Below, piece after piece: positions 1 through 37,388 of a stretch of 37,388 bases of DNA (its first letter is position 1; every line of letters starts with the position of its first letter). Source of the DNA: Pseudomonadota bacterium (lineage in GTDB: Bacteria; Pseudomonadota; Alphaproteobacteria; Acetobacterales; Acetobacteraceae); contig JAFEFW010000009.1 in assembly GCA_018240405.1 (NCBI GenBank), forward strand, positions 1 to 37,388, in the 5' to 3' direction. The notes beneath the pieces were generated by a model that was not told the DNA's origin, made no database searches, and saw nothing but the letters and a program-made list of their open reading frames with translations. The translations under genes and the position numbers were made by a program.

Positions 1-444
1 AATGTCCCATGGATTACGCGCTGGCGGCCAGGGAAGGTCGAACGAGGTGCCGCCGATGGCGAACTCCCAGGTGGCCAGCTTACCGGTGATCACCGCGCCA
101 GCTTGTTTCAACTTCGTGACAGTGAAAGCGTCTTCAGCTGGGACGTGATCCTTGAACAGCGCCGAGTGCCCGGTCGTGACGATACCGGCTGTATTGTAGA
201 TGTCTTTCAGCCCGATTGGGATACCGTGCAGTGGGCCTTTCCAGCCGCCGCCGGCAATTTCCGCTTCGGCCCTTCTTGCGTCAGCCAGTGCCTGTTCTTC
301 CAGCAGCAGCAGATAGCTGTTCAGCGTGCTGTCCAGGCGCTTGACGCGATTGATGATGGCCGTGGTCAATTCCACGGGAGAGACTTTCCTGTCGCGGATC
401 AACGCCGATGCTTCCGCGATAGTCAGGAAATGAAGATCAGACAT
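1..444 (-). CDS. Amidase signature family protein, N-terminal part (runs off the left edge)
   Basis: The first 148 codons of an amidase-signature enzyme are present, starting at the ATG at 444-442 and still open at base 1. Amidase-signature enzymes hydrolyse C-N amide bonds with a Ser-cisSer-Lys triad. The visible part has the typical helical N-terminus (TIAEASALIRDRKVSPVEL) followed by GPLHGIPIGLKDIYNTAG at about residues 70-87. Lys80 in LKD fits the catalytic lysine. The Gly/Ser-rich segment with both catalytic serines would lie outside the window, so activity and substrate cannot be judged. It could be a GatA-like paralog or a catabolic amidase; no gatB or gatC is visible. It is the last leftward gene after the Nudix gene, with an 81-bp gap. 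Confidence 0.88.
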   Translation of the reverse strand, partial: MSDLHFLTIAEASALIRDRKVSPVELTTAIINRVKRLDSTLNSYLLLLEEQALADARRAEAEIAGGGWKGPLHGIPIGLKDIYNTAGIVTTGHSALFKDHVPAEDAFTVTKLKQAGAVITGKLATWEFAIGGTSFDLPWPPARNPWDI

Positions 445-525
445 AAAGAACGTCCTCGTCTTTCTTGCCGGTGGACGTCCTGTAAGCAAGAGCGGGACCA
501 ACCGCGCGGTCACGCGGCATGAATT

Positions 526-1170
526 TCACTCCATCAGCCAGCCGCGGTCCCGCAGCAGCACGGGTGTCTCTTCCAGCGCGCTTCGTTCCGGTTCTGATAG
601 CGCTAACCAGAGTTTCAAGCGTTCCAGGACTCGTCGCGTGGGAAGAGCCAGATCCAGCGCCAGCGCCTCGGTCATGCCATAGAAGCGCAGCTCCTCCAGT
701 TCACCATCGCCCCCCAGAGTGCCGGAAACATGGTCAGCCTGCACAACCAGGAAGCGGGCGTTGAACCGGATCGGCAGCCCCGGCGGCGTTACGGCCCGCG
801 CCAGGTAGTGCAGCACGTGCAGATGCGGCGGATGGCCGAGCGACAGGCCGGTTTCCTCGTGCAGTTCCCGCGCGGCGGCTTGGGCCAGCGCAACGGCAAG
901 CTGATGGTTGGCCCTTTTGCGCAGATGTCGTTCGGTATGCGGCGACAGCGGCGAGGCGAAGTGCGGCCGCAAGTCCCCCTTGTCCACCCGGCCGCCCGGG
1001 AACACCAGGCGGTTGGGCATGAAGCGGTGCTTCGCGCCGCGCATGCCCATCAGCATGTGCGGTTCGCCTGCCTCCATCTTCAGCACGATCAGGCTGGCCG
1101 CGTGCTTCGCCCTGACTGTCGGAGCGCGGGTGCTGCCGGTCAGGGCGGCGGCGGCAGAGTCATCAGGCAA
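526..1170 (-). CDS. Nudix hydrolase
   Basis: A 214-residue protein of the Nudix family, which hydrolyses nucleoside diphosphates linked to another moiety using Mg2+. The Nudix region is split by an insertion of about 35 residues: LVFPGGRVDKGD at about 55-66, then RELHEETGLSLG at 101-112, which carries the REx2EExG core (R101, E102, E105, E106, G108). This arrangement resembles the NUDT19/CoA-pyrophosphatase-like branch, but the substrate cannot be assigned. Its ATG at 1170 overlaps the end of the upstream nitroreductase-like gene by 8 bp, so the two are probably co-transcribed and translationally coupled. A role in nucleotide or cofactor housekeeping is inference. Confidence 0.87.
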   Translation of the reverse strand: MPDDSAAAALTGSTRAPTVRAKHAASLIVLKMEAGEPHMLMGMRGAKHRFMPNRLVFPGGRVDKGDLRPHFASPLSPHTERHLRKRANHQLAVALAQAAARELHEETGLSLGHPPHLHVLHYLARAVTPPGLPIRFNARFLVVQADHVSGTLGGDGELEELRFYGMTEALALDLALPTRRVLERLKLWLALSEPERSALEETPVLLRDRGWLME

Positions 1171-1999
1171 GATCGAATCCTTTGGTTTTCAGATAGGCAG
1201 CAAAGCCGAAGCGCTCCGGCACAGACAATTGCCGTGCCACGTTCTCGCTCCAGCCGACGCCTTCGCGCGGCGGATAGACATCGTTGTTCTTCAGTCCGCC
1301 CGGCGCCACCGGTTCACGGGCGCGGCGGCGTTCGTCGTAGGCTGCGACCTGCACGTCCAGCGCGCTGTCGTCGTAGTGTTCGCGATGGACCACGACGGAC
1401 GGCGGCAGGCGCATCGCCATCGGCCGGCGGAACTGCGGCCAGCCGATGCTCAGGCCGGCGACCGGGTAGACGCCGGACGGCAGGCCCAGCAGCGGCGACA
1501 CCCGTTCAATGTGCGAGCGGACATAGCTAATCGGGCAGGTGCCCAGGCCGATCGCCTCGGCCGCCGCCATGAACGCCGCCATGGCCAGCGAGCAATCAAC
1601 CGCCGTGTTCAGGAACGTATCGAGGTTGTTGTTGGCGTGCGGCATGCCGTGCATGTCGCACAGTCTCTGGCCGCGGCGCATGTCGCCGCACCAGACCAGA
1701 AAGACAGGCGCGGTGGCGATCCAGTCCATCGTGCCGATCCAGTCGGCGATCTGCTTGATGCGCGCCTTGTCGCGCATCACCACCACGGAATACTGCTGCA
1801 GATCGGACTTCGCCGGCGCCGATTGCGCCGCCGCTAACAACCCGTCCAGCAGTGCGTCCGGCACGTCCTGATCGGTGTAGCGCCGGGTGACCCGGCGATC
1901 GAGCAGGAACCGGATCGCATCCGGCACCTCGGCGTCCGGCACGTCGATGCCGAAACGCGCCCGCAGCAGGTCCTGACTGCTTGCCTCGCTGTCCGCCAC
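1163..1999 (-). CDS. Nitroreductase-family FMN oxidoreductase
   Basis: A 278-residue flavin-dependent oxidoreductase of the nitroreductase superfamily. I chose the GTG at 1999-1997 because GGGAGG sits 5 nt upstream; the open frame continues to 2179 but would overlap the divergent dehydrogenase. Visible family features are RRVTRRYTDQDVPDALLDGLL followed by AAQSAPAKSDLQQY (phosphate/FMN binding), an internal GLGTCPISYVRSH segment and PVAGLSIGWPQ near the FMN site. The C-terminal region (NVARQLSVPERFGFAAYLKT) is typical of NAD(P)H-dependent members. Nitro compounds or quinones are possible substrates. It overlaps the downstream Nudix gene by 8 bp and diverges from the Ldh-type dehydrogenase across 94 bp. 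Confidence 0.87.
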   Translation of the reverse strand: MADSEASSQDLLRARFGIDVPDAEVPDAIRFLLDRRVTRRYTDQDVPDALLDGLLAAAQSAPAKSDLQQYSVVVMRDKARIKQIADWIGTMDWIATAPVFLVWCGDMRRGQRLCDMHGMPHANNNLDTFLNTAVDCSLAMAAFMAAAEAIGLGTCPISYVRSHIERVSPLLGLPSGVYPVAGLSIGWPQFRRPMAMRLPPSVVVHREHYDDSALDVQVAAYDERRRAREPVAPGGLKNNDVYPPREGVGWSENVARQLSVPERFGFAAYLKTKGFDLA

Positions 2000-2093
2000 G
2001 TTGTCCTCCCGAGGATTGGCGATTGTGCCCGCCACCCTTGCCGGAACCGGCCCGACGCGCAAGGCTTGGGCAACGCATCCTGGAGGAAACCGC

Positions 2094-3158
2094 ATGCCCG
2101 CTTCGTATGAGACCCATCGTGCCCAGTTGAAAGCCATCCTGCTCGGCTGGGGCATGCCGGAGGACAATGCCGAGATCACCGCGGACGTGCTGTCCTGGGC
2201 CGATCTGCACGGCGTGGACAGCCACGGTATCTCGATGATTCCCGGCTATGACGGGCTGCGCCGCAGCGGACGCGCGAAGATGGACGCGCGCCCGAAGGTC
2301 GTGCGCGAGACGCCGGTGTCCGCACTGATCGATGGCGGCGGCGGACTGGGACATGTGCCAGGCCATTTCGCCATGAGCGTGGCGATCGACAAGGCTAAGA
2401 AGTCCGGCATGGCGATCAGTGCCGTGCACACCTCGGCGCATTTCGGCGCCGCCGGCTATTACAGTCTGATGGCAGCGAAGGCGGGGCTGATCGGGATTTC
2501 CTGCACCTCGGCCTCCGGCATCCAGGTGGCACCGACCTTCGGCAAGCAGGCGCGGCTAGGCACCGACCCGTGGTCGTTTGCCGCGCCGAGTGCGGATGGC
2601 GTGCCGTTCCTGCTGGATATGGCGACGACGACGGTGGCGGCCGGGCGCATCCGCAACAAGGCGAATGAGGGACTGCCGACGCCGGACGGCTGGGTGCTGG
2701 ATTCCGAGGGACGTCCGAGCAACGATCCGCTGGTGGCGAAGGAGAAGGGCGGGTTCCTGACCTCGCTGGGCGGGTCGCCGGAGAATTCCAGCTACAAGGG
2801 CTATGGCCTGGCGGTGATGGTGAACATACTGGCGTCGTGCCTGTCGGGCGCGACGCTGATCACCGATCCGATGCACACGAAGAAGCCGCAGGGCATGGAT
2901 ATCGGGCACTTCTTCATGGCCATCAATCCGAACCTGTTCCGCGAGGAGGGTGACTTTCAGAAGGATGTTGCCCGCTTCATGGGCGACCTGCGCGGCACAA
3001 GAGCTGTGGACGCGGCACAACCGGTGATGGTGGCCGGTGACCCGCAATGGAAGAACGCGGCGAAGCGTATGCAGGATGGTATCCCGGTCGGTCCCGGCCT
3101 GCTCAATCAGGTCCGGCAGATCGCTCAGGCCGCGGCGGCGCCCTGGTTGCTGGACTGA
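2094..3158 (+). CDS. Ldh family (malate/L-lactate/ureidoglycolate-type) NAD(P)H oxidoreductase
   Basis: A 354-residue member of the type-2 malate/L-lactate dehydrogenase family (PF02615), which reduces or oxidises 2-hydroxy acids with NAD(P)H and has no Rossmann fold. The ATG at 2094 has GGAGG 7 nt upstream; the longer frame back to 2001 lacks such support. Characteristic segments are ADLHGVDSHGISMIPGY near residues 38-54, HTSAHFGAAGYYSLMA with the conserved catalytic histidine, GTDPWSFAAP, and SSYKGYGLAVMVNILASCLSGA. Length is normal for the family. Substrate within the family (malate, lactate, sulfolactate, ureidoglycolate, delta1-piperideine-2-carboxylate) cannot be told from sequence alone. 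It is monocistronic and is followed by a repeat-rich gap. Confidence 0.88.
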   Translation: MPASYETHRAQLKAILLGWGMPEDNAEITADVLSWADLHGVDSHGISMIPGYDGLRRSGRAKMDARPKVVRETPVSALIDGGGGLGHVPGHFAMSVAIDKAKKSGMAISAVHTSAHFGAAGYYSLMAAKAGLIGISCTSASGIQVAPTFGKQARLGTDPWSFAAPSADGVPFLLDMATTTVAAGRIRNKANEGLPTPDGWVLDSEGRPSNDPLVAKEKGGFLTSLGGSPENSSYKGYGLAVMVNILASCLSGATLITDPMHTKKPQGMDIGHFFMAINPNLFREEGDFQKDVARFMGDLRGTRAVDAAQPVMVAGDPQWKNAAKRMQDGIPVGPGLLNQVRQIAQAAAAPWLLD

Positions 3159-3553
3159 CGACGCGGGCAATATTCGAAACGGTTTGCCACGGTAGTTCCC
3201 GCGCGGAGGCTAGCGGCCCTCGTCCCCGCCGCGTGCCGTGTGGAGGCTCGCGCCTGATCGTCACGGTCGACCGAGGCTTGCGCTCAATCATCATGGCGGC
3301 GAAGGCCCGCCATGACGGTGGAGAGCCTGTGCCGGATCGTCCGACGTCCAACGTAGCTTATCTTAACGCCCATGGGACCTGCGCCCGCCGTGACGGTGGA
3401 GAGCTTGTGCCGCACGTCGAGTGTCAGATGCGGCTTACCCTAACGCACATGGGGCGGAGGCCCACCATCCGCGCCTTGGACCACAAATTCAATCGCGCAT
3501 AATGCTGGTTTGGAAAATGCCGTCTGGCCATCGATGCCGCAGGGAGCGGCGGC
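3159..3553. other. Gene-free region with degraded copies of the dispersed palindromic repeat
   Basis: No convincing gene lies here. The region holds a solo palindrome at 3290-3316 (TCATGGCGG/CCGCCATGA around a CGAAGG core). It is followed by two imperfect copies, about 77 bp apart, of a segment starting GTGACGGTGGAGAG or CATGACGGTGGAGAG and ending near CCTAACGCACATGGG (about 3311-3387 and 3388-3455). A degraded arm (CATGGGGCGGAGGCCCACC, 3448 onward) closes the array. The same tail (ATGACGATGAAAG...GTGCCGCACG) follows the intact copy at 20696-20804, so these are decayed members of that family. Confidence 0.7.
3290..3316. repeat. Solo arm of the dispersed palindromic repeat
   Basis: A perfect outer inverted repeat TCATGGCGG...CCGCCATGA encloses a CGAAGG-type loop. 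Compared with the intact arms at 8255, 20696 and 30732 it has lost one G of the GGCGGGC stem. It is followed directly by GACGGTGGAGAG, the conserved tail found after the other copies. Confidence 0.75.
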
Positions 3554-3964
3554 ATGACCGCACGCCTGTCCGGCAATTGGGTCTATGGCGGAGCGCTCGC
3601 GGGCGTCCTCCTGGTCACTCTTTTCTCGCTACTGACGACCGGCTGGCCAGGAACACTGCGTCTGACGTTCCTGTTCCTGCCGCTCTACATGCTGCGCCAA
3701 TACCGGAAGCACGACGCCGACCGCCGCCGTCTGTTCTTCAACGCAACAATCGAGCGGGCCGCTCCAATGGCGCAGGGCAAAAGCTCCCAACGGGCGATTC
3801 GCAAGTCGCCCGCAACCAGATCGTCAGACGGCCCTCCGGCACTCCCAGGTCCTCAACGAGTTGGCACATTACGCCGCCGCAATCCGCAGTCGCTCCAGCG
3901 CCCGGGCGCGCCCGAGCAGCGGCAGCAAGTCAGCAAGGCCTGGACCAGCATCTTCCCCGGTTAG
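3554..3964 (+). CDS. Small hypothetical membrane protein (3' end uncertain)
   Basis: The open frame gives 136 residues. The first 60 are convincingly protein-like: two hydrophobic segments (about 10-30, YGGALAGVLLVTLFSLL, and 36-48, LRLTFLFLPLYML) followed by a basic stretch (RQYRKHDADRRRLFF). GC-rich third positions and a GGGAG 7 nt before the ATG support translation. The last third is low-complexity and lies antisense to the 3' end of the GluRS-like gene (96-bp convergent overlap), so the true C-terminus may be non-conserved or the frame damaged. I do not recognise a family. Likely an inner-membrane protein of unknown role. Confidence 0.5.
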   Translation: MTARLSGNWVYGGALAGVLLVTLFSLLTTGWPGTLRLTFLFLPLYMLRQYRKHDADRRRLFFNATIERAAPMAQGKSSQRAIRKSPATRSSDGPPALPGPQRVGTLRRRNPQSLQRPGAPEQRQQVSKAWTSIFPG

Positions 3965-5194
3965 CGCCAGGTAGAGTGGCGCGAGCACACCGGCCCGGCT
4001 GCGTCCGGTGGCCTCCACGATGGCATCGACCCACTGCTCCCAAACGGCATCGCCCCAAGGCTCCGCCGGCAGCAATTCCGCCGCCAAAGTCAGCAGATCG
4101 TGCTCGTTTTCCACCACCGGTGGAACGATCGTGCCGGTGACCACGTCCCACCAGCCGCGCGCTTCCTTCAGCATGTCCAGATTGCCGCGCACCGCCAGCC
4201 AGAACCGCTCGGTCGCTCCCGGTGGCAGCCGGTCAGCCACCTCGGCAAAACCCAGCCCGGCGAGCGCCCGCCGGTTTGCCGCCAGCACACAGGCGACGCT
4301 GAAATCCGCCTTGGCATAGCGTTCCAGGTCAAAGCTGGCGATCAGATCGGCGAGTGGTTTCGGGGCACGGCGCGGATCGTTGGTGCCCGCCATGCAGACG
4401 GTGATCGCCGCTGGCTCGATACCGTCGGATCGCAACTGCCGTATCGGCAACCCCGCGACGCGCCGCCCCGGCAAGGCACGGGCGCCATCCGGCAGCGGCG
4501 GCAGATGGGCAAAGGCAACCGACATCGGCCGGCCGGTCAGCCTTTCGAACAGCTCGATCTGTATCGCTGTATTGGCGGCATTCTCCTCGCCGCGGATGAT
4601 GTGGGTGATGCCGGTGTCGATGTCGTCGACGACGCTGGCCAGCAACGGCATCGGCGTGCCGTCCGCGCGCACCAGCACCGGGTCCGAGATAGCCGGCAGC
4701 TTGGCATGCCGCTCCCCCAGCAGCCCGTCGTGCCAACGGAGTTCACGCGGGGACAGCCGCAGCCGCCAATAGGGTCGCTTGCCCCCAGCCTCCGCCGCTG
4801 CCCGCTGCGCTGGCGTCAGCGCCAGCATCGCACGATCGTAGACCAGAGGCTGGTTCCGCTTGCGCCGCATTTCCTGCTTGGCGCGCAGCTCCTCCTCCGA
4901 TTCGAAGCAGGGGTACAGCAATTGCTGCGCCTGCAGCCGAGCGATCGCAGCGTCGTAGAGAGGCCGGCGCTCTGACTGATGGATACAACTGTCCCAATCA
5001 ATGCCCAGCCAGCGCAGATCCTGCGTGAGCTGCTCTGAAATCGCGGGCGGACACCGCTCCGTGTCCACGTCGTCCAATCGAATTAGCAGCGGTGCGTTAT
5101 ATCGGCGGGCAAACAGGTAATTCGCCAGCGCCACCCGCGCCCCGTTGACCAGCAGCGGCCCGCTCGGCGTCGGCGCAAACCGGACGCGGATCAA
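3869..5194 (-). CDS. Glutamyl-tRNA synthetase-like protein lacking HIGH and KMSKS motifs
   Basis: A 441-residue protein collinear with class I GluRS of the alphaproteobacterial GltX2 type: VRFAPTPSG at the N-terminus, DLRWLGIDWD, LYPCFESEEEL, YDRAMLALT, LASVVDDIDTGITHIIRGEE and HLPPLPDG are all in order. Both ATP-binding signatures are altered. The HIGH position reads LLVNGAR where real enzymes have LHVGNAR or LHIGGAR. The KMSKS position reads RALPGRRV instead of a KLSKR-type motif, so its lysines are missing. Aminoacylation therefore looks unlikely and the protein may be repurposed, as in other synthetase paralogs such as HisZ. The start is a TTG overlapping the TGA of the acidic hypothetical upstream, which implies translational coupling. 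There is no frameshift and the full length is kept. Confidence 0.82.
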   Translation of the reverse strand: MIRVRFAPTPSGPLLVNGARVALANYLFARRYNAPLLIRLDDVDTERCPPAISEQLTQDLRWLGIDWDSCIHQSERRPLYDAAIARLQAQQLLYPCFESEEELRAKQEMRRKRNQPLVYDRAMLALTPAQRAAAEAGGKRPYWRLRLSPRELRWHDGLLGERHAKLPAISDPVLVRADGTPMPLLASVVDDIDTGITHIIRGEENAANTAIQIELFERLTGRPMSVAFAHLPPLPDGARALPGRRVAGLPIRQLRSDGIEPAAITVCMAGTNDPRRAPKPLADLIASFDLERYAKADFSVACVLAANRRALAGLGFAEVADRLPPGATERFWLAVRGNLDMLKEARGWWDVVTGTIVPPVVENEHDLLTLAAELLPAEPWGDAVWEQWVDAIVEATGRSRAGVLAPLYLALTGEDAGPGLADLLPLLGRARALERLRIAAA

Positions 5195-5562
5195 TCCTCG
5201 TCCTCGTCCACCAGTTCATCGTCGAGGCGCGGATCAAGCGCGCGCCAGTCGCGCTCTTCCGGGGCGGCCGGACGATCGACGAAGTCGCCGAGTTCGGTGG
5301 CGCTTTTCCAGCCACCCTCCTCAACGTCCAGCACGACCGCGTCCTCACCGAACGCGAACCAGGCTTCCAGCACGTCCTTGGTGGACATGCCGGCGGCACG
5401 GCAGTGCTCGATCGAGTCGCGCACGTAGCGGCGGGCAAACTCATTCGCCTGCATCAGTGTCGGGAAGCCGCCGATCTCCTCGGTGATGTTGTCCTGGGCG
5501 CCGCCGGACAGGTCCATGATGCGCACCCGCCAACCGCCGGGCGGCGCGAACAGGTCGCTCAT
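5191..5562 (-). CDS. Conserved-looking acidic hypothetical protein
   Basis: A 123-residue cytoplasmic protein with no signal peptide or membrane segment. It begins MSDLFAPPGGWRVRIMDL, has a helical middle (QANEFARRYVRDSIEHCRAAGMSTKDVLEAWFAFGED) and ends in a very acidic tail (DDELVDEDED). I do not recognise the family. Its TGA overlaps the TTG start of the GluRS-like gene, so the two are probably made together and a shared function is plausible. No good Shine-Dalgarno precedes the ATG. Third-position GC is high, as expected of a real gene. Confidence 0.7.
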   Translation of the reverse strand: MSDLFAPPGGWRVRIMDLSGGAQDNITEEIGGFPTLMQANEFARRYVRDSIEHCRAAGMSTKDVLEAWFAFGEDAVVLDVEEGGWKSATELGDFVDRPAAPEERDWRALDPRLDDELVDEDED

Positions 5563-5685
5563 GGGTAGAGGAAAATGATGTTCATCCTGGCGAACCTATG
5601 GATGCGCTCATGTGGAATCAACCGCGCGTGTGGCTGGTCTGCACCGGCCGGCGGACTGGCCGCGTTGTGTTCGTTATCGATTCCA

Positions 5686-5958
5686 TCAGCGTTTCCAGCG
5701 GGCTGCCAGGTCCCAGACATGCACGACCAGTGCGGCTGTCAGTGCCAGCGGAACCCAGGGCCATGCGCGGCCTGCCAGCGCGCAGCGCAGCGCCAGCAGC
5801 AGGCACAGTGCCGGCAGCAGCATGCGCAGTGTCGCCAGCGGCGTCAGGCCACGGGCCCGGATGATCACCAGGCCCTCGATCGCAGTCAGGATGGCGATCA
5901 GGTCGATCCAGTGCGGCGAGGTCAGTAGGGCGGCAAACCAGCGGTCGGAGGTCATCAT
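5686..5958 (-). CDS. Small membrane protein coupled to bchO
   Basis: A 90-residue protein with three predicted membrane helices (about 18-33, 47-63 and 68-84: HWIDLIAILTAIEGLVII, LLPALCLLLALRCALAG, WVPLALTAALVVHVW). Its ATGATG start at 5958 overlaps the bchO stop by 4 bp, so I reject the longer open frame to 6189, which only reads bchO out of frame. The family is not recognised. As the last gene of the bchI-bchD-bchO-x unit it may have a role in the photosynthetic membrane, but nothing in the sequence proves this. Confidence 0.7.
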   Translation of the reverse strand: MMTSDRWFAALLTSPHWIDLIAILTAIEGLVIIRARGLTPLATLRMLLPALCLLLALRCALAGRAWPWVPLALTAALVVHVWDLAARWKR

Positions 5959-6839
5959 GCGGCCGCCTCCTCTATCAGCACGCGATCGACCAGCCGGACG
6001 ATCTCCTCCGGCCGCTCCTCGTGCGCCAGATGGCCGAGGCCGCGCAGCACGACAATTTCGGCGGACGGCACGGCGGAGCGGATGCGATACGCCTCGGCTG
6101 GCGGGACCATGCCGTCGCGCGTGCCGGTGACCAGCAGCAGGCGCGGCTGCAGCCGACTCATGTCGCGGACCAGGGTCCGCAAATCCCAATTCGCCATCAG
6201 CGCCAGCGCGCCGCGCACATGGCCCGGGTTGGCCGCCAGCCGGCTGTAGTAGCGCATGCCGGCAGCGTCGATGCGCGATCCGGTGGCGCGCAGCAGTCGC
6301 TCAACCGATGACCGTGTGCCGGTGAATAGCGAGACCGCCCAGGCGGCCAGCGGGGTATTGGCCAGGAACCGGGCAGCCGGGGAAAACACCTCATGCGTCA
6401 TGCCCGGGAACGGCAGTAGTGCGCCGTTCAGGCTGATGATCGCGCGCGGCGCCGTCGCGCCGTCCAGGCACATCCGGATCGCAATGGCCGCCCCGGCGGA
6501 ATGCCCGATCATCAGCACCGGCGACAGATCGAGGTAATGCAACAGACCCGCCACGCCGCGCGCCACGCCGGGTAGTGTGTAGCCGGCGGCGGAGGCCGGC
6601 GCAGCAGTGAAGCCGTGGCCAGGCAGATCCGGCATCACCACGGTGAAACGCTCCGCCAGCGCCGGTGCGAGGTCACGCCAGGAATGTGTCGCCGCTCCGG
6701 TACCGTGCAGCAGCAGGACGACCGGGCCGCGTCCCATGACCTGCACATGCCAGCGCTGGCCGGACACGGTGACGAAGCGGCTGGCCTCCCGGTTCGGCCA
6801 GTCGCGGCCGTCGCGTTCCCAGACCGGTCCGGCCGTCAT
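5955..6839 (-). CDS. bchO: BchO, alpha/beta-hydrolase accessory to Mg-chelatase
   Basis: A 294-residue alpha/beta hydrolase at the place where phototrophic Proteobacteria carry bchO, directly after bchD. Visible elements are the oxyanion region VVLLLHGTGAATHSW (40-54), PDLPGHGFTAAP, the nucleophile elbow GHSAG with Ser114, an acid candidate in VTGTRDGMVPP and the catalytic histidine in LGHLAHEE near residue 270. BchO is linked to bacteriochlorophyll synthesis at the Mg-chelatase step, but its exact reaction is not settled. It overlaps bchD by 4 bp upstream and the small membrane gene by 4 bp downstream. Length is normal. Confidence 0.93.
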   Translation of the reverse strand: MTAGPVWERDGRDWPNREASRFVTVSGQRWHVQVMGRGPVVLLLHGTGAATHSWRDLAPALAERFTVVMPDLPGHGFTAAPASAAGYTLPGVARGVAGLLHYLDLSPVLMIGHSAGAAIAIRMCLDGATAPRAIISLNGALLPFPGMTHEVFSPAARFLANTPLAAWAVSLFTGTRSSVERLLRATGSRIDAAGMRYYSRLAANPGHVRGALALMANWDLRTLVRDMSRLQPRLLLVTGTRDGMVPPAEAYRIRSAVPSAEIVVLRGLGHLAHEERPEEIVRLVDRVLIEEAAA

Positions 6840-9028
6840 GCCGCTGCGGCACGGACCGCACGCGACAGTGCGGTCGGATCGGCATAGGGCAGGGGGACGT
6901 ATTGCGCGTGCATCTCGTCCGCGAGTTTACGTGCAAACGGATTGGGACGGGGTGAGGTGTCGATGAACAATGTGGCAATGCCGGTGGCGCGCAGAGCGCG
7001 TCCGGCTGCCAGCGCTTCGGCTTCCGCTTTGGGACGGCCACCGCTGCCGTCGCGGCCGATATTGGCCCGTCCATCCGTCAGAAACGCCACCACCGGCGTG
7101 CGGCCGGTGCGCTTGACCTGATCAGCCAGCGCCGCAGCGGCGTCGATGGCCGCCGCGAGTGGCGTGGGGCCGCCGCCCGGTAAGCCCGCGAGGCTGCGCT
7201 TGGCGCGAGTCAGCGACCCGGTTGGCGGCAGCAGGATCTGCGCGCCCATGCCCCGGAAGGCGATCAGCGCCACCTGATCCCGGCGGACGTAGCAGTCCGC
7301 CAGCAGCAGTTCGACCGCGCCCTTCGCCTCGCCCAGGCGCTGCATCGCCGACGATCCCGAGGCATCGACGGTGAAGATCGTCGTGGTGCCGATGCGCTGG
7401 CGGAAACGGATGATGCGGAAATCGTCGCGCCGGACCTCGAAGCGTGGCGGGCGGTCGCCGGCACTGCGGCGGCGCAGCACCTGCCAGGGCGCAGCGCATT
7501 TCAGCGTCTCCAGCAAATGGAGCCGGTTGCCGTTCTTCGGTTCGCCCTGGCGGGTGCCGATGGGCCGGCCGCGCTTGGTGCTGAGCTTGGTCTGCCCGGC
7601 GCGCCCGGTGGCGCGTGCCTGCCCGCGGCCGTCCTGCTCCATCAGTTTTGCCAGCAGGTCGGCCGGCAGCGCGGCGGCGACGGCATCAAGCACGACATCG
7701 GCGAGGGGCTGGTCGGGGATGACGACCTCCTCGTCATCGGGTGGGGGCTGGTCCTCGGGTGGTGGCGGTTCCGGCTCCTGCTCGTCCTGCGGCGGCGGTG
7801 GGAAGCAGGTGGCGCGGGAGAGAAAGACGAGGCGACCTGCGGTGCCCAGATCGGCATCGGTGATGTCGGTGCGGCCATCCAGCGCCGCGACTGCTCGGGC
7901 GGCGCGGAGGGCGAACAGCGGGGCGCGGATGGAGTCGATGCCGAGGGCGAAGGCGGCGCCGCAGAGGGCCTCGGCCGGGTCGTTGGGGGCCGTGGGGATA
8001 GGGCAGGGGTCAGGGTCGTCGTCATTCCCCACTGCAGTGCAGACGCTGGCCCACGCAGTCGCATCGGCCTCTACCACAGCCGAGTGCGGCGGCGGCGCCC
8101 CTTCCATCGCGGTCGGCAATGGTGCCGTCCTCTCGGTCGAATCGGGCAGTGGCGCCATCCCCTCTATCGAACTGCGCGTTGGCGCCGTCCCCGCTATAGA
8201 ACTGGGCGTTGGCGCGGTCCCCGTTATAGAACTGGGCGTTGGCGCGGTCCCCTTCGTCATGGCGGGCGAAGGCCCGCCATCCACGCCTTGCGGTAATGAA
8301 ACGGTCAAGGACGGTGCTAACTCAACTAAAGGCGTGGATGGCGGGCCTTCGCCCGCCATGACGGTTGAGACTGGGCCTTCGCCCGCCTTGATGGTTGAGC
8401 TTGAGCCTGCGTCAATCGTTACAGCCAGGCGGGCTGATGCGTTGGCATAGGCCTGCCGGTACAACGCCCGCGCCGCTTCAAGCGTTCGCTCGGTCCACGC
8501 CGGATCATCGACGTCCCGCACCGACACGTCCGTCAGGTCCACATGGAACGCCAGCCGGTCCAGCAACGCCGCCGGTGGCCGCTCGTCCTCCGTTACGCCC
8601 TCGTCCAGCGCTACCACGCCGAACCGGGTGGGCAGCGTGCGGGACAGGCCGTCGCGCTGCAGCGTGACGACGCCCTCATCCAGCACCGAACACAATCTCC
8701 CGGCGACGCCTGGCTCGATCCGCTCCGCCATGGCCAGGATCACCACGCCGCCATCCGCCTCCGCCAGCAGGCCCTTCTGCGCAATCGGCTTGCCGGCCTC
8801 CAGGGTCGCCGCCAGATCCAACCCGCCAAGCAGGCGTTCATCGGCGACGTTCAGCGGCAAGCGGCGCAGCGGCTTGCCGGCCTCCAGCGCCTCCTTCAGC
8901 AGCGTCATCCAATGGTCGCGTACCGGGCCGGCGCCGGCGCGGAGCGAAATGCCGCCCAGGCCGACCGGATCGATGGCGAACAGGGCCAGAGCTTGCAGCG
9001 CGTCGGCCCAGGTGGCCGAGGCGCTCAT
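6836..9028 (-). CDS. bchD: Mg-chelatase subunit D (BchD) with a large repetitive insertion
   Basis: Subunit D of the BchI-BchD-BchH magnesium chelatase, which inserts Mg2+ into protoporphyrin IX. The 730 residues comprise an N-terminal AAA+-like region (1-about 200), its helical lid (about 350-405, PAEALCGAAFALGIDSIRAP), the usual acidic proline-rich linker (410-440) and a C-terminal integrin-I domain with an intact MIDAS (D555, S557, S559). Known BchD proteins are about 550-600 residues. The excess is a block at about 203-350 between AAA+ core and lid. It contains a dispersed palindromic repeat (residues 222-258, VMAGEGPPSTPL...GVDGGPSPAMT) and six degenerate 10-residue units (260-319, GTAPTPSSIT type). 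The frame stays open and the motifs are kept, so the gene is probably functional. It overlaps bchI and bchO by 4 bp each. Confidence 0.95.
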   Translation of the reverse strand: MSASATWADALQALALFAIDPVGLGGISLRAGAGPVRDHWMTLLKEALEAGKPLRRLPLNVADERLLGGLDLAATLEAGKPIAQKGLLAEADGGVVILAMAERIEPGVAGRLCSVLDEGVVTLQRDGLSRTLPTRFGVVALDEGVTEDERPPAALLDRLAFHVDLTDVSVRDVDDPAWTERTLEAARALYRQAYANASARLAVTIDAGSSSTIKAGEGPVSTVMAGEGPPSTPLVELAPSLTVSLPQGVDGGPSPAMTKGTAPTPSSITGTAPTPSSIAGTAPTRSSIEGMAPLPDSTERTAPLPTAMEGAPPPHSAVVEADATAWASVCTAVGNDDDPDPCPIPTAPNDPAEALCGAAFALGIDSIRAPLFALRAARAVAALDGRTDITDADLGTAGRLVFLSRATCFPPPPQDEQEPEPPPPEDQPPPDDEEVVIPDQPLADVVLDAVAAALPADLLAKLMEQDGRGQARATGRAGQTKLSTKRGRPIGTRQGEPKNGNRLHLLETLKCAAPWQVLRRRSAGDRPPRFEVRRDDFRIIRFRQRIGTTTIFTVDASGSSAMQRLGEAKGAVELLLADCYVRRDQVALIAFRGMGAQILLPPTGSLTRAKRSLAGLPGGGPTPLAAAIDAAAALADQVKRTGRTPVVAFLTDGRANIGRDGSGGRPKAEAEALAAGRALRATGIATLFIDTSPRPNPFARKLADEMHAQYVPLPYADPTALSRAVRAAAA
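8072..8251 (-). repeat. 30-bp tandem repeat array inside bchD (six units)
   Basis: Six head-to-tail 30-bp units encode the decapeptides GTAPTPSSIT, GTAPTPSSIA, GTAPTRSSIE, GMAPLPDSTE, RTAPLPTAME and GAPPPHSAVV. The units next to the palindromic element are nearly identical and the distal ones are more diverged, as expected if the array grew from the element side. The period is a multiple of three and preserves the reading frame. Confidence 0.93.
8255..8363. repeat. Full-length palindromic element inside bchD
   Basis: Inverted-repeat ends CGTCATGG...CCATGACG with arms of about 35 nt that continue through CCATCCACGCCTT and AAAGGCGTGGATGG. Each arm holds a 7-4-7 hairpin (GGCGGGC-GAAG-GCCCGCC). 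The 37-nt centre is unrelated to that of the other copies. The element is read through without stops in the bchD frame. A 30-bp duplication of its right end (8343-8372 and 8373-8402) follows. Confidence 0.92.
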
Positions 9029-10044
9029 GCGCCCAGAACTTCCTCGACCGCACGGGTCACGCGCGTGCTGGCGACTGCTTCGTCCAACGGGTTCCGGCGC
9101 AGGCGGTGGCCGAGCACCATGCAGGAGACGCGGCGGAGGTGGGCATCGGTGACCGCGTCATCGCCATCCAGCGCCGCCAGGGCACGCGCCGCGCGGATCA
9201 ACGTCAACTCGCCGCGCAGCCCGTCGGTGCCAAGCGCCATGCATAGCCTGGCAGCGTGCTCCAGGGCCTCATCGGCGACGGACACGTTGGGCAGCCGGCC
9301 GCGGCCGGTGACGATCTTGCGCCGCAGCTTGTCCTGCGCCTTGTGCCAATGGTCGAGGAACGGCACCGGGTCGCGTTCGAACGCGTCCCGGCGGCGGATG
9401 ACCTCGATGCGCGTCGGCAGGTCGGTCGGCGTGCGGACTTCCACTGACAGGCCGAAGCGGTCGATCAACTGCGGGCGGAGGTCGCCTTCCTCGGGATTGC
9501 CGCTGCCGATCAACACGAACTTCGCCGGGTGGCGGATGGAGAGTCCCTCGCGCTCGACCACGTTTTCGCCAGAGGCGGCGACATCCAGCAGCAGGTCGAC
9601 GAGGTGGTCCTCCAGCAGGTTGACCTCATCGATATACAGGAAGCCGCGGTTGGCCCTCGCGAGCAGGCCGGGCTCGAAGACTTTCTGACCGGTCAGCGCG
9701 CGTTCAAGGTCGAGTGCGCCGACTACGCGGTCTTCGGTGGCGCCGAGCGGAAGATCGACGACCGGAACCGGCACTGTGACGGCCTTGCCTTTGCCTTTCT
9801 CGTGACACTCGGCGCACCAGGCATCCGGTGTCGTGGGGTCGCAATGATAGCGGCAGCCGGCGATCGCCTTCATCGGTGGCAGCAGCGCGGCCAGGGCGCG
9901 TACGGTGGTGGACTTGCCAGTGCCGCGGTCGCCGAAGGCGAGCACACCGCCGATACCTTGGTCGACGGCGGCGATCAGCATGGCGAGCTTCATGTCGTCT
10001 TGGCCGACGATGGCCGCGAACGGGAAGACGGGACGGGCCGTCAT
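9025..10044 (-). CDS. bchI: Mg-chelatase ATPase subunit I (BchI)
   Basis: A 339-residue AAA+ ATPase that forms the hexameric motor of magnesium chelatase with BchD and powers Mg2+ insertion by BchH. Walker A GDRGTGKS lies at 38-45, Walker B LYIDEVNLL at about 142-150, followed by the sensor/arginine region SGNPEEGDLRPQLIDRFGL. The cysteine-bearing insertion (CRYHCDPTTPDAWCAEC) typical of BchI is present. I chose the ATG at 10044; an in-frame TTG two codons upstream is less likely. It is the first gene of the bchI-bchD-bchO unit, with a promoter-like site about 45-75 bp upstream. No bchH is in the window. Confidence 0.96.
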   Translation of the reverse strand: MTARPVFPFAAIVGQDDMKLAMLIAAVDQGIGGVLAFGDRGTGKSTTVRALAALLPPMKAIAGCRYHCDPTTPDAWCAECHEKGKGKAVTVPVPVVDLPLGATEDRVVGALDLERALTGQKVFEPGLLARANRGFLYIDEVNLLEDHLVDLLLDVAASGENVVEREGLSIRHPAKFVLIGSGNPEEGDLRPQLIDRFGLSVEVRTPTDLPTRIEVIRRRDAFERDPVPFLDHWHKAQDKLRRKIVTGRGRLPNVSVADEALEHAARLCMALGTDGLRGELTLIRAARALAALDGDDAVTDAHLRRVSCMVLGHRLRRNPLDEAVASTRVTRAVEEVLGA

Positions 10045-10088
10045 GGGCAACTCGAATTCAGGAGGGGGAGAGGAAAGCGCACCCCAGG

Positions 10089-10118
10089 GTTATCCTGGCT
10101 GGGGGGCTGAACCGTCAA
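10089..10118 (-). promoter_or_regulatory. Candidate promoter of bchI-bchD-bchO
   Basis: On the leftward strand TTGACG (10118-10113) and GATAAC (10094-10089) are separated by 18 bp, five and four matches of six to the sigma-70 boxes. Transcription would begin near 10082, leaving a leader of about 38 nt. Two direct TGTCA pentamers (10126-10130 and 10137-10141 on the + strand) lie just upstream. No TGT-N12-ACA PpsR site was found here. Confidence 0.5.
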
Positions 10119-10268
10119 GGATGGTTGTCAGTGCCGTGTCAGCTATGCGATGCTAAGCTTGCCGGAACCGTGGTTGCGGAGTCCTATGCTGCGGAAGAGA
10201 GCGACTGCGGCGCATGACTGCGCCTCGCGCGCTAACGTTACTTGGACGCACAGGCACTCCGCGACAAA

Positions 10269-12491
10269 TCAATGAAGCGTCGGCTTATCGCCGGGTCGCC
10301 GATCCTTGGGCGCGAGCATGTTCCGGTCGCGGCCCCAACTTGTCGCGTGCCACACTAGGTAACGCAGCACCTCTGCCGTCCGCGCGACTGATGCCCGGAT
10401 GGCTTCCAGCATCTCTGGCATGCGCGTCGTGTCGATCCGGTCGGTTATCTCCAGCGCGGCAAGCTGGGCGTTTTCCACGACCTTTGCCAGCAGGTTCCGG
10501 AACACGAGGTCACCCCCGGTGTCCAACTGACCCGATCGGGTCGGGCCCTGTTGCAGGACGACTTCCTGGAACCGCCGTCGCGCCGTCTCTGCGGCCTTGC
10601 GCTCCGTCAGGTCGGTGACCATCAGCACGACACCGAGGGTGCGATTGGGAGCCGTAAAGACCGGGTCCGCGCGGATCAGCAACGGCGTCGTGCCGCCGCC
10701 GGGTCCAATCATGGCAACTTCACCGCGCCATGATTTGTGCTCCCGCAGCAGGTCGCGCAGCCGGCTCTCGGCCTCCTCCTGCTCCGCCCACAGCGGCAGC
10801 AGGTCGTTCAGGTGCGCAGGAGGCGCATCCAGCTTGGGCAGCAGCGCTTCAAACGCGGCGTTCATCTTCAGGATGTGACCGTCGGTGCTGGCAATTACCA
10901 CAGGCTGGCTTGCTGCCTGCACCTCGCGCCGCACCTGCTCCAACTGATCCTGTGCGAACAGCATCCGCACCGCGCGGAACTGCATGATCACGTCGCTGAC
11001 CGACTCGCCGATCAGCCGCGCCGCGGCCTGGTCGGATTCGCTCCATGCATCCGACGTCCCTTCGACAAGCTGGTGCCACTGCGCGAACGAACGGCGCGGC
11101 GACAGCGTCTTCGGGTCGTCACCGAACGACACTGGCTTGAACGGGTTGCCACCCCAGGTCACGGTGCGGACGCGTTCCGGCCGGAGCCAGATCAGGTACT
11201 CGCCGGGCCCAGTGGAGACCGGGACGGCCAGCAAGCCGCTGGCAATCGGTGTCAGCGGGGTGAAGTCCGGCGCGTCGTCGGGCAGCGTGGCCGTCGCCAG
11301 CACGCCCTCGCGCGGTTGCGAATCAAGCCAGCGGCCAAGCTCCCGCAGGTCCGCCGTCGATGGCACGTCACCAACGGTCCGCACTTCATTTTCAAACAGC
11401 AGAGCGGCGCCGGTGGCCTGCACCGGTTCCAGCAGCGCGCGCGATCCGTCGAACAGCGCACCGCGCCAGTCGCCCTCCTGCGAGATCGCCCGGATCATGC
11501 GCTGCTCCAGGCGGCGGACCGAGAGTTCGGCCTGCGCATGGGCAAAGCTTTCGAGCGCTGCGATCCGCGTGGCGACCGCCTCGGCCAGCAGTTCGGTCAC
11601 CGCCCTGGTTTCAAAATGAATGAAGCGAGGCTCATAGTGATGGCAGGAGATCAGCCCCCACAGCCGGCCGCTGACCAGCAGCGATACCACCAGCGTCGCC
11701 CGCACGCCCATGTTCTTCAGGTACTGGACATGGATCGGCGATGAACTGCGCAGGAAGCACAGCGACATGTCGAGGTGATCGCCGGTGAGTGGCGACAGCA
11801 CCGGCGTCAATGGCACCGGCGCGAAATCGACATCGACGAGCAGCCGCACGCGGTTCCGTTCGTAAAGCCGGCGGGCAATCTGCGGAATATCCGACGCCGG
11901 ATAATGATTGCCGAGGAACGCCTCCAGATGCGGTTCGCGTGCCTCGGACATGACCTCGCCGTGGCCGTGTTCGTCAAACCGATAGACCATCACCCGGTCG
12001 TAGCCGGTGATGGCCTTGACGATGCGGGCGGTCTCATCGCCCAGGCCGCGAATCGTGCCGGCGGCCATGATGGCCTGCAGCGCGCTATCGAGCGTACTGG
12101 ACAGGTCGACCACCGGCCCGGCCGGCTCCAGCTCGACGATCAGGCCGCCGCCGCTCGGCCGGTGGATAAGGCCGTCAAACATGCGTGGTGGCTCGCCGAT
12201 GGAGCATCGCACGCCGCGCGCAACGTCAGTTAGCGGGTCGTTGAGGTGCGGGCGCAGGCTTGCCGCAAGGTCGCCAGGAATATCCGCCAGCGTGCGGCCA
12301 ATCAGCGTATCTGGCAGTGCCAGGAAGGACGCGGCGTTGGCGCTGGTCTGGACGATGACATTGCCGTCCCTGGAGAGGTGCAGCAACGCGCCATGCGGCT
12401 GGATAGACCCGGCGAGGTGGATCTGCTCCCGCTCGCAGTTCGAGAGGTCAGCCTCTCCAAACGCTGGCCCCATGGCTGCTCGGGTCAGCAC
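10269..12491 (-). CDS. bphP: Bacteriophytochrome with PAS/two-helix output, no kinase domain
   Basis: A red/far-red photoreceptor of 740 residues. I chose the GTG at 12491 (GGGGGA and AAGGA upstream, 31 bp after ppsR); an ATG at 12473 is possible. PAS begins near 14 with the biliverdin-attaching Cys19 in SNCEREQIHLAG and SIQPHGALL. GAF carries YPASDIPQIARRLYERN and SSPIHVQYLKNMGVRA. PHY has the PRxSF-type tongue (SPRRSFAQW). A second PAS (about 505-620) and a C-terminal helical segment (about 630-720, RRRFQEVVLQQG to AEVLRYL) follow. There is no HisKA or HATPase. This matches the RpBphP1 layout, in which the output region binds the PpsR2 repressor. Adjacency to ppsR and heme oxygenase supports the same light-relief mechanism here. 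Confidence 0.93.
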   Translation of the reverse strand: MLTRAAMGPAFGEADLSNCEREQIHLAGSIQPHGALLHLSRDGNVIVQTSANAASFLALPDTLIGRTLADIPGDLAASLRPHLNDPLTDVARGVRCSIGEPPRMFDGLIHRPSGGGLIVELEPAGPVVDLSSTLDSALQAIMAAGTIRGLGDETARIVKAITGYDRVMVYRFDEHGHGEVMSEAREPHLEAFLGNHYPASDIPQIARRLYERNRVRLLVDVDFAPVPLTPVLSPLTGDHLDMSLCFLRSSSPIHVQYLKNMGVRATLVVSLLVSGRLWGLISCHHYEPRFIHFETRAVTELLAEAVATRIAALESFAHAQAELSVRRLEQRMIRAISQEGDWRGALFDGSRALLEPVQATGAALLFENEVRTVGDVPSTADLRELGRWLDSQPREGVLATATLPDDAPDFTPLTPIASGLLAVPVSTGPGEYLIWLRPERVRTVTWGGNPFKPVSFGDDPKTLSPRRSFAQWHQLVEGTSDAWSESDQAAARLIGESVSDVIMQFRAVRMLFAQDQLEQVRREVQAASQPVVIASTDGHILKMNAAFEALLPKLDAPPAHLNDLLPLWAEQEEAESRLRDLLREHKSWRGEVAMIGPGGGTTPLLIRADPVFTAPNRTLGVVLMVTDLTERKAAETARRRFQEVVLQQGPTRSGQLDTGGDLVFRNLLAKVVENAQLAALEITDRIDTTRMPEMLEAIRASVARTAEVLRYLVWHATSWGRDRNMLAPKDRRPGDKPTLH

Positions 12492-12522
12492 AGATCCTTT
12501 CCCCCGATACCGGTCTGTCGGT

Positions 12523-13905
12523 TTACTCGGTGTCCGCTTCCGTGTCAGCGGTGACCCGCGAGTGACCTTCCATCTCGTATTGCGCCAGCTTCTTGTAGAA
12601 GCCCTGGCGGCTGAGCCCAAGGATTTCGGCCGCCGCCGTGCGGTTACCGTCCGACAATTCCAGCGCCGCGGCAATATAGTGCCGTTCGACCAGGCCCACA
12701 GCGTCCTTGATCAGCATGCGCAAAGAGGTCTTACCACCTTGCTCGATCACGGCGGCGAGCGCGGACTGCAGCCCGGATGCTGCCTCCTGCGCCGGCAGAC
12801 GCCGTGTGACATCACGCATCAGCAGCGCGACATGAGCCGGCCGGCCGCCATTGGTCGCGGCCCCGACGGCGGAAATCTCCACCTCCGTCTCCGCGCCCAG
12901 TTCGCCGTGGATCGTGGTCGAGAACAGCCGCACAGAGCCGTGCCGGTTCAGGTTCGAGGTCAGGACTGTCAGGTCGGCGCCTGGCCGCGAGAGCCAGCGA
13001 CTTAGGCGCTCACCCAGAATGGCGCCCTCGGCCCCGACCTGGACGAGGTCGAGAAAGGCGCGGTTGACACGCTGGATGACGCCGCCGCGGTCGATAATGA
13101 CGAAGGCATCAGGCAGGCGGTCGATGAAGTCATCCAGCGAAATCTGGTCTTTTTCATCCGCAGCCACCGGCGGCCCGCCCGCCGGCGACAGTTGCACCAG
13201 AAACATCGGGCTTGGATCGCTTGCCATGAGCGTCGCGCGGGCGATCCAGGCTGCCTGGTTGGGCCCGAGATGCAGCAGCGTGCCCGGCGCACGGCCGCTT
13301 TGACGTACGCGGTAGAGCATCGCCTGGAACGACTCGACATCCTGCGGCCCCAGTTCGCGCACCAGCTCACGACCACGGGCCAAACCGAGGGCGCGGATCG
13401 CGGCGGGGTTAGCATCGGCAATGCGCAACGTATCCGCATTCAGCATCAGCACGGCTTCGTTCGAGGCATCGAACAGCACGCGGTAGCGGGTTTCAACCTC
13501 CCGCAACTTCCAGTAGTCCTGCTCCATCGCCTGCTGGGCGGCGACAAGACGGGCCTGCAGTTCAGCGACAGCCTTCAGGTTCCGTCCAATGGCCATCAGG
13601 CCGGCCCTGCCGCCGAGTCGGACGGTCGTATACTCCATCGGCAGCTCGAGGCCGCTGGGGAAGCGCTGGTTGACCTGTCTATACGCAGAGACACCGCGCT
13701 CGCGCGCGTCCTCCACCATGCGTTGAACTTTGCTGCCGCCACTGTCAGCGATGGTTTCCACCCAGGGACGGCCGCGCCACTCCTCTGCTGCCTCCTCGGC
13801 GACCTCGTTCGACAAAGTCGCATGCTGGATCACGCCCTCCAGGTCCAGGAGCAACGTGACATCGGGCTGGGCGATTTGAACGCCCGGGACGGCCGCAGTG
13901 GAAAT
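12523..13905 (-). CDS. ppsR: PpsR/CrtJ-type photosynthesis gene regulator (probable ATT start)
   Basis: A transcription factor of about 460 residues with three PAS domains (about 10-115, 140-240, 260-365), a Q-linker helix (AELQARLVAAQQAMEQDYWKL) and a Fis-type HTH (NRTAAAEILGLSRQGFYKKL). PpsR proteins bind TGT-N12-ACA and control bch, crt and puc genes. The first usual start in frame is a TTG at 13854, but that would cut into the N-terminal PAS strand (AQPDVTLLLDLEGVI). Upstream a perfect AGGAGG lies 5 nt before an in-frame ATT at 13905, which gives the normal family length; a stop precedes at 13935. No cysteine occurs anywhere, unlike redox-sensing PpsR/CrtJ. A promoter lies at 13956-13985. 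Confidence 0.93.
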   Translation of the reverse strand: MSTAAVPGVQIAQPDVTLLLDLEGVIQHATLSNEVAEEAAEEWRGRPWVETIADSGGSKVQRMVEDARERGVSAYRQVNQRFPSGLELPMEYTTVRLGGRAGLMAIGRNLKAVAELQARLVAAQQAMEQDYWKLREVETRYRVLFDASNEAVLMLNADTLRIADANPAAIRALGLARGRELVRELGPQDVESFQAMLYRVRQSGRAPGTLLHLGPNQAAWIARATLMASDPSPMFLVQLSPAGGPPVAADEKDQISLDDFIDRLPDAFVIIDRGGVIQRVNRAFLDLVQVGAEGAILGERLSRWLSRPGADLTVLTSNLNRHGSVRLFSTTIHGELGAETEVEISAVGAATNGGRPAHVALLMRDVTRRLPAQEAASGLQSALAAVIEQGGKTSLRMLIKDAVGLVERHYIAAALELSDGNRTAAAEILGLSRQGFYKKLAQYEMEGHSRVTADTEADTE

Positions 13906-13955
13906 CGTGTCCTCCTGAGGACGATGAACCCTTTAGATGGGTCCGCCACGCATCG

Positions 13956-13985
13956 TTTACATCGATACGCCACGATACCTGTCAA
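13956..13985 (-). promoter_or_regulatory. Promoter upstream of ppsR
   Basis: A perfect TTGACA (13985-13980) and TGTAAA (13961-13956; four of six matches) lie 18 bp apart on the leftward strand, with an A/T run directly upstream of the -35 box. The predicted start near 13949 gives a leader of about 44 nt before the AGGAGG/ATT start of ppsR. ppsR and bphP can thus be transcribed separately from heme oxygenase. Confidence 0.6.
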
Positions 13986-13994
13986 AAAAAGTGT

Positions 13995-14005
13995 ATTGTG
14001 ACAAT
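13995..14005. promoter_or_regulatory. Perfect 11-bp inverted repeat, possible operator of ppsR
   Basis: ATTGT-G-ACAAT lies 9 bp upstream of the -35 box of the ppsR promoter, in an AT-rich island within GC-rich surroundings. The position suits an activator or autoregulatory site. It does not match the TGT-N12-ACA spacing of PpsR sites. Confidence 0.35.
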
Positions 14006-14064
14006 GTTCAGTTATGCATGTCAGCAATGGTAGCGACGCGAGCGGCACATCGACGTGGCTTTTG

Positions 14065-14778
14065 TCAACTATAAGTTGCGGAAACCTCAATTGACAGGTC
14101 GATATTCATCTGGAAGGCAATTTTTGCCTCCACCACGATCTCGTGCGGTCGCCTGCTTTGATCGGCCGCCGCATCCAGCACCTGCCGGTAGGCATCGGCG
14201 AACTCACGCGGATTCTCGAGGGCCGGGAATGCGTGGAACGCCGGCGTCCAGGTCCCATTCCCGCCGAGTGCCGCCGCGCGCCGCCCGATGACCTGCCCGC
14301 CGTTCAAGTCGCCGAGGTAACGGGTGTAGCAATGCGCGATCAGCCGCGTGCCGTCGCCCTCTGCGGCCGCCGATTCAATGCACGCCGCGTAACGCCGCCC
14401 CGAATCCAGCACCGGAAGAACCGCCGGCCAGTCCGGTCCCGCGAGATGGCGGAGATCAGCCTCAATGGCAGGCGCGCGATACAGCGCCGGGTGGGCGAGT
14501 TCGCCGAGTGCCGGATGAAGGTTGGCTTGCAGAGCACGCTCCAGCGCCTGGTAAGCCGGAAGCAGCGCGCGCAGGTAGTGCGCATACATCTGACGGCTCG
14601 CTTGTCCGCGCAGCAGCGCGGCAACGACGCCCGATCGCTCTGCCTGGACATGCAGGTCCCGCGTCTGCCGGCGCATCTCGTCGACGATGCTCTGCGATCG
14701 ATGTAGCAACGGATCAGGATCGATGGGACGTGCTCCGGCTGTCAAATCCGGCAGCGTCAATCGCGCCACTGCGCTCAT
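14065..14778 (-). CDS. bphO: Heme oxygenase (biliverdin supply for the phytochrome)
   Basis: A 237-residue heme oxygenase, which opens heme to biliverdin IXalpha, CO and iron. The proximal heme ligand fits His43 in TRDLHVQAERSG, and the distal helix has the diagnostic GDLNGGQVIG. Length and helical pattern (MYAHYLRALLPAYQALERAL) are normal. I chose the ATG at 14778; the open frame continues to 14928 with non-conserved sequence, and no strong ribosome-binding site is seen. Lying upstream of ppsR and bphP in the same direction, it most likely supplies the biliverdin that attaches to Cys19 of BphP. An iron-acquisition role (hmuO) is less likely here. Confidence 0.93.
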   Translation of the reverse strand: MSAVARLTLPDLTAGARPIDPDPLLHRSQSIVDEMRRQTRDLHVQAERSGVVAALLRGQASRQMYAHYLRALLPAYQALERALQANLHPALGELAHPALYRAPAIEADLRHLAGPDWPAVLPVLDSGRRYAACIESAAAEGDGTRLIAHCYTRYLGDLNGGQVIGRRAAALGGNGTWTPAFHAFPALENPREFADAYRQVLDAAADQSRRPHEIVVEAKIAFQMNIDLSIEVSATYS

Positions 14779-14839
14779 TCTGTCAACGCCGGCAGTTGCC
14801 AAGGATGGTTGACAGGGGGTACGGGCCGAAAAGAAGCCC

Positions 14840-14867
14840 GCCGGTCCCGGGTGTGCGGGACACCGGC
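14840..14867. terminator. GC-rich hairpin after the amidohydrolase gene
   Basis: GCCGGTCCCG pairs with CGGGACACCGGC with a two-nt bulge, giving a strong stem between the amidohydrolase stop (14955) and the heme oxygenase start. No U-run follows on either strand, so it may pause polymerase or stabilise the mRNA end rather than terminate. Confidence 0.35.
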
Positions 14868-14954
14868 AGGCGCGTGTCAGCTGGCAAGCGGAGCCGGCAT
14901 CGCAGGGCAGGGCACCATCGCCTGCCACGGGAGGCCGGCCGCCGCGGCCGCCGG

Positions 14955-16160
14955 TCAGGCAGCGATCTGCTGGTGCTCCGGCACTTTCAGGTTGAAGAAC
15001 TTCGCCGCGTTCAGCCCGAGGATCTTGGCCCGCTGCACCTCGGACAGCTTTGGCATCGTGCGCTCGATTGCCTCCGCCGAATGCGGCCAGGTGCCTTCAT
15101 GGTGCGGATAGTCGTTCGCCCAGGCGAAGTTGTCGACCAGACCGAACGGCTCCGCCAGGAACAGCCCGACCGGGTCTTCCTGGAACGTCGCCATGCCGTG
15201 GGCCTTGTAGTAGTCGCTGGGCAGGCCCTGCAGCTTTGGCCGCACGAACATGTGGTGCTTGCGATAGCCCTCATCCATCGCTTCCAGCAGCCACGGCACC
15301 CAGCCGATGCCGGCCTCGATGGTGGCGAAGCGCAGGCCCTTGAAGCGCTCCAGCACGCCCGAGGCGCACAGATTCGCCACCGGCTCGATGGTCGGCGACA
15401 GCGAGTGGGTCACGTAGTTGATCACCGCGCCGCCATTGCCACGCGACGCCCGCGGGTCGCGGCCGGTCGAGATGTGGAAGGTGATCGGCAGGTTGGTTTC
15501 CTGGATCAGCGCCCACATCGGGTCGAAATGCGGCAAGTTGTAGTTGACGTGCTCGACGTCGTGACCGCCCCAGACCGGCTTGCACGGCAGCGACACAGCG
15601 CGGAAGCCGATCTTGGCGCAGCGCTCGATCTCGGCCAGCGTGCCTTCCAGGTCGCCGGTGGCGACGCAGGCGACCGGCAGCATCGAGTCCGGATAGGCGC
15701 CGAACTGCTCCCACGCCCAGTCGTTCCAGACGCGGCACTGCGCGTTGGCAAACACCGCGTCGGGCGTTGCCCACATTGCCAGGCCCTTGTTCGGGAAGAT
15801 GATCTCGACGTCGATGCCGTCGGCGCGATTGTCCTTGATGCGCTGCTCGACTTCGGCGCCGGCCTTGCTGCGGACCCAGTCCTCGCCCTCAAAGCTCATC
15901 ACGCGGACGCGATCGGGGCGATAGCCCTCGCAATAGCGCCACTGCACGCCCTGCTCATCGGTGATGATGCGCGGCACGCGGTCGCGGTACTTGGCGTCGA
16001 TGCGCTTTTCCCACAGGTCGGGCGGCTCATTCGCGTGGCTGTCAGTCGATACCATGAAGTATTTCTTCGGGTCGCCGGCGCGCGCGGTATGAATCCAGCC
16101 CGAGTGGCCGGGCGTTTCCAGACGCCAAAGATTGGGCGCATTAATAGGCACTTCGTTCAC
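14955..16160 (-). CDS. Amidohydrolase 2 / ACMSD-like metal-dependent hydrolase
   Basis: A 401-residue member of the amidohydrolase_2 (PF04909) TIM-barrel family, which includes decarboxylases and hydrolases with a Zn2+ site. Visible are MVSTDSHANEPPDLW (first metal region), EIIFPNKGLAMW, a barrel strand ending PITFHIS (metal histidine), GLRFATIEAGIGWVPWLLE and WANDYPHHEGTWPHS with the catalytic aspartate. The start is a GTG at 16160. The reaction cannot be assigned, and no pathway neighbours identify a substrate. An imperfect palindrome CTACTC-CC-GAGTAG (16179-16192) lies 19-32 nt upstream of the start and could be an operator. Confidence 0.87.
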   Translation of the reverse strand: MNEVPINAPNLWRLETPGHSGWIHTARAGDPKKYFMVSTDSHANEPPDLWEKRIDAKYRDRVPRIITDEQGVQWRYCEGYRPDRVRVMSFEGEDWVRSKAGAEVEQRIKDNRADGIDVEIIFPNKGLAMWATPDAVFANAQCRVWNDWAWEQFGAYPDSMLPVACVATGDLEGTLAEIERCAKIGFRAVSLPCKPVWGGHDVEHVNYNLPHFDPMWALIQETNLPITFHISTGRDPRASRGNGGAVINYVTHSLSPTIEPVANLCASGVLERFKGLRFATIEAGIGWVPWLLEAMDEGYRKHHMFVRPKLQGLPSDYYKAHGMATFQEDPVGLFLAEPFGLVDNFAWANDYPHHEGTWPHSAEAIERTMPKLSEVQRAKILGLNAAKFFNLKVPEHQQIAA

Positions 16161-16478
16161 AGGTGTTCTCCCCAGTTGCTACTCCCGAGTAGGAGTGTGG
16201 CACATTCAGGAGAAAACGCCAGTGTCTCGAACACCGATGGCTACGAGGCGCCTTCAGCGTTTCGTGTATGGCGACGCGGTTGCAACGGAGACATTGGTGC
16301 AGAACCGACCGACAGGAGTGGGTGGACCTGGGCGCACTATCCACCCACAGCATTGTCGTTTTGATATGCTGTCAGCTCTGGCCGACCGGATCGACTGAAC
16401 AAGAAACATCTGCCGGGCTCAGCACGGACGACCGTGCTTCCTGCGTTCTGGTCACCGCCTCGGTTGCGTCTGCAACGG
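16161..16478. other. Intergenic region with two inverted repeats
   Basis: No gene seen. CTACTC-CC-GAGTAG (16179-16192) sits just before the amidohydrolase start. A perfect 9-bp inverted repeat GTGGGTGGA/TCCACCCAC (16318-16326, 16340-16348) with a 13-nt loop lies midway and could end the leftward transcript from the beta-propeller gene. The part around 16195-16310 is unremarkable. Confidence 0.5.
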
Positions 16479-17108
16479 TCAGTCCGGACGGCGTACGACC
16501 CGGACGACGCCACTCGGGCCGCCGCCGCAGAAGAACACACCGGCGCCATCTGATTCCAGTCCGGATACGATTGTGCCGGCGGGCATCGCCAGCGCCTGCA
16601 GCACGGCGCCGCTCTGTGGGTCGATGCGCCGCAAGTCGCTCGCATCATCTTCCCATGTTCCGTGCCAGAGTTGGCCATCGACCCAGGTAACGCCCGTGAC
16701 ATGACGGCTGCAGTGGATACTGCGCAGGACTGCGCCCGTTTCGGGATCGACCTGATGGATTCTGCGTGCCTGATACTGGCCGACCCATAGTGAACCTTCG
16801 GCCCAGGCCATGCCGGACGCCACGCCGTCCGGTGCCGGGATCGTTGCCACAACGCGGTCGGTGGTTGGATCGATCTTCCAGATCAGCGTGCCGGATAGTT
16901 GGTAGATGTAGCGCCCGTCATAGGCCGTGCCGGCCTGCGCCGATATATGGATGCGATGCTGGATTGTGCCGCTTTCCGGATCGAGCGCCGCGAGGCTGTC
17001 GCCGGTCGCAATCCAGACCCGCTTACCATCGAACGATACGCCGTGTACGGCGGCAACACCCGGGAACGGACCAAGCTCGCGAACGATTTCGACTGCTGCG
17101 TATGTCAT
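16479..17108 (-). CDS. Small beta-propeller protein (YVTN/glutaminyl-cyclase-like repeats)
   Basis: A 209-residue protein made of about five blades with the pattern (I/L)W..DG..LW(I/V)....(I/V)...DP.(T/S)G. Examples are GKRVWIATGDSLAALDPESG, GTLIWKIDPTTDRV, GSLWVGQYQARRIHQVDPETG and GQLWHGTWEDDASDLRRIDPQSG. There is no signal peptide, so it is probably cytoplasmic. It starts 9 bp after the TPR/HTH regulator gene and is likely co-transcribed with it. Similar propellers bind ligands or act as glutamine cyclotransferases, but no catalytic site could be recognised. With the divergent DUF899 gene it forms a small cluster of unknown physiological role. Confidence 0.75.
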   Translation of the reverse strand: MTYAAVEIVRELGPFPGVAAVHGVSFDGKRVWIATGDSLAALDPESGTIQHRIHISAQAGTAYDGRYIYQLSGTLIWKIDPTTDRVVATIPAPDGVASGMAWAEGSLWVGQYQARRIHQVDPETGAVLRSIHCSRHVTGVTWVDGQLWHGTWEDDASDLRRIDPQSGAVLQALAMPAGTIVSGLESDGAGVFFCGGGPSGVVRVVRRPD

Positions 17109-17117
17109 GACGCCACC

Positions 17118-18338
17118 CTACGCATCAGGTAGCGGCGCCGGGAGTAACAACGCTGTCGCGAATTCCGGCGCCAGCGGCGTCATCCACCGGCGGGCCCGCC
17201 CACGCCCAACCGGCTGCACCGCGCCGTGCGCCGCAAGTTCTTCAAGCGCCCGCTGCACCTGCCGCTGGCTTGTCGTGAGCGCAATGGCGAGCGAGGAACT
17301 GGACCAGGCCTCACCGTCGGCCAGAAGGGCGATCAGAGACCCGTGCGGCGTCGCGGCCGGCGGCGCCAGCACGACCACCGCGTGTGCCTGGTTTGGCGCA
17401 AGAACGAAGCCGCGCCGAGTGGCGGTCACCGCAGCCAGGCCACGCAACGCAACGCGCAGGCGCCCGGTCTCAACCCGTAGGCGCACGCGATGCGATTCGT
17501 CAGCGTATCGTGCACCAAACGCCCGGGCGAGCAGCACGTCCCGCGCTGCGTCACCAGGCCAAGCTTCGGCAAGAACACGCACCAGCGCGAACAGCACCGG
17601 ACGGCGCGCGAGCAGGACCGCCCGATCGCCCGCGCGCACCGCATGGCGGCAGGCATCCACCACCAGCGTTCCGGATGCCAGGAGCGTTTCAACTTCGGCG
17701 AACCGGAGCAGGCGTTCCGAACCACGCGACACCAGCAGCGCAGCGGGCCGTTCCAGCACGTCGCGGGCAGCTTCGACTTCGGCGGAAAGGCCGGCAATGC
17801 CGGCCTCATGCGCCGTTCGTTCGGCGGTGGCCAGCGCCATCTGCGCCGCCGCCACATTGACCCGGCGGATGGCGATCCAGGCCAATGCCAGTGCGTGTGT
17901 GGCCTGGAGTGCAGGCGGCAGCCCGGCGGGCTCGAGTTCTGCCAGGTTACGTTCGGCGTCCAGAAGACGCCCCATCAGCACCAGCCGGCGGACGGCGAGC
18001 AGCCGCGCATGGGCGGAATTGATCCGATCGCCCCGCGCTTCGAGCGCCCTGTGTGCGGTGTCGAGCGCCCGCGCCGGCCAGGTGAGGTTACGCATGGCCA
18101 ACGCGATCTCGGCTTCAGCCACCGCGCACCGGGCCCGAGCCAGAACCTCATGCGGGCCAAAACTGCGTTTTGCACGGCGCAGCAGCAGGCGAGCCCGCTC
18201 CAGGTCGCCAAGCTGGGCCATGGCCGTTCCACGCAGCGCCAGTGCAAGCGGATCGTCACGCAGCGCCACACGATTCAGCGCGGCCAATGGATCGCCGGCC
18301 GCCAGGGCGCGCGCTGCAGCGGCGATCACAAGGTCCAT
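17118..18338 (-). CDS. TPR-rich protein with C-terminal helix-turn-helix, probable regulator
   Basis: A 406-residue protein. The N-terminal two thirds are alanine/leucine-rich paired helices of TPR type (for example LALALRGTAMAQLGDLERARLLLRRA). A mixed segment around 300-345 contains RGFVLAPNQAHAVVVLAPP. The C-terminus has a winged-helix/HTH-like segment (GSLIALLADGEAWSSSSLAIALTTSQRQVQRALEELAAHGAVQPVG) followed by RGRARRWM. The layout suggests a transcription factor whose helical repeats sense a partner or ligand. It lies 99 bp from the divergent DUF899 gene, a likely target, and just upstream of the beta-propeller gene. Family assignment is by architecture only. Confidence 0.72.
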   Translation of the reverse strand: MDLVIAAAARALAAGDPLAALNRVALRDDPLALALRGTAMAQLGDLERARLLLRRAKRSFGPHEVLARARCAVAEAEIALAMRNLTWPARALDTAHRALEARGDRINSAHARLLAVRRLVLMGRLLDAERNLAELEPAGLPPALQATHALALAWIAIRRVNVAAAQMALATAERTAHEAGIAGLSAEVEAARDVLERPAALLVSRGSERLLRFAEVETLLASGTLVVDACRHAVRAGDRAVLLARRPVLFALVRVLAEAWPGDAARDVLLARAFGARYADESHRVRLRVETGRLRVALRGLAAVTATRRGFVLAPNQAHAVVVLAPPAATPHGSLIALLADGEAWSSSSLAIALTTSQRQVQRALEELAAHGAVQPVGRGRARRWMTPLAPEFATALLLPAPLPDA

Positions 18339-18437
18339 CCAAAGCCCGCCAGATTTGTCACTCCCGTCCTCCGGGATGCCACGCCTACCTCTTCCCCGCG
18401 GACCCAGCGTGTTCGCTGCTCAAGGGAGAAAGCAATC

Positions 18438-19214
18438 ATGGCATCTCATACCATCGGCACCAGGGGCGACTGGCTCGCAGCGCGCATCGAACTGCTTGAG
18501 GCCGAGAAGGCGCTGACCCGGCAGAGCGACGAACTGGCACGCCGGCGTCAGGCACTGCCGTGGGTTGCCGTGCAGAAGACCTATCGTTTCGACACGGAAC
18601 ATGGCACGGCGACACTGGCCGACCTGTTCCAGGGCCGGTCGCAATTGCTGATCTATCATTTCATGTTCGGTCCGGACTGGAAGGCGGGCTGTCCGTCCTG
18701 CTCGATGATCGCCGATGGGTTCAACGGGTTCGCGGTGCATCTGGCGCAGCATGATGTCATGTTGTGGGCGGTATCGCGGGCGCCGCTGGCGAAGCTGCTG
18801 GCCTATCGGCAGCGGATGGGATGGACGTTCCCGTGGGCGTCGTCCTTCGAAAGCGACTTCAACCACGATTTCAACGTCTGGATCACAGAGGAGGAGCAGC
18901 TTCGGGGCGGGGTCGAATACAACTACCGTCCGCAGGCCGCATTCGCCTGGCGTCCGGAGCAGGACGGCGGCGGCGCACAGGCAGAGAACCGCTTCGCGGC
19001 CATGTGCGGGACCGATACGGCGTCCTTCCACCGCGACCGCCCGGGCATGAGTGCGTTCGCGTTGCAGGATGGCGCCATCTTCCACACCTACTCCACCTAC
19101 GCCCGCGGCCTCGACGGTTTGTGGGGCGCATACCAGTGGCTCGACCGAGCGCCCTTGGGCCGCAATGACCAGGGTGTATGGTGGCGCCGCCACGACGAGT
19201 ATGCCTCGATCTGA
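18438..19214 (+). CDS. DUF899 thioredoxin-fold protein
   Basis: A 258-residue member of the DUF899 family (thioredoxin-like). I chose the ATG at 18438 (GGGAGA about 9 nt upstream); the open frame continues far upstream only as antisense to the regulator gene. Typical features are WLAARIELLEAEKALTRQSDELARRRQALPWV at the N-terminus, LIYHFMFGPDWKAGCPSCSMIADGFNG with a CxxC (GCPSC), FPWASSFESDFNHDF and the C-terminal RHDEYAS. The physiological role is unknown; the CxxC suggests redox chemistry. Divergence from the TPR/HTH gene suggests regulation by it. Confidence 0.87.
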   Translation: MASHTIGTRGDWLAARIELLEAEKALTRQSDELARRRQALPWVAVQKTYRFDTEHGTATLADLFQGRSQLLIYHFMFGPDWKAGCPSCSMIADGFNGFAVHLAQHDVMLWAVSRAPLAKLLAYRQRMGWTFPWASSFESDFNHDFNVWITEEEQLRGGVEYNYRPQAAFAWRPEQDGGGAQAENRFAAMCGTDTASFHRDRPGMSAFALQDGAIFHTYSTYARGLDGLWGAYQWLDRAPLGRNDQGVWWRRHDEYASI

Positions 19215-19316
19215 GCAGCCCGAAGTGCCCGTTGAGGCGTCGGATGGCGGCGGCCTTGCGTCTGCCGCGGCCGCGTGCCATCCGTTCCGTCGTATACCAA
19301 TCAAGAGGGCACGCCC

Positions 19317-20501
19317 ATGCAACGCGAAGTCTTTGTCGTCTCCGGCGTCCGCACCGCCATCGGTGACTTCGGCGGCAGCCTGAAGGACGTTGCGCCGACC
19401 GATCTTGGCGCCCAGGTGGTGAAAGAGGCGCTATCGCGCGCCGGCGTCGACGGCGCTGAAGTGAACCACGTGGTGTTCGGTAACGTCATCCATACGGAAG
19501 CGAAGGACATGTACCTCTCCCGCGTCGCCGCGGTGAACGCAGGCGTGTCGCAGGACGCGCCGGCACTGACGCTGAACCGGCTTTGCGGTTCCGGCCTGCA
19601 GGCGGTGGTCTCCGCGGCGCAGGCCGTGACGCTGGGTGATGCAGACATCGCCGTCGCCGGCGGCGCCGAAAGCATGAGCCGCGCCGCCTATCTGGCGCAG
19701 GGCATGCGCTGGGGTGCGCGCATGGGCGACACGGCGATGATCGACATGATGACGGCGGCGCTGCACGACCCGTTCCACAACATCCACATGGGCGAGACGG
19801 CAGAGAACCTGGCTGAAAGCCACCAGATCACCCGCCAGATGCAGGATGAACTGGCGTTGACGTCGCACCAGCGGGCCGCGCGCGCCATCAAGGAAGGCCG
19901 CTTCAAGGCGCAGATCCTGCCAGTGGTGCAGAAGACGCGGAAGGGTGAGGTGGTGTTCGACACGGACGAACACGTTCGCCCGGATGTCAGCGCGGCTGAC
20001 CTGGGCAAGCTGCGCCCGGTGTTCCGCAAGGACGGCACGGTGACCGCCGGCAACGCCTCGGGCATCAATGACGGTGCCGCCTCGGTGGTGCTGATGGACG
20101 GCGATACGCTGGCGAAGCGCGGCGCCAAGCCGATGGGCCGCCTGGTCGCCTACGCCCATGCCGGCGTCGATCCGAAGGTGATGGGCATCGGTCCGGTGCC
20201 GGCCAGCCGCAAGGTGCTGGAGCGCGCAGGGCTGCGCCTGGAGGACATGGACGTCATCGAGTCCAACGAGGCATTCGCCGCGCAGGCCTGCGCGGTGGCG
20301 AAGGACCTCGGCTTCCACCCAGACAAGGTCAACCCCAACGGTTCCGGCATCTCGCTCGGCCATCCGGTCGGTGCGACGGGAACGATCCTGACGGTGAAGG
20401 CGCTATACGAGCTGGAGCGGATCGACGGCCGTTACGCGCTGGTGACGATGTGCATCGGCGGCGGCCAGGGCATCGCGGCGATCTTCGAGCGGGTGCACTG
20501 A
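19317..20501 (+). CDS. Acetyl-CoA acetyltransferase / beta-ketothiolase
   Basis: A 394-residue canonical thiolase, closest in flavour to BktB/PhaA biosynthetic or broad-range beta-ketothiolases. The full catalytic set is present: nucleophile Cys90 in LNRLCGSGLQA, His349 in LGHPVGATG and Cys379 in MCIGGGQG; NEAFAAQA and GNASGINDGAA are also intact. It would condense two acetyl-CoA, or cleave 3-ketoacyl-CoA, in polyhydroxyalkanoate or fatty acid metabolism. I use the ATG at 19317 with AGAGGG upstream. No phaB or phaC is adjacent. It is convergent with the ABC-binding protein gene across a repeat-bearing gap. Confidence 0.93.
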   Translation: MQREVFVVSGVRTAIGDFGGSLKDVAPTDLGAQVVKEALSRAGVDGAEVNHVVFGNVIHTEAKDMYLSRVAAVNAGVSQDAPALTLNRLCGSGLQAVVSAAQAVTLGDADIAVAGGAESMSRAAYLAQGMRWGARMGDTAMIDMMTAALHDPFHNIHMGETAENLAESHQITRQMQDELALTSHQRAARAIKEGRFKAQILPVVQKTRKGEVVFDTDEHVRPDVSAADLGKLRPVFRKDGTVTAGNASGINDGAASVVLMDGDTLAKRGAKPMGRLVAYAHAGVDPKVMGIGPVPASRKVLERAGLRLEDMDVIESNEAFAAQACAVAKDLGFHPDKVNPNGSGISLGHPVGATGTILTVKALYELERIDGRYALVTMCIGGGQGIAAIFERVH

Positions 20502-20973
20502 GGGCTTCGTTGGCTTGAGCCTGTGCTTCGTCTCTACTGCCGTCGCGGCGGGCGCGGGCTCTTTATACGTTGAAACAGGCCTGTCGGTGGCGGCCGTTGC
20601 TCTCTCGTCATGGCGGTGGCCGTTGCTATTTCGTCATGTCAGGCCTGCGCTCTATTGGCCTTTAGATTGGCCAATTTGGGCGATCGTTGATTTCTCGTCA
20701 TGGCGGGCGAAGGCCCGTCATCCACGCCTTGCGGTTGAGAATCCCGCGCAGAAACAGCGCCTTTGCGGCCAAGCCGTGGATGCGGGCCTTCGCTCGTCAT
20801 GACGATGAAAGTCGGTGCCGCACGCCAGGCGTCCGATACAGCTTTAGCTGAACGCCTGGTATCTGCGTTCCCAGTTCCGCCAAATCAGCGAAAAGGGGAG
20901 TGCACCGCGTTGGGCGCCAGGACAGTCAGCGGACGGCACGGATGCCGGCACGCCGCAACTTTACGGGTCCCGC
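20502..20973. other. Convergent intergenic region filled by the palindromic repeat
   Basis: No gene seen. Two truncated heads of the repeat (TCTCTCGTCATGGCGG near 20601 and ATTTCGTCATG near 20628) sit in an approximate 26-bp tandem duplication starting GGCCGTTGCT (20592 and 20618). They precede the full-length element at 20696-20804. A conserved tail GATGAAAGTCGGTGCCGCACG follows, ending near 20858. Because the flanking genes converge, the hairpins could also serve as a two-way terminator. Confidence 0.7.
20696..20804. repeat. Full-length palindromic element, intergenic copy
   Basis: 109 bp with ends CGTCATGG/TCATGACG. Arm 1 holds GGCGGGC-GAAG-GCCCGTC followed by ATCCACGCCTTGCGG. Arm 2 is the diverged reverse complement beginning GCCAAGCCGTGGATGCGGG. 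Length and ends match the copies in bchD and pbpC; the centre differs. Confidence 0.92.
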
Positions 20974-22197
20974 TTAACTCTTGATCAACGGGCAGCCGCC
21001 TTCATTGATCGGACGGAACGCCTCATCGGCCGGCGTCACGGCCACGACCTTGGCAATATCCCACGATCCCTTGCTCTCTGACGGCTTCTTCGCCTGTAGC
21101 AGATAGACCGGGTGCAGCGCCCGACCGTCCGGCCGAATGCGACCCGGCCCGAAGCAGTCATCGTCGGTCGGCATCGCCTTCATCCGCTCGACGACCGCGC
21201 GCCCGTCCGCCTTCGCCGCGGCCACGCCCATGTCGTTCACCGCCTTCAGGAAGTGCAGCGTCACCGCGTAGTCGCCCGCCTGCGTCATGTTCGGCCATAC
21301 GCCGTTCGGCGTCTTGCCCTTCACCCGGTTGTTCCAGGCGCGCGTGCGGTCGTTCAGGTCCCAGTAGTACGATTCGCTCCAGCGCATGCCGTTGGCGACA
21401 TCCAGCCCCAGCGCCCGCACGCCGCGTACCTGGATCAGCAGCGCCGCGATCTGCATGGAGTTGGCAACGCCGAACTCCTGCGCCTGCTTGATGCAGTTTT
21501 CCGTATCGGCGCCGGCCATGCACAGGCCCAGCACCTTGGCGCCCGACGCCTGCGCGCGGATCAGCATCGACGAGAAATCCGTTGTCTCGGGGAACGGATA
21601 CGCCACGCTGCCCAGCACCTTGCCGCCGGCTTTCGTTATGATCTCGGACGTGTCGCGCTGCAGCGTCTGGCCAAACACATAGTCTGCGGTGATGAAATAC
21701 CAGCTGTCGCCGCCTTCCTTTACGGTCGCGCCGCCGGTCGATTTGCCGAGCATGTAGGTATCGTAGGTCCAATGCACCGTGTTCGGGCTGCACTGCTTTC
21801 CGGTCAGGTCGGACGATCCGGTGCCGGAATTGAGGTAGACCTTGTTCTTCTCCCGGCACACTGTGTTGACCGCCAGCCCGACGGATGACGTCGGCACATC
21901 GACGATTGCATCGACGCCGTCGCGGTCGATCCATTGCCGGGCGATGGAAATGCCGACATCCGGCTTGTTCTGGTGGTCGGCCGACAGCACCTCGACATTC
22001 CAGCCCTTGCCGGACAGGCCGAAATCCTCCAGCGCCTGCCTGGCGCAGACCACGCCCGTTGGCCCGCCATCGTCGCGGTAGGGTCCGGACTGGTCGTTCA
22101 TCACGCCGATGCGGATCGTCGGGCTCTGCGCATGGCCAAGGCGCGGCAGCGCGGCGGCCGCTCCAGCAGCGAGGAGGGCGCGTCGTTGCAAGATCAT
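20974..22197 (-). CDS. ABC transporter substrate-binding protein (branched-chain amino acid/amide type)
   Basis: A 407-residue periplasmic binding protein of the Leu/Ile/Val-urea (HAAT) family. The N-terminal export signal MILQRRALLAAGAAAALPRLGHA ends in a type I cleavage site and carries adjacent arginines. The mature part starts TIRIGVMNDQSGPYRDDGGP and keeps the two-lobe periplasmic pattern (VDAIVDVPTSSVGLAVN, WYFITADYVFGQTLQRD, GAKVLGLCMAG). The ATG at 22197 has AGGAA upstream. No permease or ATPase genes flank it, so it is an orphan receptor; partners may be encoded elsewhere. The ligand is unknown. Family members in such genomes often bind aromatic or small organic acids. Confidence 0.88.
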   Translation of the reverse strand: MILQRRALLAAGAAAALPRLGHAQSPTIRIGVMNDQSGPYRDDGGPTGVVCARQALEDFGLSGKGWNVEVLSADHQNKPDVGISIARQWIDRDGVDAIVDVPTSSVGLAVNTVCREKNKVYLNSGTGSSDLTGKQCSPNTVHWTYDTYMLGKSTGGATVKEGGDSWYFITADYVFGQTLQRDTSEIITKAGGKVLGSVAYPFPETTDFSSMLIRAQASGAKVLGLCMAGADTENCIKQAQEFGVANSMQIAALLIQVRGVRALGLDVANGMRWSESYYWDLNDRTRAWNNRVKGKTPNGVWPNMTQAGDYAVTLHFLKAVNDMGVAAAKADGRAVVERMKAMPTDDDCFGPGRIRPDGRALHPVYLLQAKKPSESKGSWDIAKVVAVTPADEAFRPINEGGCPLIKS

Positions 22198-22396
22198 CTT
22201 GTTCGTTCCTGTGGAGGTGTTTCGTCAGGCTGCGCCGGCGCGCCTGAATGGCGGGTCCCGTGCCATAGCCACGGCTGCCACGGCTAGTCACAACCTGGCG
22301 AATACATGCGGAGCTGCGGTGGCTCGCACGGCCCAGTGATGGTTTCCGGACGCTGGTGCGCGCCGACAATGGCGGGAACGGGCGCGGTCGCCGGAA

Positions 22397-22446
22397 GTCT
22401 GGCCGCGCGCTTATGCGCGAAGTGTGGCCGTGCGCTTATGCGCGGC
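22397..22446. repeat. Two 25-bp tandem repeats with small palindromes
   Basis: Units starting GTCTGGCCGCGCGC and GTGTGGCCGTGCGC each contain GCGC-TTAT-GCGC, a 4-4-4 hairpin; the first extends to CGCGC-TTAT-GCGCG. Four substitutions separate the two units. Confidence 0.75.
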
Positions 22447-22600
22447 GGCAACAAAATCCAAGGCGACACACGTGCTTTAATCGTGATGCCTGGTAAAGCA
22501 CCCAGGTGAAGCTTTGTCGGTCTTGTCGTCCGCCATGCATGAACGCGCGGCGAACAAAGACCAAGGTTGCGCGAGTCGATACGTCGTTTCGACGATAAGA

Positions 22601-22630
22601 GGCGTCCCGGGCACTATGCTCCGGGACGCC
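22601..22630. terminator. Strong hairpin downstream of the DUF35 gene
   Basis: A perfect 10-bp stem GGCGTCCCGG/CCGGGACGCC with a 10-nt loop lies 24 nt beyond the DUF35 stop (22654). On the leftward strand it is followed by TCTTATCG, only weakly U-rich, so termination is probable but not certain. Confidence 0.6.
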
Positions 22631-22653
22631 TGCCGGACTTAATGCGCCGGTCG

Positions 22654-23052
22654 TTACGCCGGCTTGAAGAACGGCAATGACGGGCCGTCCTCGGTTTTGA
22701 TGAACGTTACTACAACGTTCTGGCCGATCTTGATCTCTTTCGGATCAACCTCGACGATGTTGGTCAGCACGGTCGGGCCTTCGGCCAGCTTCACATAAGC
22801 GATGGTGTGCGGCGGCGAGCCGCGCTCCAGCGTGCTGAACGAGTAGACCGTGCCCTTGCCGGACGCCTGCTCCCAAGTGGTGTCGCCGAAGCAGAACGGG
22901 CAGAGGTCGCGCGGGTAGAAGTGCGGCTTCTTGCACTTCGTGCAGCGCTTGATCATCAGCTTGCCCTGGTCACACGCCTCGAAGAACGGCTTGGTCTCAG
23001 GGTTGGTGTCAGGTGTCCCGACGAACGGGATCTTCCGAGCTACGTATGCCAT
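22654..23052 (-). CDS. DUF35 zinc-ribbon/OB-fold acyl-CoA-binding protein
   Basis: A 132-residue protein with the DUF35 layout: an N-terminal helix (TNPETKPFFEACDQGKLMIKRC), a zinc ribbon with four cysteines (CTKCKKPHFYPRDLCPFC) and a C-terminal OB-fold (GKGTVYSFSTLERGSPPHTIAYVKLAEGP...). Such proteins partner thiolase-like enzymes, binding the CoA substrate and completing the active site, as in ChsH2-Ltp2 or archaeal thiolase/HMG-CoA synthase complexes. It starts 6 bp after the thiolase-like gene, which strongly suggests a complex. Confidence 0.92.
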   Translation of the reverse strand: MAYVARKIPFVGTPDTNPETKPFFEACDQGKLMIKRCTKCKKPHFYPRDLCPFCFGDTTWEQASGKGTVYSFSTLERGSPPHTIAYVKLAEGPTVLTNIVEVDPKEIKIGQNVVVTFIKTEDGPSLPFFKPA

Positions 23053-23058
23053 GAAGGA

Positions 23059-24231
23059 TTACTCCCGTTCCAGGATGACAGTGCTGCCGCAATGGCGCGT
23101 GCCGAGCGAGCCGCCGGTGCCGTGGGCAAGGGCGAGGTCGCAGTTCTTCACCTGCACCGCCGGATGCGCTTCGCCGCGCAACTGACGCACCGCCTCGATG
23201 ATCTTGGTGATGCCGCCGCGATTCGCCGGGTGGTTGGAGCAGAGTCCGCCACCATCGGTGTTGAACGGCAGCTTGCCGGTGCCGGAGATCAGGTTGCCGT
23301 CCTGCACGAACTGGCCGCCCTTGCCCTTTTCGCAGAAGCCCAGATCCTCAAGCTGCATCAGCACGGTGATGGTGAAGCTGTCGTAGATCGAGGCGTACTT
23401 GATGTCGGACGGCTTGATGCCTGCCATTTCCCACGCCGGCGGGCCGGAATGGCGCGCCGCGGTGTAGGTCAGATCGACCTCGCCGCCCATCTGATGCTTC
23501 GGCGACTCGCCGACGCCGATCACCTTCACCAGCGGCCGCTTCAGGCTCTTGGCGATTTCCGGCTTCGTGATGACCAGCGCGCCGCCACCGTCGGAGATGA
23601 CGCAGCAGTCCAGGCGGTGCAGCGGCGTGGAGACCATCGGCGAGGATACAACGTCCTGCACGGTCACGACGTCGCGCAGCATGGCGTGCGGGTTGTGCTG
23701 GGCATGGTGCGAAGCGGCGACCTTGATCCAGGCAAGCTGCTCACTGGTTGTCCCGTACTCATACATATGGCGCGCGGCGCACATGGCGTACTGGTTCACC
23801 ACGGTCGGGCCGTATGGATACTCGAACTGATTGACCGGATCGACCGGGCTGCCGGCGCGGGGTGCGGTGCCGGTGGCCATGCCTTCACTGCGCGGGCGTC
23901 CTGCCAGCGTCACCAGCGCGACATTGCAACGACCCGCCGCGATCGACTCCAGCGCGTGGCCGACGGCCACCTGGTATGACGAACCGCCGACATCGGTGCT
24001 GTCGATATGGCGCAGCTTGAGGTTCATGTAGTCGGCCATGGACAGGCCGCCGAGTGAACCGGGTGCATCGCCGGCGCAGAAATAGCCGTCAACGTCGTCC
24101 TTGGTCAGGCCGGCGTCTTCCAGCGCGCCGCGTGCACATTCTGCATGGAGCAGGGCGACCGACTTGTCTGTCGCCTTTCGCGTGGGGTGTTCCCACGCCC
24201 CCACGATATATCCAGCACCTTTCAAACTCAT
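23059..24231 (-). CDS. SCP-x/Ltp2-type thiolase-like protein without the nucleophilic cysteine
   Basis: A 390-residue thiolase-fold protein of the lipid-transfer/SCP-x branch. The N-terminal nucleophile position reads TDVGGSSYQVAVGHA (Ser84-Ser85 where thiolases have Cys). The histidine in CSNHPANRGG and the C-terminal cysteine in GTRHCGSTVIL remain, as does IYDSFTITVLMQLEDLG. Such proteins with a DUF35 partner can act as retro-aldolases on acyl-CoA side chains (Ltp2) rather than as thiolases, so classical thiolysis is doubtful. The ATG at 24231 has GGGGAG upstream. It is transcribed with the DUF35 gene and diverges from the response regulator. Confidence 0.88.
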   Translation of the reverse strand: MSLKGAGYIVGAWEHPTRKATDKSVALLHAECARGALEDAGLTKDDVDGYFCAGDAPGSLGGLSMADYMNLKLRHIDSTDVGGSSYQVAVGHALESIAAGRCNVALVTLAGRPRSEGMATGTAPRAGSPVDPVNQFEYPYGPTVVNQYAMCAARHMYEYGTTSEQLAWIKVAASHHAQHNPHAMLRDVVTVQDVVSSPMVSTPLHRLDCCVISDGGGALVITKPEIAKSLKRPLVKVIGVGESPKHQMGGEVDLTYTAARHSGPPAWEMAGIKPSDIKYASIYDSFTITVLMQLEDLGFCEKGKGGQFVQDGNLISGTGKLPFNTDGGGLCSNHPANRGGITKIIEAVRQLRGEAHPAVQVKNCDLALAHGTGGSLGTRHCGSTVILERE

Positions 24232-24470
24232 GCTTCACTCCCCATCAGGGCTGTTTCGGCTGCCCCCGTTATCCGGTTGGATTGCGTGGGACAGCCCGTG
24301 ATCGGCTGTCACGAGCGGCGATTATACCCATCGGTAGCGGTTCGGCTACCCCGCCTGCTGGTGAGCGCGTCGCCAGCCTGGGGATTGCAAATTATGTCTA
24401 GACCGATGTTGCACTTGTTTGTGACACAATCCGGGTGCAAGGGTTTCGTAGGGGACCGGAAGGTGACACG

Positions 24471-25196
24471 ATGGACACGTCTTCACATATCGCTGTGGTC
24501 GAGGATGATCCCGACATCAGCCGCATGATGGTTTCGTGCATGACGGAGCATGGGTTCGAAGTCACGCCAACGACGAACGGGCGTGATCTCGATCGTGTGA
24601 TGTCGTCGGAAAAGATCGACCTTGTGATCCTTGACGTCGGCCTGCCTGGAGAGGACGGGCTGTCGATCTGCCGGCGTCTGCGTGGCAAGTCAGCCGTACC
24701 TATTATCATGGTGACCGGCCGCGGGTCGGATACCGACCGCATCGTCGGACTGGAGATTGGCGCCGACGATTACCTGCCGAAGCCGTTCAACCCGCGCGAA
24801 CTCGTTGCGCGCGTGAAGGCGGTGATGCGGCGCAGCACCATGTCGGAGCAGCAACAGACTGACTCGGCGCGGATCTTGATGTTTGAGGGCTGGAAGCTGG
24901 ACCTTGCCCGCCGGCAGTTGTTTGACCCGGACGGTGAGCCACGTTCCCTGACCAGCGGTGAGTTCAACATCCTGGCGATCTTCTGCAATAACCCGCGCAA
25001 GGTCCTGTCGCGCGATGAGTTGCTGGACCAGTTGCACGGCCGCGCGGCGGCGGTGTTCGACCGCAGCGTCGACGTGCAGATCAGCCGCCTGCGCCGCAAA
25101 ATCGAGAGCAAGACGAAGGACCCGTCCTTCATCAAGACGATTCGCTACGGCGGCTATTTCTTCACCCCACAGGTGACCGTCGTCCACGAGAACTGA
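24471..25196 (+). CDS. OmpR/PhoB-type response regulator (orphan)
   Basis: A 241-residue two-component response regulator: receiver domain (about 5-120) with acidic pocket E11/D12, phospho-acceptor Asp55 in LDVGLPGEDG, Thr near 83 in IMVTGRG and Lys near 105 in YLPKPFNP. A C-terminal winged helix follows (LTSGEFNILAIFCNNPRKVLSRDELLDQLHG, VDVQISRLRRKIE, IKTIRYGGYFF). I chose the ATG at 24471 with GGAAGG upstream rather than the start 12 codons earlier. No histidine kinase is adjacent, so the partner kinase is elsewhere. Transcription ends at the strong terminator at 25219. Confidence 0.93.
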   Translation: MDTSSHIAVVEDDPDISRMMVSCMTEHGFEVTPTTNGRDLDRVMSSEKIDLVILDVGLPGEDGLSICRRLRGKSAVPIIMVTGRGSDTDRIVGLEIGADDYLPKPFNPRELVARVKAVMRRSTMSEQQQTDSARILMFEGWKLDLARRQLFDPDGEPRSLTSGEFNILAIFCNNPRKVLSRDELLDQLHGRAAAVFDRSVDVQISRLRRKIESKTKDPSFIKTIRYGGYFFTPQVTVVHEN

Positions 25197-25218
25197 GTCG
25201 CACTGAGCGGCCGGGTAT

Positions 25219-25247
25219 GGGGCGCCCGTCTTCGGCGCCCCTTTTTT
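25219..25247 (+). terminator. Rho-independent terminator of the response regulator
   Basis: GGGGCGCC pairs perfectly with GGCGCCCC across a 7-nt loop and is followed at once by six T, 22 nt after the TGA. It is the clearest intrinsic terminator in the window. Confidence 0.92.
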
Positions 25248-25436
25248 GCGTCTACGCGATCGCGGACCAGGGCGCGGGACGGTCGGCGTCCGACCCTCCG
25301 CCCGTGCTTCATAACCTGACGCGTCCGTATGCGCGCTTAAATGTAGCGAAACCGCCGTCCGATGAGCCGGCAAAGCGTCGCGAGCGGCCACGACTTCTCC
25401 TTGACGTCACGGTCGAGAACGCGAGACGCATAGCCA

Positions 25437-25463
25437 GGCGTGGATGGAGGACCCCTGTCCTCC
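25437..25463. repeat. Variant arm of the palindromic repeat with a covarying stem
   Basis: GGCGTGGATGG, identical to the inner arm of the bchD copy, is followed by GGAGGAC-CCCT-GTCCTCC instead of GGCGGGC-CTTC-GCCCGCC (sharing the GG). The 7-4-7 architecture is kept, and two stem positions have changed on both sides. Confidence 0.6.
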
Positions 25464-25561
25464 GGCTCTGTTCCGCCGGCCGATAATTTCGCTTTCCGAT
25501 GACGGCCGGCCGGCTGGATGTGCTAGGGTCAGGCGACGTTCTACCCCTAAGGCCCAACGCC

Positions 25562-28500
25562 ATGCTCCTGCGCCTGCTTGCAGTCCTGCTGATCCTGTTC
25601 GGCACGCTTGCGCATGGACCGGCCTGGGCCGATGACCCGATCCCATCGGGCTTACAGTCGGACAGTTCTGCCTGGATACGGGAGTTAGCAAAAGCATTCC
25701 CGGCGGGCAGTAACGCGCAGCAGAAGAAGGACGCGGACCAGCAGGTTGCCGCGGCTCTGGCGAAGAAGGACGCACCTGCTGCCATTACCGCGCTGGAACG
25801 CCGCATCGGCATGGGCGACGTACAGGCCCCCACCTTCCTCACCATCGCGCGGCTCTATGCGGAGCGGTCGCCGCCGGACTGGCGCAAGGCCCTGGCGGCC
25901 GCCACGCGTGCTTATAGCTACACGGACGCGGCGGACCAGCAGGCGCAGGCCCTGCTGCTGATCGCCAAGGGTTTGCGTGCGCAGGGTCTGCATGCCGCCG
26001 CCATCCCGGTGCTCGAAGCAGCCGTGGACCGCGCCGATACCCCGGCAAACAAGGCGCTGCTTGCCGATGCACAACGCGCCGTCGGCGTCCTGCTGCGGGA
26101 GGTGCGGACCGAATCCGAGGCCGATCCGGCCCGCGCCTGCGTCAGCTTCAGCGTGCCGCCAACCCGCCGCACTGATTTTCAGCCGCAGGACTGGGTACGG
26201 ATCGATCCGGCGCAGCAAAATATTGCCGTGACGCTGGAGGGCAAGGAGATCTGCGTCTCCGGGCTGCCCTGGGCGGCAACGACGAAGCTGACGTTCAAGT
26301 CAGGGATGCCAGCCGAACAGGGCCTGTCGCTTACCGCGGACCTGATCGTGCCGGTCGCGATGCCCGGCCGCAAACCGCGCATCGACTTTGATACGCGCTT
26401 CTATGTCCTGCCGCGGGGCCAGGTCCCGGCGGTGACGCTGAACACGGTCAATCTGTCCTCAGTCAACCTGAAGCTGATGCGGCTGACGGAGCGCAACATT
26501 CCGCCGTTCCTGCGCGACTCGAAGCTGGGTGAACCGGTGTCGAAGTGGACCGCCACGGAGATCGGCGAGACCAACGGGCGGGTCGTGTGGGAGGGGAAGG
26601 CCGACATCCCGACCTGGCAGCCGAACCGCACGGCACGGACCAAGTTGCCGTTCCCCGAGTCGCTCGCAAATGCCGGACCCGGCCTCTATGCGCTGCTGGC
26701 CACGCCTGGCGATGGCACACGGGACTACGACGTCGCGTCGGTGCAGATGGTGCTGCGCACCGATCTCGCGCCGACGGTCTGGCGGGGTTCGGACGGGCTG
26801 ACCGTGCAGGTGCGATCCTATGGCGACGCCGAACCGCGTGCGGGTGTGCGGCTCGACCTGTTAGCGCGCAACAACGATATCCTTGGCCAGGCAACCACGG
26901 ACGCGGACGGCGTCGGCCGGTTCCCGATCGCGCTGCTGCGGGGTGAAGGACCGCTGGCGCCCTCCGTCGTGCACGCCTTCGGCGGTCCGGACGACTTTGC
27001 CGCGCTCGATCTGACCACCGCATCATTCGACCTGTCGGACCGCGGCGTATCCGGGCAGGCGCATCCCGGGCCGATCGATTCCTATGTGTGGCTCGACCGT
27101 GGCATCTACCGTCCCGGCGAGACCGTGCAGGTCATGGCGCTGCTGCGTGACAATGCTGGGCGGCCGCTCGACATCCCGGCGCGCGTGACGGTGCGTCGTC
27201 CGAACGGACAGGTGTTCACCCAGGCCACCCCGCCGCGCCAGGCAGACGGCGCGATCCACCTGCCGGTCACGTTGTCGCGCGGCGCCGCGGCTGGCACCTG
27301 GAGCGTGGAACTGCACGCCGATCCGAATGGCGCGCCGATCGGCAGCACCGATTTCCGGGTCGACAATTTCATCCCGGACCGGCTGGCGGTGGAGATGCCG
27401 TCACCGCCGCAATTCCTGCCCGTCGGACGGAAAACGACGATCGGCGTCACCGCGCGCTATCTCTACGGCGCGCCGGCCGCACAACTGTCTGCCGAAGGCT
27501 CGCTGCGGCTGGAGGTCGACGCGACGCCCTTTGCGGACCGCGCGGGTTGGCGCTTCGGGCTGGTCGATGAGCCGTTCGCCCCAGACCAGATCCCGGTCAC
27601 GGTGCCAACCACGGACGGCGACGGCCGAACCGAGTTGGCGGTGACGCTGGACAAGGTGCCCGATACAACCCGCCCGCTGAAGGCGGAGCTTGAGGTGGCG
27701 GTGAACGATCCGTCCGGCCATGCCGCCTACGCCAGAGCGTCACTGCCGGTGCGCGGCACCGCGCCGCTGATCGGCCTGAAGCCTGGCTTTATTGACGACG
27801 CGGTCAATGCCGATACCGAAGCGGCGTTCGACATCGTGGCGCTGAAGCCTGACGGCACACCCACTGCCATGAAGGCGCGGCTGCGCCTGGTGCGGGAGCG
27901 GCCGGACTGGCGCCTGGTGATGCGCGACGGCAGCGCCCGCTACCAGACGGTGTGGAAGGATGAGCCGCTGGAGACGCGCGACATCGACCTGAAGGCGGAC
28001 GCGCCGCTGCATGTCACCAAGACGCTGCCCTGGGGCCGCTACCGGATCGAGGTCGCGCAGACCGGCGGCATGGCGATTACCTCGTACCGGTTCCGCTCCG
28101 GCTGGGCGAGTTCCGAGTCGCCGGATGTGCCTGACAAGGTGGACGTTTCCGTCGACCGGCCGATGGCGCCGGCGGGCGAGAACGTACGCGTGCATATCGA
28201 TGCGCCCTTTGCTGGCCAGGCGACGTTGCTGGTGCTGTCCGACCGGGTGCACGCGCTGCGCAACCTGCCCGTCCCGGCTGGCGGCACCGAAGTCAGCATC
28301 CCGGTTTCGGCTGACTGGGGCCCCGGTGCCTATGTCACGGTGCACGTCTTCCGCGGCGGCACCGACTCGAAGCGGCCGAACCGTGCGATTGGCCTGGTCT
28401 GGGTCGGCGTCGATCCCTCCGCACGCAAGCTGGATGTGGCGTTTGAGGCGCCGCAGCGGACCGCGCCGCGCCAGCGTACGGTGGTGCCGCTGCGCACTGC

Positions 28501-30664
28501 GCCGGGTGCCTGGGTCAGCGTTGCCGCGGTGGACGAGGGCATCCTGCGCCTGACCCGCTTCGTCTCCCCCGACCCAGCGCCGCATTTCCTCGGCCGCCGC
28601 ATCCTGGGCCTGGATATCCGTGACGACTGGGGCCGCCTGCTGGCGCCGCCGGACGGCACGCCAACCGTGCTGCGGCAGGGCGGCGACGAGTTCGGCACCA
28701 TGCCGCGCGAGGATCCCACGCGGACCGTGACGCTGTTCTTCCCGCCGATGCAGGCCGGGCCGGACGGCGTCGTGCAGGTGCCGCTGGATATCGGCGACTT
28801 CAACGGCCAGGTGCGGCTCATGGCGGTGGCCTGGCAGGGCAGCCGGATCGGCTCCGCCTCGGCCGACGTCATCGTACGCGACCCGCTGATCGCCGAGGCG
28901 CTGCCGCCGCGCTTCCTCGCCCCCGGAGACGAAGCCAGGCTGGCCGTGCTGCTGCATAATCTGGACCTGCCGGGCGGCGAGGCCAGCGCGAAAATCTCGC
29001 TGGAAGGGCCGTTGACGCTGACCGGTCCGGATCGGCTGAGCGCGAACCTTGCGCCGGGTGCCAGTGCCGTGCCGTTCACGTCGCTTAAGGCAACCGGTGC
29101 CGGGACTGCGGTGATCCGGCTGCAGGCCAGCGGGCCCGACCGGTTCAACGTCACGCATGAATGGCGGCTGACGGTGGCGCCCGCTCGCCCGGCGGTGACG
29201 GTGGTCAGCGGTCAGGAGGTAGCCCCCGGCGCCGAGGTGAAGCTGCCCGTGCCGATTGCCTCCTTTATCCCCGGCACCTGGACCGCCACCGCCACACTCG
29301 GCGCGCCGGTGCGCTACGATGTCGGCGCGCTGACCGAGGCGCTGGAAGAGTACCAGATGACCTGCCTGGAGCAGCTCACGAGCCGCGGCCTGCCGTTGGT
29401 GATGCTCCCCGATGGCGCCTTCCCTTGGGGCGATCGCGCCGGGCGCCTGCAGGCTTCCGTCAACGCCGTGCTCGACCGGCAGCGCTATGACGGGTCCTTC
29501 GCCTTGTGGCGCGCCAGCGGCGAGCCGGTGGCCTGGCTGTCCAACTACGCGGTCGAATTCCTGCTGCGCGCGCGCAAGGCCGGTGCCGTGGTGCCGCCTC
29601 CGGCGATGGAGGCTGCGCTGAAGCGCCTGGGCGAAGACAGCGAAGGTCCGGACAATACCGCGGAGTCGCGCGCGGACTACGCCTACCGGCTGTACGTGCT
29701 GGCCATGGCCGGGCGCGGCGAACCCGGCGCGGCGCGGGTACTGTTCGAGCAATTGAAGGACCTGCCGACGCCACTGGCCAAGGCGCAGCTTGGGGCCGCC
29801 CTGGCGCTGGCGCACGACACGCCGCGCGCCGAGGCGGCGTTTGCCGCCGCGGTCGCTGCGCCGGCGCGGAAATGGTGGTCGTTCGACTACGGCTCGACGC
29901 TGCGGGACCAGGCAGCAACGCTGGTACTGATGAAAGAGAGCGGCGTCGTCCAGGACAAGGTGACGCTGCTGGCGGCCTCGCTGCCGGGCGCCGACCTCGC
30001 GGTGCAGCGGCTCAACACGCAGGAGCAGGCGTGGCTTGTCGCCGCGGCCGGCGCGCTCGGCCGCACCGGGGGCAACACCCAGGTGATGCTGAACGGTACG
30101 AAACTGCCGGAGGCGCCGGTTGTCTCATCCCGGCTGGCGCAGGAGGCGACGCTGCAGAATCTGGGCCGGCGGGCTGTCTGGGCCAGCGTCGCTACGGCCG
30201 GCGTTCCCGCCACGCCGCTGCCGGCCTCGCGCAATCAGATGCAGATCCGGCGGAAGTTCTTCACGCTGGGTGGCGAGACGCTGAACCTCGATACGCTGAA
30301 GCAGAACACCAGCTTTGTGCTGGTGCTGGAGGGCAAGGCCGAGGACGGGATGGAGCGCACGGCGCTGCTGACCCAGGGCCTGCCGGCAGGCTGGGAGGTC
30401 GTCGGTCGTATTTCCGACGGTGCCGCCGCCGGGATGCCCTGGCTGGCGGACCTCACCGAGGTGGACGCGCAGGCGGCGGCCGATGACCGGTTCGCCGCGG
30501 TGCTGTCGCTGAAGGACAAGCCGGAGTTCCGCATCGCCGTGCGGCTGCGGGCAGTGACACCGGGCTCGTTCGAGCTGCCGGGCGCCGAGGTGTCGGATAT
30601 GTACGCCCCCGCCGTCTACGCACGGCAGGGCGTGAACCGCATCAAGGTGCTGCCGCCTGAATGA
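25562..30664 (+). CDS. Bacterial alpha-2-macroglobulin (protease-trapping defence protein)
   Basis: A 1700-residue periplasmic alpha-2-macroglobulin. I chose the ATG at 25562, which begins a clear signal peptide (MLLRLLAVLLILFGTLAHG, cleavage after AWA); it has no lipobox, unlike the lipoprotein of E. coli (YfhM). N-terminal helical repeats (about 60-190) precede macroglobulin domains, including the MG-type segment DSYVWLDRGIYRPGETV near 510. The thioester motif CLEQ is intact (Cys1268 in YQMTCLEQLTSR) in an alpha/alpha-toroid region, with a C-terminal receptor-like domain. The thioester traps attacking proteases. Its TGA overlaps the pbpC ATG by 4 bp, the usual pairing, in which PBP1C repairs peptidoglycan while the macroglobulin blocks proteases. 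Confidence 0.95.
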   Translation: MLLRLLAVLLILFGTLAHGPAWADDPIPSGLQSDSSAWIRELAKAFPAGSNAQQKKDADQQVAAALAKKDAPAAITALERRIGMGDVQAPTFLTIARLYAERSPPDWRKALAAATRAYSYTDAADQQAQALLLIAKGLRAQGLHAAAIPVLEAAVDRADTPANKALLADAQRAVGVLLREVRTESEADPARACVSFSVPPTRRTDFQPQDWVRIDPAQQNIAVTLEGKEICVSGLPWAATTKLTFKSGMPAEQGLSLTADLIVPVAMPGRKPRIDFDTRFYVLPRGQVPAVTLNTVNLSSVNLKLMRLTERNIPPFLRDSKLGEPVSKWTATEIGETNGRVVWEGKADIPTWQPNRTARTKLPFPESLANAGPGLYALLATPGDGTRDYDVASVQMVLRTDLAPTVWRGSDGLTVQVRSYGDAEPRAGVRLDLLARNNDILGQATTDADGVGRFPIALLRGEGPLAPSVVHAFGGPDDFAALDLTTASFDLSDRGVSGQAHPGPIDSYVWLDRGIYRPGETVQVMALLRDNAGRPLDIPARVTVRRPNGQVFTQATPPRQADGAIHLPVTLSRGAAAGTWSVELHADPNGAPIGSTDFRVDNFIPDRLAVEMPSPPQFLPVGRKTTIGVTARYLYGAPAAQLSAEGSLRLEVDATPFADRAGWRFGLVDEPFAPDQIPVTVPTTDGDGRTELAVTLDKVPDTTRPLKAELEVAVNDPSGHAAYARASLPVRGTAPLIGLKPGFIDDAVNADTEAAFDIVALKPDGTPTAMKARLRLVRERPDWRLVMRDGSARYQTVWKDEPLETRDIDLKADAPLHVTKTLPWGRYRIEVAQTGGMAITSYRFRSGWASSESPDVPDKVDVSVDRPMAPAGENVRVHIDAPFAGQATLLVLSDRVHALRNLPVPAGGTEVSIPVSADWGPGAYVTVHVFRGGTDSKRPNRAIGLVWVGVDPSARKLDVAFEAPQRTAPRQRTVVPLRTAPGAWVSVAAVDEGILRLTRFVSPDPAPHFLGRRILGLDIRDDWGRLLAPPDGTPTVLRQGGDEFGTMPREDPTRTVTLFFPPMQAGPDGVVQVPLDIGDFNGQVRLMAVAWQGSRIGSASADVIVRDPLIAEALPPRFLAPGDEARLAVLLHNLDLPGGEASAKISLEGPLTLTGPDRLSANLAPGASAVPFTSLKATGAGTAVIRLQASGPDRFNVTHEWRLTVAPARPAVTVVSGQEVAPGAEVKLPVPIASFIPGTWTATATLGAPVRYDVGALTEALEEYQMTCLEQLTSRGLPLVMLPDGAFPWGDRAGRLQASVNAVLDRQRYDGSFALWRASGEPVAWLSNYAVEFLLRARKAGAVVPPPAMEAALKRLGEDSEGPDNTAESRADYAYRLYVLAMAGRGEPGAARVLFEQLKDLPTPLAKAQLGAALALAHDTPRAEAAFAAAVAAPARKWWSFDYGSTLRDQAATLVLMKESGVVQDKVTLLAASLPGADLAVQRLNTQEQAWLVAAAGALGRTGGNTQVMLNGTKLPEAPVVSSRLAQEATLQNLGRRAVWASVATAGVPATPLPASRNQMQIRRKFFTLGGETLNLDTLKQNTSFVLVLEGKAEDGMERTALLTQGLPAGWEVVGRISDGAAAGMPWLADLTEVDAQAAADDRFAAVLSLKDKPEFRIAVRLRAVTPGSFELPGAEVSDMYAPAVYARQGVNRIKVLPPE

Positions 30665-32886
30665 GCGACGGCCCGGCCACTGACCGCGTGCCCGGCTTTG
30701 GTGGGGCTGGGGCGTCAGCGCCAGCTTCCCCCGTCATGGCGGGCGGAGGCGCGCCATCCACGCCTTTGTCGATCAAAGGCTCGGGCCGCGACGTCCTCGA
30801 TACCGCCAGGCGTGGCTGGCGGGCCTTCGCCCGCCGCGACGGTGAAAGGTTCCACCATGGCGGTGGAGGGTTCCACCACGGCGGTGAGGGGACCCGCCAC
30901 GGCGATGAAATGGCTGGTCGTGGTAACGAAATGGCCCGTCGTCACGGTGGTGGCCGTTCGCTCCGCTGGACCGCTGCCGCCTTCGCCGCGGCGGCCGTAA
31001 TCGCCATCATCGCCGTCGTCCTTGACAGGCTCTTCCCGCCGAACCTCACACGCCTCGCTGAGACCGGCAGCGAGATTGTCGACCGAAATGGCCGGACCCT
31101 TGCCCTCCGCCCGGCACCCGGCGGCGTTTGGCGGCTGCGTACGGGTGTCGAGGACGTTTCTCCCGCCTTGATCGACACCCTGATTGCCACCGAGGATCGC
31201 CGTTTCTGGCACCATCCCGGTATTGACCCGCTTGCCCTTGCGCGCGCCGCGCTGTCCGACCTGCGCGCCGGGCGCATCGTCTCCGGCGGCTCCACCCTCA
31301 CCATGCAGGCCGCCCGGCTGTTGGAACCGCGGCCGCGCACCATCCGCAGCAAGCTGATCGAAATCGCCCGTGCGCTCCAGCTGGAGGCGCATTACAGCAA
31401 GCGGGACATCCTCGGCATGTGGCTGACGCTCGCGCCGATGGGAGGTAACCTCGAGGGGGTGCGCTCCGGCAGCCTGGCCTGGTTCGGCGCTTCGCCGCGT
31501 ATGCTGGAACCGGCACAGGCGGCGCTGCTGGTTGCCATTCCGCGGCGGCCGGAAGCGCTGCGGCCGGACCGCCACCCGGACCAGGCACTGGCCTTGCGCA
31601 ATCGCATCCTGACGGCCAACGGCGCCGCGGACGCACGCGCCATACCGGTTCCTGCCGCCCGCGTAAGGCTGCCCCGCCACGCCTTCCAGGCATTCGCCGG
31701 CCTGCCTGCACAGCCGCGCATCGCCACGACACTCGACCTCCCTCTGCAGGAGGCGCTGGAACGGTTGGCGGCGCAGCGGCTGGACACGCTGCCGGCTCGC
31801 GCCTCGCTGGCGATGCTGATCGCCGACGCCCGGACGCGGGAGATCCGGGCCCTGGTGCCCGGCGACAGCCAGGGCGGTGAGGCGCGCGGCTCTGCTCTGG
31901 ATCTGACGCGAGCGGTCCGCTCACCCGGATCGGCGCTCAAGCCGTTCATCTATGCGCTGGCGTTCGCCGATGGCTGGGTTGGACCGGAGACCGTGCTGAG
32001 CGACCTGCCGCGCCGCTTCGGCGCCTATGCGCCGGAAAATTTTGACCGCGGCTTCCACGGCACCGTCACCGCGGCGGACGCGCTGCGGCAATCGCTGAAC
32101 CTGCCGGCGGTGGCACTGCTCGACCGGGTCGGACCGCTGCGGTTCCAGACGGCACTGAAGGCCGGTGGTGTGTCCCTGGTCTTGCCCAACCGGGCAACGG
32201 CCTCGCTGCCTCTGGCGCTCGGCGGCGCCGGAATCACGCTGCGACAGGCGGCCGGGCTTTATGCCGCGCTTGCCACCGACGGCCAGGGCGGCGCGCTGCG
32301 CTTGCTGCGCGACCAGCCAGCCGAAACGCGCCCGTTCCTCGATCCACGGGCCGCAGCCACGGTCGCCGCGGTGCTGACACAGCGCCTGCCGGATGGGGGG
32401 CAGAGCGGCATTGCCTGGAAGACCGGAACAAGCTGGGGTGGCCGCGACGCCTGGGCGCTGGGGTTCGACCAGTCGCATGTGGTCGGCGTGTGGATCGGCC
32501 GCCCAGACGGCACACCGCTGCCTGGCGCCACCGGCCGGTCACTGGCGCTGCCGATGCTGTCGCGCGTGTTCGACCTGTTGCCGGAGGCGCCACGTCCCGA
32601 TCCGGAGCTGCGCCCCACGATCGTGCACCGGGCGCCGCCGCCACGGGCGGATGCGCTGCGCCTGCTGTTTCCGCCGGATCAGGCGGTGATTTCCGACGAT
32701 GGCGCGGTGACGCTGCGGGCGATGGGTGGCCGCCGGCCGCTGACCTTTTTGATCGACGGTGCCCGGCTCGAGACCGACGCTGCCCGCCGCGAAGTGTCGT
32801 GGCTGCCGCCGTCGCCCGGGTTCTACAAGATTACGGTGGTGGATGCCGACGGCACGGCAGCGCAGGCAGCGGTGCGGGTACGGTAG
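30661..32886 (+). CDS. pbpC: Penicillin-binding protein 1C with repeat-bearing N-terminal extension
   Basis: A 741-residue bifunctional peptidoglycan synthase: membrane anchor about 101-121; GT51 transglycosylase with catalytic Glu178 in ATEDRRFWHHPG and GGSTLTMQ; transpeptidase with S424-A-L-K427, S478-L-N480 and K587-T-G; C-terminal BiPBP_C domain (from about 665). It pairs with the upstream alpha-2-macroglobulin by a 4-bp overlap. Odd feature: the cytoplasmic tail before the anchor is about 100 residues. It consists of the palindromic element (about residues 24-60: VMAGGGAPSTPL...RRGWRAFARRDG) and a Gly/His-rich heptapeptide array (61-97: GERFHHG, GGGFHHG, GEGTRHG, DEMAGRG). The conserved part begins only near residue 100, so the tail is an acquired, probably disordered addition. 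Confidence 0.95.
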   Translation: MSDGPATDRVPGFGGAGASAPASPVMAGGGAPSTPLSIKGSGRDVLDTARRGWRAFARRDGERFHHGGGGFHHGGEGTRHGDEMAGRGNEMARRHGGGRSLRWTAAAFAAAAVIAIIAVVLDRLFPPNLTRLAETGSEIVDRNGRTLALRPAPGGVWRLRTGVEDVSPALIDTLIATEDRRFWHHPGIDPLALARAALSDLRAGRIVSGGSTLTMQAARLLEPRPRTIRSKLIEIARALQLEAHYSKRDILGMWLTLAPMGGNLEGVRSGSLAWFGASPRMLEPAQAALLVAIPRRPEALRPDRHPDQALALRNRILTANGAADARAIPVPAARVRLPRHAFQAFAGLPAQPRIATTLDLPLQEALERLAAQRLDTLPARASLAMLIADARTREIRALVPGDSQGGEARGSALDLTRAVRSPGSALKPFIYALAFADGWVGPETVLSDLPRRFGAYAPENFDRGFHGTVTAADALRQSLNLPAVALLDRVGPLRFQTALKAGGVSLVLPNRATASLPLALGGAGITLRQAAGLYAALATDGQGGALRLLRDQPAETRPFLDPRAAATVAAVLTQRLPDGGQSGIAWKTGTSWGGRDAWALGFDQSHVVGVWIGRPDGTPLPGATGRSLALPMLSRVFDLLPEAPRPDPELRPTIVHRAPPPRADALRLLFPPDQAVISDDGAVTLRAMGGRRPLTFLIDGARLETDAARREVSWLPPSPGFYKITVVDADGTAAQAAVRVR
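30732..30841. repeat. Full-length palindromic element inside pbpC
   Basis: 110 bp. Arm 1 runs CGTCATGGCGGGCGGAGG...CATCCACGCCTTT and arm 2 CAGGCGTGGCTGGCGGG...GCCGCGACG. It is read without stops in the pbpC frame. Arm 1 encodes the same peptide as arm 1 in bchD (VMAGxGxPSTPL); arm 2 falls in another frame. Confidence 0.9.
30841..30950 (+). repeat. 21-bp tandem repeats in pbpC (about five units)
   Basis: Units of the form GGTGAAAGGTTCCACCATGG repeat with a 21-bp period directly after the palindromic element. They encode GERFHHG, GGGFHHG, GEGTRHG, DEMAGRG and a degenerate NEMARRHGG. Divergence increases away from the element. The period keeps the frame. Confidence 0.88.
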
Positions 32887-33053
32887 CGGCAGGCTCCCGG
32901 TTGCTGGGGCTGCTCTGCTGCCATGGCGGGGAGCAAGCGGACGCCGCCGGCCTCACCTCAATCCAACACCACAGCGGACTGGCAGCAGCAGTCATGCGTC
33001 GCCGACACCCGGCCAGCCACGACAGCTGGCCTGGCGTCTGCGCGATCGGGCGA

Positions 33054-33287
33054 CTACCGTTGTGGCGTCGTCAGCGCCCCGCCCAGTGCACCCACGCCGC
33101 CGCCGATCAGCGCACCGGTTGCCGCACCCCGGCCGCCCCCGGCGATGGCCCCGACCGCGGCACCGGTGCCGGCTCCGATCGCGGCGCCGCCAAGGGCGCG
33201 CTGGCCCGGATCATACGGATCCGTGCAGGCCGCCGCGCCGAGCGCGAGGCCGGCAAGCAGGGCCGCCTTGATGAGCGATGACGTCAT
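33054..33287 (-). CDS. Glycine-zipper lipoprotein, copy A
   Basis: A 77-residue small lipoprotein: signal peptide MTSSLIKAALLAGLALGAAAC with lipobox GAAAC (Cys21), then TDPYDPGQRALGG and a glycine-zipper helix (GAAIGAGTGAAVGAIAGGGRGAA, TGALIGGGVGALGGALT). AAGGAG lies 7 nt before the ATG. Glycine-zipper lipoproteins sit in the outer membrane/periplasm and often affect envelope integrity; the role here is unknown. It is a close paralog of the next gene (33658-33936). Confidence 0.85.
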   Translation of the reverse strand: MTSSLIKAALLAGLALGAAACTDPYDPGQRALGGAAIGAGTGAAVGAIAGGGRGAATGALIGGGVGALGGALTTPQR

Positions 33288-33657
33288 GATGAAACTCCTT
33301 CAACACGGCACGATCATAGCGGGCCGCAACATTCCGGAGTATCATTTGTTTCTTCTGCCGAGTGGTATCGCACCCGCGTGGGTTGCATACCGGGCAAGAG
33401 GTGGCGAGCGCGCGACGAGATGCGGCTGCCGTATTCGATCAACTGGTGGCCGGCGGGCTTCTTGGCGCCAAGCCAACGCATCAACGCCATGACTAAATCG
33501 TGCCGAAGGGCAGGGTGGGCGCCTGTTCCATGCGCGTATGGCTTCCGGTAGGCCGTTCAGGCCGGCACTGGCAATCACATCCTGGCGTGGTAACAGAGGC
33601 TGCCCAGCAGGCTGGACACCGCCCGGCCATGCGCATGGCCGGACGGCGTAAGCACCG
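33288..33657. other. Gap between the two lipoprotein paralogs, with a perfect palindrome
   Basis: No convincing gene; the open frames here look like chance products of high GC. A 20-bp perfect palindrome lies at 33623-33642, just after the stop of copy B. Confidence 0.55.
33623..33642. terminator. 20-bp perfect palindrome downstream of lipoprotein copy B
   Basis: CCGGCCATG-CG-CATGGCCGG lies 15 nt past the stop of copy B. As RNA it can fold into a strong hairpin without a U-run. It could be a terminator, an mRNA-end stabiliser or a protein-binding site. Confidence 0.5.
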
Positions 33658-33936
33658 TTAGCGGTAACCGTATCCGTAAGGCTGCTGATAGTATTGCGGG
33701 GGCGGCGGTTGCGGCGTGGTCAGCGCGCCGCCCAAGGCTCCAACGCCGCCGCCGATCAATGCGCCGGTTGCGGCGCCACGACCGCCACCAGCCAAACCGC
33801 CGATCGCCGCGCCCGTTCCCGCCCCGAGCACGCCGCCGCCGACGGCGCGTTGGCCGGGGTCGTAAGGATTGGTGCATGCCGCGAGGCCGGCGGCAACGCT
33901 GAGGAGCAGGGCGGTCCGAATCAGTGATGTCTTCAT
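33658..33936 (-). CDS. Glycine-zipper lipoprotein, copy B
   Basis: A 92-residue paralog of copy A: signal MKTSLIRTALLLSVAAGLAAC (lipobox GLAAC, Cys21), TNPYDPGQRAVGG, the same glycine zipper ending GALIGGGVGALGGALTTPQ, then an extra Pro/Gln/Tyr-rich tail (PPPPQYYQQPYGYGYR). AGAGG precedes the ATG. The core of A and B is almost identical, so they arose by tandem duplication; the tail distinguishes them and may reach into the periplasm or bind a partner. Function unknown. Confidence 0.87.
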   Translation of the reverse strand: MKTSLIRTALLLSVAAGLAACTNPYDPGQRAVGGGVLGAGTGAAIGGLAGGGRGAATGALIGGGVGALGGALTTPQPPPPQYYQQPYGYGYR

Positions 33937-34363
33937 GTGGAAACCTCTTTCGTCCCTGAATGCGCTTCTAACAGAAGCCGAGCATTCCGAGGTTTATATG
34001 ATATTTCTGTGGCAGGACCGTGACCTTTTGTAAGGCGTCACGTTCTGGCGAGTATATCGCAATGTCGTGTATCGATCGGATTCGTTACGAAACATCTGAA
34101 GTCCAGGTGAAATCGCGGCTGAACTGTCGCACATCATGCGGAGACCATGGAGCAATTGTGATGGCAGAAGCTGGGATCGGGCATTCGGTCCGGATATATA
34201 ACGTACGCAGCAGGTCATTTAGGGCAGGTCGGCACGCCCGGATAGCCGGATCGACCGAGGCGCCCGGCCGGAGCGGAACCAGACGCATCCCGGGCGGCCT
34301 GACTGTCTACGTCTCGCTCCCGGTCCCGGTCCCGGCTTCCTGCCTCAGAAAATCCGGTGACAC
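33937..34363. other. Gene-free, relatively AT-rich region
   Basis: No convincing gene. The stretch 33965-34210 is less GC-rich than its neighbours, and should hold the leftward promoter of lipoprotein copy B. A short CCCGGT triplication lies near 34319-34336. I see no other structure. Confidence 0.5.
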
Positions 34364-34531
34364 CTAATCGATGATGTCGCCCACCGCGTGGATCGGCGTA
34401 CCGACCGGCTTGCCAACGACCGGCACGACCTTGACGGCATCGCCGACAACACGAAACGGAAAAGCAACGACACCGCAGCCGTTCAACGCCAGTAGCCCCA
34501 GTAGGCAAAGCGCTAGTCGACATCGCCTCAT
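34364..34531 (-). CDS. Tiny lipoprotein (DUF6726-like)
   Basis: A 55-residue lipoprotein: MRRCRLALCLLGLLALNGC is a signal with lipobox ALNGC (Cys19), followed by GVVAFPFRVVGDAVKVVPVVGKPVGTPIHAVGDIID. The sequence resembles small alphaproteobacterial lipoproteins of the DUF6726 type, which share the FPFRVxGDxxKVVPxxG core; that name is from memory and only moderately certain. I prefer the start at 34531, which gives a normal signal; the frame is open to 34597. It is divergent from panB. Role unknown. Confidence 0.65.
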   Translation of the reverse strand: MRRCRLALCLLGLLALNGCGVVAFPFRVVGDAVKVVPVVGKPVGTPIHAVGDIID

Positions 34532-34822
34532 CAGCAGGTCACACTTCCGTGCACGCGACGCCTTGGTCGCCATGATGAGCTTTGGCTGCATCGGCACAGA
34601 CGTATGGCGATCCGGTCCCTGCTCACCACAAGTTTCGATCGTCAGCAGGACCAGAATATCATCAACTCCACGTGCGGCAGTGTATCCGCCTGACGTATTC
34701 GATCCGTAATGAATCCGCCGTCATGGCAGGCGCCGCATCCGCGGTCACCGGCCCGGCGGTTGGCGGTGCATCATCCTGATGGCATGGTCAGGCCGCTGAA
34801 AGAAGCAACCGAGGAGCGTGCC

Positions 34823-35653
34823 TTGAGTGTTTCGGGGGAAACGAGACGCCTGTCGGTGCCACAGTTTATGGCCCGCAAAGGCGGTGAGCCGCTGGTATGC
34901 CTGACCGCCTATACAGCGCCGGTCGCGCGCCTGCTCGACCCGCATGTCGACATGCTGCTGGTTGGCGACAGCCTGGGCATGGTGATCTACGGCTACGAGA
35001 CGACGCTGCCGGTCACGCTGGCGCAGATGATCGCGCATGGTGACGCGGTTGTCCGCCATACCAGGAAGGCGCTGGTGGTCGTCGACCTGCCGTTCGGCAG
35101 CTATCAGGCGTCGCCTTCCGTCGCGTTCGAGGCAGCGTCTGCCGTGATGGCCAAAACCGGGTGCACTGCCGTCAAGCTGGAAGGCGGCGTGGAGATGGCC
35201 GAGACCGTCGCGTTTCTCAGCCAGCGCGGGATTCCGGTGATGGGCCATGTCGGGCTGACACCGCAAGCGGTCAACGCGCTCGGCGGTTACCGCTCACGCG
35301 GCAAGGACGATGCCGAGAGTGCCAAGATCCGCATGGACACGCGCGCTATTGTCGACGCCGGCGCTTTCGCTGTTGTCGTTGAGGCGGTGCGCGAACCGAT
35401 TGCCCGGGAACTGACGACGGAAACGCCGGTGCCGATCATCGGCATCGGCGGCTCTCCCGCCTGCGATGGGCAGATCCTGGTGACCGATGATCTGCTTGGC
35501 CTCTTCGGCACATTCACCCCACGCTTCGTCAAGCGCTACGCCGAACTCGGCGAGTCCATCGGTCGCGCTGCCGCAGAATACGCCGCGGATGTCAGGGCGC
35601 GGCGGTTTCCAGGGCCGGAGCATGTGTTCGGGACAAAGGCAAAACGGGTCTGA
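34823..35653 (+). CDS. panB: 3-methyl-2-oxobutanoate hydroxymethyltransferase
   Basis: A 276-residue PanB, which transfers a hydroxymethyl group from 5,10-methylene-THF to alpha-ketoisovalerate to give ketopantoate, the first step to pantothenate and CoA. Visible motifs are [14 protein letters not shown], the Mg2+/substrate site [43 protein letters not shown] and [17 protein letters not shown] chose the TTG at 34823 (GAGGAG 6 nt upstream), which gives normal length; the open frame from 34709 adds non-conserved residues. panC is not adjacent. It is convergent with the anti-sigma gene (20-bp gap). Confidence 0.95.
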
Positions 35654-35673
35654 CGGCGGGGCGGTTGAGCCGG

Positions 35674-36489
35674 TTACGACTCGCCTGGCGGTGGCCGGCG
35701 CTGCGGATCGAGCTGCTGGTAGACACTGTCCGCCAGTGACAGAAGCTGCTCGCGATCCAACGCACCGACAATCGCAAAGCCCAGACCCTCGTCGACCCAG
35801 GAGAATGCTCCGAGGCCATCGGCGGCGAGGAACCGGAACTGCGTGTCACCGCCTTCGACGGCGCGCACGTAGACCGTCAGGCGGGTGCCTGTGCCGTTTT
35901 CATACATGAACTGCGCGGCGGCGACGGACCCGGCGGGCAGCAGCCGCCCGCCCATCAGCAGGTAGCCCTGCCGCGACAGGTCCGGCGCAACCAGCTTGTG
36001 CTTCAACCGGCGTGACAGCCATTGCACCAGGTGCTGTTGCTGCGCGGCCCCCACCTCCACCGGGTGCGCGGTCTCCACGACGAAAATCCGGTGTGCGGCG
36101 ATGGCATCGCTGGCCGCCGCCGCCAGCGCGAGCTGCTGGCGCTGGGTGGGATGCGCGCGCAGCAGGTCGTTGGCCATCCAGCCGCCGGCACCCCCGGCCA
36201 GCAGCAGCGCGACGCTTGCAGCCGCCGCGGTGATACGCCGGCGGCGCGTCTCCTGACGGCGCGCCAGGATGGTTTCGACCCGTAGGCGGTCGGGGATGGT
36301 CGCGTCATCTATCGGCGCGAGGCGTTGGCGCAGCCAGTCGCGCACCGCCAGGTCGGTATTGATGCGCGCTTTTACCGCCGGATTGGCTTCCAGGTAGCGG
36401 ATCACGACGAGACGGCGTGCCTCGGTCAGGTAGCCATCGACAAAGGCCAGCAGGTCGTCCTCGCCGACGGGAGCGTTGTCGTCGGTCAC
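35674..36489 (-). CDS. Membrane anti-sigma factor
   Basis: A 271-residue partner of the ECF sigma factor encoded directly upstream (4-bp overlap). The N-terminal cytoplasmic zinc-less anti-sigma-like region (DLLAFVDGYLTEARRLVVIRYLEANPAVKARI) would bind the sigma factor. One membrane helix at about 88-108 (ITAAAASVALLLAGGAGGW) and a periplasmic domain (about 110-271) follow, with VETAHPVEVGAAQQQHLVQWLSRRLKH and a segment containing GGRLLPAG. The layout is that of the RskA/ChrR-like FecR-independent anti-sigma proteins often found with secreted-repeat lipoproteins. The signal it senses is unknown. Confidence 0.88.
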   Translation of the reverse strand: MTDDNAPVGEDDLLAFVDGYLTEARRLVVIRYLEANPAVKARINTDLAVRDWLRQRLAPIDDATIPDRLRVETILARRQETRRRRITAAAASVALLLAGGAGGWMANDLLRAHPTQRQQLALAAAASDAIAAHRIFVVETAHPVEVGAAQQQHLVQWLSRRLKHKLVAPDLSRQGYLLMGGRLLPAGSVAAAQFMYENGTGTRLTVYVRAVEGGDTQFRFLAADGLGAFSWVDEGLGFAIVGALDREQLLSLADSVYQQLDPQRRPPPGES

Positions 36490-36995
36490 TTTACCCTCCG
36501 CAGGGTCACGCGGGTGCCGCCCTCGATCAGGGCGCGCAAACTGGCGCGGGCTCTGCTCAGACGAGACATGATCGTGCCAATGGGCACGCCAAACACCTCC
36601 GCGGCTTGCTGGTAGGAGAGGCCCTCAACTGCGATCAGCAGCAGCAGGGATCGTTGTTCCTCCGGCAGGGTGCTCAGCGCCTGCAACGCATCGCGGCCGA
36701 GCAGACTGCGTTCGCCGTCGGGGTCACTGGCGATGTGAGCCTCCGCGTCCTGGATATCGACATGCGGGCCGCGGCGCGCCTTCTGCCGCAGCGTGTTCAC
36801 GTACTGGTTGCGCAGAATGGTGAACAGCAGTGCCCGCGGGTCAGCGTCAGGCCGTCGCAGGTGCCAACGGGAAATGGCGCGTTCCAGACAGTCCTGCACG
36901 AGGTCATCCGCGGCATCCTGGTTGCGGACGAGCGCCCAGGCATACCGGCGCAAGGCTGGTATGTGGGGCTCGATTTCCGCTGCCAGGTCGGTCAA
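36486..36995 (-). CDS. ECF RNA polymerase sigma factor
   Basis: A 169-residue extracytoplasmic-function sigma-70. Region 2 contains DAADDLVQDCLERAISRW; region 4 contains LSTLPEEQRSLLLLIAVEGLSYQQAAEVFGVPIGTIMSRLSRARASL, the DNA-binding helix-turn-helix. An in-frame TAG four codons upstream forces the start to the TTG at 36995, with no clear Shine-Dalgarno. It follows the lipoprotein stop by 12 bp, so re-initiation after the lipoprotein is likely. It pairs with the anti-sigma gene by a 4-bp overlap. Confidence 0.92.
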   Translation of the reverse strand: MTDLAAEIEPHIPALRRYAWALVRNQDAADDLVQDCLERAISRWHLRRPDADPRALLFTILRNQYVNTLRQKARRGPHVDIQDAEAHIASDPDGERSLLGRDALQALSTLPEEQRSLLLLIAVEGLSYQQAAEVFGVPIGTIMSRLSRARASLRALIEGGTRVTLRRVK

Positions 36996-37007
36996 GGCTG
37001 GCCCGGG

Positions 37008-37388
37008 CTAGGGCTGGGCGACGTGCCAGACCTGGTTGACGCCATCGCCGGTGACGTCACCGGGCTTGGCGTCCTTCACCCAGGTGTAGAGCGGTTTGCC
37101 CTTGTAGGCCCACTGCTGGGTGCCGTCGTCGCGGGTGATGATGGTCCAGGGGCCGGACGCTGTGCCACCGCTGGCGGCGAAGGGCGGCCAGTTCTTGGCG
37201 CAGGGGCCGTTACAGGCTGACTTGCCGCCGCTGTCCTTGTCGAAGGTGTACAGTGTCATGCCAGCGGGATCGACGAATGTCAGGCCCTTGGTCGTGGTCA
37301 AACTCGTCGCCGGCGGCGGCGCGTTGGACGCCGGTGTGCACGCGGCCAGGGCGAGCAGCGTCGAGAAGGCGAGGGCGTAGGGGCGCAA
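37008..37388 (-). CDS. Secreted-repeat lipoprotein (COG4315 type), start at or beyond the edge
   Basis: A protein of at least 126 residues. It has a lipoprotein signal (YALAFSTLLALAAC, lipobox LAAC), a Pro/Ser linker and two secreted-repeat units (PF03640 type): GLTFVDPAGMTLYTFDKDSGGKSACNGPCAKNWPPF and WAYKGKPLYTWVKDAKPGD, with the typical Y.GKPLYTW and CNGPCA.NWPP. A TTG start lies exactly at the right edge (37388-37386); the true start may be outside. It is the first visible gene of the lipoprotein/ECF sigma/anti-sigma operon. The function of such proteins is not established. Confidence 0.85.
   Translation of the reverse strand: MRPYALAFSTLLALAACTPASNAPPPATSLTTTKGLTFVDPAGMTLYTFDKDSGGKSACNGPCAKNWPPFAASGGTASGPWTIITRDDGTQQWAYKGKPLYTWVKDAKPGDVTGDGVNQVWHVAQP

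Follow-up and report, generated by a model that had tools for sequence, protein, structure and literature searches.

Background

Palindromes that code for protein are known chiefly from Rickettsia, Wolbachia and some genomes rich in REPs, and protein-coding tandem repeats are known as intragenic minisatellites. Among palindromes, the CGTC-tagged REPs are described as carrying a CGTC end tag, a stem that starts with AT and a CCA tail, as forming head-to-head dimers, and as having no dedicated transposase (Di Nocera et al. 2013, PMC3733652). According to that description, some CGTC REPs lie inside genes, REP clusters code for 43–82 amino acids, REPs occupy roughly one position in recB of two Xanthomonas species, and two Rickettsia palindromic elements (RPEs) of R. 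conorii, RPE-4 and RPE-6, are classed as CGTC REPs. It gives four sets, which include a stem of 8 bp with a loop of 4 or 5 nt and a stem of 9 bp with a loop of 5 nt, and states that CGTC repeats are missing in Acetobacteraceae. A guanylate kinase that bears an RPE is reported to be translated and active, with a changed substrate affinity (PMC2229807), and the same source lists intragenic MITEs (ERIC/RU-1, Correia) with terminal inverted repeats and target duplications.

Here we analyse a window of 37,388 nucleotides (contig JAFEFW010000009.1 of assembly GCA_018240405.1) from a Rhodopila-like genome of the Acetobacteraceae, designated G000, together with genomes of the same genus (G002 to G030 below). 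In this window the gene for the magnesium chelatase subunit BchD contains, in frame, a dimer of a CGTC-tagged REP and an array of 30-bp repeats. The occurrence in Acetobacteraceae, the apparently repeated capture of REPs by one BchD linker, and the decapeptide arrays beside REPs are new, whereas intragenic CGTC REPs, including RPE-4 and RPE-6, were already known from the account in PMC3733652. Titles and abstract beginnings in the open-licence PMC literature yielded no published report of this insert or of REPs in BchD.

The bchD gene and its insert

The bchD gene (6836–9028, minus strand) is an open reading frame of 730 amino acids, identified by a profile search in which it scored 786.7 bits against NCBIfam NF009943 (cut-off 571). 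Its partner bchI (9025–10050, minus strand) lies 5' of it and overlaps it by 4 bases, and the gene order is bchI, bchD, bchO, with overlaps. Pfam places AAA_lid_2 at residues 354–420 and VWA_2 at 550–653 of BchD. The domain order of ChlD and its requirement for the MIDAS motif are given in PMC6604950, and the motif required there is intact in this BchD, as DASGS at residues 555–559, invariant in all 10 aligned BchDs. A genome-wide search gave no second BchD match in G000. Directly 5' of bchI lies a gene for a BphP-like bacteriophytochrome (window 10269–12674, minus strand), which scores 358.8 bits and is under its family cut-off of 1040.

The host part of the linker between the AAA+ core and the helical lid, placed by alignment and AlphaFold2 blocks at residues ~164–200 (8429–8539, minus strand), precedes the insert in gene direction; the host linker runs to about residue 206, and the extra segment extends from about residue 207 or 213 to 349. 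All parts of the insert are read from the minus strand. They are, in gene direction, a partial 30-bp copy of the REP end (residues 213–222, IKAGEGPVST; 8363–8392), which matches the REP unit at 22 of 30 positions; the REP dimer (residues 222–258; 8255–8363); three residues; a downstream array of six 30-bp units of the APTPSSITGT type (residues 262–321; 8066–8245), delimited by tandem-repeat detection and a register test; and an acidic, proline-rich tail (residues 322–349; 7982–8065), read from the translation, after which the lid follows. Tandem-repeat detection reported 30-bp arrays at 8115–8253 (4.6 copies, 83% match) and 8343–8399 (1.9 copies, 92%). A preliminary description of this DNA had claimed a palindrome and 30-bp repeats in frame in BchD, with frame and MIDAS motif intact and the insert placed between core and lid, and all of this is borne out. 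Its extent of 203–350 holds roughly and is refined here; its repeats on both sides of the element turn out to be lopsided, with six units downstream and just one clear partial copy upstream.

Two copies of a CGTC-tagged REP, head to head and with the CGTC ends outside, make up the palindrome, which lies in frame in the core-to-lid linker. Its inverted-repeat arms (8234–8289 and 8329–8384) are 86% complementary across a spacer of 39 nt, and the two 31-nt REP cores, at 8255–8285 (plus) and 8333–8363 (minus), fit the core pattern without a mismatch, so that CGTC stands at 8255 and GACG ends at 8363. The RNA of 8250–8370 has a predicted folding energy of -86.1 kcal/mol (z -14.1), which none of 200 shuffles equalled. 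The REP unit reads CGTC-ATGGCGGGC-GAAG-GCCCGCCAT-CCA, that is, a stem of 9 bp starting with AT, a loop of 4 nt and a CCA tail, within the range for CGTC REPs (stem of 8–9 bp from AT, loop of 4–5 nt, CCA-like tail), and the dimer encodes TVMAGEGPPSTP...GVDGGPSPAMT (residues 222–258).

The array probably derives from a REP half plus its flank, judging from its register. Aligned in register, the six units together agree with the 30-bp REP-half unit at 98 positions (13–18 of 30 in each unit), and none of the other 29 rotations gives more than 66; when the comparison is limited to the 21 REP bases, the register leads only narrowly, with 63 matches to no more than 56, and the sixth unit by itself matches in register no better than out of register. 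The six units diverge further with distance from the dimer. The BchD linker of G008 contains exact half-REP units whose period and phase agree with those of the array (GPSPAMTKPS in G008, APTPSSITGT in G000), which makes this derivation likely, though short of proof. As in intragenic minisatellites, the 30-bp period keeps the frame and the units beside the seed are most alike; unlike them, the unit here seems to start from a REP half.

In a codon-usage model the insert falls below coding sequence, at -0.14 where its flanks have 0.24–0.38, which counts against the explanation favoured below. The protein exceeds the four complete REP-less BchDs of the genus (G018, G013, G002 and G030; 572–604 amino acids) by 126–158 amino acids. 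We also drew evenly a sample of 398 genomes of the family, 115 of which have BchD; among the 95 single full-length pieces (seven with a flagged in-frame stop) that of G000 is the longest, and it exceeds the mean of the 90 from outside the genus (567 amino acids, range 538–592) by 163.

A structure model was one of the checks proposed in the preliminary description. In AlphaFold2 (29 sequences) the block mean pLDDT is mostly above 90 at residues 1–190 and 351–410 and below 50 at 207–335, and it falls from 97 at 181–190 to 74 at 191–200 and 49 at 201–210, so that in the model the insert lacks confident structure between confident domains. The model as a whole has a mean pLDDT of 73.5 and a pTM of 0.47, and because of the latter the arrangement of the domains is not settled. 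A Foldseek search of the PDB returned BchI (1g8p) first, over 460 columns, which agrees with the domain layout and adds no proof; the solved relatives found by sequence are BchI/ChlI chains and, for the VWA part of BchD, 2x31.

A CGTC REP family in the genome and the genus

Allowing up to three mismatches, we counted 127 copies of the REP core in the 7,368,472 bases of G000 and none of its reversed control; REP matches are present in 28 of 34 genomes of the genus. We surveyed 57 fetched regions of G000, two of them in the window itself, taken from the listed sites less those near contig ends. They contain 65 REP clusters, namely 45 plus/minus pairs with CGTC outside, 18 single copies and two triples, and 43 of the 45 pairs span 107–111 bp, the dimer in bchD spanning 109 bp. 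A survey of G008 covered 60 regions round zero-mismatch sites, less C93 (which has bchD) and C111:33400, and there only 16 of 78 clusters are head-to-head pairs.

In both genomes the REPs are mostly intergenic. A cluster was called intragenic if one open frame, with coding signal on both sides under a codon-usage model from 76 long ORFs, ran through it. By this rule 5 of 65 clusters in G000 and 7 of 78 in G008 are in-frame candidates, counts that leave out-of-frame gene disruption aside and rest on differing flank limits (60/60 amino acids in G000, 50/30 in G008). Such rarity would fit the removal of most insertions into coding sequence. The tandem repeats that abut REP clusters have periods of 30 (L138), 18 (L139), 64 (L135), 23 (L142) and 14 bp (L119) where the cluster is not intragenic, and of 30, 30, 15 and 21 bp in BchD, a hydantoinase-like protein and PbpC; in genes, to judge from these few cases, frame-keeping periods may be those that survive. 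The spacing of hemi-REPs was put aside as a sign of frame selection: in relatives, multiples of three make up 32 of the 33 spacings, in a set biased by being picked through protein matches, and the 69 in G000 that were picked by DNA pattern are mixed in this respect.

Compared with the CGTC REPs as described in PMC3733652, the family in G000 agrees in its tag, the initial AT, the 9-bp stem, the 4-nt loop, the CCA tail, the dimers, the intragenic copies and the lack of a transposase, and its copies are numerous and scattered, mostly dimeric and mostly intergenic. A RAYT was considered as the mobiliser in G000 and dropped, because no match to PF01797 (RAYT/Y1 transposase) was found at E <= 0.01 in this assembly, which is 97.57% complete; the control was positive in 6 of 14 genomes. 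Three features differ from that description: the REPs are abundant here in a genus of the Acetobacteraceae, the combination of stem 9 and loop 4 is outside its four sets, and the insert in BchD is longer and has an in-frame tandem array.

The preliminary description had likened the insert to Rickettsia palindromic elements, and the likeness is closer than was thought, in that RPE-4 and RPE-6 are CGTC REPs; this kinship is taken from the classification in PMC3733652, as distinct from a comparison of RPE sequences. In both cases palindromic repeats lie in frame in conserved proteins, whereas the host here is a phototroph and arrays of 30-bp units flank the element. The intragenic MITEs listed in PMC2229807 are likewise non-autonomous, short and joined in frame to genes; the insert in BchD differs from that listing in having no readable target duplication.

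REPs in other proteins

To read the insert in BchD as a stand-alone case would be too strong, since relatives have REPs in the same BchD linker and G000 has them in CobN and a hydantoinase-A-like protein as well. The five candidates in G000 are BchD, CobN, a hydantoinase-A/oxoprolinase-like protein, a GDSL esterase whose REP precedes the domain, and one ORF without a family; this last, L156, was dropped because it matched no NCBIfam or Pfam family. The CobN of G000 scores 1279 bits against NF008973, and its best-scoring stretch starts at residue 261, just past the REP at about residues 220–255. CobN has in-frame REP dimers at different sites in G000 (L140, G000:C635 659–766) and in G008 (L175, G008:C75).

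In G008, HypF has two in-frame REPs, a dimer between the zinc-finger and Sua5 domains and a single copy near the C-terminus, and REPs are spanned by the Pfam domain of a nitrogenase-component-like protein (83–476) and by that of CitG (268–575); the remaining candidates there are a protein carrying an FeS-assembly domain and two whose family support is no more than weak. MurD of G020 (L194, G020:C211; TIGR01087 match) contains an in-frame REP dimer, and in G005 (L193, G005:C166) a REP has beside it a flanking peptide identical to that of G020, the assignment to MurD resting there on the peptide. A molybdopterin oxidoreductase of G019 repeats the architecture of BchD, its REP dimer being flanked on either side by decapeptide repeats. 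REP material also stands ahead of the domain in BchM of G025 and G008, where the true start is uncertain, and before the domain in a GH5 cellulase-like protein of relatives. The list of REP-bearing proteins in relatives was found by protein similarity and is thus biased, and several of its other entries are short frames without coding signal or family. In-frame insertion into conserved proteins, as known for RPEs, is thus seen in BchD, CobN, MurD, HypF and others.

The core-to-lid linker in related BchDs

BchD was found in 10 of the 34 genomes of the genus. Measured between script anchors, its linker has 190 amino acids in G000, 115 in G010, 67 in G025, 54 in G006, 52 in G013, 51 in G030, 31 in G002 and 30 in G018, with G008 divided between two contigs, each ending within the linker, and G021 cut. 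Of the 80 named loci, regular-expression anchors gave a linker length for 58, which in 27 cases was exactly 38 amino acids, and none for 22; several values are mis-anchored (L065, L075, L076, L086, L087 and L090 among them), hence the mode alone was used.

The linker of G025 contains a REP dimer that shares both type and reading frame with the one in G000 (VMAGEGPPSTP...GVDGGPSPAMT). In G008 the first contig shows a degenerate half, then one REP and the beginning of its partner, where the contig breaks off; on the next contig lie four exact 30-bp units, each of 21 bp of REP and 9 further bases, flanked on both sides by partial units. The linker of G006 reads as a REP dimer collapsed between its arms. 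In the linker of G010 the dimer belongs to another CGTC subfamily, with 409 copies in that genome, and is read in a different frame from that in G000; it aligns over 79 bp with 16 fetched resident dimers, chosen from zero-mismatch pairs, at a best score of 86, and 300 base shuffles of the linker gave at most 31. Behind the G010 dimer (L007) comes a further CGTC-like stretch, perhaps the decayed remains of a third REP type. The short linkers of G030, G013, G002 and G018 have no REP; G030 has 278 copies in its genome and none in BchD, so REP load alone is no predictor of capture. As far as these alignments indicate, the linker is a permissive site in which related species would have captured REPs too, one of them of a different subfamily.

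Among the BchDs of G006, G025 and G008, dN/dS is 0.050–0.065 (549 codons, linker left out), and against G030 it is 0.165–0.203 (164 codons). These ratios indicate purifying selection on BchD in REP-bearing relatives.

Origin of the insert

The insert is probably near-neutral, selfish REP DNA that entered a permissive linker and was followed by in-frame growth of an array. A CGTC REP dimer, from a family of 127 copies, would have entered the flexible linker between core and lid, and since the frame is kept the insertion would have been retained under purifying selection. From the dimer, a 30-bp unit made up of a REP half and its flank would then have been duplicated in tandem, giving an array that grew and diverged in frame, perhaps by slippage and with occasional collapse. 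The result would be a disordered extra segment of about 140 residues, translated as a loop, which survives where the linker tolerates length and probably has a near-neutral effect on chelation. None of the compared genomes has a close empty-site allele of G000 against which junctions or a target duplication could be read.

Three insertions into the BchD linker are the simplest reading of the distribution, and one that the BchD tree favours. This tree (linker removed, 15 rows, midpoint root) leaves 6 of 12 inner branches open and its deep forks are weak, and in it the REP-less G030 is sister to G006, G025 and G008 at 100/100, with G000 and G010 elsewhere. A single ancestral insertion in the genus, followed by many losses or replacements, is unlikely by comparison. 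It would account for the REP type and reading frame common to G000 and G025, the G006 linker suggests that in-frame collapse of a dimer can occur, and the weakness of the deep forks leaves it room. Against it, G030 lies next to three REP-bearing genomes, the linker flanks differ in that a helix-like part kept in G000 is absent from G025 and G006, and one gain with losses fails to explain G010, whose REP is of another subfamily and in another frame. We infer that insertion was probably independent in G000 and in the G006/G025/G008 lineage.

A function for the insert, either as a 35-bp hairpin that tunes relative expression from the bchI-bchD-bchO message or as a disordered spacer that alters BchI:BchD assembly, is distinctly improbable. 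Repeated occupation of this one linker across several lineages, the great stability of the predicted hairpin and the order of the overlapping genes speak for it; set against these are the four relatives with a short, REP-less linker, the variation of the insert in length and sequence among close relatives, and the occupation of many unrelated proteins by like REPs. Also rather doubtful is a wider reading in which Rhodopila REP dimers are a recurring source of coding sequence, entering permissive enzyme linkers (those of the chelatase subunits BchD and CobN included), seeding in-frame arrays and making long disordered linkers that selection may use, for example in tuning BchI-BchD assembly or message stability.

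An assembly artefact, a pseudogene or a spliced-out insert is very hard to credit. The assembly is fragmented (681 contigs) and the G008 contigs break inside the linker, but contiguous in-frame REP material stands at the same place in the separate genomes G025 and G006, the frame is open through 730 codons, and the genome gave no second BchD match. Removal of the insert by splicing, which the preliminary description had named as a finding that would overturn its reading, has no support in the sequence: the insert matches no intein domain in Pfam and no intron model in Rfam, where four matches at E <= 1 are miRNA or sRNA hairpin models below gathering scores (MIR6136, mir-346 and BTH_s39 were rejected on that ground). 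The other such finding, a block conserved in distant orthologs as a domain or regulatory module, has a negligible probability, for although relatives hold material in the same linker, residues 203–348 match no Pfam family, none of the 90 BchDs from outside the genus is long enough, and a genome-wide repeat explains the sequence, so that this reading was rejected for the family sample.

Coding palindromes thus stand in conserved enzymes (BchD, MurD, CobN, HypF) of a genus with phototrophic members. What appear to be stages of REP capture can be compared at one locus, from a short linker through a dimer alone, a dimer with an exact array and a dimer with a diverged array to an apparent collapsed remnant, beside another lineage's own REP. 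Capture, array growth and loss can be tested directly here, at a defined linker in an AAA+ enzyme whose biochemistry is well studied, and the BchD linker is a case for asking what share of disordered protein sequence repeats generate.

Further REP copies

A second in-frame REP dimer in the window (30732–30841) lies in the gene for penicillin-binding protein 1C (PbpC; 30661–32886, plus strand; TIGR02073, 580 bits). With a 21-bp tandem repeat (30840–30904) it falls in the N-terminal tail, before a hydrophobic, membrane-helix-like stretch, and the start could lie downstream; N-terminal cases of this kind went uncounted in the survey of G000, whose rule asked for 60 codons on either side. In G006 a frame of 941 codons (L177, G006:C70, 1580–4402, minus strand) runs from a phenylglyoxylate dehydrogenase beta-like (PadI-like) part through a REP dimer to a PaaK-like ligase, possibly a gene fusion through a REP. 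More REP and half-REP copies occur in the window at 20589–20805 and 3305–3479, with spacings of 26–78 bp, and lie between the main ORFs as far as checked.
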